Shown here piece after piece: positions 1 through 64,000 of a stretch of DNA of 64,000 bases; the stretch's first letter is position 1, and every line of letters starts with the position of its first letter. Made by a program: the position numbers and the translations under genes. The notes beneath the pieces are model-generated. The model searched no databases and was not told the DNA's origin. It saw only the letters and a program-made list of their open reading frames with translations. The DNA is from Pleurocapsaceae cyanobacterium CSU_1_1 (lineage in GTDB: Bacteria; Cyanobacteriota; Cyanobacteriia; Cyanobacteriales; Xenococcaceae), in contig JAAUOU010000004.1 of the NCBI GenBank assembly GCA_012034765.1, forward strand, positions 1 through 64,000, written 5' to 3'.

Positions 1-522
1 TGCTTTAATAGGGTCATTTTCTGTCAATGCAAAGGCATCGATCCCGTCTTCTGCGTTTTTCGTCGCGGCTTTTACCTCTTCAAACGGCAAGGACTTCCCA
101 ATTACCATTGGATAAGTCTGCATCCAAGTTCCGCCGCTAATATACTCAAAAATTTAATCGTCAAAAACCCTTCCGTCAGGATTCGTTGCGATAAACGACA
201 AGTAGTCGTTGTTATAACCGAAGCGAGAATTCCCTATCTTATCTCCCCAGGCAGCGATTAGATCGTAAGTAAAGCTTTCTGGCAAGCTCAAATCGTCTAC
301 AACTTCATAAGTGCTGTAGACGGATTTTTGTTCGGCTGCTGCCATGTCATCAAGAGCGAGTGGCATAGGGACTCGAACGGGTTTAAAACTAATTTTATTG
401 ACAGAATCCGAATTGGGAGGGCTAAAAGGCATAGAGAATGTTTCTTGCCCGCACGCTTTCAGGGCGATCGCCCCAGCACTTGCTCCTAGAAAATATAAAA
501 ATTCTCGACGTTTAAGAGTCAT
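1..522 (-). pseudogene. PhoX-type alkaline phosphatase (DUF839), N-terminal part with an in-frame stop
   Basis: The gene starts at 522 with a twin-arginine signal (KRREFLYFLGASAGAIAL followed by AC), as expected for a Tat-exported periplasmic or cell-surface phosphatase that frees phosphate from organic esters. About 120 residues are read before a TAA at 154-156. The same frame continues past it with IFEYISGGTWMQTYPM and on to the window edge, which matches the next part of the family, so this is one gene with a nonsense codon and no frame change. The rest lies outside the window. The assignment rests on the signal and the overall sequence pattern (inference from family memory). The stop may be a true inactivating mutation or a base error. 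Its downstream neighbour, a porin, is also damaged. Confidence 0.6.
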
Positions 523-753
523 TAGTGATTAGTCCTGAACTGGTATAAGAAGAGTGGGGCAGTAGGGGTGCAAGGCTTGCGCCCTAGAAAGAATGATAAA
601 TCAACCAATTCTAATTCCCAACTTGCGATCGCGACACAGTATAAAGGACGTAGATTATGAGTAAGTTAACTTGTTAGAAGTGGGAAATTCCCTAAATTTT
701 TATAAAAAAAAGTTCGCGATCGCCTCCCAAAACAAAATCGCGAACTTTATGAA

Positions 754-1776
754 TTAAAACTTGAAGGTAGTACGAATAACGCCTACCCAGATATCGCCAT
801 TGTTGTTATTTCCTTCGGGGTCAAGAATGACATAACCGCCAGGGGTAATGATAATGTTGTCAGTAACAGGAAACTTGTAAGCGGCTTCAATGATGTAGGA
901 AGCATTGGCATCGCGATCGCCGCCTTCAACATAAGCAGCACGAGGCATTAAACCGCCGCCAAACGATAAAACGGCTCCTTCTTTGCCCAAATCGACAACA
1001 GAAAGATTGGCATTCCACGTCCAGAGATCGGCTTTATTATCTTCTAACGGGCCATCTTGGGCATGAGCTAAAATATAGCCTCCCCAAGCAGCAAGATTAA
1101 TTTGGTCGATAACTTGCCAACTGCCTTGTACGCCAAAGCGATCGGCTGTTGTCGAAACGTCGCCAAAAGGTCTTTTCGCTAATTGACTGCCCGTACTGCC
1201 GAATAGATCCACTAAACCCTCTGGCTGGTAACTGTGGATGTAGGTTAACGCCAGCTTCATTTCCTCAAGCGGACTGACACCGACTTGCACGCCCGCACTG
1301 TAGGAACCATTAAAAATCCCTCTGCCTTCTTCTGGGTCGCTAGCCGAACTTACATCGGATAGATACAAGGCTGTTACATCAAGAAAATCGCCAAAGGCAT
1401 ATTTGATGCCGACCCCTGCCCCTTGAGGCCCGCGATAAACCGTGGGATTATAACGGCTAAAACGCGATAAAGCGCCCGTTCCACTATCGGATAAGTAGGG
1501 GTTGACCGGATCGAAAACGTCGTCTAAATCCATGCCAGAAGTGCCGACCCAAGCAGTAATGCTCTCGCCAACAGGAAATCGATAGTAAAGGTCGTCAACG
1601 ACAACATTATTATCGTCAAAGGCAGAACCAGCATCGAACGCCAAGCGAGCCATATCCGTTCCCGTCGCGTTCGATAGTCGAGGTACGGTACTGGCTTGTA
1701 GGCGAGTCCGCAGGCGATCTTCGCCAGTAAAGCTAGTATCTAAGTTTAAACGAACGCGATCGCTAAAGGTAGTTTG
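754..1776 (-). pseudogene. Cyanobacterial outer-membrane porin (OprB/iron-uptake porin type), 5'-truncated
   Basis: An open frame of about 330 codons encodes the beta-barrel half of a cyanobacterial porin. It shows alternating aromatic and glycine-rich strands, the pattern DRVRLNLDTSFTGEDRL near its start, and a terminal phenylalanine (RTTFKF) typical of outer-membrane barrels. Family members are usually well over 500 residues and begin with a signal peptide, an SLH domain and a coiled coil. All of that is missing here. In-frame stops (TAA at 1777-1779 and others just beyond) close the frame upstream, and the first ATG at 1653 lies well inside the barrel. It is probably a remnant left by a deletion that joined it to the DUF2164 region. 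The function is uncertain because it has no export signal. Confidence 0.7.
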
Positions 1777-1871
1777 TTAAAATCAGAGGAAAAGTGCTGT
1801 TGCGGGGGTATTTGAGGTTGTAGCTACGATTTCTTAATTAAATCGACAAATAATAAACCTGTTTAAAAGAC

Positions 1872-2120
1872 ATGACTATAAAATTATCTAAAGTAACAAA
1901 ACAGCAGTTAATTAAATCCATCAAAAGATACTTTAAAGAAGAACTCGATGAAGAAATAGGCGACCTCAAAGCTTTACTATTTCTCGACTTTTGTTTACAA
2001 GAAATTTTCCCTAGTGTTTATAATCAAGCAATTATCGACGCACGCTCTTTTATGGAAGATAAATTGAGTGACCTCGAAGATACTTGTTACGAATCAGAGT
2101 TTGATTATTGGAAAGAGTAA
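1872..2120 (+). CDS. DUF2164 family protein
   Basis: This 82-residue acidic protein matches the DUF2164 pattern over its full length: the N-terminal KLSKVTKQQLIKSIKRYF, the central EELDEEIGDLKA, and the C-terminal aromatic run FDYWKE. Its molecular function is not established. The family consists of small, soluble, standalone proteins. It starts at an ATG in an AT-rich leader with no strong ribosome binding site. It stands alone between the truncated porin and an orphan transposon-type gene, and it is one of the few intact genes in the first 3 kb. Confidence 0.8.
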   Translation: MTIKLSKVTKQQLIKSIKRYFKEELDEEIGDLKALLFLDFCLQEIFPSVYNQAIIDARSFMEDKLSDLEDTCYESEFDYWKE

Positions 2121-2354
2121 AGCTAACTATCAAAATTGGCTGCTAGTTTTATTTTTAAGTTGTTAATTTAAATAAATAAACAGTCAAATGTCAACTGCCT
2201 TTCAGGGCGCAAATCAAAATAAACACGCACCATAGTTTTGAGTGATTTATAGATTTACAATTACAACAAAGCCTTGTCATATAAAGATTTTAGCCAAGAG
2301 TAACAAACAAAATCTAACTTCCTATAACTGTAATTATCGGTTATATATCTAAAA

Positions 2355-2386
2355 ACGTCTACAACGTCTACAACGTCTACAACGTC
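2355..2386. repeat. Tandem 9-bp repeat (ACGTCTACA, three copies plus a partial one)
   Basis: Three exact copies of ACGTCTACA followed by ACGTC end six bases before the ATG of the DUF6262 gene, so the repeat occupies its leader and ribosome binding region. It may be a slippage product or a binding-site array; the sequence cannot tell which. Confidence 0.85.
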
Positions 2387-2391
2387 AGTAA

Positions 2392-2877
2392 ATGATTAAT
2401 AAACAGCTATCAGGGCTAACCAAAGCAAGTATCAAAAAAAGCGAAGAAGCTTTACTAAAAACAGAAACGGCGATCGCCACGTTAACTAATAGACAACAAA
2501 AGATAACCATTCGTTCTGTAGCTAAAGAAGCAAAAGTTTCCGTTAGCTATATCTATAAACATCCTGAATTAGCTTATAGAATTCAACGTTTAAGAGAACA
2601 GCAAAAATACAATTTAATAGTTAATCATCAGTCAACAAAAAAGGCGAATCGAGAAGCTAAAATAAGACAAAAAGAAAAAGCAAAAATAAGGGAGGAAGAC
2701 GACTTAAAAGTTATTATAGAACAGGTCAAAAAAGAAAATAATCTAGAAAATCTTCAAGCAGAGAATCTTCAGCTAGCTATGGAAAACCTCAGACTGAAAC
2801 AAGAGCTTAAATATGCTTTAGCAAGTTTGCAGGAAGCCAGAGCATTCATCTTAGAACAAAGACAACTTGATCCATAG
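2392..2877 (+). CDS. DUF6262-like transposon-associated protein (TnpC-like), orphan
   Basis: This is a 161-residue, lysine- and glutamate-rich protein. Residues about 35-70 read ITIRSVAKEAKVSVSYIYKH, a helix-turn-helix-like segment, and residues about 80-155 form a long charged coiled coil. This resembles DUF6262 / TnpC proteins that accompany tyrosine-recombinase transposases of the Tn554 type, where TnpC assists transposition (family knowledge). No tnpA or tnpB recombinase gene is visible on either side, so the gene looks like a leftover of a lost element or a domesticated copy. It is preceded directly by a 9-bp tandem repeat. A transcriptional regulator is the main alternative. Confidence 0.5.
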   Translation: MINKQLSGLTKASIKKSEEALLKTETAIATLTNRQQKITIRSVAKEAKVSVSYIYKHPELAYRIQRLREQQKYNLIVNHQSTKKANREAKIRQKEKAKIREEDDLKVIIEQVKKENNLENLQAENLQLAMENLRLKQELKYALASLQEARAFILEQRQLDP

Positions 2878-3137
2878 TCTAATTTATTTCAACTTAGTGA
2901 CAAAAGAAAATAATAAGTTTCTCTTAAGTTACAAATAAATAACTAATTAAATACAAGTATATGTTTGCATTTCCTGGCGATCGGTAGAACACAAATATAC
3001 CTAAACCACATTAGAGATCATATTTCAAACATGATGTTGTCTATTGCAAGGTGAGAGTAATAAAAAAAGTTTTTTTTATTGATTAGATTTATTTTGCATT
3101 TGGAGATTATGCTTCAGTTTCTGCGCTAAAGCATAAT

Positions 3138-4985
3138 TTAACTTTTCGATGCTTCAGGATATTGAGGCTCTATTTGCAGTACCTGACTATAAGTTTTGAC
3201 CGCCTTGTCCCAGTTTTCCAGCTTTTCCCATTGAAGCGCCAATAAATAATATGATTCGGGATTTTGTGGATTTTGCTGAATTCCTCGTTCTAAAAATGCG
3301 ATCGCCTGATCGTGTTTTCCTTGCCTACTTAAAAGATTGCTTAAACGATGATATGAAGGAGAAAATGTAGGATCGAGAGTTATTACCTGATCATAAAAAC
3401 CAGTTGCCTGTTGTTCTTGATTCTGCTCAACTAAGGCATCTGCCAGACAGAAGCGATCTATTGCCGTGCCAATATTGGGCTGTAAAGCCAAAGCTAGCTG
3501 CATCTCCTTAACAAATTCTTGCTGCTTGCCAGCTTTAAGTAAGGTTCTGGCTAAATTTAGGTGTGCATTGGGATACTTACGGTTTAACTTGATCGCTTGA
3601 TGATAGCAGGCGATCGCTTCAGAGAACTTATTCTTCTTAGCGTAAAGATTGCCAAGATCTGTATAAATCTTAGGAGAACTAGGCTGCAATTTTGCTTGCT
3701 GATGATAACGTTGAATTGCTTTATCTAACTGGCTGAAAACATCTTTTGTTTGAGGCTGCTGTGAAAACGAAGGCATTTGAGATAACTCTGACTGATTGTG
3801 AGTTAATTTAGACGCAGCCAAAGCAGGGCGTGACATACTTAAGTTGACAGCTTGCCGATAGTATTTTGCTGCCAGTTGCCACTGGTTATTTTGCTCCAAC
3901 TGCCTTGCTGCCTGACAATACGACGCTACAGCCTCTTCAATGTTGTTGTGGTTGACTGCTGCTAATTCTAGATTTGGGGCGTTTCTAGTTGAGCTGTCAG
4001 ATAACTCCAATTCTGAAGCCTGGTAAAGACTAAACTCTGCTTTCTCAGTTTCACCAACTTCTTCCCAAATTGCTGCTAGTTTGCGATAGGTTTTGGCACT
4101 GGGCTTGATAATAATCGCTTTTTGATAATGATTGATTGCCTGCTGCCATTTTAATTGTTGAGCATAAATATCGGCAATACCCGCGTATACATCCGCTAAG
4201 TTAGGTTTAACCTCTACTGCTCTAGCATAGCAAGCCATAGCTTCTCCAGTTTGACCCATTCTTTGGAGAGCATTACCCCAAATTTTATATGCTTCCGCCA
4301 TCTTAGGCATGATTTGCGTGGCTTGTTTACAGGCTAGTGCTGACTGTTCCCATTCTTGCTTTTCAAGATGATCTAGTGCTTTTTGGAAGTAAACCTGTGC
4401 CGTTTCCCAATCTATTTGTTTTGCCTGCTCAGGATTAATTGCCTTAATGCGAGGTGAAAAATGTGGAGTAGGGTCAACTAATGCTTCAAGGTTTGGCAAG
4501 CTTGGGGATGCCGATCTCACTCTGGCGATCGCCGAATTATTAGTCAAAGGCTGAAAAGAAAAGGCAGCTTCCTTTAGGCTAGCAATAGAAATCGGCGGTT
4601 TTTTGACAGGAGCAACATGAGAACCTAATAATTGATTTTTACTATTTCCTGTTAAGGCTTTAAGATTAATTGCTTGACGATAGTAATTAGCTGCTTGTTC
4701 AATTTGGCCATGTTTTTTTAAACTGATAGCTAATTTTTGGTAAGCGATCGCAAGGTCTATCTGGTGCTTCATCTGCCCCGCCAAACGCTGCTTAATTTCT
4801 GGCAGGTGAGGATGTTGTTCGATTGCTAAATCATAAATTGCTACAGCTTCGCTTATTTTTCCTTGTTCCCAGAAAGTATCCGCTTGAGCAATTTGCGCCT
4901 CCCATTTGGAAACATCAGACTTAACGATAGCTGTCTGCGTTGGCTTGGCTTCGCTGGAAAAAAGATTTAGAAATAGCTTTAACAT
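3138..4985 (-). CDS. Tetratricopeptide repeat protein
   Basis: A 615-residue protein made almost entirely of TPR units with the usual W-x2-L/I-G-x2-Y-x8-A-x3-Y-x2-A spacing, in at least three blocks (about residues 30-115, 195-330 and 430-610), separated by low-complexity Q/S/P-rich linkers. There is no enzymatic domain and no clear signal peptide, so it is most likely a cytoplasmic scaffold. It is clearly a paralogue of the N-terminal half of the large TPR-glycosyltransferase at 39680: both contain the MAxAYKIWGN(A/C)LQ unit followed by a closely similar series of repeats. The intergenic region between it and serS shows no other gene. What it binds cannot be seen from the sequence. Confidence 0.8.
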   Translation of the reverse strand: MLKLFLNLFSSEAKPTQTAIVKSDVSKWEAQIAQADTFWEQGKISEAVAIYDLAIEQHPHLPEIKQRLAGQMKHQIDLAIAYQKLAISLKKHGQIEQAANYYRQAINLKALTGNSKNQLLGSHVAPVKKPPISIASLKEAAFSFQPLTNNSAIARVRSASPSLPNLEALVDPTPHFSPRIKAINPEQAKQIDWETAQVYFQKALDHLEKQEWEQSALACKQATQIMPKMAEAYKIWGNALQRMGQTGEAMACYARAVEVKPNLADVYAGIADIYAQQLKWQQAINHYQKAIIIKPSAKTYRKLAAIWEEVGETEKAEFSLYQASELELSDSSTRNAPNLELAAVNHNNIEEAVASYCQAARQLEQNNQWQLAAKYYRQAVNLSMSRPALAASKLTHNQSELSQMPSFSQQPQTKDVFSQLDKAIQRYHQQAKLQPSSPKIYTDLGNLYAKKNKFSEAIACYHQAIKLNRKYPNAHLNLARTLLKAGKQQEFVKEMQLALALQPNIGTAIDRFCLADALVEQNQEQQATGFYDQVITLDPTFSPSYHRLSNLLSRQGKHDQAIAFLERGIQQNPQNPESYYLLALQWEKLENWDKAVKTYSQVLQIEPQYPEASKS

Positions 4986-5167
4986 TAGCTAGTTAAAAAA
5001 TATATAAATAATTTTACTTAAGTTAATTAACTGAGATTGAAAATTTACAATTCAAACAAGCTAGTATTTACCCCAAGCATTTCCTAAATTTTAAAGGCAA
5101 TGTCCGTAATTTTATCTAATCTTCATTTTTAAAGGAAATTTTCTTCATAGAGAATTATTAACGTGAA

Positions 5168-6487
<1,320 letters not shown>

Positions 6488-6604
6488 TTAGGATATCTTG
6501 TTTCGGTTTTTTTGGCTGGTCAATAGGAATTGCTGCCTACCCAATCAAGAAATATCAATGTTTAATGATAGATGGTAAATATTTTCACCCCATAGACTCA
6601 GATT

Positions 6605-7207
6605 ATGTCCGCAGGGTCATTCAAACAAGATGGTTTAAACTGGCGCATCGATTTAATTAAGCAAAGGTTTGGTGAATGGATGGAATATCAGACCTCTCAG
6701 TTAAAGCCTGATTGGGACTTAAAATCTTGGCAATCGACGCTGCTATGGCAAATAATTAAATTTTGTCTGTGGTCAATAATCGCCATCTTGCTGGTTTGGA
6801 TGACTTGGCAACTGTGGTTATTATCGCGTGTCTACTGGAAGCGCTGGCAAAGACCAAGCGATCGCCATTCAGTAATTATCCCGACTAATACAACTCAACT
6901 ATCCGCAGCCGATTGGGTAGAGCGATCGCAATCCGCTAGAGTAGACGGCAACTATCGTCAGGCAATTTTTTGTCTCTATCAGGCGATGTTGAAGCTATTG
7001 GACGAACGGAGAATAGTTCCTACTCAGTTAAGTCTCACGGATGAAGAATATCGGCGATCGCTCTTAAAAATTCCCGTTTCTCCTTTAAACTCCTACGAAT
7101 TATTATTATCGATTCACCAAAGATTATGTTTTAGTCAAGCTGAAGCAGATCGAGCTTTGTTTGAAGAGTGCGAACAGGCTTATCAAAAGATTAAAAATCA
7201 GTCATAA
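6605..7207 (+). CDS. DUF4129 domain-containing membrane protein
   Basis: A 200-residue protein with one transmembrane helix at about residues 50-72 (IIKFCLWSIIAILLVWMTWQL) and a cytoplasmic C-terminal DUF4129 domain of four helices containing YRQAIFCLYQAMLKLLDE and a late LFEECEQAYQKI. DUF4129 proteins commonly sit next to DUF4350 and MoxR-type AAA genes and have no firmly established biochemical role. Here it lies 31 bp upstream of the DUF4350 gene on the same strand, consistent with an operon. The expected MoxR partner does not follow; the Dnd locus does. Confidence 0.75.
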   Translation: MSAGSFKQDGLNWRIDLIKQRFGEWMEYQTSQLKPDWDLKSWQSTLLWQIIKFCLWSIIAILLVWMTWQLWLLSRVYWKRWQRPSDRHSVIIPTNTTQLSAADWVERSQSARVDGNYRQAIFCLYQAMLKLLDERRIVPTQLSLTDEEYRRSLLKIPVSPLNSYELLLSIHQRLCFSQAEADRALFEECEQAYQKIKNQS

Positions 7208-7238
7208 AACGCTAAAATATTTTAAAATTTACTAAATA

Positions 7239-8356
7239 ATGCCAAATTTTCGTCAACGCAAATGGTTATGGATGGGAATTGCGATCGCGGTAATTATTAT
7301 TCTAACTCTGGTTGCTGCACCTAATAGTGGTGGTCGTAAAAATGACAGTGGCTCAACTTATGGCAGGAATCCTGATGGTTATGGCGCTTGGTATAAATAT
7401 ATGACCAAGCAAGAAATCCCCATTAAGCGTTGGCGCAAACCTTTTTCTCAGTTAATTGAAGATGATGTTCAAGATGCTACCTATCTAAAAATTTTGAGCA
7501 AGAGCGATTATTTATTAGGTTTTATAGACGTATCTTCAACAGAATTAGACTGGATCAGTCAGGGAAATACTCTAGTCATTATTGGCAAGTATGAAGCTGC
7601 TACGGCTGCACGCTTTCATAGCTCAATTCCCTATCGCCAAGAAACTTTATCTAATAATCAAATTAAAATAGCAACTACTCGTCGTTTTCGACAGGGAAAG
7701 CAAGAGCAAAGCATTCTCCAGGATCGTTATGGTGCGGTAGTTTGGCAAGAAAAAATTGGCAAGGGAAAAATCATTTACTGTACGACTCCTTTTTAGCTGC
7801 CAACGCTTATCAAGACAATCTCGACAACTATCAATTTTTGGCAGATTTAGTTAATGATCATCAAGCTATCTGGGTAGATGAATATATTCATGGCTACAAA
7901 GATAAAGAAAACATTGCCGAAGAACAACAGTCAGATATCCTCAGTTATTTAGCCAAAACTCCTTGGTTTCTCCTCCTGATTCAAACAGTCTTAATTGCCA
8001 TAATTGCTGCTGTTACTGCTTTTCGTCGCTTTGGACTGCCAATTAAGCCCAAAACTGCGATCGCTGATAATAGTACCGCCTATATTAATGCTCTAGCAGG
8101 AGTCTTAGAGAAAGCCAATAGTACGGATTTTGTGGTAGAAGCGATCGCTAAAGATGAACAGCGTAAGCTACAACAATCCCTAGGGTTGGGTAAGTCTTTG
8201 GTAGATGAGCAAACTTTACTTGCAGCCTATAAACAGCAACGAGGAGAGATAGATTTAAGTCGGTTATTACAAGTAAGTAATGCTGGTAAGAAAATTAGTG
8301 ATGCTCAATTGATTACCTGGATTCAAAAGTGGCAGAAATTGAATCAAAGTAGTTGA
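7239..8356 (+). CDS. DUF4350 domain-containing membrane protein (split by a frameshift)
   Basis: Two overlapping frames make one protein of about 372 residues. The first part has an N-terminal membrane anchor (WMGIAIAVIIILTLVAAP), then the DUF4350 core with NPDGYGAWYKYM and a beta-rich region ending IYCTTPF at TAG 7794-7796. The remaining third, from LAANAYQDNLDNYQFLADLV, continues in the -1 frame and holds a second membrane segment (FLLLIQTVLIAIIAAVTAF) and a helical tail. The break is at a T5 run, 7790-7794; one added T restores the frame exactly. It forms a pair with DUF4129. The split is either a base-calling error or, less likely, recoding. Confidence 0.75.
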
Positions 8357-8448
8357 GCGATGCTTTTTTTTCTTACGTAAAACTACGACTTTTTTGCTGT
8401 AAAGTCCAAAAGTATTTAAAATTATAAAGTTGATATTAATAATAAAAT

Positions 8449-9435
8449 ATGGTTGAAGAACAATCTGAATCTAAAACATCACAAAAGCACAGGTTCACAT
8501 TTAATTTAATTCGTCAAGGAAAATACAGATTTTATTCATTAACTCTAGATAGCGATTTACTAGCAAAAATTTGTTTTGTCACAACAAGAGAAGAAGATCC
8601 AAAAACAGGATTTCAAAGAGTGCTAGATAAAAAAAGAGCGCAGGAGATTGCGGATTACATTGATAGTGGATTAGGCACAATTCCTAATTCTATTATTCTA
8701 TCTGCACAACCAGAAGCTAGTTTGCAACTAATTAAGAATGGTAAGATAATTGAATTTGTTGAAAAATCTAGTTCTTTTTTAATATTAGATGGTCAACATA
8801 GAGTATATGGCTTTTCTTTGGCTAAAAGTAAGCTTCGTGTTCCAGTAGTTATATATAATAATTTAACAAAAAAAGAAGAGTCTAGATTATTCATTGATAT
8901 CAATACAAAGCAAAGACCTGTTTCTAACGAACTATTATTAGACATTAAAAGACTTGCAGAATATCATACAGATTCAGAACACTTGATTATGCAAATATTT
9001 GATTTTTTTAATGAACGAACAGATAGTCCATTATTAGGCTTGATGAGTCCTGCTACAAAATCAACTACTAAGTTGACTAGAGTAACTTTTAATGCTGCAT
9101 TGAAACCTCTATTTAGTATTTTTAAAGAAAAAGAAATTGAAGAAATATATGAAATAATAAGAGACTATATTCATGCATTTATAGCTTGTCTCGCTAAAAT
9201 AGATGTAGAACAAACCATTACTAAACCAATTGTATTTAGAGCTGCAATGCAGTTGTTCAAAAGTGTTGTCACAAGAGTTAGAGACAGATATGGCTCTGAT
9301 TACACTGTAGATAATTTCTTAGATGTGCTAAATCCTACATTTGTAAAGGCAAAACCATCTTGGTTTACTCATGCCAGGGCTATTAATAATTTATATGAAA
9401 AGCTAGAAAAAGAGCTTAATGATTTCACATTGTAG
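8449..9435 (+). CDS. dndB: DndB-like DGQHR-domain protein
   Basis: A 328-residue protein with the defining motif FLILDGQHRVYGFSLA (about residues 110-125), followed by INTKQRPVSNELLLDIK, as in DGQHR/DndB proteins. In phosphorothioation systems DndB acts as a transcriptional repressor of the dnd operon and tunes modification (family knowledge). It is first in an array with an unknown gene, dndC and dndD, all on the plus strand. The whole gene is AT-rich and I found no GCGATCGC octamer in it, unlike the flanking chromosome, which suggests recent acquisition. A broader DGQHR protein unconnected with modification is possible, but the dndC/dndD context argues strongly for DndB. Confidence 0.8.
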   Translation: MVEEQSESKTSQKHRFTFNLIRQGKYRFYSLTLDSDLLAKICFVTTREEDPKTGFQRVLDKKRAQEIADYIDSGLGTIPNSIILSAQPEASLQLIKNGKIIEFVEKSSSFLILDGQHRVYGFSLAKSKLRVPVVIYNNLTKKEESRLFIDINTKQRPVSNELLLDIKRLAEYHTDSEHLIMQIFDFFNERTDSPLLGLMSPATKSTTKLTRVTFNAALKPLFSIFKEKEIEEIYEIIRDYIHAFIACLAKIDVEQTITKPIVFRAAMQLFKSVVTRVRDRYGSDYTVDNFLDVLNPTFVKAKPSWFTHARAINNLYEKLEKELNDFTL

Positions 9436-9464
9436 CAATATATTATTTTTTTACTGATTCGTCT

Positions 9465-10439
9465 ATGTCTATTGCAGTAAGTGAGATTAGACCTTTTTGG
9501 ATGCCTGAGCTAAATGAAGTTGCTGGTAATCAGAAGTTTGGTTTATCTGAGTGGATTTCAAAAGGCGAGTATTATTATATATCTTCGCCTATATTCCAAG
9601 ACCAATTTACACTAGATTTATCTGGTAAAAGTTTTCAACAAAATATGTTGTTTGCTTTTGCATTTGATTGCAATCGTATGGCATCGGCAGCATTTGAGAC
9701 CATGTATTCTATTGAAAAAAGTACAAAATTACCTAATTCTGTAGCCTGGCTGATTATAAAGTCATACTATGCTGCTTATTATGCAGGTCACGCAATTATC
9801 AGAATGCTTGGAATAAGCTGCTCTCAATTGAATCAAAAATCAGCAAGTAAACTTTGTGAAATTTCTCAGTTAAACCAAAACAATAATGTGCTAAATATAC
9901 CTTCTAGTTACTATAGCTGTATCTATGATGGAAATACTTACGAACTATCTTTTAAGAATATTAAATCTAAAGGTGGTGTTCATGAAAGCTTCTGGAAAAT
10001 TTTTTATGAGCGCATTCAAAACTTAAGTAAATCAATACTGACTAAACCTATAGTCGTTCAACGAAGCCAAGATGTTTTTAAAAAGTTAGACGAGTTATGT
10101 AAAATTCTATGCTATCGAGGATTTAATGGTGGTAATTGGCTTTCGTCAGTACGTAATCAAGTAAATTATCGACACGAATTAAATGCTTGGTTTCCACATA
10201 GAAAATGGAGTCAACAAAGCGTGCAAGATATGTTTAGGGACTCTTCAATGTGGCTTGATGATCCTATGAATATTAGCTTACTTATTCAACCTGGTAAACC
10301 AATAGACCTGTTTATTCATGCTTGTAATTTTATAGTAGCTTTGTGCAGGGTTTTAATTCTAGATATGTCTAACAGATGTTCAAAAGGAAAATCTTATTTA
10401 AAAGACGGTTCACTAAAACTATTAAATCAATGCACTTAG
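9465..10439 (+). CDS. Unrecognised protein within the dnd locus, HEPN-like features
   Basis: I do not recognise this 324-residue protein as a named family. Two features recall HEPN-fold proteins: a helix YYAAYYAGHAIIRML at residues 101-115, like the 'YYAAxHAAxALL' helix of many HEPN domains, and R230-x6-H237 (VRNQVNYRHELNAWF), which fits the RX4-6H signature of HEPN ribonucleases. The first 90 and last 60 residues have no obvious motif. It begins 29 bp after dndB and ends about 105 bp before dndC, on the same strand, so it is probably co-transcribed. It has no HIP1 octamers. It could be an accessory toxin or RNase coupled to phosphorothioation, or a DNA-binding adaptor. The HEPN assignment is inference from motifs only. 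Confidence 0.6.
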   Translation: MSIAVSEIRPFWMPELNEVAGNQKFGLSEWISKGEYYYISSPIFQDQFTLDLSGKSFQQNMLFAFAFDCNRMASAAFETMYSIEKSTKLPNSVAWLIIKSYYAAYYAGHAIIRMLGISCSQLNQKSASKLCEISQLNQNNNVLNIPSSYYSCIYDGNTYELSFKNIKSKGGVHESFWKIFYERIQNLSKSILTKPIVVQRSQDVFKKLDELCKILCYRGFNGGNWLSSVRNQVNYRHELNAWFPHRKWSQQSVQDMFRDSSMWLDDPMNISLLIQPGKPIDLFIHACNFIVALCRVLILDMSNRCSKGKSYLKDGSLKLLNQCT

Positions 10440-10544
10440 ATTTATTAATTATTTAAAGATGAGTCAGTTAAATCGACCATTTTCTTGCTACCGTTAAGTT
10501 TAGTGGTTCAACAATTTTAGATAGTAATACCTATTCTATACAGC

Positions 10545-12171
10545 ATGGCACAAGCGCAAAAATCATTGCTAGCTTCGCGTAATGTAACTGAGTTGTTTGC
10601 TCTCATCGATAAATTAATTCAAGAAATTCAAGCATTGTATTGTCTTGATGCCGTACCTTGGGTTGTTGGTTATTCGGGTGGTAAGGATTCTACAGTTACA
10701 TTGCAGCTTATTTGGAATGCTTTGGCTGCATTGCCTCAAAAACAAAGAACCAAAAAAGTTTATGTCATCACTACAGACACCTTAGTAGAAAACCCGATTG
10801 TGTCTTTCTGGGTGAGCAAGTCTTTAGAACAAATGAAGCTTGCTGCTGAAGAACAAAATTTACCGATAGAACCTCATTTACTTGCTCCAGATGTCAAGAA
10901 TACATTTTGGGTAAATTTGATGGGGAAAGGTTATCCTGCACCTCGTCATGGATTTCGTTGGTGTACAGAAAGACTGAAAATCCATCCGACAAATCACTTT
11001 ATTCGTAATGTAATTAGAGTTAGCGGGGAAGTTGTTTTAGTTTTGGGAACTCGTAAGGCTGAGAGTAGTAATCGGGCAGCGACAATGGCTAAGTATGAGA
11101 TAGGCGAAGTCAGTGAGTTATTGCAGTCTGATTCTAATTTATCCAATTCACTACGTTATAGCGATACATTACCCAATGCTGTGATTTATAGTCCGATTCA
11201 AGAATGGCGAGATGATGAAGTTTGGATGTATCTCATGCAATGCCAAAACCCTTGGGGACAAAGCAATCAAGACTTATTTAATATGTATCGTGGAGCGACT
11301 GAGGATAATGAGTGTCCTCTGGTAGTAGACACTTCTACACCTAGTTGTGGGGATTCAAGGTTTGGCTGTTGGGTATGCACTCTAGTAAACAAAGATAAAT
11401 CAATGGAAGCCATGATTCAGAACGATGAAGATAAGGAATGGCTACAACCTTTGTTAGATATACGTAATGAACTTGATGTTCATCCAGACCGTCATAGAAG
11501 AGATTTTCGTCGTCTTCGTGGGAAAGTGCAACTTTTTGAACGTGAACGAAAAAGGAGAAAAAACTATTCAAAATATTCCTGGTCCTTATGTAAGAAAGTG
11601 GCGGGAGATTTGGCTGACAAAAGTATTAAAAGCACAAGTTGAAGTTAGACAAAATGCGCCAGATGAATATAAAAATATTAACTTGATTACTCCTGAAGAG
11701 TTGAGCGAAATTAGAAGAATTTGGTTAGAAGAAAAACATGAGTTTGATGATAGTTTACCTCGCATTTATCAAGAAGCAACTGGGGAAGTGTTTAAAGATA
11801 TTAGAGTTGGTGCGGATGAAAAATTATTAGGTAATGATGAGTGGGAAACTTTGGCAGAGATATGTAATGATGAAATGCACTTGGAATTGATGTCGAAGCT
11901 ATTAGATACGGAGAGGCAATTTTATACGAGAAACCGTCGTTTAGGTATCTATGATAGTTTAGCAAAATGTTTTGATACTAGTTCTAGAAGCAAGGAAGAA
12001 GCGATCGCAAATGCACATCAAAAACATGATTTAAAAACTGCCGCTGAACAAGGTGATATTGCAGCAGTGAAAGAACAAGTGAAACAGTTGAATAAACCGC
12101 ATAAAGATGCGGAAGAAGAGCTTGTAAGTTGGGGAAGTATTAAGTTTTCTACTATTCAAAATAAAGATTGA
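10545..12171 (+). CDS. dndC: DNA phosphorothioation sulfurtransferase DndC (split by a frameshift)
   Basis: DndC is the PAPS-reductase-like, iron-sulfur ATP pyrophosphatase that activates the DNA backbone for sulfur insertion. Residues 42-50 give the PP-loop GYSGGKDST. Cysteines for the 4Fe-4S cluster appear in RWCTERLK and in the cluster CGDSRFGCWVC. Downstream are the conserved RDFRRLRGKVQLFERE and, in the +1 frame, IQNIPGPYVRKWREIWL, which continues the family's C-terminal half to TGA at 12169. The frame break is at the A5 run 11549-11553; removing one A gives a continuous protein of about 540 residues, normal for DndC. The only HIP1 octamer lies near its 3' end. Confidence 0.87.
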
Positions 12172-12212
12172 GTGTTTTATGTTTAATAATAACGAAAGTG
12201 TATGCTAAAGCA

Positions 12213-12243
12213 CTAGCTGACGCGCTAGCTAACCCTTTAGGGT
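12213..12243. repeat. Compound short inverted repeats between dndC and dndD
   Basis: Two small inverted repeats stand side by side: CTAGC (12213-12217) with GCTAG (12224-12228), and ACCCT (12232-12236) with AGGGT (12239-12243). They are followed by GTCGCGTCGTCCTTTAGGA, which echoes the CCTTTAGG core. The arrangement looks like a dispersed palindromic element that is common in low-GC cyanobacterial genomes. It fills most of the 107-bp gap between dndC and dndD and could attenuate transcription or act as an RNA processing site. Confidence 0.5.
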
Positions 12244-12278
12244 CGCGTCGTCCTTTAGGATAAATGGATAAATACTAG

Positions 12279-14273
12279 ATGATCTTTACTGAGTTAGTTA
12301 TTGAGAATTTTGGTGCGTATGCAGGGAAGCAGACGATTAATCTGCGTCCAGAAAATGAGGGTGTTATTCGGCCGATTATTTTATTAGGTGGCATGAATGG
12401 TGGTGGAAAAACTACCCTAATGGATGCAATTCGTTTGGCTTTATATGGGCAAAGAGCAAGGTGTTCGACGCGAGGTAATTTGGGGTATGGTGATTTTTTA
12501 ACTCAGTCGGTAAATAGTCAGGCAAATTCAGTAGATTTAACTCAAGTACAGTTATCTTTTGAGCATATTTTTGAAGGACATTGGCAAGAGTTTAAGATTA
12601 TTCGTGCTTGGCAAAGAAATCCTCAAGATGGTAAGGATAGTTTAAGTATTGAAAGGGAATCAAGGTTTGATAGTAATTTAGAACAGCATTGGGATGAATA
12701 TGTTGAAAATATTCTCCCGTTAGGTATTTCTAATTTGTTTTTATTTGATGGTGAACAGGTTAAAGAGTTAGCTGAATTAGATACTCCACCCCCAGCGGTA
12801 GTGGAGGCGATCAATAATTTATTGGGTTTGGAGTTGGCGGAGAAATTATCTTTAGATCTTGAAGTATTGGTTAATCGTAAGCGTAAAGCATTAGCTAATA
12901 AAACTCAGTTGTTAACTATAGAAGAAATTGAGAATAAGTTAGTAGCTAAACAAGCAGAAAAAGCTAAGATAAATCATAAATTAACTGAACTACAGCATCA
13001 ATTAGAGCTAGCTAATAAAAAACGCGATCGCGCTCGAAATAAGTTTAATAAGCAAGGGGGAAAAATTGCTAGTGAAAGAGAACAAGTTGAAGCCAAACTA
13101 AGAGATTTCAATGCTCATTTGGAAGCCAAAAGACAAGAGTTAATTATCTTAGCCAGTGGCTGTTTACCTTTAAAGCTAATCGCACCTTTGTTATCCGCAG
13201 CAGCTACTCAAGGTAAAAAAGAGCTAGAAACTCAACAATTCAAACAGGCTCAAGGTGTTTTGGCAGTTAGAGATCGCAAGTTGTTAGATTATTTAGCGAG
13301 CATTAAATTAGCAGATGAATCTATTAGTAAGGTTGAGTTTTTTATTGCTGAGGAAAATAAAAAAATTACTGAATCGATAGATAATGAAGCTGATAGTTTT
13401 TTACATTTAACAGAACTAGAATTACAGCAGCTAATTAGTAATATTCAAGATATTTTACCTCTCCAAACTAAATCTACTCAGAATGTTGTTCAACAAATAA
13501 AGCAATTAGAACTAGAAAAAGAGCGGACTGAAAGTCAACTAGCGATCGCTGCTTCCCCAGAAGATTATCAACAACTGCTACAAGCGGTGGAAACTACGCA
13601 ACAAGAGGTAAGTAACTGTAAGGCTTTATATAAACTTGAGCAAGAAAAATTTGACCAGTTAACCAGAGAAATCGAACGGATTCAACAAGAATTAAATCGT
13701 AAATTAAAAAACTATAGCGAAGATGCGATTGATAATATCAACGATGAACATATTATTAAAACATCTGCTAAAGTTCAGGAAACTCTTAAGCTTTTTAAAG
13801 AAAAACTAACCCTAAAAAAACTCAATAAATTAGAAACAGAAGTTAAAGATTGTTTCCTCTATCTATTACACAAATCAAACCTAATTAACCGCGTTACTAT
13901 AGATAGCGATCGCTTTAAACTAGAACTATACGATCATCAAGGTCAACTATTTCCCAAACAGCGTCTATCAGCAGGAGAAAAACAACTACTGGCGATCGCT
14001 TTTTTATGGGGACTTGCTAGAGTATCAGGACGTAACTTACCCATTGCGATCGATACTCCTTTAGGTAGATTAGATTCATCCCATCGACATAATTTAGTTG
14101 AGCGATATTTCCCCACCGCATCCCATCAAGTAATTCTCCTTTCAACCGATACAGAAATAGCTGAAAAAGAAGTCAAGCTATTAAGAGAACAAGAGGCGAT
14201 CGCTCAAGAATATCTACTTAAATATAATCCAGAAAAACGTCAAACTACTGTACAAAAAGGATATTTTTGGTAA
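12279..14273 (+). CDS. dndD: DNA sulfur modification ATPase DndD
   Basis: A 664-residue SMC/Rad50-like ATPase. The N-terminal Walker A is LLGGMNGGGKTTLMDAIRLA (about residues 36-55). About 300 residues of coiled coil occupy the middle, with a short hinge around residues 285-310. The C-terminal half carries the ABC signature LSAGEKQLLAIAFLWG and the Walker B IAIDTPLGRLDSSH. DndD supplies ATP hydrolysis and possibly DNA nicking or strand handling for phosphorothioate insertion by DndC (family knowledge). The frame is intact. Unlike dndB and the unknown gene it contains several HIP1 octamers. No dndE follows: the next gene is a DUF4168 protein. Confidence 0.9.
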   Translation: MIFTELVIENFGAYAGKQTINLRPENEGVIRPIILLGGMNGGGKTTLMDAIRLALYGQRARCSTRGNLGYGDFLTQSVNSQANSVDLTQVQLSFEHIFEGHWQEFKIIRAWQRNPQDGKDSLSIERESRFDSNLEQHWDEYVENILPLGISNLFLFDGEQVKELAELDTPPPAVVEAINNLLGLELAEKLSLDLEVLVNRKRKALANKTQLLTIEEIENKLVAKQAEKAKINHKLTELQHQLELANKKRDRARNKFNKQGGKIASEREQVEAKLRDFNAHLEAKRQELIILASGCLPLKLIAPLLSAAATQGKKELETQQFKQAQGVLAVRDRKLLDYLASIKLADESISKVEFFIAEENKKITESIDNEADSFLHLTELELQQLISNIQDILPLQTKSTQNVVQQIKQLELEKERTESQLAIAASPEDYQQLLQAVETTQQEVSNCKALYKLEQEKFDQLTREIERIQQELNRKLKNYSEDAIDNINDEHIIKTSAKVQETLKLFKEKLTLKKLNKLETEVKDCFLYLLHKSNLINRVTIDSDRFKLELYDHQGQLFPKQRLSAGEKQLLAIAFLWGLARVSGRNLPIAIDTPLGRLDSSHRHNLVERYFPTASHQVILLSTDTEIAEKEVKLLREQEAIAQEYLLKYNPEKRQTTVQKGYFW

Positions 14274-14388
14274 GTAAGAAACGCACTTTAAGTAAATTTT
14301 TCGCTAAATAAGCCAAAAACAGGAACTTATTGTCTTTAAATCAACTCCATGTTAGGTAGCAGTATTTTGATATTAGTAATTATTATTA

Positions 14389-14885
14389 ATGATGTTAAAC
14401 GTTGATTTCACTTCACCTAAATTAAACCAACTATGTGTTCGTCTGATCGGCAGCAGCATTTTAGCCTCTCTCGGCATCATGCTGGGGATGACTCCTCAAA
14501 TATCACTAAGATCGTCTGATTTAGAGCCTCTAGTTACCGTTTCCCTCTCTGACAATGCCTACGGACAGCAATTCACCTCCACAGAAACCGAAAGCTATGC
14601 TAAAGCAGGTTATGAAGTAGAGCTACTTAGGAGGGAAGTCTACCAAGAAATTAAAAACTTGCTCGACGAAACCCCACCAAATATTGTCTGCGATCAGCGA
14701 TCGACTTTGAATAACCTCAAACCCGAAGTAAAAAATATTGCTAATCGCTACTGCACCGAGTCGCGACAAATCGTCCAGCGACATAATTTGAGCATAAGCC
14801 GCTTTAACGAGTTAAAACCCAATACGATCGCCAAGATAGCTTTTATCAACAGGTACAAAAAATCTTGCTTAAATTACAAAATTAA
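14389..14885 (+). CDS. DUF4168-type exported protein (split by a frameshift)
   Basis: The N-terminus has a hydrophobic export segment (LIGSSILASLGIMLGM). It is followed by YAKAGYEVELLRREVYQEI, IVCDQRSTLNNL, IANRYCTESRQIVQRHNLSI and SRFNEL, which fit a cyanobacterial DUF4168-like protein with two cysteines. After SRFNELK the meaning moves to the -1 frame, reading QYDRQDSFYQQVQKILLKLQ with TAA at 14883-14885, the natural end of the family. The break lies at the A4 run 14814-14817, where one extra A would restore the frame. If the original frame is read on, the protein ends in unrelated residues at 14979. The function of the family is not known; it is presumed periplasmic. Confidence 0.55.
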
Positions 14886-14981
14886 TCTTATTGCGATAAT
14901 CCGCAATTACAAGCAATTTATAGTAAAACTAAAATTCTCGGCTTTTCTTATGACGCTGCTTACCAAGCTGTTACTCTAATA

Positions 14982-15101
14982 GGAGCTTATGACTTATTAC
15001 TCACAGCGATCGCTGTGAGTAATAATTGAACTTTAGTTACTAGCAATATCCAGGAATTTAAACGAATAGAACATTTAAATCTAGAAAATTGGCGAATATA
15101 A
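14982..15101 (+). pseudogene. VapC-like PIN toxin, 3' remnant
   Basis: A frame reading GAYDLLLTAIAVSNN, stop (TGA 15027-15029), then TLVTSNIQEFKRIEHLNLEN and WRI with a final TAA corresponds to the C-terminal third of VapC PIN-domain toxins: the conserved D of the 'YDLLIAA' helix, then 'LVTxNxxEFxRIxxLxLENW'. The N-terminal part and any antitoxin are absent, and one in-frame stop interrupts it. It contains a 32-bp perfect palindrome. This is a relic of a toxin-antitoxin locus between the DUF4168 gene and ligA. Confidence 0.6.
14994..15025. repeat. 32-bp perfect palindrome centred on a HIP1 octamer
   Basis: The left arm TTATTACTCACAGCGA is followed without a spacer by its exact reverse complement TCGCTGTGAGTAATAA, and the centre is GCGATCGC. 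It lies inside the VapC remnant. A perfect 16-bp arm without a loop is far longer than the octamer alone and could extrude as a cruciform or act as a terminator-like hairpin in RNA. Confidence 0.9.
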
Positions 15102-17159
<2,058 letters not shown>

Positions 17160-17168
17160 GCATATATT

Positions 17169-17753
17169 TTACGTAATCCAAACTGTATTTTCTTTAATTG
17201 AATTACGCCGACTGGTCGTAGTTGGACTATCGCTATAACCTAAATATAAATATCCCAAGCAGCGGTCTTTTTCTCCCAGTCCCAAAAATTCTTTTAGTTC
17301 AGTCGTGTAGGTTACCCCACCAGAACCCCAAAAACTACAAATTTCGTAAGCTGCTGCGGTTAACGCCATATTCTGCACGCTACATGCTACAGCTTCTATT
17401 TCTTCTATCTCAGGAATTTTCTCTGATTTTTGCCGTTCCATGCAGATAACAATTACATGAGAAGACTGAATAATATTATTTTTCATTCTGGTGTATTTCT
17501 CAGACTTAAATTTTTCTGGCGGAGTGATTTTTTGATATAAATTTGCTTGAAACTCTGCCAATTTAGTCAACCCCGAATCAGCAAAGACTTTATATCTCCA
17601 AGGCTGAGTCAAACCATGATTAGGGGCCCAATTAGCATTTTCTAAGATCTGCCAAATAATCTCATCAGCTATTTTCTTACCATTAAATAGTCTAGGCTTA
17701 GTAGAACGGCGCGATTTAACCAGTGTATTGAATTGTTCTGTGAAAATAACCAT
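17169..17753 (-). CDS. Nitroreductase family protein
   Basis: A FMN-dependent nitroreductase-like protein of 194 residues. Motifs are SRRSTKPRLF near the N-terminus (FMN phosphate contact), NWAPNHGLTQPWRYKVF, and near the C-terminus AAAYEICSFWGSGG followed by GYLYLGYSD. I place the start at the ATG at 17753 (MVIFTEQFNTLVKSRR), because the frame upstream (to 17864) encodes a hydrophobic stretch unlike the family. Substrates may include nitroaromatics or quinones, but the sequence does not show which. It converges on ligA with only 9 bp between the stop codons. Confidence 0.85.
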   Translation of the reverse strand: MVIFTEQFNTLVKSRRSTKPRLFNGKKIADEIIWQILENANWAPNHGLTQPWRYKVFADSGLTKLAEFQANLYQKITPPEKFKSEKYTRMKNNIIQSSHVIVICMERQKSEKIPEIEEIEAVACSVQNMALTAAAYEICSFWGSGGVTYTTELKEFLGLGEKDRCLGYLYLGYSDSPTTTSRRNSIKENTVWIT

Positions 17754-18075
17754 ACTGATGAAAAACAAAGTAATTACGATTAATTGATTAATTAGAACCA
17801 AAGTAACGCTATAGATTAAATCTAAAACATCAGTTTTAAACGTTACAAGTCTATTTACTATCAAAAGGGTGTCGAAAACTAAAATTAAGGTTAAATTGGG
17901 GGTTGTGTAATTTCACCGTAAACTCAGCTCATCAGCTTTGACTGATTTTTGCTGTAATTAACATATTCTTAAGTTTATTCACTCAGCGATTATTTCCAGA
18001 CTTAAATATAAGTAGTTATGCGCCATTAGCGCCGAAAACAACCAGATATAAGCAAGAAACTAAGCATGAACACCT

Positions 18076-18723
18076 ATGAAAGATAACTCTCTAAAAGACA
18101 ATAAAAAACTGCTGCTCATTGATGACGATCCTAACTTAATTTTACTTGTAAAAGACTATCTTGAATTTAGAGGCTACAACGTCGATACCGCTGAGAACGG
18201 TCGAGAAGCTTTAGAAATTTTGGATCATCTGATTCCAGATATGATTATTTGCGATGTCATGATGCCAGAAATGGACGGATACACTTTAGTCAAGCACATT
18301 CGGGAAGAGCCTGTAACCAATCGTATTCCTGTATTATTTCTCTCTGCTAAGGGACAAACCCAAGATCGAGTTAAAGGTCTGAATGAAGGTGCTGATGTGT
18401 ATATGTCTAAACCTTTTGAACCTGAAGAATTAGTTGCTCAGGTCGAGTCCTCCCTCAAGCAAATCAAACGTTGGGAACATGGCCGACCCAAAGGTCTTGA
18501 TGGCGCACCAACTATTGTCGTTCCTCACAATGTCGAACTAACCCCCACAGAAACCAAAGTGGTTCAACTAGTAGCCAAAGGGATGGCAAATCGTGAGATT
18601 GCTCATCAATTGAGCGTTAGTCAGCGCACCATTGAAAGCCATGTTTCTAACATGCTTAATAAAACTAGTTTAAACAACCGTACTGAATTGGCACGGTGGT
18701 CGATTGAAAGCAGCATGGTATAG
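18076..18723 (+). CDS. NarL/LuxR-type response regulator (Rre1/Ycf29-like)
   Basis: This 215-residue two-component regulator has an N-terminal receiver domain: acidic pocket IDDDPN, phospho-acceptor D60 in IICDVMMPEMDGY, and K in MSKPFEPEEL. The C-terminal LuxR-type helix-turn-helix covers about residues 150-210 (LTPTETKVVQLVAKGMANRE, IAHQLSVSQRTIESHVSNML). The receiver and its linker strongly resemble cyanobacterial Rre1 (plastid Ycf29), which takes part in heat and other stress responses with Hik34 or Hik2. That orthology is my inference. It stands alone upstream of tRNA-Thr, with no kinase gene beside it. Confidence 0.88.
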   Translation: MKDNSLKDNKKLLLIDDDPNLILLVKDYLEFRGYNVDTAENGREALEILDHLIPDMIICDVMMPEMDGYTLVKHIREEPVTNRIPVLFLSAKGQTQDRVKGLNEGADVYMSKPFEPEELVAQVESSLKQIKRWEHGRPKGLDGAPTIVVPHNVELTPTETKVVQLVAKGMANREIAHQLSVSQRTIESHVSNMLNKTSLNNRTELARWSIESSMV

Positions 18724-18804
18724 AGTTTTAAGTTTCATCATTTAGGTGTGTGAAGCAAAAAAAATCCCCGTTAGTTAAATAGTCTGCTATTATATATTTC
18801 TAGT

Positions 18805-18877
18805 GCTGGCGTAGCTCAGTTGGTAGAGCAGCTGATTTGTAATCAGCCGGTCGCAAGTTCGAGTCTTGTTGCCAGCT
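18805..18877 (+). tRNA. tRNA-Thr (anticodon UGU)
   Basis: A complete 73-nt cloverleaf: acceptor GCTGGCG pairs with TGCCAGC (one G-U), the D arm contains AGCTCAGTTGGTAGAGC, the anticodon stem GCTGA/TCAGC encloses the loop TTTGTAA with anticodon TGT, and the T arm is GCAAG-TTCGAGT-CTTGT. The discriminator is T and CCA is not encoded. It reads ACA and, by wobble, other threonine codons. Confidence 0.95.
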
Positions 18878-18947
18878 TCAGAAATAGATTAGTTTAGATG
18901 GACAAACATAGTTGTACAATTAACAGTTGTATTTTGCTAAACAAACT

Positions 18948-20243
18948 GTGATTGAACGCTACACTCTGCCCGAAATGGGCGAAATTTGGACTGATGACTA
19001 TAAACTCAAAACCTGGCTACAGGTAGAAATAGCAGTTTGCGAAGCACAAGCAGAACTTGGTTATACTCCTCAAGCAGCTGTTGACGAGATCAAAGCGAAA
19101 GCTAATTTCGACCCCCAAAGGGTCTTAGAAATTGAAGCTGAAGTGCGCCATGATGTGATTGCCTTTTTAACCAACGTCAATGAATATGTTGGTGATGCAG
19201 GAAGATATATTCATTTAGGCTTAACTAGCTCTGATGTTTTAGATACAGGACTAGCGCTACAAATGGTAGTTAGTCTCAATCTGATCTTAGAGCGTCTCGA
19301 AGAATTAATTCAGGCAATTCGTTATCAGGCACAACAGCATCGCTATACAGTAATGGTTGGTCGATCGCACGGTATTCATGCCGAACCGATCACCTTTGGC
19401 TTTAAGCTAGCTGGTTGGTTAGCAGAGGTATTGCGTAATCGCGATCGCCTGGTAAGATTGCAGAAAGAGATTGCCGTAGGTAAAATTTCAGGTGCTGTGG
19501 GGACTTATGCCAACGTAGATCCGCAGATTGAAGCGATCGCCTGTCAAAAACTAGGTTTAGAACCCGATTGCGCTTCTACTCAGGTAATTTCTCGCGATCG
19601 CCATGCAGATTATGTCCAGCAACTAGCTTTACTTACCGCCTCGATCGAGCGTTTTGCCGTGGAGATTCGTAATCTCCAGCGTACCGATGTTCTAGAAGTA
19701 GAAGAATTCTTTTCTAAAAAACAAAAAGGCTCATCAGCCATGCCTCACAAGCGCAATCCCATTCGCTCGGAAAGATTGACGGGAATGGCGCGTATTGTGC
19801 GGGGAAATGCTGTAGCTGCCCTAGAAAACGTCGCCCTCTGGCATGAACGAGATATTTCTCATAGTTCTGTCGAACGGGTGATCTTGCCTGATAGCTGTAT
19901 TCTGACTCACTTTATGCTTAAAGAAATTACTGGCTTGGTGAAAAACCTGCTGGTATATCCTGAAAACATGAAACGCAATATGAATGTCTATGGTGGGGTA
20001 ATCTTTAGTCAACGAGTTATGCTTACTTTGGTGGAAAAAGGGATGAATCGTGAAGAAGCTTATCGTGTCGTTCAAGGATGCGCTCATGAAGCCTGGAACA
20101 AAAGTGATGGTGATTTCCGTAAGTTAATCTCTCAGGATGAAACTGTGACTAAGACTTTATCCAGCAAGGAAATTGATGCTTGTTTCGATCCCAACCATCA
20201 TTTGAAAAATTTGGATGAGATTTATCAAAGATTGGGTATTTAA
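18948..20243 (+). CDS. purB: Adenylosuccinate lyase
   Basis: PurB catalyses two beta-eliminations in purine synthesis (SAICAR to AICAR and adenylosuccinate to AMP) as a soluble homotetramer. The signature loop of the fumarase/aspartase superfamily, SSAMPHKRNPIRSE, is at about residues 263-276. Also present are TSSDVLDTGLAL and the catalytic-region histidine in GRSHGIHAEPITFG. I choose the GTG at 18948 (giving MIERYTLPEMGEIW, the usual N-terminus) over a TTG seven codons earlier. 431 residues, intact. It follows tRNA-Thr by 70 bp. Confidence 0.95.
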   Translation: MIERYTLPEMGEIWTDDYKLKTWLQVEIAVCEAQAELGYTPQAAVDEIKAKANFDPQRVLEIEAEVRHDVIAFLTNVNEYVGDAGRYIHLGLTSSDVLDTGLALQMVVSLNLILERLEELIQAIRYQAQQHRYTVMVGRSHGIHAEPITFGFKLAGWLAEVLRNRDRLVRLQKEIAVGKISGAVGTYANVDPQIEAIACQKLGLEPDCASTQVISRDRHADYVQQLALLTASIERFAVEIRNLQRTDVLEVEEFFSKKQKGSSAMPHKRNPIRSERLTGMARIVRGNAVAALENVALWHERDISHSSVERVILPDSCILTHFMLKEITGLVKNLLVYPENMKRNMNVYGGVIFSQRVMLTLVEKGMNREEAYRVVQGCAHEAWNKSDGDFRKLISQDETVTKTLSSKEIDACFDPNHHLKNLDEIYQRLGI

Positions 20244-21008
20244 TTGTCGTCGGAGCAAATGGTTTCGGGGCGAACAACCGTTCGCCCCTACTACGCGGGT
20301 CGTAATCGCCATTTGCTTAATTATCTTAATTTCTCATCAGACTGTATATTCACAACCACAGGATACTTCTAGCTTACCTCCAGCAAAAGTTCATGCTTTA
20401 CCCCCGTTTCTAGCTACTTGGAAACCAAATAACCAAGGAGATTATTTTCAGAAGATTAAATCAACGCCTTTGGGATATTTAGTGTGGTCACAGTTTCCGC
20501 TTAAAGTATATGTAGACTCTATAACGCCAGAAAATACCGCAGCCAATCAGCGCTTTCAACAGTGGACAGTGACTGCCAGAAAAGCGATCGCCGAATGGAA
20601 TGTTTATTTACCTTTACAGGAAGTAGCAGAAAAAGAGCAGGCAGATATATTGATCTTGCGATCGCAACCAGAAAGAGCAGTCAAGTTAAATCCTGATACA
20701 GGACTATATAATATTCCTAAAGCGATCGTGCTCAAACTAACTATAAATTCTATTTAACCAACAATCCTGTGGAGATCGCCCTCCGCATGACAATGCAAAT
20801 CAGCCCAAATTTCACGGGAGTATCCTTGTTGGCTACCATCCGTCACGAATTAGGTCATGCACTAGGAATTTGGGGACATAGCCCAGAATCAGGTGACGCT
20901 CTATATTTTTCCCAGGTAAGGAATCCTCCTGCTATTTCTGTGCGAGATATTAATACCTTGAAGAAAATTTATCAGCAACCAACCAGATTAGGCTGGAAAA
21001 TCCAGTAG
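20215..21008 (+). CDS. Matrixin-like zinc metalloprotease (M10A type), split by a frameshift
   Basis: The zinc-binding metzincin motif HELGHALGIWGH (HExxHxxGxxH) is near the C-terminus, encoded around 20850. The N-terminal half has a hydrophobic export segment (VVIAICLIILISH) followed by a proline-rich linker and PLKVYVDSITPENTA, typical of cyanobacterial predicted Zn-dependent proteases. The two halves lie in different frames. Shifting by -1 near A3 20719-20721 gives RAQTNYKFYLTNNPVEIALR and a continuous protein. The start is uncertain: the only ATG in frame (20215) overlaps the purB end, and the first codons run through an inverted repeat at 20267. The likely role is extracytoplasmic proteolysis. 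Confidence 0.65.
20267..20288. repeat. Inverted repeat GGGGCGAAC-AACC-GTTCGCCCC
   Basis: Perfect 9-bp arms with a 4-base loop, just after the purB stop. A related copy with its loop in the opposite orientation (GGTT) sits at 21008-21029 on the far side of the metalloprotease gene, so the gene is bracketed by two copies of a dispersed GC-rich palindrome. Each may act as a transcription terminator or RNA stabiliser. Confidence 0.85.
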
Positions 21009-21067
21009 GGGCGAACGGTTGTTCGCCCTGACGATCTATCTATAGTTGTTCGCCCTGACGATCTATA
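21008..21067. repeat. Dispersed palindrome GGGGCGAAC-GGTT-GTTCGCCCT with a tandem 20-bp partial repeat
   Basis: The hairpin at 21008-21029 starts inside the metalloprotease stop codon. The segment TGTTCGCCCTGACGATCTAT occurs at 21020-21039 and again at 21048-21067, a direct duplication in the prfC leader. It resembles short dispersed intergenic repeats common in cyanobacteria. Confidence 0.8.
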
Positions 21068-21110
21068 GAAGAGATATAATATCCTTAACAATTGTTGCCC
21101 AGTGTATTTC

Positions 21111-22733
21111 ATGCCCGCAGAACTCCAGACTGAAATCGAACAGGCTGTATCCAGTCGTCGTAATTTTGCAATTATTTCCCACCCTGACGCGGGAAAGACA
21201 ACCCTCACGGAAAAGCTCCTACTATACGGGGGCGCAATTCATGAAGCAGGGGCGGTTAAAGCTCGTAGGGAGCAGCGTAAGGTCACTTCCGACTGGATGG
21301 AAATGGAACAACAACGGGGTATTTCGATTACCTCTACAGTGTTGCAGTTTATCTATAATCAGTTTCAGATTAATTTATTAGATACCCCTGGACACCAAGA
21401 TTTTAGTGAAGATACTTATCGAACCCTAGCTGCTGCGGATAATTCCGTGATGTTGATCGATGCTGCTAAAGGGTTAGAGCCACAAACTCGCAAGCTGTTT
21501 GAAGTTTGTCAGTTGCGATCGCTGCCCATTTTTACTTTTGTTAATAAGTTAGATCGTCCTGGTAGAGATGCTTTTGAACTGATTGATGAGATTGAGCAGG
21601 AACTTGGTTTGCAGACTTATGCAGTAAATTGGCCGATCGGGATGGGCGATCGCTTTAAAGGCGTATTTGACCGTCGGGAAAGAAAGATACACCTGTTTGA
21701 ACGTCGTTCTCACGGCAGTAAAGTGGCTCAAGATACAGTAATTGAATTAGGAGATCCGCGGATTGAGGAGTTGCTCGAACAAGAGCTTTATTATCAGCTC
21801 AAAGAAGAATTAGAAATCCTCGATGAAATTGGCGTAGATTTTGATTTAGAGCAGGTTCATGCAGGGAAAATGACCCCAATTTTCTTTGGTAGTGCCATGA
21901 CTAATTTTGGCGTAGAGTTATTCCTCAAAGCCTTTCTAGAATATGCCCAACCGCCCGAATCCCACAACTCATCGATTGGCGTAATTGAGCCTACCTACGA
22001 AGAATTTACGGGGTTTGTCTTTAAGCTTCAGGCAAACATGGATCCCAAGCATCGCGATCGCGTGGCGTTTGTGCGCGTCTGTACTGGTAAGTTTGAAAAA
22101 GACATGACGGTACAGCACGCTCGTACAGGTAAAACAGTCCGTCTGTCTCGTCCCCAAAAGCTGTTTGCTCAGGGTAGAGAATCATTAGACGAGGCTTTTC
22201 CTGGAGATATTATTGGTCTAAATAATCCTGGAGTATTTGCGATCGGCGATACCATCTATAACGGCAAGAAGATTGAATACGAAGGGATACCCTGTTTTTC
22301 TCCCGAAATCTTTGCTTACTTGAAAAACCCTAACCCTTCTAAGTTTAAGCAGTTTCAAAAAGGCATCAAGGAATTGCAAGAAGAAGGTGCGGTACAGGTA
22401 ATGTATTCTACTGATGAATTCAAACGCGACCCCATTTTAGCTGCGGTAGGACAACTGCAAATTGAGGTAGTTCAGTTTCGGATGCAGAATGAATATAACG
22501 TCGAAACTACTACTGAACCCTTGTCCTATAGTGTGGCTCGTTGGGTACATGGTGGCTGGGACGCTTTAGACAAAGCAGGTCGAATCTTTAATGCGATCGC
22601 TGTTAAGGATAACTGGGGTAGACCAGTTCTGTTATTCAAAAATGAGTGGAATCTACGCCAAATTGAACAAGATTTACCTGAATTAGAGTTAAAGTCCATC
22701 GCTCCTGTCGGTGCAGGAATACAACCAGATTGA
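21111..22733 (+). CDS. prfC: Peptide chain release factor 3
   Basis: RF3 is the translational GTPase that recycles RF1/RF2 from the ribosome after peptide release. The G1 motif is [20 protein letters not shown]3 is [14 protein letters not shown], and G4 is [11 protein letters not shown]. Domain II and the C-terminal RF3 domain follow, ending near [15 protein letters not shown] prefer the ATG at 21111 (MPAELQTEI) over the GTG three codons before it. 540 residues, intact. A partially duplicated repeat lies in its leader. Confidence 0.95.
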
Positions 22734-22778
22734 TATTAGTTTAGTTGATAATTACTGATTACTGATTACTAAATTAAT

Positions 22779-22840
22779 GAGCAATGTTCAATGCTCAATG
22801 CTCAATGCTCAATGCTCAATGCTCAATGTTCAAAGTTGAC
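22779..22840. repeat. Tandem heptanucleotide repeat (CAATGCT/CAATGTT, 8 units)
   Basis: Eight consecutive 7-bp units from 22782 to 22837, six CAATGCT flanked by one CAATGTT at each end. This is a short tandemly repeated repetitive (STRR) sequence as known in cyanobacteria. It lies between prfC and the FAD reductase gene. Related heptad arrays occur at 26134, 60112 and 63797. Confidence 0.95.
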
Positions 22841-22907
22841 TGATTTGTTTTGCTTGCTCTAATCTGTTAAAGGTTTGACAACAATCTTGAAACAGGTATT
22901 ACTTAGT

Positions 22908-24036
22908 ATGTTTGACTGTATTATTGTAGGTGCTGGCCCTGCTGGTAGTAGTGCTGCTTATCATTGGCAAAGCAAGGTCACTCGGTTTTGGTATTAGAGA
23001 AAGCAAATTTTCCCCGTGATAAATCCTGTGGTGGTGGAGTTTCCCCCGCGATCGCTAAATGGTTTGATTTTGACTTTTCGCCTATAGTGGAAAATCATGT
23101 TTCCCAAGTTAAATATACTTTTAAAATGGGCGATCCTGCTGAAGTAGAGTTACAGGATGTGACCCCCATGTGGATGGTGCAGCGCGATCGGTTTGACAAC
23201 TTTTTAATAGAGCAGGCAACAGGAAAAGGTGCGGAGTTTAAAAGCGGTATAGAAGTTATGGGTGCTAGCTTACAAGGTGAAACTTGGCAAGTGGAAACTA
23301 GTAACGGAACATTTACGGGTAAATATCTAATTGCCGCCGATGGAGCTAATAGTAGCGTCGCCAAGCTTTTAGGAATGGATGTAACACCAACTGTAGCAGC
23401 AGCTAGTTTACAAGTACCTGGGGATGTCAGCGATCGCCGTAAAATGACGGCATTTTTGACTTCGGCTCGTTGAAAAATGGTTTTATGTGGTGTTTTCCCA
23501 AAGCGGACGGTTATTCTTTTAGTGCTGCTTATGTGCGCGATCCCAAAGGTAAGCCTGATGAATTAAAAAAACAGTTAACTAAATACGCAGAATTATTTGA
23601 CTTAGATGCTAGTCGCGGAGAATATAAAGAGCATTCTTTGAATCTTTGGCAAAAAGATCGTGCTTTGCATAGCGATCGCGCTTTATTAGTTGGAGAAGCA
23701 GCAGGAATAGTCGATCCTCTAATTGGCGAGGGAATTCGTCCCGCTATGTTTACAGGAGTTCAATCAGCAGGTGCGGTTATAGGTGCGCTACAAGGTGATT
23801 CTAATGCTCTGGCAAGCTATACCCAGTCCATAAATCAAGAATGGGGGTCAAATTTGGCTAAAGCAGACTTCCTAGCTGGATTGTTCTTTAAAGCGCCTAA
23901 AATCGCCTATAAAATGGGGGTTAAACGCCCTGCTGCGGGTCAATTGATGGGCAAAATTCTCTGTGGTGAATTAAGTTATTCCCAAGTGGCGGAAAAAGCA
24001 ACACAGAAATTAAAGTTTATTCCTGGAATAGGATAA
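22908..24036 (+). CDS. Geranylgeranyl-reductase-family FAD oxidoreductase (split by two frameshifts)
   Basis: The N-terminal Rossmann dinucleotide motif is MFDCIIVGAGPAGSSAAYH (start ATG 22908). It continues after a -1 shift at TT 22964-22965 with LAKQGHSVLVLEKANFPRDK and SCGGGVSP. A second -1 shift at T5 23453-23457 joins AFFDFGSLKNGFMWCFPKAD. The distal FAD motif is LLVGEAAGIVDPLIGEGIRP. The family reduces isoprenoid chains (ChlP, archaeal lipid reductases) or performs related reductions. This protein looks like a ChlP paralogue of unknown substrate. Restoring one T at each site gives about 376 residues, the expected length. Confidence 0.8.
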
Positions 24037-24045
24037 TTAGTTTGG

Positions 24046-24080
24046 AGGCAGAAGGCAGAAGGCAGAAGGCAGAAGGCAGG
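24046..24080. repeat. Tandem heptanucleotide repeat (AGGCAGA, 5 units)
   Basis: Four perfect AGGCAGA units and a final AGGCAGG lie between the convergent ends of the FAD reductase gene and aroE. This is a second, unrelated heptad family of STRR type. Confidence 0.95.
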
Positions 24081-24087
24081 AGTTCCC

Positions 24088-24957
24088 CTAAAGTTTCAGA
24101 TAATCTTTGAGGGAATCGCGCATCACATCAACGGGGACTGGTTGCTTAAGCCAGATTTGGAGAGCAGCTACTCCCTGTTGCACTAACATTTCTAAGCCGT
24201 TGATCGCAGTTGCGCCTTGAGCCTGAGCTTGTATAAGAAACTGGGTTGGATTAGGAGTATAGATAAGATCATAGGCGATCGCTTTTGGTTTAAGTTTCTC
24301 CATTAAGGATTCTTCTACAGGCGAAGCATCTACATGGGGTGACATTCCTACAGGGGTGGTATTAACTAGTAAGTCAGCAGCAGGAATTAGACTACTAAGA
24401 TTATTCCAGTTATGGATTTTAAGTAGAGAAGTGATCTTGGTGGAGTGTGACCAACTCTGATAAAACCTTGCTAGTTTATTAGGATCGCGTCCGATAATAT
24501 GAATTTCTGGACATTCCAAGTTAGTCAAGCCAGCAATTACGGCTCTGGCTGCACCACCATTACCCAGAATTACAGGAGTTGTTTTGCTCCAGTCACGAGA
24601 CATAGCTTTTAACGGCGCAACAAAACCCTCGGCATCGGTATTTGTACCTTTCCAGCCTGATGCAGTACGCCAGACTGTATTTACCGCACCAATATTGGCT
24701 GCATCATCAGAGATTTCTGTCAGCAACGGGATAATTTCTTGTTTGTGGGGAATAGTAATGCTAAATCCGACTAAATTGAAGGCGCTAAAACCTGCAAGTA
24801 CTGTGGCTAAATCTCCTTGTTTGACAGGGAAAGGGACGTAGATATAATCTAGCCCTAAACTAGCGATCGCTGCATTATGCATCACGGGAGACAAAGAATG
24901 TTCCACAGGATCGCCAATAATACCCAACAGTTTGGTTTTGCCTGTAATTTGCTGCAT
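24088..24957 (-). CDS. aroE: Shikimate dehydrogenase
   Basis: AroE reduces 3-dehydroshikimate to shikimate with NADPH in aromatic amino-acid synthesis. Signatures are LGIIGDPVEHSLSPVMHNAA at the N-terminus (substrate site), the catalytic K in FSITIPHKQEI, the NADP loop LGNGGAARAV, and LVNTTPVGMSP. I start at the ATG at 24957 (MQQITGKTKLLG); the frame continues 24 codons further upstream with non-conserved sequence. 289 residues, intact. It is codirectional with lpxD, about 118 bp downstream of it. Confidence 0.95.
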   Translation of the reverse strand: MQQITGKTKLLGIIGDPVEHSLSPVMHNAAIASLGLDYIYVPFPVKQGDLATVLAGFSAFNLVGFSITIPHKQEIIPLLTEISDDAANIGAVNTVWRTASGWKGTNTDAEGFVAPLKAMSRDWSKTTPVILGNGGAARAVIAGLTNLECPEIHIIGRDPNKLARFYQSWSHSTKITSLLKIHNWNNLSSLIPAADLLVNTTPVGMSPHVDASPVEESLMEKLKPKAIAYDLIYTPNPTQFLIQAQAQGATAINGLEMLVQQGVAALQIWLKQPVPVDVMRDSLKDYLKL

Positions 24958-25023
24958 GATGCTGACCTTTGATTCAAAAATAAATAGCCTTAATCTATTA
25001 AACCTTATTGAACTCCTAAGTAC

Positions 25024-25078
25024 GGGCAAGGCATTGCCTTGCCCCTATCGTCTTGTACGGGAATTGCCTTGCCCCTAT
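25024..25078. repeat. Dispersed inverted repeat GGGCAAGGC-ATT-GCCTTGCCC plus a partial second copy
   Basis: A perfect 9-bp inverted repeat with a 3-base loop at 25024-25044 is followed by a shortened copy (ATTGCCTTGCCCCTATCG) at 25063-25080. The second copy overlaps the lpxD stop codon, so the last lpxD codons come from repeat sequence. It resembles the GGGGCGAAC palindrome at 20267 in style but not in sequence. Confidence 0.8.
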
Positions 25079-26115
25079 CGTGACTGCTTATTCAACTCTT
25101 TGTACATTTGATACATTTCAGGCAATCGCTTATACATGACAAATAGCTTGCGATACAACCGACTAGGAATATGAGGCATACCTGAAACCATTTCTCCCGA
25201 TGCTACATTGCCAGTAATTCCAGTTTGTCCTGTCGCAATAACGCGATCGCCTACTGTTACCTGATTGGCTACCCCGACTTGTCCCCCAAGCATAACTCCG
25301 TTACCAATAATTGCTCCCCCTGCTAATCCTACTTGAGAAGCCATAGCGCAATTCTGTCCGATTTGACAGCCATGTCCAACCTGTACTAAATTATCCAGCT
25401 TCGTATTGCGTCCAATACGGGTTTCTCCCACCGCAGGACGATCTACTGCACTGTTACAGCCAATTTCCACACCATCTTCTAATACGGTATAGCCTGACTG
25501 TTCCATTTTATACCAGCCTGTTGCAGTTGGCACAAAGCCAAAGCCTTCTGAGCCGATCACCGCACCACTATGAATGACACAACCAGCGCCAATTTGAGTC
25601 CGTTCATGGATGGTACAGTTGGCATGAAGAATAGTATCGTTACCAATAGTCACATCAGGATAAATAACTACATTAGGATGAATCGTCACGCGATCGCCAA
25701 TCGTTACTCCCTTTTGAATTACGACATTTGCGCCAATATAGACATCTTGCCCAACAATAGTAGCTGCGTCTATTACTGCACTATTATGAATACCTGGAGT
25801 TGGTTTAAAAGGCTGATAAAAAAGAGCGATCGCCTGGGCAAATAATAATCTGGGGTCAGAAGTAGCAATCCAGGCAATATTTCTGTCTGAGGCTTGGATT
25901 AGTAGAGTTTCATCTAAAGGCAAGATTAGAGCAGTCGCTTGAGTTGTCGCCACCATGGCTGCAAACTTTCCGCCTTCAACGTAGCTTAATGAGTTAGGAT
26001 CTGCGCGATCAATTGCAGCTACCTTGGTTAACTCGGGATTAAAATTTGGATGTTGAGCGAAACTGTTATGATCAGCTGCTATACCAAGTTTGGTAACAAG
26101 TTCTTGAAACTTCAT
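25075..26115 (-). CDS. lpxD: UDP-3-O-acylglucosamine N-acyltransferase
   Basis: LpxD transfers the N-linked acyl chain in lipid A biosynthesis. After an N-terminal uridine-binding domain (about residues 1-100) the protein is a left-handed beta helix of hexapeptide repeats, visible as periodic IG/VG steps (VGQDVYIGANVVIQKGVTIG). The catalytic histidine lies in the region LVQVGHGCQIGQNCAMASQVG, and the C-terminal helix contains LYRKLFVMYKRLPEMYQ. 346 residues, a normal length. Its presence supports a Gram-negative-type envelope with lipid A. A heptad array lies 19 bp upstream of its start. Confidence 0.95.
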   Translation of the reverse strand: MKFQELVTKLGIAADHNSFAQHPNFNPELTKVAAIDRADPNSLSYVEGGKFAAMVATTQATALILPLDETLLIQASDRNIAWIATSDPRLLFAQAIALFYQPFKPTPGIHNSAVIDAATIVGQDVYIGANVVIQKGVTIGDRVTIHPNVVIYPDVTIGNDTILHANCTIHERTQIGAGCVIHSGAVIGSEGFGFVPTATGWYKMEQSGYTVLEDGVEIGCNSAVDRPAVGETRIGRNTKLDNLVQVGHGCQIGQNCAMASQVGLAGGAIIGNGVMLGGQVGVANQVTVGDRVIATGQTGITGNVASGEMVSGMPHIPSRLYRKLFVMYKRLPEMYQMYKELNKQSR

Positions 26116-26133
26116 GGCAGAGGATGATTAGAT

Positions 26134-26210
26134 GAGCAATGAGCAATGAGCAATGAGCAATGAGCAATGAGCAATGAGCAATGAGCAATGAGCAATGAGC
26201 AATGGTAGGT
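26134..26210. repeat. Tandem heptanucleotide repeat (GAGCAAT, 11 perfect units)
   Basis: Eleven identical GAGCAAT units lie between the divergent lpxD and methyltransferase genes, within the promoter space of both. The same heptad, as its complement ATTGCTC, forms the array at 60112. Perfect identity suggests recent expansion by slippage. Confidence 0.97.
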
Positions 26211-26246
26211 TGCTGATAAATTATATGTATATACAAAGTAAAATCG

Positions 26247-26804
26247 ATGGGATTTTATTCTAATTTCGTTATTCCCTACTGCATTGACTTAGCGATGTCT
26301 GGCTCTAATCTACAGCAATATCGACAGGAAATATTAAAAGATGTGTCGGGCGAGATCTTAGAGATTGGTTTTGGTACTGGCTTGAATTTACCTCACTATC
26401 CCGAACAGGTAACTAAGATTACCACGGTAGAGCCTAATCTTGGTATGCAAAAACTTGCGCGATCGCGAATCGAACAGTCTCAGATTACGGTAGACTACAA
26501 GGTTGTAAATGGTGAAAGTTTGCCGATGAGAGATGCTACTTTTGATGCGGTTGTCTGTACTTGGACGTTGTGTAGTATTCCGTTAGTGGAACAGGCGATC
26601 GCTGAGGTAGAGCGGGTTTTAAAACCAGGAGGCAAATTCTTGTTTATTGAACATGGATTGAGCCAAGATCCAAGCATTCAAGTATGGCAAAATCGTTTGA
26701 CCCCAATTCAAAAAGTTATTGCTGATGGCTGCCATCTCAATCGTAGAATTAAGGAGCTAGGTAAAATAAATTATTATTCAAACTGTAATTTTGTTGAATT
26801 TTAA
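26247..26804 (+). CDS. Class I SAM-dependent methyltransferase, probably 3'-truncated
   Basis: Motif I of the Rossmann fold is ILEIGFGTGLNLPHYP (about residues 37-52), followed by the acidic residue in TVEPNLGMQKLA and the later VCTWTLCSIP and VLKPGGKFLFIEHG. It matches small Methyltransf_11 proteins of cyanobacteria with a CHLNR motif (GCHLNRRIKEL). The family continues for about 20-25 residues after this point. Here the C-terminus diverges into KINYYSNCNFVEF and stops. The following gene seems to lack its N-terminus, so a deletion between the two is likely. The substrate is unknown. Confidence 0.75.
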   Translation: MGFYSNFVIPYCIDLAMSGSNLQQYRQEILKDVSGEILEIGFGTGLNLPHYPEQVTKITTVEPNLGMQKLARSRIEQSQITVDYKVVNGESLPMRDATFDAVVCTWTLCSIPLVEQAIAEVERVLKPGGKFLFIEHGLSQDPSIQVWQNRLTPIQKVIADGCHLNRRIKELGKINYYSNCNFVEF

Positions 26805-26873
26805 TCTCATCTCTTTTTGGAGATATTATTTAATTTTTGCGCTTGAAAGTAAGATCATCTACAAAAGGCAAAT

Positions 26874-28190
26874 TTGTTGAATCAACAGCAAATTAAAGTC
26901 ATACTTCAGGAACAAAAAAATAATCAGCAAAAGTTTGGTGTTATTGCCGTACAAAAAGGCTGGATTAAACAAGAGACAATTAATTTTTTTGTTGATAACT
27001 TGTCCTGTAAGCCACCTCAACCGATGTCCTTAGATGCTTTGGAAAAATATAATCAAGCAAAGCTACATTTGGAAAAAAGGTATGCCGATCATTCTTTGAT
27101 TTTGAGTCGCATTTTAGCTTGGACTGGCGGTATTCCCTATCTCACTAAAAGTATTGGACAAGTATTTGCCAAATCTGATTTTAATATTCCTGGAGGGAAA
27201 GAAATTAATACAGTCGATCGGTTTGTGGAGGTAACGCTGATCAGAAAATGGCAAACCAGCAAAGCGGCATCATCAATTAGGGCAATTAGCCACAGTTTAC
27301 TAAATAATTTTCGCTGTGATTCTAAGTTATTGCTTAAAGAATATCAAGATATTTTAATTTCAGACAACAAAAAGTATCAAGGCAATAAGGAACAAAAAGA
27401 ATTACTTTTATTAGGTCTAATTGTTCAAGAAAATGATTGGCTCAAAGTTAGCAATATAATTTATCAACATATTTTTAATCAAGAATTTGTTGCTAATGAA
27501 TTAGAGAAAAAGTTTCCTCAAACCAGCAACGCAGTTGATGTTGATAATTCTCACCCTGTCAAATCTGCTAGCTCAATCATTGAATACAATCCCCAAGTTT
27601 CGATTGAAGAAGCAGTTCCCGCCTTTACTCAGACTGATGCCAAAGTTCAACCTAATTCTGTCCCCAAGCAGACGGCAACTACTCCATCATCATTAACTAG
27701 AATAAACTCCCTTGTACCTTTAGCCGCGATCGCTTTACTGATTCCTTTATTTTTAATTATTAATAACTATTTAGCATCTTTCAAAGCAGCAAAAATAGCT
27801 GCTGATTCTGCTCGAAAAATCAATAAACTCCAAGAGTTTTGTAATGGATTAAATGCAAGCTCTAAGTCTTCGTTAAACTTGATAACGAAGTTGGAAACAA
27901 ATCAACAACAACTTCTGGGTGACTTTCCTGCTAGCTGCGACACAGCACTTAATCAACTGAGAGTAATAGCTGCGCCACAGTTAGGTAAGGAAGATAAAAT
28001 TTTAGAGGCTATTCGACATCTCTGCAAAGTACCTGGTCATTCAGAAATGAATATTGATGCAGAAGTCTGGCTCAGGCGCTGGTATGAGTCTGCTAGCTGG
28101 GGTAAAGAAACTAAATTTTATCTTGAGGAAATTGAGAAACATCAGAATAGAAGTTGTCCCGCTGCTCATTTCACAGAGCATAAAGACTGA
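26874..28190 (+). CDS. Cyanobacterial membrane-anchored protein with MshEN-like N-terminal repeat, probably 5'-truncated
   Basis: The start is a TTG; the upstream frame closes at a TAA within about 30 bp. Residues 1-45 (NQQQIKVILQEQKNNQQKFG, then VIAVQKGWIKQETINFFVD) look like the second of two repeats, similar to the GspE/MshE N-terminal fold, that related cyanobacterial proteins carry in tandem. The first repeat is missing (inference from memory of the family). A helical region follows. Then come a Pro/Thr-rich linker, a single membrane helix near residues 280-300 (LVPLAAIALLIPLFLIINNY) and a C-terminal domain with several cysteines. The function is unknown. It is followed by a Yip1-type membrane protein on the same strand. 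Confidence 0.6.
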   Translation: MLNQQQIKVILQEQKNNQQKFGVIAVQKGWIKQETINFFVDNLSCKPPQPMSLDALEKYNQAKLHLEKRYADHSLILSRILAWTGGIPYLTKSIGQVFAKSDFNIPGGKEINTVDRFVEVTLIRKWQTSKAASSIRAISHSLLNNFRCDSKLLLKEYQDILISDNKKYQGNKEQKELLLLGLIVQENDWLKVSNIIYQHIFNQEFVANELEKKFPQTSNAVDVDNSHPVKSASSIIEYNPQVSIEEAVPAFTQTDAKVQPNSVPKQTATTPSSLTRINSLVPLAAIALLIPLFLIINNYLASFKAAKIAADSARKINKLQEFCNGLNASSKSSLNLITKLETNQQQLLGDFPASCDTALNQLRVIAAPQLGKEDKILEAIRHLCKVPGHSEMNIDAEVWLRRWYESASWGKETKFYLEEIEKHQNRSCPAAHFTEHKD

Positions 28191-28246
28191 AGCACTTACC
28201 AGAATTTAATCAGGTGATAGCAGCAAGTTAATTCTCTAAGTAAATA

Positions 28247-28963
28247 ATGTTAATTATTGCCATAACGACAGATACGGCTATCAATCAATTTTGGAGTTTA
28301 GTCTCTGGAGTTTTGTTATTAGATGCCGAAACTTTTAAATCGATTAATAATTTACCTCTAAGTTTAATTGCCAGCATTGTAGTTGTCTTGTTAGCTGGTT
28401 TATCGCAAACTTTTGGTCAAAGCGTAATGCTGTTTATCAATCGAGTGCGTCCTCTGCGGTTTTTGCTCTCAGTAGCGATCGCTGCCGTCTTATTCGTCTT
28501 TAACTACAATTTTTGGGTTTTTAGTACTTGGCTAGTAGCGGGGTGGTTATTTGGCGTAAATTTTCCCCTGATCGCAGTTATCAAAACATTAGGCTTTAGC
28601 TATGCACCATTGTTACTCGGTTTTTTGATCGTAATTCCTTATTTTGGAATGCCCATTTTAATCGTGCTGTCGATTTGGACTCTACTGGCGATCGCCCATG
28701 GCTTAGGCGCAATTTCTAATTTAACTATTTGGCAAGCTTTTGAATGCTGTCTGGGGGGATGGTTGGCGCTGCAATTATCTCAGCGAGTCGTGGGAAAAGC
28801 GATCGCACGGATTACCAGCAGTATAGTTGACTGGGTGGCGGGAGTCGAGTTAATTACTGAACCTGATTATCTTGAACAGATGCTTTATACTGGCTTGCCG
28901 ATCCCTCCTCAGACAACAAATATTCCCGATTTATTAGGCGACTCAAGCAAAAATACTCCTTGA
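28247..28963 (+). CDS. YIP1-family-like integral membrane protein
   Basis: A 238-residue protein with five probable membrane segments, for example LSLIASIVVVLLAGLSQTF, FLLSVAIAAVLFVFNYNFW, LLLGFLIVIPYFGMPILIVL and WTLLAIAHGLGAIS. The arrangement resembles Yip1-domain membrane proteins of cyanobacteria. No catalytic motif is apparent. It lies 56 bp downstream of the anchored protein at 26874 and 55 bp upstream of the large hydrolase-like gene, so the three may form one transcription unit with a membrane-related task. Confidence 0.6.
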   Translation: MLIIAITTDTAINQFWSLVSGVLLLDAETFKSINNLPLSLIASIVVVLLAGLSQTFGQSVMLFINRVRPLRFLLSVAIAAVLFVFNYNFWVFSTWLVAGWLFGVNFPLIAVIKTLGFSYAPLLLGFLIVIPYFGMPILIVLSIWTLLAIAHGLGAISNLTIWQAFECCLGGWLALQLSQRVVGKAIARITSSIVDWVAGVELITEPDYLEQMLYTGLPIPPQTTNIPDLLGDSSKNTP

Positions 28964-28985
28964 GCAAAAAGTCCATTAACAGCTA

Positions 28986-29003
28986 AAAGCTAACAGCTTT
29001 TTT
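28986..29003 (+). terminator. Short hairpin with T run
   Basis: The stem AAAGCT/AGCTTT with loop AAC runs into six Ts, 22 bp after the Yip1-like gene. The stem is short and the next gene starts 16 bp later, so it may be only a weak attenuator. A similar AGCTAATAGCTTTTTT motif occurs near 39063. Confidence 0.35.
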
Positions 29004-29018
29004 GATAAATATAATTCC

Positions 29019-31861
29019 ATGTTTAAACGAGTAGCATTTATCTTACTGGCATTAAGTATAGTTGCCTTATTATCTCCAGCAAATGCTTGGTGGATACAGT
29101 GGTACGCTGTGGTCGAAAATCAATTATTAAATTTACTGCTTGATAGTGGACGGATTATTGGGATTTCTTTAGTATTGGCGGGTTTATTAGCCCCGTTTGA
29201 AGCCCTGGGCTGGTGGGCGGGATGGTATGGTGGCAAACAAGATCCAACCACTTTATCTTTGAAACATACTCATGCCACTCTGGGCAAGGTAACTACTTCA
29301 CCTCATTACATAGTTTATCTAGACGGGATTGGTAAAAGCTCGTTTAAATATTCCTTTCGAGGCGCAAGGTTTTTACAAAGGTTAACAGAATCTCTACCGA
29401 GCGATCGCATTTTGATTGACAATATCATTCCCTACTCGGTGATTAATCTGCCTTTAACCCTTAATCGCCCGTTGGCTAGACTTTGGCAATGGATTGAACG
29501 TACAACCAATTTTGAAGTTTTGGTCTTACTTCGCAATATGTTTCAGGTAGCCGTATCGGTGGATAGTCGTTATGGTCCAATCTATAATCGAGGTACGGCA
29601 GAAATAATTATCGATCGCCTTTTGACCAAGGGCTATCAACCTGGCAGCGGTGCTTTAATTACTCTGATTGGCTATAGCGGTGGGGGACAAATATCTCTGG
29701 GGGCAGTGCCATATATCAAAAGAGTGTTAGCCGCACCAATAGAAGTAATTTCTTTAGCAGGAGTGATTAGTGGCAATAATGAGGTGGTTCAGGTAGAGCA
29801 TCTTTATCATTTAGTCGGTGAAAAAGATCGTGTCACTCGTTTTACTCCTTGTTTATTCCCTCGCCGATGGTCAATTATCACCTGGTCAAATTGGAATCTG
29901 GCTAAAAGTCGAGGGGAAATAAGCTTTATTTCTTTGGGCAAAGTAGGACACGATTCTAAAAATGGCCCTTTTGATGAAGATGCTTTTCTCCCTGATGGTT
30001 GCAATCATCTCACCAGAACTCTAGAAATTATTTTACGCATCATCACTCGCATCGACGGTTACGAACCCTATCCTGCTGCTGTTGCCGATTACTCAGCAAG
30101 ATCTGAGCGAATAATTAGTGACTATGAAAATTACGTTCAAGCTAAATTCAATCGACCAGAATTTTATCCGCTGGCACAAACATATTCCGATAACTATTTT
30201 CCTGTAGCTGAATGGATAGGACGTTTAATCTTGCCAGCGGTTACCGAACGTTCTCAAGTTAGTGGAGTTTATTTAGAAGTACATCATGCACCAGAATTAG
30301 ACTTAATTGGTCAAAAAGTATACTTGCGCTGGAGCGATCGCCCTGATATTCAGGCTTATGTTAATCAGGTCAAAATTAGGATTGATTTTTCTGAACAGGC
30401 TTATCAAAGTATTAACCAGGGTATAGTTTTGCCCACGCGATTAAATCATTGGCGACAGGTACAGGCGCTAGAATCTTTGGCTGGTGCTAGACCAAATGAT
30501 GATGTGATGGTTGCCTTAACTTCAGTTGAGGTAATTAGAGAACCTCAGCTTATTTTATCGATCAGCCGTGAACCGATTTTAATTACGGGCAAGTATTACG
30601 CCTTAGTCAGCTTTACGGAAGTATTTCCCAATAACTGCGCGATGGTACGCCACTACAACCCTGACTCTGGGCAATTCAATGGTAAAGAAGACATGGTTTA
30701 TCTACCCCCAGTAGTGCCAGATCGCAATGGAGTATTACCTACTACTGCCAATAAAATTACTGAATTTCTTCTAAATCAAACAGGCTGGTATATCTATGGG
30801 GCAAAAAATGACCAGGGTATCTTTACAGTACAGGCGATCGCTCCTCGCGCTTTATTCCAGCTACAGCCAGCCAAAATCATTTCTGGGATGCAAAAAACTA
30901 CCAATTACATTCATAATCAATATTGGCAGGGAGCAACACAAAAAAAGGTCAGATTGATTCGATTCTGTTGAACCCGCGTAACTTATCAGACACAGAATTA
31001 ATAAATTCTTATCAAGAAGGCGATCGCCTTTTAGTTCTGCACACTTATGGCGGAATTGGGGGAAATAAGCAAGAATTTGCTCCTCTAGGACTCTTTTTTG
31101 GACATTTCTCCTTTGGTCTTGCCAGAGTCGTCCGTGAACCATTGACCCAAGAATTACGTTTCAAAATTGGCTATGCGCAAGTATATACCCAAAACACTAC
31201 AGGAATTATTGCTGCTAGTTTAGACTGGACAAACTTTGTTGGCGATCGCCAGTTTGGTTGGCTGGGGAGTCGCCCAATTACCGATATAGTCGTCAAACTA
31301 GATGTCTTTGACGAATATAATTTTGATGGCTTACGCCGTTTTCCCCTCAATGCTTTAGCCTATCAATTAGACCGCATGATGGCGCGTTATCGGACTGGAG
31401 ACGGTACAGGAGCTACATTTGTCGGTCCTGCCAATTCTTGTGTACAAGATTCCTGTCAGGCTCTCTATCAAGCGATTAATATGACTCTGACCGAAATTGA
31501 GCAGAACCCTCAAATTAAAGCCTGGATTACAGCGAACCCCCAACATCCTCAAACCCAAAGACTACAACGCCTAGTAACTCTCAACAAAGCCATTGAAGAC
31601 CAACTAATCACTTGGCAAACTCGCGCAGATTGGGTCGATCCCTATCAATCCTTAATTGGTACTCGCTTGGCAGATAGTCCTGTAACTACTGTGGTTAATG
31701 CCTTAACTAGTTGGCGATCGCTTTTACCCCGTTTAGCCAACGATAGCCTAGCCGAAATTTTCCTCAATCATGGTGCAAGTCTTTGGTTACTTCAAACCTA
31801 TCAGGTAGGTGGGTGGGATGAAGATATCGAACCCATTGCCCCAACAAAATTATGGATTTAA
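29019..31861 (+). CDS. Large alpha/beta-hydrolase-like membrane protein (split at an A AAA AAG heptamer)
   Basis: The N-terminus has two membrane segments (FILLALSIVALLSPANA and GIISLVLAG-like residues 45-60). Residues about 95-330 resemble an alpha/beta hydrolase: HYIVYLDGIGKSSFKYS, a nucleophile-elbow-like LIGYSGGGQISLG (S of GYSGG), and a late histidine in KVGHDSKNGPF. About 600 further residues have no domain I can name. The frame is lost at A7 30940-30946; a -1 shift gives TQKKGQIDSILLNPRNL and a total of about 947 residues. The in-frame heptamer A AAA AAG (30941-30947) is the classical bacterial -1 slippery site, so recoding is possible besides a missing A. Catalytic activity is unproven. 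Confidence 0.55.
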
Positions 31862-31863
31862 AG

Positions 31864-33704
31864 TCAGTATGCAGTTAATCCTGTCGGAATAGAATCAATT
31901 AACTTGCGGGTATAGTCTGTTTTGGGGTTGCGGTATATTTCCTCTGAAGCACCGATTTCGGCGATTTTTCCCTGATTCATGACAATGATGCGATCGCTCA
32001 TGAATTTAACGACGCTGAGATCGTGGGAGATAAAGATATAGGTTAATCCCATCTCTGCCTGGAGCTTCTTGAGCAGGTTTAATACCTGTGCCTGTACTGA
32101 GACATCGAGGGCGGAAACGGACTCATCGCAGATAATAAACTGAGGTTCTAAGGCTAAAGCCCTAGCAATACATACCCGTTGTCTTTGTCCTCCTGACAAC
32201 TCGTGAGGATAGCGGTTGATCAGATCGGGATTTAAACCTACCCGTTCTAAAAGTTCTGATACCTTTTTTTGGCGATCGCATTTTATTTGATGGACAACTA
32301 AGGGTTCGGCGATCGCTTTGCCAATATTAATGCGGGGATTAAGAGAATTATAGGGGTTTTGAAAAATAATCTGCATTTGTCGACGAGCGATCGCAATTTT
32401 TGGCTTCTCAGGGCTAAGTTGGTAATATTATCGCCAGCGAACACCACATCTCCTTCCAGCGGTTGAATGAGGCGCAAGAGAGTTCTGGCTAATGTAGATT
32501 TCCCGCAGCCCGATTCACCGACTAGACCTAAAGTTTCCCCTGGATATACTTTAAAGGAGACGTTGTTTACCGCCATCAGATATTTTTTAGTCTTGCCAAA
32601 CATGCCCTTGGTTGGAAAGCCTACCCGTAGCTGGTTAACAGACATTAAGGATTCTTGCTGCAAAAGCTGTTTTAATCTTGCCTGTTGTTCAGTTTCGGTA
32701 ACAACCTTCGGTTTACGATTAATATCGGTTTGTTTTTCCGTAATTTGAATCTTTCCTGCTGGAGTAGTCGTCACCTCCATAAAATCAGTTACGGTAGGCA
32801 GAATCTGCAATCGGCAATCCAAACGGGGACGACAGGCTAGCAATCCCTTCGTATAAGGATGTTGAGCATGGCTAAAGACAGACGCAACTTTTCCCGCTTC
32901 TACTACCTTTCCTTGATACATTACCACCACTGAATCAACTAATTCAGCAATTACTCCCAAGTCGTGAGTAATAAAAATCAACGCCATCCCCCTTTCGTCG
33001 CACAGATGGCGCAGCAAATCTAAAATAGTCGCCTGCACCGTCACATCTAAAGCAGTTGTAGGTTCATCAGCAATTAACACACTAGGATTACAAGAGATTG
33101 CCATGGCAATTGTAACTCGCTGTAGTTGCCCCCCAGATAGTTCATGAGGATAGCGTTTAAGAATCGACTGCTTGTGTTGATTAATATAGCTGGATACTTC
33201 CCGATCGCTATAGTTTGGATGTGCTTGTCGACACTGCTGTTGCAACGTTTCGTCACTAGCCAAAAGCTGAACTTCTTGTAACAAAGCGATCGCTTTTCTT
33301 CTCGCATCTTGAGAGGATAGCTTTTGATGCAAGAAAATCGCCTCGGTTAACTGAAACCCAATATCATAGACAGGATTTAATGCACTCATGGGTTCTTGGA
33401 AAATCATGGCGATTTCTCCCCCACGATAGCTTCTGCGTTCAGCTTCATTTACCTGTAATAAATCTCTTGCCGATCTGCCTTCAGGAGTAAACCAAATCTC
33501 CCCTTGGGTAATACGCCCAGGAGTAGGTACTAAACCCATAATTGCTAAAGATGTTACCGATTTACCCGAACCCGACTCACCGACAATGCCCAGCTTTTCT
33601 CCTTTCCTTAGCTGAAAACTTAGTTCCTCAACCGCAACTACAGGTTTAGTTTGAGTGATAAATTGGACTTGTAGATGGCGAACATCAAGAACGGGTTCAG
33701 ACAT
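31864..33704 (-). CDS. Fused double ATPase of a peptide/nickel-type ABC transporter (split by a frameshift)
   Basis: Two ABC domains in tandem resemble YejF or fused DppD-DppF. Domain 1 has Walker [17 protein letters not shown], signature [17 protein letters not shown] and Walker [13 protein letters not shown]. Domain 2 has Walker [17 protein letters not shown], signature [17 protein letters not shown] and Walker [13 protein letters not shown]. Both contain the oligopeptide family C-terminal pattern ([12 protein letters not shown], and [12 protein letters not shown]). The frame breaks at 32416-32417 between the second Walker A and its Q-loop; one added base gives [20 protein letters not shown]. 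About 613 residues when joined. The substrate-binding lipoprotein at 60194 is of the matching family but lies far away. Confidence 0.88.
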
Positions 33705-33796
33705 ATTTTAACTTCAGTCAAAGGTTAACAGAATTTTAACCGATAGATTAATAAATTCCATTTTGTTTAGTAAGTGAATCGAGACAATTAAAAAAC

Positions 33797-33961
33797 ATGA
33801 AATATATTGTACATAAAAATGTAATTCAGGAAAAAGGTTTAGCCAAAACTCATTATCTTAATGAAAATGCTCAAAGAATTAATTAGAATAATACTGATTA
33901 TTTAAAAAACGAGATTGGTAGAGCGATCGCTTATTATGTTACTGAAAAATTAAACTACTAA
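33797..33961 (+). other. Possible small decayed ORF in the ABC ATPase / methyltransferase gap
   Basis: The 335-bp gap 33705-34039 holds one weak candidate. It is a 55-codon frame from ATG 33797 (MKYIVHKNVIQEKGLAKTHY) with a TAG after 29 residues; the same frame continues with NNTDYLKNEIGRAIAYYVTE to a TAA. I know no family for it. It may be a relic or chance. No terminator or RNA gene is evident elsewhere in the gap. Confidence 0.2.
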
Positions 33962-34039
33962 AACTCAAGGTAATATTTACCTTTGTAGCTTTTTTAAACT
34001 CTGAATTAAGCACAGTAAAAAAATTACCACCAAAAGCAG

Positions 34040-35095
34040 CTAAATTGGTAAACATAATTCTGCTTTTACTTTCTCTAAATAAGGTTTGATAGCCTGAGCA
34101 AAAGGTAATATACCGACAGGAGGGACTGAATTGCCTATTTGCCTTCTCACTTCGGTGATTGTACCCTCAAAAACAAAATCATCGGGATAGCCAAAAAGTC
34201 TTGCTCTTTCTCGATTAGTTAATGGTCTGGGTTCTGAGTAGTGATAACCCCAAGTACCCCCACCACCAGCAGCAATAATGGTTGTGGAAGGTTTATTGGG
34301 ATCTAAACGTCGGTATACATGGGAGATCATACCTTTGACATAATGAGGAGAATTTTTGGGAATATCTGTAAAATTTCCCCCAGCAGGAATAAGCTTGAGC
34401 TTCTCAACAGTGCTACTTTTAATGTTTTGATGTTCGTTGTTATGTTCTACTCTTTCAACACCAGCAAGTGCTTTACTCGACGAAACATAGTTTTCGCATT
34501 GGTGTGTTGGTTTGGGCAGATCGAAAGTACAATTTATATCTTTCCGAATACCAATAATTAAGACTCTTTTCCTAAGCTGAGGCGTTCCATAATCAGCAAA
34601 ATTAACTAGATAAGGTTTAGTTTCGTATCCGTATCGCCCCGTTAAAGAAAAATCTTCAATAATTTGTTTAATAGCTTTACCTTTGTTAGCAGTCATCAAA
34701 CCTTTAACATTTTCGGCAATAAACATTAGAGGTTCTTTTAGCGAGACAAGATTGACAAAGTTTCGATATAGATTACCTCGCTCGGTTGTAATTCCTCCAC
34801 GCTTCCAGATCATGGAAAAGTCTTGACAGGGAAAACCACCCAGAATTAAATCTGCATCAGGTATCGTAGAGTAGTCAATTTCTTGTATGTCTCCACAAAC
34901 GACGTGCTGACCTAAATTTTTCGCATAAGTTTCACAGGCTTTTTGATCGATATCGTTTGCCCAGAGAATACGAAATCCAGCTTGACTAAAACCCAGATCC
35001 ATTCCTCCACATCCTGAGAACAAAGAAACAATATTTATTTTTGCTTCAGATTTTGCTGTATATACTGCTTCATCAAATATAGGTGACTGAGTCAT
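34040..35095 (-). CDS. DNA (cytosine-5)-methyltransferase, no adjacent endonuclease
   Basis: All key C5-methyltransferase motifs are present: I (IVSLFSGCGGMDLGF), IV with the catalytic cysteine (LILGGFPCQDFSM), VI (FIAENVKGLM), VIII (QLRKRVLIIGI) and X (RRQIGNSVPPVG). The target-recognition region lies between VIII and IX (about residues 195-265). I take the ATG at 35095 as the start; a GTG five codons earlier would abut the ubiX stop. No restriction endonuclease or Vsr gene is next to it; ubiX precedes and the ABC ATPase follows. In cyanobacteria a solitary C5 enzyme modifies CGATCG inside HIP1, so that is one possible target, but the sequence does not reveal it. Confidence 0.9.
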   Translation of the reverse strand: MTQSPIFDEAVYTAKSEAKINIVSLFSGCGGMDLGFSQAGFRILWANDIDQKACETYAKNLGQHVVCGDIQEIDYSTIPDADLILGGFPCQDFSMIWKRGGITTERGNLYRNFVNLVSLKEPLMFIAENVKGLMTANKGKAIKQIIEDFSLTGRYGYETKPYLVNFADYGTPQLRKRVLIIGIRKDINCTFDLPKPTHQCENYVSSSKALAGVERVEHNNEHQNIKSSTVEKLKLIPAGGNFTDIPKNSPHYVKGMISHVYRRLDPNKPSTTIIAAGGGGTWGYHYSEPRPLTNRERARLFGYPDDFVFEGTITEVRRQIGNSVPPVGILPFAQAIKPYLEKVKAELCLPI

Positions 35096-35109
35096 AAAGA
35101 AATTTACCA

Positions 35110-35715
35110 CTAGCTACTTTTCCAACGTTCCAAAGGAATACAGTCAATATCTAAAGTATCTAAAGCTCTAGCCACCACAAAATCAACTAGATCTTCAATT
35201 GTTTTGGGATGATGATACCAGGCGGGAATGGCTGGCACAATTTTTACCCCAGCTTCAGCCAAAGCGGTTAAGTTGCGCAGATGAATTAGGCTAAAGGGGG
35301 TTTCTCTGGGAACAACTACTAAAGGTTTTCCTTCCTTGATCTGTACGTCTGCTGCTCTTTCTAAGAGATCTGAGCTTAAACCTGCTGCTATTTTGCCTAC
35401 CGTACTCATGCTACAGGGAATAATCACCATCCCTAAAGTGCGGAAAGAACCACTGGCAATGTTGTCTCCCACATCCCCCCAGCGATGACAGTTTAAGATA
35501 CCTGTCTTAACTCCAGCTTTTTCTCGCCAAAAAAGTTCTTGTTGATCGGGTTCGGCAGGCATCCGAATGTTTTCTTCTGCTTGCCAAACCATGTAGCTAG
35601 CACGAGAAGCCACTAGTTCAATCGTATAATCGGCTGCTAACAGGTATTTGAGGGCATTCACAGCGTAGATTAGCCCTGAAGCACCGCTAACGCCAATAAT
35701 TAAGGGTTTGGTCAT
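35110..35715 (-). CDS. ubiX: Flavin prenyltransferase UbiX
   Basis: UbiX makes prenylated FMN, the cofactor of UbiD-type decarboxylases. The N-terminal LIIGVSGASGLIYAV, the middle IIPCSMSTVGKIAAGLSSDL and VVVPRETPFSLIHLRNL, and AIPAWYHHPKTIEDLVDF are all diagnostic. 201 residues, a normal length. It lies 16 bp downstream of the HEAT protein gene and directly before the C5 methyltransferase gene, all on the minus strand, so the three may share a transcript. No ubiD is visible in the window. Confidence 0.95.
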   Translation of the reverse strand: MTKPLIIGVSGASGLIYAVNALKYLLAADYTIELVASRASYMVWQAEENIRMPAEPDQQELFWREKAGVKTGILNCHRWGDVGDNIASGSFRTLGMVIIPCSMSTVGKIAAGLSSDLLERAADVQIKEGKPLVVVPRETPFSLIHLRNLTALAEAGVKIVPAIPAWYHHPKTIEDLVDFVVARALDTLDIDCIPLERWKSS

Positions 35716-35731
35716 GTAATATTGATGAGAA

Positions 35732-36511
35732 TTAAATTAGTCCTTCAAATTCAAGTTCCTCGATCATCTGTAAGCCACGAGGATCGCCGACTTTGAGGAT
35801 AGCACTTCTCGCGTCATCTTTAACACCATAATCATCATCTTCCACCAAAGATTCAATCAAAGCATCGATCGCCGTGGCGTAAACAACGTTGGAAGGTAGT
35901 TCGCGACATAAGTGTCCAATTGACCAAGCACAGTTACTGCGTACCGCGGCAATAGGATCTCTTCTTAACCCCTGAATCAGAGGAGGAATGGCAGCAATAA
36001 TATCTTCGTAGTTGGCTGGAGCAATTTGCGCCAAACCACTAGCTGCCCATAGTCTGACGGCAGAGATATCGGTCTTAAGAGCATGAAGTAGCGGCTGGAG
36101 AGCGCGTCGATCTTTACTATTGCCCAATGCCCAAACTATTCCCTTGCGGACATAACCATTAAAGTCTGTCTCTAGTAATTTAATTAAAGGTTCGACGGCA
36201 GTAGCATCAGTATTACGTCCCAAAGCATAAGCAGTGCTAACCCTAATTAAAGGACAAATATCCTTGAGCAGTTCAATTAAAATTGGAATGGAACGGCGAT
36301 CTTCTAGCTCACAAAATGCTCTAGCTGCAAGCATCCTATCTGAAGCCACAGCAGATTCTAACAACTGTAACATCCGTTCTGGATCTGGAGGGGGAATGTC
36401 ACCTACAGAGCTTGCCGAATCGATCTTATCTAGAGGACTATTTAGTTCAGCTTCAATAAAACTTAGTTCATCATTTTCATTATCACCTACGGTCGCTCTA
36501 TTATTCTCCAA
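35732..36511 (-). CDS. HEAT-repeat protein
   Basis: A 259-residue protein with six or so HEAT/PBS-lyase repeats between residues 45 and 250, for example RSIPILIELLKDICPLIRVS, AVEPLIKLLETDFNGYVRKG and ALQPLLHALKTDISAVRLWA. The first 45 residues are acidic and probably disordered. Such repeats occur in phycobilin lyases (CpcE/F), NblB-like proteins and general scaffolds; nothing in the sequence shows a bilin role. It leads an apparent operon with ubiX. Confidence 0.8.
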   Translation of the reverse strand: MENNRATVGDNENDELSFIEAELNSPLDKIDSASSVGDIPPPDPERMLQLLESAVASDRMLAARAFCELEDRRSIPILIELLKDICPLIRVSTAYALGRNTDATAVEPLIKLLETDFNGYVRKGIVWALGNSKDRRALQPLLHALKTDISAVRLWAASGLAQIAPANYEDIIAAIPPLIQGLRRDPIAAVRSNCAWSIGHLCRELPSNVVYATAIDALIESLVEDDDYGVKDDARSAILKVGDPRGLQMIEELEFEGLI

Positions 36512-36696
36512 TTGTTAGCAAGCTGTTAAAGTCTTTTATTTTACGTCTTTTTATCTTTACATCATACTATGTCGATCATCAACGCATTTTTTTGTCGGGT
36601 TTTTTCTACCCTTAGAAAGGTGCAAAACTTTGGTGAGAATTCTAAGATCGAAGTATTAAAAGTACTTTAAATATAACTAGTAAGAGGTCTTAAATT

Positions 36697-37470
36697 ATGC
36701 CAGAATCAAGCAAAGAAAGAATTGTTGCCGATCTACAGCAGGCAAAACAAACGGGAGAACTAAAAACCGAAAGGATTCGCGAAATTATTAAAAATGCGAT
36801 CGCCGAGACAGTCTCTGAAGTTAAGTCAGGTAGAAGTGAAATCGTTAGTTTAGTGCAAGATGCGATCGCTGCTGTGACAGAAACTGTCAAAGAATCTGGT
36901 GGCGAAGTTAAAGAAGAAGTGACGGCATCAATACAAGGGGTAATTGATGGTGTTAGTCAAGCCAGAAGAGAGAAAATTGCGCGAACTCAATCGGAAATCA
37001 CCACTTTAGAGGCTCAAGTAGTTGAAGACGAGCAAAAATTACAAACTGAAATTGATGAGGCTTTGGCAGAAGTTAAAACCAGCAGTGATACTCAACCTGA
37101 TAAGGTTAAAGAGGCGATCGCCGAGGCGATAATTAATATCGGCAACAGTGATGAGTTTGCTATTCTTCAAAAACACTATGCTCGTCTTAAAGCACAAATC
37201 GCTGTACTACAAGCAAATTTAGCTAATCGCTATGGTGAACAGTATGGAGAAGTTGGCAAATACCTAGAAGACGCAAAGGTATGGTACAACAAAGCCAAAG
37301 AAGATCCTGAAGTTTTTACCGAACCTACCAAGCGTAAAAGAGCTGAATTTGAAGAAAAATTAGGGTCGACAGGTAGCGCTGTAGCACGCAAGGAAAAGCA
37401 GGTAAAACAGCTATTAAAAGAACTTTGGCAGGAAGTGAGAGAAATTTTTCAAGAAAAAAATCCTAAGTAG
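36697..37470 (+). CDS. Cyanobacterial coiled-coil protein of unknown function
   Basis: This 257-residue, strongly charged, almost fully helical protein contains no signal peptide or membrane segment. Residues 1-90 have repeated amphipathic helices (IREIIKNAIAETVSEVKSGR, IVSLVQDAIAAVTETVKESG) recalling histidine-kinase-like or apolipoprotein-like repeats. Residues 100-135 and 160-190 are coiled coil. The C-terminus (ARKEKQVKQLLKELWQEVRE) is again amphipathic. I recognise it only as a type of hypothetical protein frequent in cyanobacteria. It is flanked by a long non-coding stretch downstream. Confidence 0.6.
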   Translation: MPESSKERIVADLQQAKQTGELKTERIREIIKNAIAETVSEVKSGRSEIVSLVQDAIAAVTETVKESGGEVKEEVTASIQGVIDGVSQARREKIARTQSEITTLEAQVVEDEQKLQTEIDEALAEVKTSSDTQPDKVKEAIAEAIINIGNSDEFAILQKHYARLKAQIAVLQANLANRYGEQYGEVGKYLEDAKVWYNKAKEDPEVFTEPTKRKRAEFEEKLGSTGSAVARKEKQVKQLLKELWQEVREIFQEKNPK

Positions 37471-37579
37471 ATTAAATCTTAATTTTTGATTTGAGGGAAA
37501 AAGCGATCCTGCATCGATTTTAGTGGTAATTAAAAGAAGCTTGTCTCGATTAAGCGATCGCTTTAAACTGCTTTAAACC

Positions 37580-37720
37580 TCAATGTGAATTTTGAGCAGA
37601 ACGTTCTCTAGCTATGACAATTTCCCATACTTCTGACCAACGTTCCTCAAGCAGATTTCTCATTTTTGCTGATTGCCATTCGGGAAGTCTATTTTTATTG
37701 TTCTTGTTAGATGGGTTCAT
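37580..37720 (-). CDS. Possible 46-residue small protein
   Basis: A short frame from ATG 37720 encodes a compact, charged sequence with two tryptophans in an amphipathic helix (RLPEWQSAKMRNLLEERWSE, then VWEIVIARE). The composition looks protein-like, not random. No clear ribosome binding site precedes it and I know no family. Low to moderate support. Confidence 0.35.
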   Translation of the reverse strand: MNPSNKNNKNRLPEWQSAKMRNLLEERWSEVWEIVIARERSAQNSH

Positions 37721-38346
37721 GATTACTTTTTGTTAATTAACTATTAGTAATATTTAAAATTAGTCATGTGGTTTATCTAGTAAGTAATCGGCAAAATAAT
37801 GTGTAAGTACTATGGCAATAGTCGACCTACCAGACATAAATAACCTATCATTTTTAAAAACTTATTGCAAAGTATTATCAATAAATGAATTGTTAAAAAG
37901 TATCACAATATTTTCTAAAAAGGATTAAGCAAATTAAAAATCCGTGGGATTCTGCTAATTACACAAAAAGCTTGAAAGCTATATCTAAATATATATACGT
38001 AGATAGAAAATTGCTTCTAGTGAAAATTACGCACAAGATGTAGCCAGAGTTTGATTTTGTTATAAAAATTAATATTTACTCGATTAAAGCGAAAAGGCTT
38101 TTTTTAAGCTTTTTTCTTCTGTAGAGGGCGAAAAAAATTAATTTGTTTTTTGTACTACAAATGCACCATTAATATCTAAGTATGTTTGTTATCAAGAGTT
38201 ACAAAGATTACAATGCTTTTTTGCTTAAGATCATTGAGTTGATGATTAAAAATTTTGGCAATATCATAGCTTTTGAGCCTTGGTAAAAGGACAATAAGCT
38301 GTTACTTTGCAGCTTTGGAAAATTTTAGTAGATAAAGAAAGATTGT
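37721..38346. other. AT-rich non-coding region upstream of the RTX gene
   Basis: About 625 bp with no convincing frame on either strand. It contains many short A and T runs and no HIP1 octamer. Length and position suit a long regulated leader or promoter region for the RTX gene, but I see no specific operator or RNA fold that I can name. Confidence 0.4.
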
Positions 38347-38358
38347 AGAGGAAAACAT

Positions 38359-38931
38359 ATGTCATCGATCGTAGTAAATCTTGATGTTGCCGATTTTAAC
38401 GGTGAAGGATTAGATATTATTGGAACAGAAAATGCAGACGTTTTATATGGCACCAACGATGGTGAACTAATGAATGGCGTGGCTGGAGATGATTTTATTT
38501 CAGCTAGTGATGGAGATGATTTTATCCTTGGTGGCGCTGACAACGATACTATCGGTGGTGGCGATGGTGATGACAGCATCTTAGGAGGAACAGGTGGGGA
38601 TCTAATTTTCGCCTACACAGGTGATGATGTAGTTCATGGTGGTGATGGCAATGACATTATCCGTGGTGGTGAAGGCGACGACATTATCTTTGGCGGTGAA
38701 GACAAAGACATCTTTGTATTTGACTTAGAAAACTTTGAGGATGGTTCAATGGACACAGTTGTTGATTTTGACATCGATCAAGATCAAGTCTCTATCCAAG
38801 GTTTGTCAAACAACAACTCAGTTAGCTTCGATGCTGCTACTGGAATAGTTTCCATAGATGGTGAAGAAGTAATTAAATTTGAAGATCTAGATGCTTCTGT
38901 AAATTCTACCGAAGATTTTGAATTGCTTTAA
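38359..38931 (+). CDS. RTX (hemolysin-type) calcium-binding repeat protein
   Basis: A 190-residue acidic protein. Residues about 30-115 hold glycine/aspartate nonapeptides of the GGxGxDxUx type, such as GGDGDDSILGGTGGDLIF and GGDGNDIIRGGEGDDIIFGG. Residues 120-160 (DIFVFDLENFEDGSMDTVVD) form the usual C-terminal cap and likely type I secretion signal. RTX repeats fold into a calcium-binding beta roll outside the cell. A good ribosome binding site (AGAGGA at 38347) precedes the ATG. It has no enzymatic domain. It stands directly before the glycosyltransferase island, so it might be a surface carrier protein, which is inference. Confidence 0.85.
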   Translation: MSSIVVNLDVADFNGEGLDIIGTENADVLYGTNDGELMNGVAGDDFISASDGDDFILGGADNDTIGGGDGDDSILGGTGGDLIFAYTGDDVVHGGDGNDIIRGGEGDDIIFGGEDKDIFVFDLENFEDGSMDTVVDFDIDQDQVSIQGLSNNNSVSFDAATGIVSIDGEEVIKFEDLDASVNSTEDFELL

Positions 38932-39007
38932 GCTATAAATTGCAGTTATTTTTTTGCTTAAGATATTACTGTTTATCTAAGTATAAACAATGATATTTTT
39001 TTGAAGT

Positions 39008-39036
39008 CGGCACATAATTTTATTGTGCCGTTTTTT
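39008..39036 (+). terminator. Rho-independent terminator after the RTX gene
   Basis: The stem CGGCACA (39008-39014) and TGTGCCG (39024-39030) with a 9-base loop is followed by six Ts. It lies 77 bp after the RTX stop and is the clearest intrinsic terminator in the window. Confidence 0.8.
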
Positions 39037-39679
39037 GTGAAATTGTAATCTTCTGAAGCTCAAAGCTAATAGCTAATAGCTTTTTTGGTAATAAGAGATT
39101 TGGTAAATACATCTTTTAAAAAAAAATTAAGATGATTACCACTAATGCTAGTTGTGCTAATCACATTGGTTTTCCGTATATTTACTATTGTTAATTACTA
39201 AAGACCATTGACAATATTTAGGTTATAAATATCATGTAATTGGAATATTTGGAGATACTGAAGTTTTATAGATTAAAATTTTAAACAATAAAATTTAAGT
39301 CAAAAAATAATATTAATATCACTAATTGCTCAAACAAATGCTTTTTGCTTGACAAACAATCTTTTGATTAACATTAAACATTAAGCCAAAACTATAGTCA
39401 GAGACAAAGCAAACTCCAAGCATCTTTCCCGACAAGAAAGTGTGACAGATTTCTCTAAGTCTTCACCTCCTAATCTAACTTCAAGTACACTGAGTCAACA
39501 AGCTAACCAACAAAAATGCCCCATAAGTCTTTAGAGTCTAATTTGACTAACTCAGAGCTGGTTCATGCTTCCGCCGATGATAACAGCATTGATCTGCCAT
39601 CTCGGCAAAGCGAGCAGTTTGTCTTCCTACCTCGTGTCGTCAAACAGAAATAGAGGTAAATTCCCTCCCTTCAGAAGGA
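39037..39679 (+). other. Gap before the TPR-glycosyltransferase gene, with probable decayed or frameshifted 5' coding sequence
   Basis: 39037-39380 shows nothing coding apart from a second hairpin-like AGCTAATAGCTTTTTT near 39063. From about 39400 to 39679 protein-like segments appear in successive frames: QESVTDFSKSSPPNLTSSTL, then MPHKSLESNLTNSELVHASA and [16 protein letters not shown], then in the frame of the next gene [20 protein letters not shown]. This suggests that the true N-terminus of the following protein lies upstream and that at least two one-base shifts separate it from the readable frame. Confidence 0.35.
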
Positions 39680-42600
39680 ATGCCTGCTGCGCAATTATAT
39701 ATTCAACAAGCCTTATTGTATTTTGAACAACAGCAATGGTCAGAAAGTATTGCTGCTTGTCAGGAAGCATTAAGAGTTCAGCCTAAAATGGCAATGGCGT
39801 ATAAGATTTGGGGAAACTGTCTCCAATGTTCAGGCAAAAGCGCTGAAGCAATTGGCATTTATGCCAAAGCTCTTGAAGCTAAAGCAGACATGGCAGAGAT
39901 TTACTGCAACTTAGGCAGTATTTTCGCCAGACAAAGAAAATGGCAGCTAGCAATCGAGCATTATCAAAAATCCAGCACAATTAATCCAGATTTTGCGCTC
40001 CCATATCGCAACTTGGCTAGAGTCTGGAATGAACTAGGAGAAGATCATAAGTCGGTTGAGTGTTTTTTTAAGGCGATCGCCGTCCAGCCGAATATGCTAT
40101 CACCACAAAACCACTTCAATTTAGCTAATAACCTGCTGGCGGAAGGAAATCGAGACAAGGCGATCGCCTGCTATAAAAGTTGTCTTGATCTCGATCCCAA
40201 TTTCCTTAACGCTTATGCAAGATTGGCGGATGCTTTGGAACAAGATGGTCAGACGGAACTTGCTTTGTCTTATTATCAAAAGCTAGCTCGACTACAAACA
40301 GAACCTAATCTACCCCCGGCTCAATCAAAATCTTGGCAGCAAATTAGCGCTCTGCTTAACCCTGATGCGACAAAAGCCTCTAATACCCCGTCTCAATCAG
40401 TAATGAGTAGACTACCTGGGAATAAGGCAAGTCAGAACCTACCTCAACTACAGCCAGCCAAAACCACCATAGAAGATAAGATCAAACTCTATCTTCAAGC
40501 AGCAGCTCAACAGCCTAATTCGGCATCGATTCTGTTTGAGTTGGGTCAATTATATTTCGCGCAGCAGCAGTGGCAAAAAGCAATTGCTTGTTACCAGAAA
40601 GCAACCAAACTTGCCCCCCAAGAAGCTCATTACTACGTTCATTTAGGTAAAGCCTGGTCAAAAGTCAATAATCATGACCAAGCTAATTTAGCCTACTATC
40701 AAGGCTTCAGCCTCAAACCCCAGGAAGCCTCAGCGAAGAATCACTATTTATTAGGAGATAAGTTACTCCAGCACAATAGAGTAGAAGAAGCGATCGCCTG
40801 TTATCGTCGAGCTATAAGTATTAAGTCCGATTTTATTGAGGCTTATTGGCAGTTAGGAGAAGTTTTACTGGGAATTAGCAACTATCAAGAAGCAGAGGCT
40901 TGTTGTCGCCAAGGGTTAAAAGTAAATCCGCATCAGGCTCGTAGTTATTTCTTATTAGGCAAAGTTTTCTACCAACAGCAGCAATGGCAATCTGCTTTGA
41001 CTTGTTATCAAAAAGCAGTCGAGTTTGAGCCAAATAATGCAGACATACAGCACAATTTAGGTGAAGTTTTCACCCGTGAACAAGAATGGGATAAAGCTGT
41101 CCAGGCTTATCGCCAAGCGATCGCTATTCGACCTAATTATTCTTGGTCACACAATAATTTAGGGGATGCCTTACTCAAGCTCCAGCAATGGCAGTCAGCT
41201 ACCGATAGTTACCGCCAAGCAATTCAGCTCAAGCCTGATTTTGTTTGGTCACATTACAATTTAGGGGAAGCTCTAGCCAAATTAGAACAGTGGGACGAAG
41301 CAGCCAAAGCATATCAAACCGCCCAAAAACTCGATCCCAATTTACCTGAGCCGCGTCAGAAAATCGGCGAGGTGTTACATCAGCGTACTAAAAGCTCCCA
41401 ACAAGAAGCTCTTGCCTTTTCCTTAGAGCAAATTGCTCAAGATCCAGATAACACTGAACTTTATCATCAAGCAATATCCTTAGATAAACAAAACCATCGA
41501 CTATATCTGGGTTTAGGCAAAGCGCTGTTTAAACAAAATAAATTAGATGAGGCGATCGTCATCTATCAAGTAGGGTTAGAATTACAACCCCGCAGTCTTG
41601 ATTTGGCAATGGGTTTTAGTGAGGTACTAAGAGCAAAAAATCCTGAATTAGATTCTCAAGATGTAGTTGCCAGGATTGTCAGAGGAGAAAAAACTGCCGC
41701 GTTTTTATCTAAAGTAGCCGTAACCCAGTCTAAAGAAACAGGGAAACATAAGCATTTACTGGAGTTCCCTTGTCACGATTCTCCCCAGGTTTCAATTATT
41801 ATTCCTGTCTATAATCAGATTGACTACACCTTTAAATGTCTGTGTTCGATTGCCGAGCAGATTAGCTCCGAACTAGCTTTCGAGGTGATTGTGATTAATG
41901 ATTGCTCTACCGATCAGACAGTGACAATTTTAGAGCAGATCAAAGGCTTAAAGCGCATTGACAATTCAGAAAACTTAGGTTTTATTCATAGTTGCAATCA
42001 AGGTATTGCGGCAGCCAAAGGAGAGTATGTTTATTTTCTCAATAACGATACTGAACTACGACCTGAAGCACTCGAACAACTGCTATTAGTCTGTGAGCAA
42101 GATCCTCAAGTAGGGGCAGTCGGCTCGAAGCTAATTTATCCAGATGGTAGTTTGCAAGAAGCAGGGGGTATTATTTGGCAGGATGCTTCAGGCTGGAATT
42201 ATGGTAGAAATGAGAATGCTTGTGATCCTCAGTATAATTATCTGCGTTCTGTAGATTACTGTTCTGCTGCTAGTTTACTGGTCAGAAAATCGGTGCTAAC
42301 CGCTTTAAATGGTCTAGAAACTAATCTTGCCCCTGCCTATTACGAAGATACCGATCTTTGTTTTGCGATTCGACACCAACTAGGGTTAAAAGTGATCTAC
42401 CAGCCCAAATCCGTAGTTGTCCATCATGAAGGTATAAGTTGCGGTACTGAATTGACTAAGGGCATCAAACTTTATCAGTCAGTAAATATGACTAAATTTA
42501 GGCAAAAATGGGCAGCCGAACTAGAAAAGTATCCTGTAAATCAAGGTCAAATTGGGGTAAAAACTGCCAGCAGAAGACATCTAGGCAAGAAAACTATTTT

Positions 42601-43696
42601 AGTTATAGATATCTATGCCCCCTGTTATGACAAAGAATCAGGAGCGCGTCGTCTTTGGCAGTTAATGCAAATATTTAAGCAGCTCGATCTCCATGTTATT
42701 TTTGTGCCAGATAACGGTGCCAAAGACCAACCCTATGTAGGAATGCTCCAGGATTTAGCCATTGAAGTAGTCTATACAGAGTCAGGATATGGCACGACAA
42801 TTGAACAACAATTAGAAGAATTGCTTCCTCTAGTGGATATTGCTTGGGTATGTCGTCCTCAGTTATATGAGAAATATGCACCGTTAATTCGTCAACATGA
42901 CCAGATTAAGCTAATTTACGATACTGTAGATCTGCATTATCTGAGAATGCAAAGATCTGTAAAGGTAGGGGAACAAAGCATTGACAAAATGCGTTCATGG
43001 ATACGAATGCAGTCAAGAGAATTAAAGGCTGCCCATGATGCAGATTTGACCATTACAGTAACTGCCACAGAACAAGAAATCTTACAACAGCAACAAATTA
43101 ATAATTTAGCAGTAATTCCCAATATACATGTTCCCTATTCAGGAGAGCAACCCAGTTTCGCTCAACGTCAGGGGTTACTCTTTATTGGCAGTTATAACCA
43201 TCCCCCGAATATTGATGCGGTGCGTTGGTTGTGTCAGGAAATTATGCCCATAGTATGGTCACAACTACCAGAATTAACCCTTACTCTTTTGGGTAGCAAT
43301 GTTACAGAGGAAGTTCAGGCTTTAGGTAAGAATGAACGTATTTCTGTACCTGGTTATCTTGCTGAGGTGACTCCCTATTTTCTCAATCATCGTCTATTTG
43401 TTGCTCCTTTAAGATATGGTGCGGGCATGAAAGGTAAGCTTGGTCAGAGTTTAGAGTATGGCTTGCCCATAGTTGCAACAACCATGGGGATAGAAGGCAT
43501 GAATTTGATTCACGAGCAAAATGTTTTGGAAGCCAATGAATCCCAGGAATTTGCCCAACAAATAATTAGATTATATAGAGATGAAGAATTATGGCATAAA
43601 TTAGCAGCTAATAGTGCAAGTGCGATCGCACCTTTTACTCCTAATGTAATCAAACAAGAATTAGGTCAAATGCTTGATAATTTTTATTTAGAATAA
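39680..43696 (+). CDS. TPR - GT2 - GT4 fusion glycosyltransferase
   Basis: 1338 residues in three parts. Residues 1-650 are TPR repeats, paralogous to the protein at 3138. Residues about 703-960 form a GT2 (GT-A) domain: [20 protein letters not shown], a DxD-like [15 protein letters not shown] and the [10 protein letters not shown] acceptor-site motif. Residues about 970-1338 form a GT-B domain ending in a glycosyl transferases group 1 lobe ([19 protein letters not shown], and [19 protein letters not shown] as nucleotide-sugar site). Such fusions build cell-surface glycans or decorate proteins. The ATG at 39680 has a GAAGGA directly abutting it, too close for a normal start, and coding sequence probably extends upstream. 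Confidence 0.85.
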
Positions 43697-43973
43697 TAAA
43701 AAGTGAGTAAATTATATTTTCTAGGTAAATTTACATAAAAATAGTTGTATTTTTAATAAATTTACGACAAAAGCAAAAACAAACAAAATAATTGACATCA
43801 TCTTATTTTGAGATATGATCATGTCATCTAAAAAGAATTTTCTGAGATTTACTTGAAGCTTACTCATAAATTATTTTTGAGATAACAAATAGCAAATATT
43901 TGTACATTTAGGAACTGCACAATATCAATCCTAAGTATTTTACTGAAAATTATATTAAATCTTAAGTTATTTT

Positions 43974-46900
43974 TTGAAGTTCAATATGACATTTCTGAAG
44001 TATCAAAAGAATGAAAAACAAATAGAAGATTTTTCTTCTATTGAATGGTTAACTACTCAAGCCGTTGCCAAGCATAAAGAAGGTAAGTTAGAAGAAGCGA
44101 TCGCTTTTTATTTAGAGGCGATTGAATTAGAACCACAGCAAGCTGCTTGGTTATATGGAAATGTAATTACTTTATTTTCCCAAGAAAAATGTTTTGAGAA
44201 AGGATTGGAGTTAGGAGAAAAAGCTTTAAATATTTACCCAAAATCTGATGAAGTTTATCGTGCTTTAGGTAATTTGTTGCGATCTCAAGGAGACATAGAA
44301 AATAGTGTAAACAAATTTTTTAAAGCAATAGAATTAAAAGCGGAACAACCAGAATGGGTATATTGTCATTTGATAGATCATCTTATCAAAATAGATATTT
44401 CTCTGGCACTGAAAATTGGCTTTGCAGGAGTTAAATTATATCCTAAAAGTGAATGGATTAATTATCATCTAGGAGAAGTTTTAACTCTACAAAAAAGCTG
44501 GAAAAAAGCAATATTTTATTATAGAAACGCCTCTGAGTTATCATCATGTCTACCTCAGATACAAAATAAACTTAATCATGCATCTCAACAGTTAGCAAGA
44601 GACAAAAGAATTAAAAGTATTTCTGATAGCTTATCTAAGCTATCAGAAGGGAAAATTCAAGAAGAATCAAACAGTTTTTTAATTGATATATTCCTTTTTC
44701 CTGATTATAGAAAAACTAACTCATATCAAAGTTTACTTTATTCTCATTGTAAAGATAATATTTCAGTGTATTCAGGAGATATCATTAAAGCTTATGAACA
44801 CCTAAGAGAAAATGAAAATAAAGTCGTTTTTCATTTGCATTGGACTGCTCCAATTTTAGCAAAAGCAGCTAGCCATGAAGAAGCTGAAGTTTTAAAAAAT
44901 AATTTTATAGATAAGCTTATTAATTTTGTTTATGATGGGGGTTATATTATTTGGACAATTCATAATACATTACCTCATCATTGTCAATTTGTAGAGCAAG
45001 AAATAGCACTAAGAAATTTAGTTTGTTCCATCGCACATAAAATTCATATTCACTCAGAAAAATCAATTACAGAAATTACGGAAGTTTTTCATATTCCTCT
45101 GCATAAAATTCATGTGATACATCATGGTAATTACGTGGAGGAAAATCAAAATTATGTACCTCGCACTTTAGCAAGAAAAAGATTTAATTTTTCATCCGAA
45201 AACATAGTTTATCTATTTTTAGGTCAAATAAGACCATACAAAGGAATAGATGAACTATTTTCCGCATTTACAAAGCTTCAAAAAAAATATTCTCAAGTTT
45301 ATTTATTAATTGCAGGTAATCCAGTATTTCCAATAAACAAAGGCTCAATATCAAATCGTAGTAAATTATTTCCAAACATAACTGTAATTGAAAAGCATTT
45401 AGATGAGACAGAGTTGCAATGGTTTTTCAACGCAGCTGATATTGTAGTCTTACCTTATACAAAAATCTTGACCTCTGGTTCTGTCCTTAATGCTCTATCT
45501 TTCAATCGTCCTGTAATTGCTCCGCAAGTAGGAATGATCGAAGAAATAATAGAAGATGGTTACAATGGATTTTTGTATAAATTAAATTCAGTTTCAGGTC
45601 TATATGATGCGATGGAAAAAGCAATATTTATAGGAGAGAATGGTAGAGAAAAGCTATTTAAAAACTCTTTTGAAAGTGTCAAAAATTTTACCTGGGAAGA
45701 AGCTAGCCAAAAATTACTATCAGGACTATCCACTATAATCAAATATGTAGATATTTCCATTGAAACAAGATCTGTAAAATGTAAAATATGGAATCCATTA
45801 GAACAAATATTTAAATCAACAAAAGTAGCGATTATAATTTTAAACTATTGCTGTATTGAAGATACTATTAAATTAGTTAAATCGATCGAAAAATCTGATT
45901 TTAGTGATTTTAATATTATTATTGTAGACAATAATTCTCCCAATTTAAGTTTTAATAATTTAATTGATAATTTTAAGAAATACACCATTATTAGAACTCC
46001 TGATAATTTAGGATATGCTGGAGGGAATAATGTTGCTATTAAATATATAGAGAATAAGCAATTTGACTATACTTGGATACTCAACCCTGATACTACAGTA
46101 GAGCCAAGTTCTTTAGGTGAATTAGTAAATGCGGCAACGGTACATAAAGATATTAGTGTTTTTGGCTCATTAATTTGCTGGGGACAGAGACCGAGTAAAA
46201 TATGGTTTGCTGGAGGTCAAGTTCAAGAAAAAACAAAAGGAATACATATTTCTCATATGTACAACGGTCAAGATATAGAGTTTATTCCTGAATTCGTTTA
46301 TGAAGTTGATTATGTAACTGGAGCAAGTATTTTTTGTTCCAGTCAAATATTTCAAGAAGTAGGGTTGATTCCTGAACAATACTTCTTGTATTTTGAAGAA
46401 ACTGATTGGTGTTTGAAGGCAAGAAAAAAAGGGCATAAAATAGCAGTAGTTCCTTCTTGTAAAATCTATCATTATAAACGCTCTCAAATAGGAGTTTTGC
46501 CCCAAAAATATTATTTTTATTATTATATTAGAGGCTCAATTCTTTTTATGCTCAAGTATTTTTCTCAAAAAGAAGACCTGGTTAAAAATAGCATTTATGA
46601 TAATTTTATTAATCCTTGGCTAGATAAAATTGAAAATAAAGCTCCTCAGCAATTAGGTTATTTTCGAGCTTTAGCAGAGAAAGCTGTAGAACACGGACTA
46701 TCTCAAGTCACAGGAAAAGTTAATTTATTAAGAATATTTTCTGATAATTATTTTACTTCACAATTGGTAGACATACTGGAAGGTTCTTTAGAAGTAGTTA
46801 ACCAAAAAGAAATTAGTGGTTGGATTATGAATAAATCTCAACTAATGGAAAACATGGAAGTAAAAATATTTATAGATAAAAAAGAATATTGTACTGTAGT

Positions 46901-48275
46901 AGCAAATGACTATAAAGAAGAACTAAAATACCAAGGCTATGGAACTGGTAACTACGGATTTAAAATAACTTTACCTAATTATTTACACGATCAAAAAAAG
47001 CATAGTATAGAAGCTTTTGTTGAAAATTATAAATTACCATGTAAACCTAATAATATTGTCTGTTTTGACTTTTTAAATTCTGTTTATAAAGGTCGAATTG
47101 ACGGGATTGAAGATCTTCAAGTAAAAGGCTGGGCATTAGATATTAATAATTTAGAACGTATATTAGATATACAGATTTTAGACGGAGATAACGTTATCGC
47201 TGAAACTCAGTCTAATATTTTACGTCCTGATTTAGTTAAAGTAGGTTTAAATACTTCAATTGGAGGATTTAATATTTCTATACCTATTAAATATTGTGAT
47301 GGAAATAAACACAGTTTAAGCCTAAGAATTGTAGAAACTCAAGAAATAATATCAACTAGAAGTGTATTAATGTCTACTGACAAATATCACAAAATTGCAG
47401 CAACCTCAATGGACGATTTTTGGCAATGGATGTATCACTATAGAACAATTTCGATGATTCATGAAGAAAACCGTAATTCTATTTATATTCAAAATATTGA
47501 AAAAAACAAAGAAAAGTTGATTAAAAAATATAATAATAAGTCACAAGATTATTTGGTTTCAATTATTATGCCTGCTTATAATAGATCAAATACTATAATT
47601 GATGCAATTAGCTCAGTAAAAGCACAAAAATATACTAATTGGGAATTATTAATTGTTGATGATGGCAGCGAAGATAATACAGTTGAAGTCGTTAAACAAT
47701 TTATACATCGACATAAAGAAGACAGAATTAAATTAATAGAAATAAAAGACAATGTTGGTGTTTCTCAAGCCAGAAATAAAGCGTTAAAAAAATCTAAAGG
47801 TGAAATAATTGCCTACTTAGATTCTGATAATTCCTGGGATTCAAATTTCTTACTTATTATGGTTAATTCTTTAGTAGAAAATACATGGGTAAAAATTGCT
47901 TATTGCGGTGACAAAATTTGGCAATATTATTCTGGCAATACTACCCTTCAGTCTAAGCTAGAGTTAGTATCTATACGCTTGGGACCTTTTAATAAATCTT
48001 TAATAGAAAATAGAAATTATATTGACTTGAACGTATTTATTCATTGGAAAAAAATTTATGAACAATTAGGTGGATTTCGCGAAGATATGCGCAGATTAGT
48101 TGATTGGGAATTAATAGTACGCTATACAGATTTTGCAGCTCCAAAATTTGTTCCAGCTTTTCTTGTGGATTATTATATGGGTCGGTGTAGTAATCAAATT
48201 ACTAAAACGGAGGATTATGTGGAAAATTTGCTTAAATTTCAAGAAACATTAGAAAAATTAGGTAATTTAAGATAG
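43974..48275 (+). CDS. TPR - GT4 - GT2 - beta-sandwich - GT2 multidomain glycosyltransferase
   Basis: 1433 residues. TPR units span about 25-200. A GT-B type GT4 domain spans about 235-600 (VYLFLGQIRPYKGIDELFSA, and TSGSVLNALSFNRPVIAP with the E of GMIEE). A first GT2 domain spans about 615-880 (VAIIILNYCCIEDTIKLV, ILNPDTTVEP, FEETDWCLKARKKG). Two tandem 75-100-residue beta domains starting at about 935 and 1039 share the 'G-x-L/I-x-GW' pattern (ISGWIMN, VKGWALD) known from bacterial glycosyltransferases. A second GT2 domain spans about 1190-1430 (VSIIMPAYNRSNTIIDAISS, AYLDSDNSWDSN). Three catalytic domains suggest assembly of a defined oligosaccharide. The gene is very AT-rich with a single HIP1 octamer near its start. 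Confidence 0.88.
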   Translation: MKFNMTFLKYQKNEKQIEDFSSIEWLTTQAVAKHKEGKLEEAIAFYLEAIELEPQQAAWLYGNVITLFSQEKCFEKGLELGEKALNIYPKSDEVYRALGNLLRSQGDIENSVNKFFKAIELKAEQPEWVYCHLIDHLIKIDISLALKIGFAGVKLYPKSEWINYHLGEVLTLQKSWKKAIFYYRNASELSSCLPQIQNKLNHASQQLARDKRIKSISDSLSKLSEGKIQEESNSFLIDIFLFPDYRKTNSYQSLLYSHCKDNISVYSGDIIKAYEHLRENENKVVFHLHWTAPILAKAASHEEAEVLKNNFIDKLINFVYDGGYIIWTIHNTLPHHCQFVEQEIALRNLVCSIAHKIHIHSEKSITEITEVFHIPLHKIHVIHHGNYVEENQNYVPRTLARKRFNFSSENIVYLFLGQIRPYKGIDELFSAFTKLQKKYSQVYLLIAGNPVFPINKGSISNRSKLFPNITVIEKHLDETELQWFFNAADIVVLPYTKILTSGSVLNALSFNRPVIAPQVGMIEEIIEDGYNGFLYKLNSVSGLYDAMEKAIFIGENGREKLFKNSFESVKNFTWEEASQKLLSGLSTIIKYVDISIETRSVKCKIWNPLEQIFKSTKVAIIILNYCCIEDTIKLVKSIEKSDFSDFNIIIVDNNSPNLSFNNLIDNFKKYTIIRTPDNLGYAGGNNVAIKYIENKQFDYTWILNPDTTVEPSSLGELVNAATVHKDISVFGSLICWGQRPSKIWFAGGQVQEKTKGIHISHMYNGQDIEFIPEFVYEVDYVTGASIFCSSQIFQEVGLIPEQYFLYFEETDWCLKARKKGHKIAVVPSCKIYHYKRSQIGVLPQKYYFYYYIRGSILFMLKYFSQKEDLVKNSIYDNFINPWLDKIENKAPQQLGYFRALAEKAVEHGLSQVTGKVNLLRIFSDNYFTSQLVDILEGSLEVVNQKEISGWIMNKSQLMENMEVKIFIDKKEYCTVVANDYKEELKYQGYGTGNYGFKITLPNYLHDQKKHSIEAFVENYKLPCKPNNIVCFDFLNSVYKGRIDGIEDLQVKGWALDINNLERILDIQILDGDNVIAETQSNILRPDLVKVGLNTSIGGFNISIPIKYCDGNKHSLSLRIVETQEIISTRSVLMSTDKYHKIAATSMDDFWQWMYHYRTISMIHEENRNSIYIQNIEKNKEKLIKKYNNKSQDYLVSIIMPAYNRSNTIIDAISSVKAQKYTNWELLIVDDGSEDNTVEVVKQFIHRHKEDRIKLIEIKDNVGVSQARNKALKKSKGEIIAYLDSDNSWDSNFLLIMVNSLVENTWVKIAYCGDKIWQYYSGNTTLQSKLELVSIRLGPFNKSLIENRNYIDLNVFIHWKKIYEQLGGFREDMRRLVDWELIVRYTDFAAPKFVPAFLVDYYMGRCSNQITKTEDYVENLLKFQETLEKLGNLR

Positions 48276-48988
48276 TGTCCCATAAAAACTTACTAACATC
48301 CATTATTATTTCTGATATTGAAAGTAAGCTTAATTCTTTTGTTTTATGCTTGCAAGCCTTAATTACTAATACTGACTCTAAAAAAGCTCACATAATTATC
48401 TACTTGAGTGAAAGTAGCGGTATTAGTTTTTCTGATCTTGAAAAAAATCTAATTTTAGAATCTATTGTTGAAGTTCGCATATGTAACTTTACAAAATACT
48501 CACAAATTTTTGCTCATGCTATCAGTAATTCGTTACAGTCTTCAGCAGTTGTTTTACTCACTTCTCAAGCAATTGTTTCTCAAGGCTGGCTTGACGCCTT
48601 AAATGAAGCAGCTATGAGTAGAGACGATATTGCCATTGTTACTTCTAGAGATATTAGACATCGAAATGATCTATCGGCTTTAGAGTTAATTCCTTACGCT
48701 ACGAATAGATACGATATTGATGTGGCAATTTCTCCATCAGAAAATAATCTTTTAGATCCTGACTTTGATGAGAGTCAGTTATTAGTTAGATTATCTAAAT
48801 TTAAACTATTTTGTCTTTATTTTAAGAAAAACATCCTTGAATATGTGAATTGGCAAAATTTAGCAGATATGGATAATTTAGATTGGCAAAATGAAATCAT
48901 TGATGTTATCAATAAAATTGATGCTATGAAAATAGTTTATACTCCAAAATCAAAGGTATTTCATAAAAGCTATTTTCAACTTGGTTAA
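48275..48988 (+). CDS. GT2-like glycosyltransferase fragment or partner protein
   Basis: A 237-residue protein starting at a GTG that shares one base with the TAG stop of the preceding gene (TAGTG), which implies translational coupling. It has a GT-A-like half: LLTSIIISDIESKLNSFVLC, then SSAVVLLTSQAIVSQGWLDA and IAIVTSRDIRHRND. I do not see a clean DxD or the ED acceptor motif, so it may be an inactive GT2 domain acting with the giant enzyme before it. AT-rich and free of HIP1. Confidence 0.6.
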   Translation: MSHKNLLTSIIISDIESKLNSFVLCLQALITNTDSKKAHIIIYLSESSGISFSDLEKNLILESIVEVRICNFTKYSQIFAHAISNSLQSSAVVLLTSQAIVSQGWLDALNEAAMSRDDIAIVTSRDIRHRNDLSALELIPYATNRYDIDVAISPSENNLLDPDFDESQLLVRLSKFKLFCLYFKKNILEYVNWQNLADMDNLDWQNEIIDVINKIDAMKIVYTPKSKVFHKSYFQLG

Positions 48989-49024
48989 TTAAAAAGTCAT
49001 CACTGGACTAAGAACATTAAATAT

Positions 49025-49705
49025 ATGGCAGTCATTTCTCACAAATATAAGTTTATTTATACTCTTGCACCAAGAACAGCTAGTACAGCTACCGCAGATC
49101 ATTTGCTCAAAAAACTTTCTAGTCAATGGATCCTTAGCGACCATTTGTTAGATGAAGGAAAAAACATTAAGGTAGATAAAAAGCATTGCACATTTTCTAA
49201 CCTTATTGAACATGAGATTATTCAAAAAGATATTGTAAAAAAATATTTGACTTTTGTAACAGTTAGAAATCCCTTTGAATCACTATATTCAGCGTGGTAT
49301 AAAAAAAAATATACTTATACTAAGCTATTAAAAGATACCAATTCTTTTGTTTACAAAAAACCAGATTTCTTAAAAGATATGGTGTATATAAAAAACCATG
49401 ATTTTAGCGATTGGGTTGTTAAAAACTATGAGAAATTAGCTCAAGACGATATAGCAAGACATATTAATGGTACGTATCTTAATTACACAGATAGAGTGCT
49501 TAGATTTGAATATCTAAACGAAGATTTTGAGAAACTAATGCAAGATTATAATATTCCTTATCCTGGCAAAATTCCAGTTATTAATATAACAGAAGGTAAG
49601 CCTTCTGATTATAGAAAATTTTATACTACTAAAGCTCGTGAAATAATTCAAAAGACTTACTCGTTAGATTTAGAAAAATTTTCATATGATTTTAATCAGG
49701 TGTAA
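49025..49705 (+). CDS. Sulfotransferase family protein
   Basis: A 226-residue protein with the PAPS-binding layout of carbohydrate sulfotransferases: the 5'-phosphosulfate loop as FIYTLAPRTASTATADHLL at the N-terminus, and the 3'-phosphate site as LTFVTVRNPFESLYSAWYKK at about residues 76-95. It would transfer sulfate from PAPS to a sugar hydroxyl. Between glycosyltransferase and methyltransferase genes, it suggests that the glycan made by this island is sulfated. A partial APS kinase gene (PAPS supply) lies at the end of the window. Confidence 0.8.
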   Translation: MAVISHKYKFIYTLAPRTASTATADHLLKKLSSQWILSDHLLDEGKNIKVDKKHCTFSNLIEHEIIQKDIVKKYLTFVTVRNPFESLYSAWYKKKYTYTKLLKDTNSFVYKKPDFLKDMVYIKNHDFSDWVVKNYEKLAQDDIARHINGTYLNYTDRVLRFEYLNEDFEKLMQDYNIPYPGKIPVINITEGKPSDYRKFYTTKAREIIQKTYSLDLEKFSYDFNQV

Positions 49706-49750
49706 GTAGAAAACCTAAATACAATAAGTTTCAAGGAGCAATTAGGGAAG

Positions 49751-50669
49751 ATGGAAGTCAACAGGAAATCTATTCAAAAGAAAATAGCTGACAAGTGGAC
49801 TACAAAAAGTCAAAACCCTCAGACAATCAAAAATAAATGGTGGAAAAGCAAACACATCATAAGAGCAATTAATATGAGAGTTGCTGGTTTACCACTTGAT
49901 GGTCAGTCAGCAGGCTTAGTTCAGAAAGCCAAAGAAATGGCAGGTACTTCGGTTCCTTTTTCTTTGGGTGTATCAGTGGGATGTGGTGCTGGGGACAAAG
50001 AAATGTCCCTGATTAGTCAAGGTCTTGTTGAAAAATTTATATTATATGAACTTTCTGAATATCGGGTCGAACTAGGTAGAAATTATGCGAAAAGTCAGGG
50101 TTTATCAGATAGAGTGACTTTTGTAGTAGGAGATGCATTTGAAATGTTGAAGCAAGATGAGTATTGTGACTTTATTCACTGGAATAATTCTTTACATCAT
50201 ATGTTGGATACGGAACAGGCAATAAAATGGAGCTATAAATTGCTGAAGAAAGGTGGAATGTTTTATATGGATGATTATGTCGGAAAGAATTATTTACAGT
50301 TTAACTTTAAAACATCAGAAATATGCACTCGAATCAGAAATATCCTACCAAAAATATTTAGTTGATGAGAATCAACCAGGAAAGTTGCTACCAATAGAAG
50401 TAAGACCCCAAAGTCAATCTAAGGTTAGCCAACGTGATCCTTCAGAGGCAGCAGATTCTGAAAATATTCTTCCCTCATTGTTGAAATATTTTACAGATGC
50501 ACAGATAACTAATACAGGGGGGGCGGTCTACAACACAATACTAGCCGATATGCTTACTAATATCGACAAGCATTCTGAAATATTTGTTCTGGATTTGTTG
50601 ATGATTATTGATGAATTGTTGGCTGAATTAGGTGAGAATCAATACGCTACAGCTATAGCTATTAAATAA
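49751..50669 (+). CDS. Class I SAM-dependent methyltransferase of the glycan island (split by a frameshift)
   Basis: Motif I is SLGVSVGCGAGDKEMSLISQ, followed by the acidic YELSEYRVELGRNYAKSQG, DFIHWNNSLHHMLDTEQAI and LLKKGGMFYMDDYVG. The first frame runs out after RNILPKIFS at a TGA. One A too many in A5 50350-50354 is the cause; its removal joins RNILPKYLVDENQPGKLLPI with a C-terminal region containing SQRDPSEAADSENILP and TGGAVYNTILADML. About 305 residues when joined. It probably methylates a sugar or a lipid-linked intermediate (inference from neighbours). Confidence 0.78.
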
Positions 50670-50695
50670 TTTGTATAAAAATCAAGTAATGTTTC

Positions 50696-51351
50696 ATGGA
50701 AGATCTTAATATGTCGGTATGTAATATTTGTGGGGGAAATGAATTTATATCTGGACCTGGGGGAAGGTTGAGCTTAACAGGAAAACCTCCAAAATGTAAA
50801 GGTTGTTCCTCATTAGAGCGACATAGATGCTTAAGAGAAATATATCTCCAGTTAAATAACTTTATGCCTTTCAAAAAAATGTCTGCTCTACAAATTTCTA
50901 AAGATCGGGCAATAGATCCAGAATGGTTTGCTTCTCATGAATTATCTATTTACGGTGGTGATAACTCTATAGATATCCAAAACATAGGTAGACAAGATAA
51001 TAGATATGATGTAGTAATTTGCAATCATGTTTTAGAGCATATTGAAAATGACTATTTAGCATTAAAAGAGTTAATGCGAGTGTCATCAGATAGTGGTTTT
51101 TTCAACTAGCAGTACCAGATCCCTGTTACTTAAAGAAAACGCAAGACTGGGGATATCCAGATGAAAATAAACATGGTCATTACAGAATGTATGGCATAGA
51201 TATTGAGGAAAGATTTGAAAAGGTTTTTAGTTCGGAGGTTGAGAAAATAAAAGTATTTGTTGTAGATCCAGTAACTGGATTAAATGATTTATTCTTCTTC
51301 TTTACTCGTTCTCTAAAAGTTGCATCTTTAATTAAAGGAATTAGCGAATAG
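50696..51351 (+). CDS. Methyltransferase with N-terminal zinc-ribbon-like cysteines (split by a frameshift)
   Basis: The N-terminus has paired cysteines (VCNICGGNEF and KCKGCSSLERHR), as in zinc-ribbon methyltransferases of surface-polysaccharide loci. The Rossmann part contains YDVVICNHVLEHIENDYLAL. Translation ends in the first frame at TAG 51107-51109. One T too few in T6 51097-51102 explains it: the continuation reads FFQLAVPDPCYLKKTQDWGY and ends at TAG 51349-51351. The ATG at 50711 is an alternative start. It is the last gene of the AT-rich, HIP1-free glycan island. Confidence 0.75.
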
Positions 51352-51397
51352 TTAGTTTTGAGATTAGCTTTGTCAAGATATTTTCAGGTGATCGCCT

Positions 51398-51493
51398 TTC
51401 TACTTGATATGGATAAGTTGAAGAGTCAGGCGATCGCATGGTAGCTTAAAAATTCAGAAGACGCGATCGCATCGAGTAGAAATTGGAGTAAGG
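51398..51493. repeat. Repeat cluster at the left edge of the toxin-antitoxin island
   Basis: Two repeats are present. TTCTACTTGATATGGATAAG (51398-51417) recurs exactly at 53265-53284. The 32-bp block at 51462-51493, beginning CGCGATCGCATCGAGTAGAA, recurs with one mismatch at 52299-52330. Together they bracket and separate the VapC and HepT/MntA modules. Confidence 0.9.
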
Positions 51494-51518
51494 TAAGCAC
51501 TGTCAGCCAAAAATACAT

Positions 51519-51905
51519 TTACCAAATACGATTAACTAAATATTGATCGAAAACCTTATCAATACTAATTAAATCAATATTCTCGACTATAGATTGAGCA
51601 ATTATTAGCCTGTCAAAAGGATCTTTATGATGATCAGCTAGATTAGTAAGAGCGTAAATATGGTTGACTTCAATTGACAAAAGATTAAGACTATTAACCT
51701 CTTGCTGTTTTTGTACCAATTCTGATAAGCCAACATCTAAATCGAGCTTCCCTAATTGAGATTTAATTTGCATTTCCCAAATGCTTGCTAAACTTAAAAA
51801 CAAAGTATTATCCACATTAGATACCAACTTTTCTACTTGAGAAGACAAACGTTTAGGACTAATTGACCACCAAATAAAGACATGAGTATCAAGTAATAGA
51901 TTCAT
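51519..51905 (-). CDS. VapC-type PIN-domain toxin
   Basis: A 128-residue PIN-domain ribonuclease. Acidic active-site residues are D6 (LLLDTHVFIWW), E44 (SIWEMQIK), D95/D98 (HHKDPFDRLIIAQS) and D116 (LISIDKVFDQY). The ATG at 51905 overlaps the antitoxin TGA in an ATGA junction, so the two are translationally coupled. It is expected to cleave RNA when freed from the DUF2281 partner. Confidence 0.88.
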   Translation of the reverse strand: MNLLLDTHVFIWWSISPKRLSSQVEKLVSNVDNTLFLSLASIWEMQIKSQLGKLDLDVGLSELVQKQQEVNSLNLLSIEVNHIYALTNLADHHKDPFDRLIIAQSIVENIDLISIDKVFDQYLVNRIW

Positions 51906-52138
51906 AATTGACCAGACCAAAAATCATCTGGTAGAGGTTCGTTAAAATCCTCACTAATTTTACCTTTTCCCTCAAATAATCCCATGATACGAGATGGTTT
52001 TGAGATCATAGATTGAGAACCTTGATATCTACTAGCTAAAAACTCAATAAAATCAAATACTTGCTGTTGCTGTTCTAGGGGTAGCGATTTGAGTTTATTC
52101 AATGTTGAATTATTTAATTCAGTTACATTAGAGGACAT
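51902..52138 (-). CDS. DUF2281 antitoxin partner of the PIN toxin
   Basis: A 78-residue protein with the N-terminal helix LKSLPLEQQQQVFDFIEFLA typical of DUF2281, and an acidic C-terminus (GLFEGKGKISEDFNEPLPDD) ending in FW, the part that usually occupies the toxin active site. It is immediately upstream of, and overlaps, the PIN toxin gene. It would neutralise VapC and probably autoregulate the pair. Confidence 0.85.
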   Translation of the reverse strand: MSSNVTELNNSTLNKLKSLPLEQQQQVFDFIEFLASRYQGSQSMISKPSRIMGLFEGKGKISEDFNEPLPDDFWSGQL

Positions 52139-52298
52139 TAGACTAATTTACTTAGAGACTGTTTGTTATTAAAATTAAATAATAGCTTAAATGTATTATA
52201 AATCTATAACTAAGCAACTATTTGCTCTTCAGGCAAGCGATTAAATTGAGTAACACTAAGTGATTAGCGATCGCTTAGTAACTCTAAGATTTTAAAAG

Positions 52299-52330
52299 CG
52301 CGATCGCATTGAGTAGAAATTGGAGTAAGG
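52299..52330. repeat. Second copy of the 32-bp repeat of 51462-51493
   Basis: CGCGATCGCATTGAGTAGAA starts this copy, which differs from the first by one base and lies just downstream of hepT, between the two toxin-antitoxin modules. Its final AGTAAGG is shared with the duplicated block that begins at 52324. Confidence 0.9.
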
Positions 52331-52355
52331 CGATCGCTAGACCAAATTAATATAT

Positions 52356-52697
52356 TTATTCAGTGGCAACAATTATCATTTCAATTTGTTGAATTAAGAG
52401 AGCAATTGATCTAGTTGCAACATTCCACACTGCATCCAAATCCAGATCATCATAATTATGAATCAAGATATCTCGCATTCCTGCCATCTGTCGCCAAGGA
52501 ATTTCAGGATAATCTACCCTAAATTGTTGAGATAAACGTTTGGTTGCTTCTCCAATAATTTCTAACTGTCTAATTACAGCTGATTGACGCATCAAATCAG
52601 ACTCAAACATATTTCGGTTAACAGGCTCAATAAATTGCTGTATCAGCTTTGCTGCAATTAAAATATCAGTAATAGAACTAAGATCCCGAGGCTGCAT
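52356..52697 (-). CDS. hepT: HepT-like HEPN toxin (DUF86)
   Basis: A 113-residue all-helical protein with the HEPN ribonuclease motif R75-x4-H80-x-Y82 (MRDILIHNYDDLDLDAVW) and the upstream DUF86 helix (IRQLEIIGEATKRLSQQF). It overlaps the end of mntA by 20 bp. In characterised pairs the toxin is silenced when MntA AMPylates the tyrosine of RX4HXY (family knowledge); that tyrosine is present here. Intact. Confidence 0.9.
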   Translation of the reverse strand: MQPRDLSSITDILIAAKLIQQFIEPVNRNMFESDLMRQSAVIRQLEIIGEATKRLSQQFRVDYPEIPWRQMAGMRDILIHNYDDLDLDAVWNVATRSIALLIQQIEMIIVATE

Positions 52698-53031
52698 AAA
52701 TTACTTTGGCTGAATCAAGAATGTGATTTTTACGAAGATGATTCTGGCTTTGTTCAATTCCTTTTTTACTTACTAGATCAACTTTTCTCCCAAAAATCGC
52801 TTTCAACTCATCTTGCATATCCACATAGTCAAATAAAGTCCAAGAATGATCTGATGAGAAACTAACCAACACATCAATATCACTATTAGGTTTAAAATCG
52901 CTTCTTAATACTGAACCAAACAATGCAAATTCCTGAATTTTCCAACGTTCACAAAATTCAGTAATTTTGTCTAGAGGAAGTTCAATATTTTTAATAGCCA
53001 TTCTATTCTGAGTTACAATCTCTGAATTCAT
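52678..53031 (-). CDS. mntA: MntA-like minimal nucleotidyltransferase antitoxin
   Basis: A 117-residue protein when started at the ATG at 53031; an ATG at 53001 is possible. It carries the nucleotidyltransferase signature GSX10DXD: G39-S40 ... D51-I-D53 in LFGSVLRSDFKPNSDIDVLV. It would AMPylate HepT. The C-terminus ends KNHILDSAKVIYAASG. A collapsed second copy of parts of this locus lies upstream at 53292-53518. Confidence 0.88.
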   Translation of the reverse strand: MNSEIVTQNRMAIKNIELPLDKITEFCERWKIQEFALFGSVLRSDFKPNSDIDVLVSFSSDHSWTLFDYVDMQDELKAIFGRKVDLVSKKGIEQSQNHLRKNHILDSAKVIYAASGS

Positions 53032-53264
53032 TGTAGCAGAAGGGCGCAATTAGCTTTCTTCCCTCTCTAAAAGAGAGCGTTTCTAAACAATATTCAATTA
53101 CGAACACAATAAGCTCAAAAGTTAGGCAATCAATTTAAATTAGGTGTGATCGCATCTTCCTCATAAATAATTTTCATCGAGCGATCTCTATGTTCTTCGG
53201 CTATCTGCTCAGTAATCTTTGTAGAAAATGCCAATGATGCATCTGATTTTTCCAGAGATCGCTA

Positions 53265-53284
53265 TTCTACTTGATATGGATAAG
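53265..53284. repeat. Second copy of the 20-bp repeat TTCTACTTGATATGGATAAG
   Basis: An exact copy of 51398-51417. It marks the right side of the toxin-antitoxin cluster, directly before the collapsed HepT/MntA duplicate. Confidence 0.9.
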
Positions 53285-53291
53285 AAATGAC

Positions 53292-53518
53292 AGTAAGGCG
53301 ATCGCTAGACCAAATTAATATATTTATTCAGTGGCAACAATTATCATTTCAATTTGAGGCTGCATAAATTACTTTGGCTGAACCAAGAATATGATTTTTA
53401 CGAAGATGATTCTGGCTGTGTTCAATTTTCTAAACAATATTCAATTACAAACACAATACAATAAGCTCAAAAGTCAGGCAATCAATTTTAATTAAGTGCG
53501 ATCGCATCTTCCTCATAA
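53292..53518 (-). pseudogene. Collapsed, twice-deleted duplicate of the hepT/mntA locus
   Basis: Three blocks of the neighbouring locus are joined. 53292-53356 equals 52324-52388 (downstream of and the last codons of hepT). 53357-53427 matches 52689-52759 (start of hepT and end of mntA) with a few substitutions. 53428-53518 matches 53081-53166 (upstream of mntA). About 300 and 320 bp are missing at the two joins, removing nearly all of both genes. This is direct sequence evidence for duplication followed by internal deletion. Nothing functional can be encoded. Confidence 0.9.
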
Positions 53519-53605
53519 AACTAGATTTTTGCTCGATTTGAAGATGAAATTGAATATTGTCCTGTCATTTATAGAAAATTATAGATAGAGTAATCTAAGG
53601 GCGTA

Positions 53606-53695
53606 ATGCGAGAAATGCAGAGTGAGATTAGAGGTTTGCAAGTTGAAAATCGCCGTATCTTGGATCGTATTTATGGCGAAGAAAATCTAGAATAA
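53606..53695 (+). pseudogene. Short 29-codon fragment, coiled-coil C-terminus
   Basis: The frame reads MREMQSEIRGLQVENRRILD followed by RIYGEENLE. It looks like the last helix of a longer cyanobacterial coiled-coil protein whose body is missing. It lies between the collapsed toxin-antitoxin copy and the TolB-like gene and is probably a relic. Confidence 0.3.
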
Positions 53696-53774
53696 AAACT
53701 ATTCCAAGATAACCTGCAACGGCTTGGAATCGCTTAGGATCAAAACTTATAGTAAAGTTGGATCTCAATACCGT

Positions 53775-54284
53775 ATGCTTGATCGAGTCGTCAGACGATT
53801 ACTGTTAACGGTGACTCTGGTTAGCGTTTGCAGTAGTTGTAGTGGTAGTTTATTAACGCAGCCAGAGATTATTCCTGGAGGGATAAACAGTAATTCTCCC
53901 GAAGAATATCCGTCCTATAGCCAAGATAGTCGTTATTTAGCTTTTGCATCAGATAGGCGTGGTCAAAGAGATATTTTTCTCTACGATCTTCAGGCAAAAC
54001 GTTTGATTTCTTTACCCAATCTTAATCGTCGAGATTCAACACAAGATCAACCTTCTCTAAGCTCAAATGGTCGCTATATTGCTTATGTATCCACAGAAAG
54101 GGGAAAAAGTGATATTTTTGTGTACGATCGCCAACAGCAAAAAACCGAATTGTTAACGGTTAATGTCAAAGGCTCTGCCCAGCAGCCTACTATTAGTGGT
54201 GATGGTAGTCAAGTTGCTTTTCAAGCGAGTCAGTTGGGACAGTGGAAAATTGTCATTGTGAAGCGTAAAGTTGATCGTAATTAA
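53775..54284 (+). CDS. TolB/WD40-like beta-propeller lipoprotein
   Basis: 169 residues from the ATG at 53775. The N-terminal LLLTVTLVSVCSSC resembles a lipoprotein signal, although the lipobox is imperfect. Three TolB-like (PD40) blades follow: EEYPSYSQDSRYLAFASDRR, DQPSLSSNGRYIAYVSTERG and QQPTISGDGSQVAFQASQLG. The family occurs as periplasmic propellers with or without partners. It converges with the zorC-like gene, the stop codons being 56 bp apart. Membership in the defence operon is unlikely because of the opposite strand. Confidence 0.75.
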   Translation: MLDRVVRRLLLTVTLVSVCSSCSGSLLTQPEIIPGGINSNSPEEYPSYSQDSRYLAFASDRRGQRDIFLYDLQAKRLISLPNLNRRDSTQDQPSLSSNGRYIAYVSTERGKSDIFVYDRQQQKTELLTVNVKGSAQQPTISGDGSQVAFQASQLGQWKIVIVKRKVDRN

Positions 54285-54340
54285 CCTAACTAAGTTTGTA
54301 ATCTTGAATATCTGGAATTATATTTTTTTATCTCGCTAGT

Positions 54341-55813
54341 TTAGGATCTTCTAGCTTCTCGTTCTAATCTAGCTATATCTTCTCTCCAATACCCTAAACT
54401 GTGATCGCGCTTCCTCCGATTTTCGTCTGAAGGTTTAGGCAGTCCTGTTTGAGTATTGTATTTATTGTATTGATAAGACAAACCTTTAAAGCGTTCAGTG
54501 CCTTGATTGGGCAAAATATTTTTGTGTCTAAGCCATTGTTCACAGAAATATTGCCAACAAAATACATGATCATGAATTGGATTATTTAAGTCTAAACAAC
54601 GAAGCTTTTTAATCGATAATTGAGAGTTAAATAATTGCTGTTCAATTTCAGCATTTTTAAGAAAAATACGAGTTTCGCTACCATTACCGCGAAAAAATTC
54701 AACTATAAACCAATTGCCAAAATCAAAAATACATACTTCTGTTGGATCGCTACCATCTTCTGATAAAGTGCTGACATCTTGATTACTAAGATGATTACCT
54801 AAAATACTAACTGAACTTTCAGGTAATAAAATCCGAATGCGTTCAAAGCGATCGCTGTAGTTTGACCAAAATCCACTACGGCTTTCTAATTTGTTATGTT
54901 CCCAAGATTCTAGATGTACTCGATTTAAAATTAAACTAACTAATTGTTGGAAATCTTGATAGCTGACTGCACCAAGCCATTTTCGCATTGCTGATTTAGC
55001 TTCTAAAGATAGTTCATTCCAATGAGAGTTAATTACAGAAGAACTATAATATTGACGCAACCAATTAATTAATTCTGGATGTTCTGCACCAAGTTTTGGA
55101 TCGACTCTTATCAACAATTGTTCTACAGCTTTTATTTGCTGTGTTGTTTTCATTTCTTTTAAACATTGCAACAGCCATTCAACTTGTTGGTGATTAAAAG
55201 TAGCAATTGAATAAAATTCGGTAACAATGTTATCTAGAGTTTTCTCTAAGATTGAGGCTTTGCCTGGAAGCTGATATTTTTGGAACAGTTGATTAGGCGT
55301 AATAAGTTTTTTTAGACATAATATTACTAATTTTAATTCTGGTTCTGGGGTTATAAGAAATTGAACTATTTCTAACTTTTCTTTGTCTATTTTATTTTGA
55401 GGACAGAAAGATAAGTAAGTTTTTGTTAAAGATGAAGCCAGTATTTCTTTACCATAATAATTAAGAACTAAATTCCAAAATAATCTTTGTTTTAACCAAG
55501 TGTTTTGTTCTGCTGCTTTCCAAATTGCTTTGGATGTAAATATACTTCTATTTAAATTTTTAGTATCCCATTTTTCTTTATTGTAAAGACAGTGAAGCCA
55601 TTCCAAAATAGTCAAATTTTTATCATTACCGTTTTCGATATCTCTAACAATCTCATCTAGATTAGATCGAGAGATAAATATACTGGGAGTAACACCAACA
55701 GGTAAACAAGGAGGTTGTAAAGCACTATTATTATCTCCTGCTAATTTTATTAGAGCATCAGCATTAATTTCTGGAAGTTGTGGTAAATGTATTTTACAAA
55801 ATTGAATATTCAT
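54341..55813 (-). CDS. zorC: ZorC-like protein with EH-signature domain
   Basis: A 490-residue, mostly helical protein whose C-terminal third matches the EH-signature domain of Zorya ZorC: SRSGFWSNYSDRFERIRIL, then E372 in NWFIVEFFRGN, and H414/H416 with W420 in NPIHDHVFCWQYFCEQWL. Its ATG overlaps the zorB TGA (ATGA). In type I Zorya, ZorC is a cytosolic partner thought to bind DNA and to act with ZorD (family knowledge). Here no zorD follows; the operon ends at this gene. The name rests on the motif and the zorAB context. Confidence 0.78.
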   Translation of the reverse strand: MNIQFCKIHLPQLPEINADALIKLAGDNNSALQPPCLPVGVTPSIFISRSNLDEIVRDIENGNDKNLTILEWLHCLYNKEKWDTKNLNRSIFTSKAIWKAAEQNTWLKQRLFWNLVLNYYGKEILASSLTKTYLSFCPQNKIDKEKLEIVQFLITPEPELKLVILCLKKLITPNQLFQKYQLPGKASILEKTLDNIVTEFYSIATFNHQQVEWLLQCLKEMKTTQQIKAVEQLLIRVDPKLGAEHPELINWLRQYYSSSVINSHWNELSLEAKSAMRKWLGAVSYQDFQQLVSLILNRVHLESWEHNKLESRSGFWSNYSDRFERIRILLPESSVSILGNHLSNQDVSTLSEDGSDPTEVCIFDFGNWFIVEFFRGNGSETRIFLKNAEIEQQLFNSQLSIKKLRCLDLNNPIHDHVFCWQYFCEQWLRHKNILPNQGTERFKGLSYQYNKYNTQTGLPKPSDENRRKRDHSLGYWREDIARLEREARRS

Positions 55814-56490
55814 TTAGTAATAGATTTGTCTACAGTATTAGCTCTTTTTAGTAACTCGCCAAAGTCTTCTCGTCGAAATTGAAAGCGAAAAACAACCTTG
55901 CGATCGCCTGAATTATCCTTGCTCTGATTTGCATCTATTTCACCTCTTCCAGATGTCATCATTTTTTGCTTGAACTTTTGTTTTGTATCAAAGTTTATTT
56001 GTTGAGAAAAAATATAATTGGATACTGATAAAGCACGTCTCAAGCTTAACTCCATGTTTCCTTGATCTGAACCTTTAGAACTGGTATGACCTTCAATAAC
56101 AACACGAGTAATTTGGCGATCAAATAATTCATCAGAGAAAATGACATTGCTATAAACGGGTATAAATTCTTTGAGAAACTGCTTTCCTGCGGGTTTTAAT
56201 TCTGCACTTCCCTCATCAAACAAAATGCTATCTCCAATAGTGACACCGCCTGTTTCTGGATCGACTTCAAATGCATATTTATCTCCAAGTTTTTGCTGAA
56301 GAGCTTGTTGAATCGCAATCGGAAGTTTCTTGTATAATTCTTGATATTCCTGAAGCTGAACTTGTACGACAATAAATAACAAAGCAAAAAACATTAACAA
56401 TCCAGACATCAAATCGCTGATAGATAACCAAATACCTGAATTATCTTCCTCAACTTCTATATCTGGTTCAAAATCTTCAAAACTGTTCAT
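55810..56490 (-). CDS. zorB: ZorB-like MotB/OmpA protein
   Basis: 226 residues. The cytoplasmic N-terminus is short and acidic. The single membrane helix at about residues 22-44 has the proton-carrying aspartate D26 (WLSISDLMSGLLMFFALLFI). A periplasmic OmpA-type peptidoglycan-binding domain follows at about residues 85-210 (VVIEGHTSSKGSDQGNMELS, SLRRALSVSNYI). Together with ZorA it would form a stator-like, proton-driven complex anchored to the cell wall. The gene starts 2 bp after the zorA stop and overlaps zorC by four bases. Confidence 0.88.
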   Translation of the reverse strand: MNSFEDFEPDIEVEEDNSGIWLSISDLMSGLLMFFALLFIVVQVQLQEYQELYKKLPIAIQQALQQKLGDKYAFEVDPETGGVTIGDSILFDEGSAELKPAGKQFLKEFIPVYSNVIFSDELFDRQITRVVIEGHTSSKGSDQGNMELSLRRALSVSNYIFSQQINFDTKQKFKQKMMTSGRGEIDANQSKDNSGDRKVVFRFQFRREDFGELLKRANTVDKSITK

Positions 56491-56492
56491 GT

Positions 56493-58619
56493 TTAGTTAC
56501 CTCCATTGCTGTTTTTTAGTTCTTTAGCAGCAGTAACCAAGAAATCAGCCGTATTCATCAAACCGTGGGAGGTTTCATTCAATTTGCTACAAACTTCAGC
56601 AGCAGCTTTATCTGCATCCTGTATACTCTTGGTATAAGTTTCATTAGCTTGTTTTAGGTAATTATTTAGTTGTTCGTTGCCAGTAACTAGAGCTTCATTA
56701 AATTGCTCGGTCATATTTTGATAGCTGTGTTCGACGCGATGAGCTTCATTACCAATAGTGCGAGCTAATTCTTGCAGTTGACCTAAACGTTCGCTAGAAG
56801 TCATACCCATTGCGCTAGCTAAAGTATTTACAGTTTTGACTGTTTCCCCAATGCGATCTAAACTTTGGTCTACTTGTACGGTCATTTCTTTCCTCTGCGT
56901 TGCTTCTTCACTAAAGGTTTGCTGTAGATTGACTACTACTCCTGCTAATCCTTCTCTTTGTTTTCCTAATGTGTCGTTGAGTAGATTGTTTTGCTGAGTA
57001 AAGAAATCTTGTAACGCTGCTTGATAGTCGAGGCGAAACTGTTCTAGTTCCTGTTGCACTGTAAGACGAGTATTTTGCAGCATTCCGTCGATACTGTTCA
57101 ATGTACCGAGGAAATTATCTTTAGCTTCACTCATTAATCCTGAAGCTTCTTTTCCTACTGTTGTCAGCGTATGAGACTGATTCAAGAAGGCTTCATTAGC
57201 TTTAACCAAAACACTTTCGGTAGAAGTTTGAACATCCTGCAACATTTGCCTTTGTTGTTCGGCTTGGGTATTGAGTGCTGCTTGTAAATCTTCCCTAATT
57301 CCTCTAAAAGTTTGAGAAGCTTGGCTTGCGCTGGCTTCAAAAGCAGTTCGTTGTGCTTCCATTCCTGTAATGCTTTGGTTTACTGCTTCTTTAATTTCTA
57401 CAGCAACTTGTTCCATTACCCCTTGGGTATCGGTACGAAATTGACCGAGAATAGATTGTAGATTAGCAGCAAATTCTTGTAGACGAGTCAAAGTATCTTG
57501 TTGAAAACTCTGAATGGTTTGTACCGCACCAGCCAAACTAGTACTAATACCGCCTAATTCATTTTTCAAATCTGTTACTGCTGCGGATGCTTCTTTAGTT
57601 AATTCGGCACTTTGGTCTAATCGAGTAACTACAGGTTCAATTAGCTCATTACGTAGTTGTTTGACTAAACTTTCTACAGTTTGTCCTTGGCTTTCTTGGA
57701 GTTCTCGAAGTTGTTTTATCTCCTCAGAAATAGGATTAATTAAAACTGTGAAATTATCGCTTGTTGCAGACGCGATCGCATTAGGAGTTAAATTAGATAA
57801 ACCTGATGTATTTTCTACAAGCTGCCCGATTTTCTCTAGAGTTTTTAATTCTTGAATAAAAAGGCTATCTGGTGATGCGATCGCACTTTTAATAGCATTC
57901 GCAATTACATCAGCATTAAAACCAGATAAATTATCAGCCACACTCTGAAGTGTTTTAGCAACTTCTATATTTCCTTCGTTATCCAAACGAGATAAAAGAC
58001 GATTAGGATTTTCTAAAAAAGCAATATTGCTTAATTCTTTACGAAACTTATTACGAATTCCAGTACGCTTTCTTTCCCCCCAAGATAAATATAAAATGAA
58101 AAAAATAGCAGCACCCATACCAAACAGAGAAGTCACAAAAGCTGTTTTCATTCCTGCTAGTAAATTTTGACTAGCTGTTATAAGTTGTTGGGTTTCACTC
58201 AGATTTCCTAAATCTATTCCTTGTAAGCCTAAGAAAATACCAGTAAAAGTTCCTAGAATACCAATTGCGGTTAATAAAGCAGGAGCAAAACTAACAGGAC
58301 TTCGAGGTACGGGTTTTCCTAAAATAAATGGATAGGAAAGTAAAATAAAATCCCCATTATTATCTTGTTCTGGCTTGAAAGCTAATGAAGTTGATTCTCC
58401 TTTGAGATGTTGAGCAAGCCATCTAATAATTTCAGTTGATTCTTTTTGAGCTTGTATAAAATTATTCTTTTGCTTTTGTTTGTATGCTGTTAACTCTTTA
58501 ATAGATTTATCAACTACGACAAAATCTCTTTTTTGATAATCACTTGAGAATTTTTGCTCCTTGATACCAATCCAAATTGCTATTCCAACAACAGCTAAAC
58601 AAAATATAGTATTAATCAT
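56493..58619 (-). CDS. zorA: ZorA-like MotA/TolQ/ExbB channel with a long coiled-coil tail
   Basis: 708 residues. Membrane segments lie at about 3-19, 109-132 (FAPALLTAIGILGTFTGIFL) and 157-180 (KTAFVTSLFGMGAAIFFIL); the second and third are the MotA/ExbB channel helices. From about residue 200 to the end runs a glutamine-rich coiled coil of over 500 residues, recalling methyl-accepting protein tails. This long cytoplasmic tail distinguishes ZorA from flagellar MotA. It probably assembles as a pentamer with a ZorB dimer (family knowledge). A strong AAGGAGG precedes the ATG. Confidence 0.88.
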   Translation of the reverse strand: MINTIFCLAVVGIAIWIGIKEQKFSSDYQKRDFVVVDKSIKELTAYKQKQKNNFIQAQKESTEIIRWLAQHLKGESTSLAFKPEQDNNGDFILLSYPFILGKPVPRSPVSFAPALLTAIGILGTFTGIFLGLQGIDLGNLSETQQLITASQNLLAGMKTAFVTSLFGMGAAIFFILYLSWGERKRTGIRNKFRKELSNIAFLENPNRLLSRLDNEGNIEVAKTLQSVADNLSGFNADVIANAIKSAIASPDSLFIQELKTLEKIGQLVENTSGLSNLTPNAIASATSDNFTVLINPISEEIKQLRELQESQGQTVESLVKQLRNELIEPVVTRLDQSAELTKEASAAVTDLKNELGGISTSLAGAVQTIQSFQQDTLTRLQEFAANLQSILGQFRTDTQGVMEQVAVEIKEAVNQSITGMEAQRTAFEASASQASQTFRGIREDLQAALNTQAEQQRQMLQDVQTSTESVLVKANEAFLNQSHTLTTVGKEASGLMSEAKDNFLGTLNSIDGMLQNTRLTVQQELEQFRLDYQAALQDFFTQQNNLLNDTLGKQREGLAGVVVNLQQTFSEEATQRKEMTVQVDQSLDRIGETVKTVNTLASAMGMTSSERLGQLQELARTIGNEAHRVEHSYQNMTEQFNEALVTGNEQLNNYLKQANETYTKSIQDADKAAAEVCSKLNETSHGLMNTADFLVTAAKELKNSNGGN

Positions 58620-58628
58620 TATTTATTA

Positions 58629-58635
58629 CCTCCTT
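58629..58635 (-). promoter_or_regulatory. Strong Shine-Dalgarno of zorA
   Basis: On the minus strand AAGGAGG stands nine bases before the zorA ATG at 58619. Most genes in the window lack so good a match. It lies inside the 22-bp gap after the small upstream gene and fixes the zorA start. Confidence 0.8.
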
Positions 58636-58641
58636 TCAAAA

Positions 58642-58986
58642 TTAGCTTTTAATAAATTGTTGTAACTCTTGTACTGACAAATTTTTTTGTGCAACTCTTA
58701 CAGGCATATGTGCAGCATCTTTTCTACCATTTATTGATACCATCAACTGCAAACCATAAACTGGTTCGTCATAGTCTACATTTACATTGGTATCCGTCAT
58801 TAAATAAACTAGTTCTGGTGCATAACTACGCAAAAGTCTGAGCTGCAAACGTGCTTTTAAATCTCGTAGAGAATTAGCTAAATAGTTATCAGCACAATCA
58901 AATAAATCTTGTGCTTTTTTCCAAGCATAATTTACAGCTATTATTTCTGAGACTAGCTGTTCAATAGAGGGATCAAATAAATCCAT
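58642..58986 (-). CDS. Small unrecognised protein at the head of the Zorya-like operon
   Basis: 114 residues if started at the ATG at 58986 (MDLFDPSIEQLVSEIIAVNY); the frame is open to 59031, giving 129. I do not recognise a family. Residues 1-60 look helical and contain a leucine- and arginine-rich stretch (NSLRDLKARLQLRLLRSYAP); the second half looks like a small beta sheet (VYGLQLMVSING). There is no signal peptide and no membrane helix. It is 22 bp upstream of zorA on the same strand, so it is almost certainly part of the operon. It could be a regulator, an adaptor or the missing effector. Confidence 0.65.
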   Translation of the reverse strand: MDLFDPSIEQLVSEIIAVNYAWKKAQDLFDCADNYLANSLRDLKARLQLRLLRSYAPELVYLMTDTNVNVDYDEPVYGLQLMVSINGRKDAAHMPVRVAQKNLSVQELQQFIKS

Positions 58987-59068
58987 TGTTTTGTTTGAGC
59001 TTTTTTTGATGGTTATACATATAGTTCCCATCTAACTCAAAAAATTTCATCGCTTCTTTTTCAAGCGA

Positions 59069-60055
59069 TTACAACTTCTCTCTCTTTGATTGGCGATCGC
59101 TTTTCTTTTGATATTCTTGACGACGTAAACGCAACTGAATATCTTCCAGTAGCTGCCGATTAACCCCCATTAAGTCGGCGATTAACCCAAATATCCACAG
59201 CTGAACGCCAATGAGAATTAACATAGCAGCGAGAATTAGACTAGGTACACGGGGTTTAGCAGGATCGTCGCCAATAATTCCCCAAAATAATAATAACCAA
59301 CGACAGCAGAGTAAAAATCCTAAACTAAAGGGAACACTGCCCAACATCATAAAGAACCTTAGCGGACGATAAGTCATAAAGATCCGCACAATGGTCAAGA
59401 TGGAGTGCTGAACATAAGCAAAGATATTTTTGACCAATCGAGAAGGACGCAGAAAGCCGTTGGTATGAATGGGGACAGAGGTGATAATTAAACCCTTTTG
59501 ACCAGCCTGGATAATAGTTTCTAGGGTATAAGTATATTCATTAAAAACATTCAGCCTTAAAGCAGCCTCTCTACTTATGGCGCGAAAACCGCTAGGAGCA
59601 TCAGGAATCTCGGTTTGACTAGCCAGACGGACGACAAAACTACCGAAATTTTGCAGCAGTTTTTTGAGCGGGGAAAAATGTTTAATTGATTGAATTGGTC
59701 TTGCACCAATCACGATCTGGGCATTTCCTGCTAAGATTGGCGCAATTAGTTTAGGGATATCGGCTGCACAATATTGATTATCGGCATCGGTATTGACAAT
59801 AATATCTGCACCCGCCTCTAGACAAGCTTCGATTCCTGCCATAAAGCCTTTTGCCAGACCTTGGTTTGATTGTAAATTAACAATATGGTCAACACCACAA
59901 GCTTGAGCTACTTCTAAAGTGCGATCGCGACTACCATCATTAATAATCAGCCATTCTACCTGATCGATGCCAGGTAACTGCCGAGGAAGTTCCGATAAGG
60001 TTAAACCTAAAGTTGCCTCCTCGTTATAGCAGGGAATTTGAATAATCAGTTTCAT
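59069..60055 (-). CDS. Polyprenyl-phosphate-type glycosyltransferase (GT2) with two membrane helices
   Basis: A 328-residue DPM1/GtrB-like enzyme. The GT-A domain has IIQIPCYNEEATLGLTLSEL, LIINDGSRDRTLEVAQ and the metal-binding IIVNTDADNQYCAADI, with the acceptor motif PDAPSGFRAISREA. C-terminal membrane helices are at about residues 228-255 and 268-295 (LILAAMLILIGVQLWIFGLI). It would transfer a sugar from a nucleotide donor to a lipid phosphate at the inner face of the plasma membrane. It is 38-83 bp upstream of the Zorya-like operon, on the same strand, but unrelated in role. Confidence 0.88.
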   Translation of the reverse strand: MKLIIQIPCYNEEATLGLTLSELPRQLPGIDQVEWLIINDGSRDRTLEVAQACGVDHIVNLQSNQGLAKGFMAGIEACLEAGADIIVNTDADNQYCAADIPKLIAPILAGNAQIVIGARPIQSIKHFSPLKKLLQNFGSFVVRLASQTEIPDAPSGFRAISREAALRLNVFNEYTYTLETIIQAGQKGLIITSVPIHTNGFLRPSRLVKNIFAYVQHSILTIVRIFMTYRPLRFFMMLGSVPFSLGFLLCCRWLLLFWGIIGDDPAKPRVPSLILAAMLILIGVQLWIFGLIADLMGVNRQLLEDIQLRLRRQEYQKKSDRQSKREKL

Positions 60056-60111
60056 AGTGTTCTTGTTTCAAACAGAAACCGCATCTTTGATTTGAGCAGA
60101 GATTAGCCTAG

Positions 60112-60208
60112 ATTGCTCATTGCTCATTGCTCATTGCTCATTGCTCATTGCTCATTGCTCACTGTTCATTACTCATTGCTCATTGCTCACTGTTCATTGC
60201 TCATTGCT
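60112..60208. repeat. Tandem heptanucleotide repeat (ATTGCTC, about 14 units with variants)
   Basis: About 14 units of ATTGCTC with ACTGTTC and ATTACTC variants. The motif is the complement of the GAGCAAT array at 26134. Its right end overlaps the end of the peptide-binding lipoprotein gene: the terminal codons and the TGA stop of that gene are made of repeat. Confidence 0.95.
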
Positions 60209-61842
60209 ACTGCGCTTTATTGTCCAAAAAGGAAAGGTTTGACTGGGATTGATGACTACACCGTTAAGATCATTTTGAGCAAAGGCATAATCTTTAGTCT
60301 GCCAGAGGGGAATATAAGGCACATCCTGACTCATTACTTCCTGCAATTCAACTAAGATTGCTTGGCGTTTAGCCACATCTTGTTCCTGTCGAGATTGCTC
60401 GATTAGCTGGTTAGCGCGATCGCTATAATAGAATGAACCACGACTTTGAGCGGCACCCGATTTGCAACCAGTCTTGACTGAACCTTGGCTACAGCTAAGA
60501 AAAGGCTGAAGATAATTATCAGGATCGAGAAAGTCTGGATACCAATCGACTAAAGCAGCAGGATATATTCCTTGACTGAGATTGCTAAAAAGGAAGCCGA
60601 CTCGACACTCTTGGGAACAAACTGAATAATTCCTCCTAGTTCGCTTGAACCATAGGCTTTAATCGTTTCTGCCACAATCCCTCTAGTAATTGACCCACTA
60701 GGATACCAAATTTCCACGACCGCTGGATTTTGCGCGGAATACCCTGCTTTAGTGAGTAATTCTTTGGCTTTAGCCGTATTTGCTTCGCCATATAGTTTTT
60801 TGAATGTCGGTTCATAGGTATCGAATGCTGTGGGTACAAGACTATAAATCGGTTCAGCCTGTCCTTTTAAGACTCTTTCATTGATTAAACCACGATTGAT
60901 GCTCGCGGCGATCGCCTGACGTACTTCTGGCTGATTAAGGGGTTTTTGCTGTAAATTCAAGACTAGGTAATTAACCACTGTTCCCGAACCTTCAATAACC
61001 TTATGCTCTGTTTTCTGTTCTAGTAGGCTTTCTATTTGCTGGGGATCGAGAGACTGATAAGCCACGTCTACCGCTTTTGTCTCAAAGCTGTTAAACAAAT
61101 TAGCTGAATTTCCGCCATAAACCTGTAAATTAATGCCTTGATTAGCAGGTGCTTCACCCCAATAATTAGAATTGCGATCGAGGCTGATAGAATCGCTTTT
61201 AAACTGATTCAGCTTATATCTTCCTGTCCCGATCAGCTTGTTAGGATTAAATGCTCCCGCACCTATTTTGTAAGCCTGGGGAGATACAGCACAAGCACCA
61301 GGAAAAGCTAGTAAGGCAGGAAAAGCAGCAAAGGGTTGCTTCAGGGTAATTTTAAGCTCGTATTCCCCTGTTACCTCAACTGACTTAATCACATCTCCCA
61401 AGAGAAAAGAAGGTTTTCCGCCATTGTCGATAAAACGTTGCAGAGAAAACTTCATTGCCTTAGCGTTAAATGCTGCACCATCATGAAAAGTCACCCCTGT
61501 TCTCAGAGGAATGGTATAAGTCAAACCAGCTTTGTCGATAGTTGGCATAGCAGTTGCCAAAAGTGGTTTTATATTTGTAGTACCAACTTCGTAGGTATAA
61601 AGACTTTCTGCCACATTATAGATAATATTTAACCCTGCAAGCTCGTAGTTATCAGCGGGATCGAGAGTGCGTGGCTTTAAGGTTGTCCCGACAGAAATGC
61701 GATTACTATCAATTGGGTTTGTATCCGACTTGTTTTGACTGTTGCAGCCTATCGCTAAAATAAAACAAAAAGAAAATAAAATTAGATATTTACTGATTTT
61801 TCTCAGTCGTTGCCCAAGGGCAGGAAATCGATTAGTACTCAT
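60194..61842 (-). CDS. Peptide/nickel-type ABC transporter substrate-binding lipoprotein (split by a frameshift)
   Basis: An N-terminal lipoprotein signal ends in the lipobox LAIGC (about residue 33). The SBP family 5 pattern follows: RTLDPADNYELAGLNIIYNV, LTYTIPLRTGVTFHDGAAFN, LIGTGRYKLNQF and EVRQAIAASINRGLINE. The frame fails at A5 60587-60591 (T5 on the coding strand); one more T gives SFFSNLSQGIYPAALVDWYP and continues through QEVMSQDVPYIPLWQTKDY to a TGA at 60194. About 549 residues when joined. The last residues (SNEQ) derive from the heptad array. It binds oligopeptides or similar solutes outside the plasma membrane; the fused ATPase at 31864 is of the same transporter class. Confidence 0.88.
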
Positions 61843-61995
61843 TACCCAGTAAGATTTAAAAGTCTATTCCGCATGATACTGGGTAATTAATCAAATCGTC
61901 TCTAAAAAAGCGATCGCTTTTGCGTAGATTTAAAGTAGTGTTGACAGTATTTATAATTAGGATTACTGACTTATATTCTCGTAGTTTTTCTAAAT

Positions 61996-62349
61996 ATGGC
62001 AAAAACATTGCCGAAAACAACCTATCAAGAACTCTTGCTTTTGCTGTTACGCAGAAGAAAACGTTTGAAAGTTGTTGGGGAGTCTATGTTGCCACTACTA
62101 CAGCCAGGAGATGAAATTCTGCTCGATCCTGATGCTTACAGAAAATATTTGCCTCAAATTGGCGACATTATAGTTATCATGCACCCCCTACAGAGCAATC
62201 TAACTATAGTCAAAAGAATCACCGCCATTAACAATCATGATGGTTACTTTGTTATAGGAGATAATGCCACAGCTAGCACCGATAGCCGCCACTGGGGAAC
62301 TATAAAATTTTCTGATATTTTAGGCAAGGTTACAAGTCAATTTAACTAA
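61996..62349 (+). CDS. S26/S24-like peptidase, resembling Ni-superoxide-dismutase maturation protease
   Basis: A 117-residue protein with the catalytic serine S30 in VVGESMLPLLQPGDEILLD and the general-base lysine K73 in IVKRITAINNHDGYFVIGDN, as in type I signal peptidases. There is no true membrane anchor, but a hydrophobic LLLLLL run near residue 15. Size and sequence resemble the SodX/CbiX-like maturation proteases that trim nickel superoxide dismutase in cyanobacteria. No sodN is visible nearby, so the substrate is unconfirmed. Confidence 0.7.
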   Translation: MAKTLPKTTYQELLLLLLRRRKRLKVVGESMLPLLQPGDEILLDPDAYRKYLPQIGDIIVIMHPLQSNLTIVKRITAINNHDGYFVIGDNATASTDSRHWGTIKFSDILGKVTSQFN

Positions 62350-62488
62350 CTGACGTTACGCAGAACAACGAAAAATCAGTAGTTTTAATGAAGCTAAAAA
62401 AATAGATCGATAAATCCTGTAAACTTTTTCCTTTAACTAGCCCCAATAGATTAATTTTCTTAGGAGTTAACTTAACTTAGCTTGTTGA

Positions 62489-62827
62489 TTATCTGTTGAC
62501 TGCTACCTGAAAAGCGCTTGGGTCTTCAAAAATCTCAAAAGCTTTGTCCAACTGAGTAAGCTCAAACATAATTCGTACCGACGGAGCCAAAGAGCAAATC
62601 CCAAACTTGTGTCCGAGACTTTCTGCCAAACGAAAGGCTTTAATTAGTGCCATTAATCCTGCACTATCCATAAATTCTACAGCTTCCATATTAACTAGCA
62701 AAGCAGAGTCTACTGAAGATTCTACTTCTACTGTTAAACGTTCGAGAAACTCGGCTGCATTTGCTGCGCTTAAGAAACCTTCTGGTCTAAAAGTCGTAAA
62801 TTTTGTACGTATTTGTGTGCTGCTCAT
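62489..62827 (-). CDS. STAS-domain anti-sigma factor antagonist-like protein
   Basis: A 112-residue single STAS domain with the conserved phosphorylatable serine S55 in MEAVEFMDSAGLMALIKAF, the usual SpoIIAA fold pattern. Such proteins are phosphorylated by an anti-sigma kinase and release their partner when dephosphorylated. No kinase or phosphatase gene is adjacent; cyanobacteria often use dispersed STAS proteins. Intact. Confidence 0.88.
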   Translation of the reverse strand: MSSTQIRTKFTTFRPEGFLSAANAAEFLERLTVEVESSVDSALLVNMEAVEFMDSAGLMALIKAFRLAESLGHKFGICSLAPSVRIMFELTQLDKAFEIFEDPSAFQVAVNR

Positions 62828-63355
62828 TTTATTGTTTCTCGTTTTATGATATTGCTCAAAAACTGGTTTTATGATTTAAGATTAGTCTGTATATTTACGG
62901 AGAGCTACTATTTCTTGTCTGATTTACACAATCTTGATAAGTAAATAAAGTATCTCTAAACTTTCACCTTAAACTTTTTCGATTTTTGCTCTAGGTATAA
63001 TGCTTTACATTCCCTAGACTCATGTTGTGTATTGAAAACTCCATTCACCCTAAATATGAGAAACATTCTGTATTGCTAATTAATTCATAGCTAATTATAG
63101 CCTGCTTAGATTTACGCAATCAATAATCTTTAAGCTTAAACTGATCTGCAAAAATATGCTAGCAATATTAACCTAGGTTTATTATGGTTAAGTTGAAATA
63201 AATATTTGGTATTGGAGTTTACTAATTTCATAATATAACTATTTATTTGTTGGGAATATCAATAAAAATAGATTAAAAAAGTAAAAAGTTAGAAAAAAGT
63301 GAATTCTTTCAAACAAAAAGGAGCTAAATATTATTAAAAACAGGTTCAGCGAGAT
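62828..63355. other. Non-coding interval upstream of the STAS gene
   Basis: About 530 AT-rich bases. No frame on either strand looks protein-like and I find no tRNA fold, tandem repeat or strong terminator. It presumably contains the STAS gene promoter on its left side. Confidence 0.4.
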
Positions 63356-63793
63356 TTAAAACTTATCTTGATGAGTCTGCCAAAATAAATGAATAAACTT
63401 ATTTAGATACTTTTGCTGGGATATTGTATCTTTAGAATGATGACTAATATCTTTTAATTGTGGCAATAAATAAATTACTTCCGTGTCTAGAGCAGGTCGA
63501 AACAAATGAGCTGGCCACAATAAATCTGAACCACACTGCAAGTCGATTAATTTAGTTTCTTCAGCGTTTCTGGAGTCAAAAGAAGTTGGCAGCAACTTGG
63601 ATGAATCCTCCTGCTGCACGAATCCAAATTCAAGCGATCGCTCTTTCAATTCAGAATTTAAGCTACTTTGGACATCAGCGCAGATGACTAGACAAAGTGG
63701 TCTAAACCAGCATAGTTGGCGATCGGGAATTAACTGAATCACCTCTCCATAAAGATTACTACCTTGATGCTCTAAACAGACTATTTGACCCAT
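63356..63793 (-). CDS. Hypothetical cyanobacterial protein
   Basis: 145 residues from the ATG at 63793 (MGQIVCLEHQGSNLYGEVIQ). The frame extends ten codons further upstream, but those come from a heptad repeat and are unlikely to be translated normally. The first half looks like a small beta barrel (GEVIQLIPDRQLCWFRPLCL); the second contains CGSDLLWPAHLFRPALDTEV. It resembles conserved hypothetical proteins of cyanobacteria with no assigned function. No signal or membrane segment. Confidence 0.6.
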   Translation of the reverse strand: MGQIVCLEHQGSNLYGEVIQLIPDRQLCWFRPLCLVICADVQSSLNSELKERSLEFGFVQQEDSSKLLPTSFDSRNAEETKLIDLQCGSDLLWPAHLFRPALDTEVIYLLPQLKDISHHSKDTISQQKYLNKFIHLFWQTHQDKF

Positions 63794-63796
63794 TTT

Positions 63797-63824
63797 GAAC
63801 ATTGAGCATTGAACATTGAACATT
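63797..63824. repeat. Short heptad array (GAACATT/GAGCATT, 4 units)
   Basis: Four 7-bp units (GAACATT, GAGCATT, GAACATT, GAACATT) lie immediately upstream of the hypothetical gene, overlapping its ribosome binding region and supplying in-frame codons to a longer reading frame. It is related to the arrays at 22779 and 26134. Confidence 0.9.
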
Positions 63825-63877
63825 GCTAAATGATGTGACTCATATTTTATTTAAACTAAATGGGTAACTGACTTGGT

Positions 63878-64000
63878 TTAGGTTATGTAGCCAAGGGTTT
63901 CCATTTTAGTCAGAATTTTAGCGACACTCTGTGATACCTCTTCAAGATCGGTGCGACATTCAACTTCAGGGTTGGTTGGTGGTTCATAGGGATCGTCAAT
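63878..64000 (-). CDS. cysC: Adenylylsulfate kinase, C-terminal end (runs off the window)
   Basis: The 40 visible codons read IDDPYEPPTNPEVECRTDLE, then EVSQSVAKILTKMETLGYIT and TAA. The 'GIDDPYEPPxxPE' element and the final LGYI are typical of the C-terminus of APS kinase (CysC), which phosphorylates APS to PAPS. PAPS is the sulfate donor of the sulfotransferase at 49025. The N-terminal P-loop lies outside the window. Confidence 0.82.
   Translation of the reverse strand: MDDPYEPPTNPEVECRTDLEEVSQSVAKILTKMETLGYIT

Follow-up and report, generated by a model that had tools for sequence, protein, structure and literature searches.

A zorD-less, Zorya-like operon of a small gene, zorA, zorB and zorC in a Pleurocapsaceae cyanobacterium and its relatives

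The operon described here most probably (with a probability of about 0.6) represents a complete Zorya subtype without ZorD, in which a small gene precedes zorA, zorB and zorC and the effector arm consists of ZorC and the small protein. According to the current view of the Zorya types studied so far, the motor of types I and II acts through a final nuclease (ZorD or ZorE). If a type recurs in which both are missing and the motor residues and ZorC are combined with a fixed small partner, it would reveal what the motor and ZorC can do in their absence. The four-gene set would also make a simple test object for an ion-driven motor that stops phage, and it brings cyanobacteria into view for Zorya. 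No description of this four-gene type was found in searches of open-licence papers.

Organization of the operon

The window (the whole stretch of 64,000 nucleotides of Pleurocapsaceae cyanobacterium CSU_1_1 DNA that was analysed) comes from a 4.6-Mb assembly of 196 contigs. The operon and its surroundings comprise the following features:

53724–54284, convergent to the operon: PD40/TolB-like gene, beyond zorC
54285–59096, no strand: stretch missing in the sister genomes G005 and G002; apart from the final codons of the GT2 frame it contains the four genes only
54341–55813, minus strand: zorC, EH-signature protein, 490 aa (PDLC00618, 634 bits; PF15611, 89 bits)
55810–56490, minus strand: zorB, MotB/OmpA-like subunit, 226 aa, channel Asp26 (PDLC00609, 261 bits)
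56493–58619, minus strand: zorA, MotA-like motor subunit, 708 aa with a 523-residue cytoplasmic tail (PDLC00597, 891 bits)
58642–58986, minus strand: small-protein gene, 114 aa (129 aa from the alternative start at 59031)
59049–59069, minus strand: terminator-like hairpin 3' of GT2 and ahead of the small gene; weak, consensus match only
59069–60055: GT2 gene, on the other flank, at the small-gene side

The genes are read on the minus strand from 58986 to 54341 in the order small protein, ZorA, ZorB, ZorC, and are separated by a gap of 22 bp, a gap of 2 bp and an overlap of 4 bp, respectively. The original prediction had described exactly this: a small frame, a MotA-like protein with three membrane segments and a tail of more than 500 residues, a MotB/OmpA protein with channel D26 and a 490-residue protein with the EH pattern E372/H414-H416/W420, tightly packed on one strand and bounded by a convergent TolB gene and a GT2 gene. 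The genes, sizes, spacings and both flanking genes agree with this description. The hairpin is weak evidence, because five terminator-like sites occur in 4.9 kb as compared with 2.5 ± 1.7 in shuffled sequences.

Two toxin-antitoxin-like pairs (PIN domain with DUF2281, HepT-like with nucleotidyltransferase) are located near the operon at 51519–53049. On the other side, at 60194–61842, an SBP_bac_5 gene is apparently split into a 430-aa frame (60550–61842) and a C-terminal part in another frame (60194–60376); in relatives it is a single longer frame.

Motor subunits and ZorC

Three hydrophobic segments (residues 1–19, 114–132 and 160–178) precede the tail of ZorA, in agreement with the predicted topology; ZorB has one such segment (24–42) and ZorC has none. 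A search against Zorya profiles, proposed as a check together with the original prediction, assigned the three proteins to the PADLOC models ZorA1, ZorB1 and ZorC1, and the scores of the Zorya models on the window proteins are far above those of the general MotAB/OmpA models. All three models are filed by PADLOC under type I, thus relatives of the window ZorA, ZorB and ZorC are already present in that library. The OmpA domain of ZorB is recognized by PF00691 (55 bits).

The residues expected of an ion motor are conserved. ZorB has Asp at the channel position 26 in all 24 rows of the four-gene type and in all 11 rows of other Zorya ZorB proteins, and R152 is likewise kept in 24/24 rows of the four-gene type. 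In ZorA, T124 is found in 67 of 69 rows, T163 also in 67 (the remaining two carry Ser) and S164 in all of them, the 69 rows including repeats of some loci. In the type I motor of known structure, this Asp of ZorB is packed against a ring of Ser/Thr residues from ZorA (PMC11890865). The EH pattern of ZorC was borne out by an alignment of 33 rows, in which E372, D415 and H416 are invariant and H414 and W420 are conserved in at least 90%.

The structure of ZorC was predicted with pLDDT 85.8 and pTM 0.65. The solved ZorC 8r68 was the sole match of this model in the PDB at E≤0.001 (Foldseek E 1.1e-4), with a modest TM-score of 0.39/0.47; VIA-align superimposed 346 residues with Z 13.5 and rmsd 7.2, the next row having Z 7.2. 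The link to 8r68 rests on the predicted model, because the sequence profile of ZorC finds nothing in the PDB below E 0.35. The model indicates that the window ZorC shares the fold of the type I ZorC. The dN/dS values are 0.12–0.23 for zorA (five pairs), 0.08–0.22 for zorB (five pairs), and 0.29 and 0.35 for zorC (two pairs), and the parts of the operon look functional.

The small protein

The 114-aa protein is slightly acidic (12 K+R, 15 D+E) and contains no membrane segment. It has no match at E≤1 among the PADLOC and NCBIfam models, and its two weak Pfam matches are below the cut-off (best E 0.12). Phage records contained no match, nor did viral contigs scanned with one peptide pattern, and among plasmids there was one match, in Nostoc HK-01. 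The residues I15, N19, K23, K44, Q48, H93 and P95 are invariant, and dN/dS of 0.12–0.37 in seven (overlapping) pairs indicates that the small gene is under purifying selection.

A confident model built from 37 sequences (pLDDT 90.6, pTM 0.84) is predicted to consist of two long helices, three strands and two short helices. It gave no match at E≤0.001 in the PDB (best E 1.5) or among viral models (best E 0.3), and the sequence profile found nothing in the PDB below E 0.13. The rows returned by VIA-align (best Z 7.7: 6vwl_W, rmsd 2.8 over 54 aligned residues; 5npl_A, rmsd 1.2 over 49) mostly cover the helical hairpin (model residues 1–59), which is a common arrangement. The lack of a structural match to this predicted model does not show that the fold is new.

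Recurrence of the four-gene set

The occurrence of the set was surveyed in 85 loci of cyanobacteria and marine gammaproteobacteria. Same-contig repeats (L063, L064, L065, L066, L068, L074, L114) were excluded from the table and near-copies were retained (e.g. L002/L106, L041/L051, and L081 with the G025 contig), so the loci are not independent. All four genes are present in 59 of the 85 loci, 55 of them in the order small-A-B-C and 4 in the order A-B-C-small; of the rest, some run into contig ends, some are broken or partial, and two (L058 and L116, counted within the 85) are unlabelled. Three A-B-C-small rows form one clade (100/99) in the ZorB tree, and the small gene has thus probably changed its place once and then stayed linked.

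Among 100 genomes, the source genome included, zorC was found in 27, the small gene in 23 and both in 22. The single genome with the small gene and without zorC (G025) has a match spanning just 70 model positions. Five genomes have zorC only: G004 carries a 45-residue remnant of zorC with stops, G027 has no zorA or zorB within 20 kb of zorC, the zorC match of G049 is limited to residues 2–231, a short small-gene-like start runs into repeats in G065 (as read by eye), and G079 has an additional reading frame between zorA and zorB. Broken copies occur in G006, G008 and G062.

A genome-wide contig scan with the small protein gave 64 loci, mostly cyanobacterial judging from their titles; eight belong to Vibrio, Shewanella, Pseudoalteromonas and Ferrimonas, and one is a short contig titled Tatlockia sp. 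(L095). The scan used two peptide patterns derived from cyanobacterial rows, so that it may miss more distant relatives. In 50 four-gene loci the distances of the small protein correlate with those of ZorA (r 0.93), ZorC (0.92) and ZorB (0.88), as compared with permutation maxima of up to 0.33. This points to joint inheritance of the genes rather than to contact of the proteins, and it may reflect shared descent only.

Absence of ZorD, ZorE, ZorF and ZorG

No zorD, zorE, zorF or zorG adjoins the four window genes, as had been claimed originally. The models of ZorF (DUF3348) and ZorG (DUF2894) match none of the four window proteins at E≤1, and the flanks are GT2 and PD40. ZorE was absent from the source genome at E≤1e-8, and among the relatives it gave partial matches only, in 19 of 100 genomes and with at most 61 bits.

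No full ZorD was found in the source genome with two ZorD models, which matched there a single SNF2 protein on contig C172, in its helicase part only. PDLC00631 matches 98 of 100 relatives regardless of whether they carry zorC, and the listed matches are confined to positions 344–948 of 1071. When PDLC00630 was run on 25 of the 64 small-gene genomes, its matches lay on the SNF2 core and did not exceed 146 bits, and four genomes had nothing at E≤1e-10. As a control, a search of 274 gammaproteobacterial genomes at E≤1e-70 returned five ZorDs, and 1008, 977 and 626 bits were the three highest scores. The small protein has no counterpart at E≤0.1 in the loci of these real ZorDs, and three of the five loci (L140–L142) are plain A-B-C-D. 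A profile built from the five ZorDs detected no true ZorD over the 85 loci, in 62 of which zorC is present and the sequence extends 3 kb or more past the last zor gene; it found SNF2 cores only, in L065 and L102. The neighbourhood survey, proposed as a second check together with the original prediction, shows a recurring small gene and true zorD in none of the loci. Both a zorD just outside a misassembled junction and a zorD regularly following zorC in close relatives, named beforehand as evidence against the prediction, were sought and not found.

Several candidates were rejected. The helicase encoded downstream of zorC on L002, the Nostoc HK-01 plasmid, resembled ZorD at first sight. PADLOC ranks it as DpdE/DrmD, its neighbour is DrmMI-like, the best 25 of its 54 PADLOC matches include no ZorD model, and the five-ZorD profile is silent at E≤1e-5. 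A ZorD acting in trans was sought with PDLC00630 and PDLC00631, and the widespread matches sit on the SNF2 core. The match of PDLC00626 ('ZorC', 22 bits) at G000:C23 lies in a long frame that looks sensor-like when read by eye, and was taken as chance.

Two warnings for annotation follow: the type I models match the four-gene type despite the missing zorD, and a common SNF2 protein can be mistaken for ZorD. This common cyanobacterial protein (G000:C172:15978-17348 and 97 other genomes) scores 369 bits against PDLC00631 in the source genome.

Relation to the known Zorya types

A ZorB tree of 37 rows has a branch (99/97) that separates all 26 rows of the four-gene type from the ABCD loci, from type II and from the second motors found in Vibrio and Ferrimonas; the tree is unrooted and long branches meet at the separating branch. 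The ZorC proteins are very distant as well. At E≤0.1 the profile of the four-gene-type ZorC finds none of the ZorC proteins encoded in ABCD loci, and a profile-profile comparison relates the two weakly (probability 4.2, E 0.0098). ZorC of the PDLC00618 type was found in one of 369 gammaproteobacterial genomes, which is the centre genome itself.

With type I (ZorABCD) the window system shares the ZorA/ZorB motor, the ZorC fold (8r68) and the matches to the PADLOC type I models. It differs in lacking ZorD, in having a ZorC of a very distant group and an extra small protein, and in its separate ZorB clade. The Serratia type I system loses protection on removal of any component, ZorD included (PMC11890865). 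ZorABC alone is thus insufficient there, and the four-gene type must either act differently or borrow an enzyme. Type II (ZorABE) and type III (ZorABFG) have the ZorAB motor in common with the window operon; in contrast to type II, ZorE is found neither beside the operon nor in the source genome, and in contrast to type III, none of the four window proteins matches a ZorF or ZorG model. The 5:2 motors of the flagellar, Tol and Ton systems belong to motility or uptake operons without ZorC, whereas here zorC is linked and the Zorya models score highest. Kiwa (KwaAB) offers an analogy only, its proteins being unrelated: as described, a membrane sensor with a DNA-binding partner stops phage without cutting (PMC12904381). 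Judging from the profile matches, the window system is a Zorya by its motor and ZorC, which has neither the ZorD of type I, an SNF2 helicase carrying an Mrr-like nuclease, nor the ZorE of type II, an HNH nickase, and no ZorF or ZorG in the operon.

Site of the operon

The two genomes with the closest GT2 genes (97% and 94%) have GT2 and PD40 next to each other, with 59 and 13 bp between them. Their sequence matches the window up to 54284/54283 and again from 59108/59097. Since the flanks are adjacent in both sisters, the extra 4.8 kb corresponds to the four genes, which here form a separable unit. A search for repeats within the edges of this insert gave none on either side. It is possible that the unit was lost from both sister genomes instead of being gained in the source genome.

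Among the relatives zorC is patchy and occurs at different sites. In 13–15 loci, mostly titled Nostoc (e.g. L076, L088, L096, L103 and L110), the downstream neighbours are the same and the site is steady. These shared neighbours are steadier than is usual for a mobile defence gene and count against free mobility.

Alternative explanations

The original prediction had left the choice between a new subtype without zorD and a decayed type I system. The first part stands, with the four genes together in 59/85 loci, one ZorB clade and a unit at the site. The second does not: in canonical zorABCD loci the small gene is missing and ZorC is very distant. Loss of zorD from a type I system would fit the broken copies seen among the relatives (G006, G062, G008), but the window genes are intact and appear to be under purifying selection, true zorD is found in none of the surveyed loci, the clade lies apart from zorABCD, and the four genes differ from the sister genomes as one unit at the site; we consider decay highly improbable. 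Somewhat less improbable, though still quite unlikely, is a cyanobacterial envelope or housekeeping motor module with no role in defence. The steady neighbours in the Nostoc-type group and the rarity of known defence company in the cyanobacterial loci examined are in line with it, whereas the patchy zorC (27/100), the broken copies, the differing sites, the plasmid copy, the site that is empty in sister genomes and a ZorC fold known from Zorya argue against it.

The remaining explanations retain a Zorya. The ordinary chromosomal SNF2 helicase of the host, recruited by ZorC and the small protein, might be borrowed in place of ZorD, and a protein matching the ZorD helicase core is indeed available in 98/100 relatives. 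Its occurrence is, however, independent of the presence of zorC, the listed matches leave the parts of ZorD beyond the core unmatched, and four gammaproteobacterial small-gene genomes have no PDLC00630 match at E≤1e-10, so this borrowing is unlikely. Alternatively, the small protein might be a new kind of nuclease or toxic enzyme that the motor activates, and thus itself the effector: its gene is the sole extra one, it is nearly always present, and its invariant residues include the polar N19, K23, K44, Q48 and H93. Yet it is a slightly acidic protein of 114 aa with no nuclease-family match and no solved fold at E≤0.001, and the cutting parts of types I and II are larger proteins, which makes an effector of this kind rather unlikely.

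Proposed mechanism

The preferred reading remains the complete ZorD-less subtype, for which defence, envelope sensing and motor signalling are inferred by analogy with the studied Zorya types. ZorA and ZorB would form a 5:2 ion motor that is anchored to peptidoglycan and extends a long tail into the cytoplasm. An infecting phage would disturb the envelope and start the motor, and the ZorA tail would relay the signal to a soluble arm at the site of injection. This arm would consist of ZorC (its helical part and the EH domain) and the 114-aa protein as a fixed partner, in place of the ZorD helicase-nuclease. The small protein, in our judgement an adaptor or regulator rather than an enzyme, would most likely act between the ZorA tail and ZorC. 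ZorC could then block the incoming DNA itself or pass it to a host nuclease.

More tentatively, and with rather less confidence than the reading above, the 4.8-kb four-gene unit may be a fourth kind of Zorya that has no dedicated helicase or nuclease. Its motor would act through ZorC and a 114-aa protein without a known fold match, and phage DNA would be stopped without a Zorya nuclease. If this is true, the pairing with type II in Vibrio and the multi-motor clusters described below would be cases of the unit combined with other Zorya modules.

Neighbours and combined loci

In some loci the neighbours look defensive (DrmD/DpdE- and DrmMI-like genes, type II Zorya, hsdR), while known defence company is rare in the cyanobacterial loci examined. 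On the Nostoc HK-01 plasmid the four genes lie 0.4 kb from the DpdE/DrmD-like helicase gene and the DrmMI-like gene. A type II Zorya (ZorA2 951, ZorB2 345 and ZorE2 577 bits) ends 22 bp ahead of the small gene in Vibrio sp. RE88, where an hsdR-like gene follows zorC; V. jasicida has the same layout, PADLOC having been run on the RE88 locus (L118) only. No second motor adjoins the four genes in Shewanella (L117). Four loci of Vibrio and Ferrimonas contain, after zorC, another ZorA-like gene, two additional genes of ZorB type and a gene for a 321–324-aa protein, which has no PADLOC or Pfam match as tested on L122. The coordinates of these combined loci are:

L118 6337–15095 (Vibrio sp. RE88): zorA2-zorB2-zorE2, then small-zorA-zorB-zorC
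L119 6388–15095 (V. jasicida): the same order
L122 9995–19624, L124 9995–19358, L125 9995–19511 and L126 3908–13378: eight-gene multi-motor Zorya clusters

ZorC is longer in three loci, with 672–677 aa (L118 13062–15095, L119 13062–15095, L120 13039–15057). In L118 the model covers residues 42–480 of this protein, and about 200 C-terminal residues have no Pfam match at E≤0.001. Two tandem zorB genes are present in four otherwise complete cyanobacterial small-zorABC operons (L072, L077, L079 and L087).
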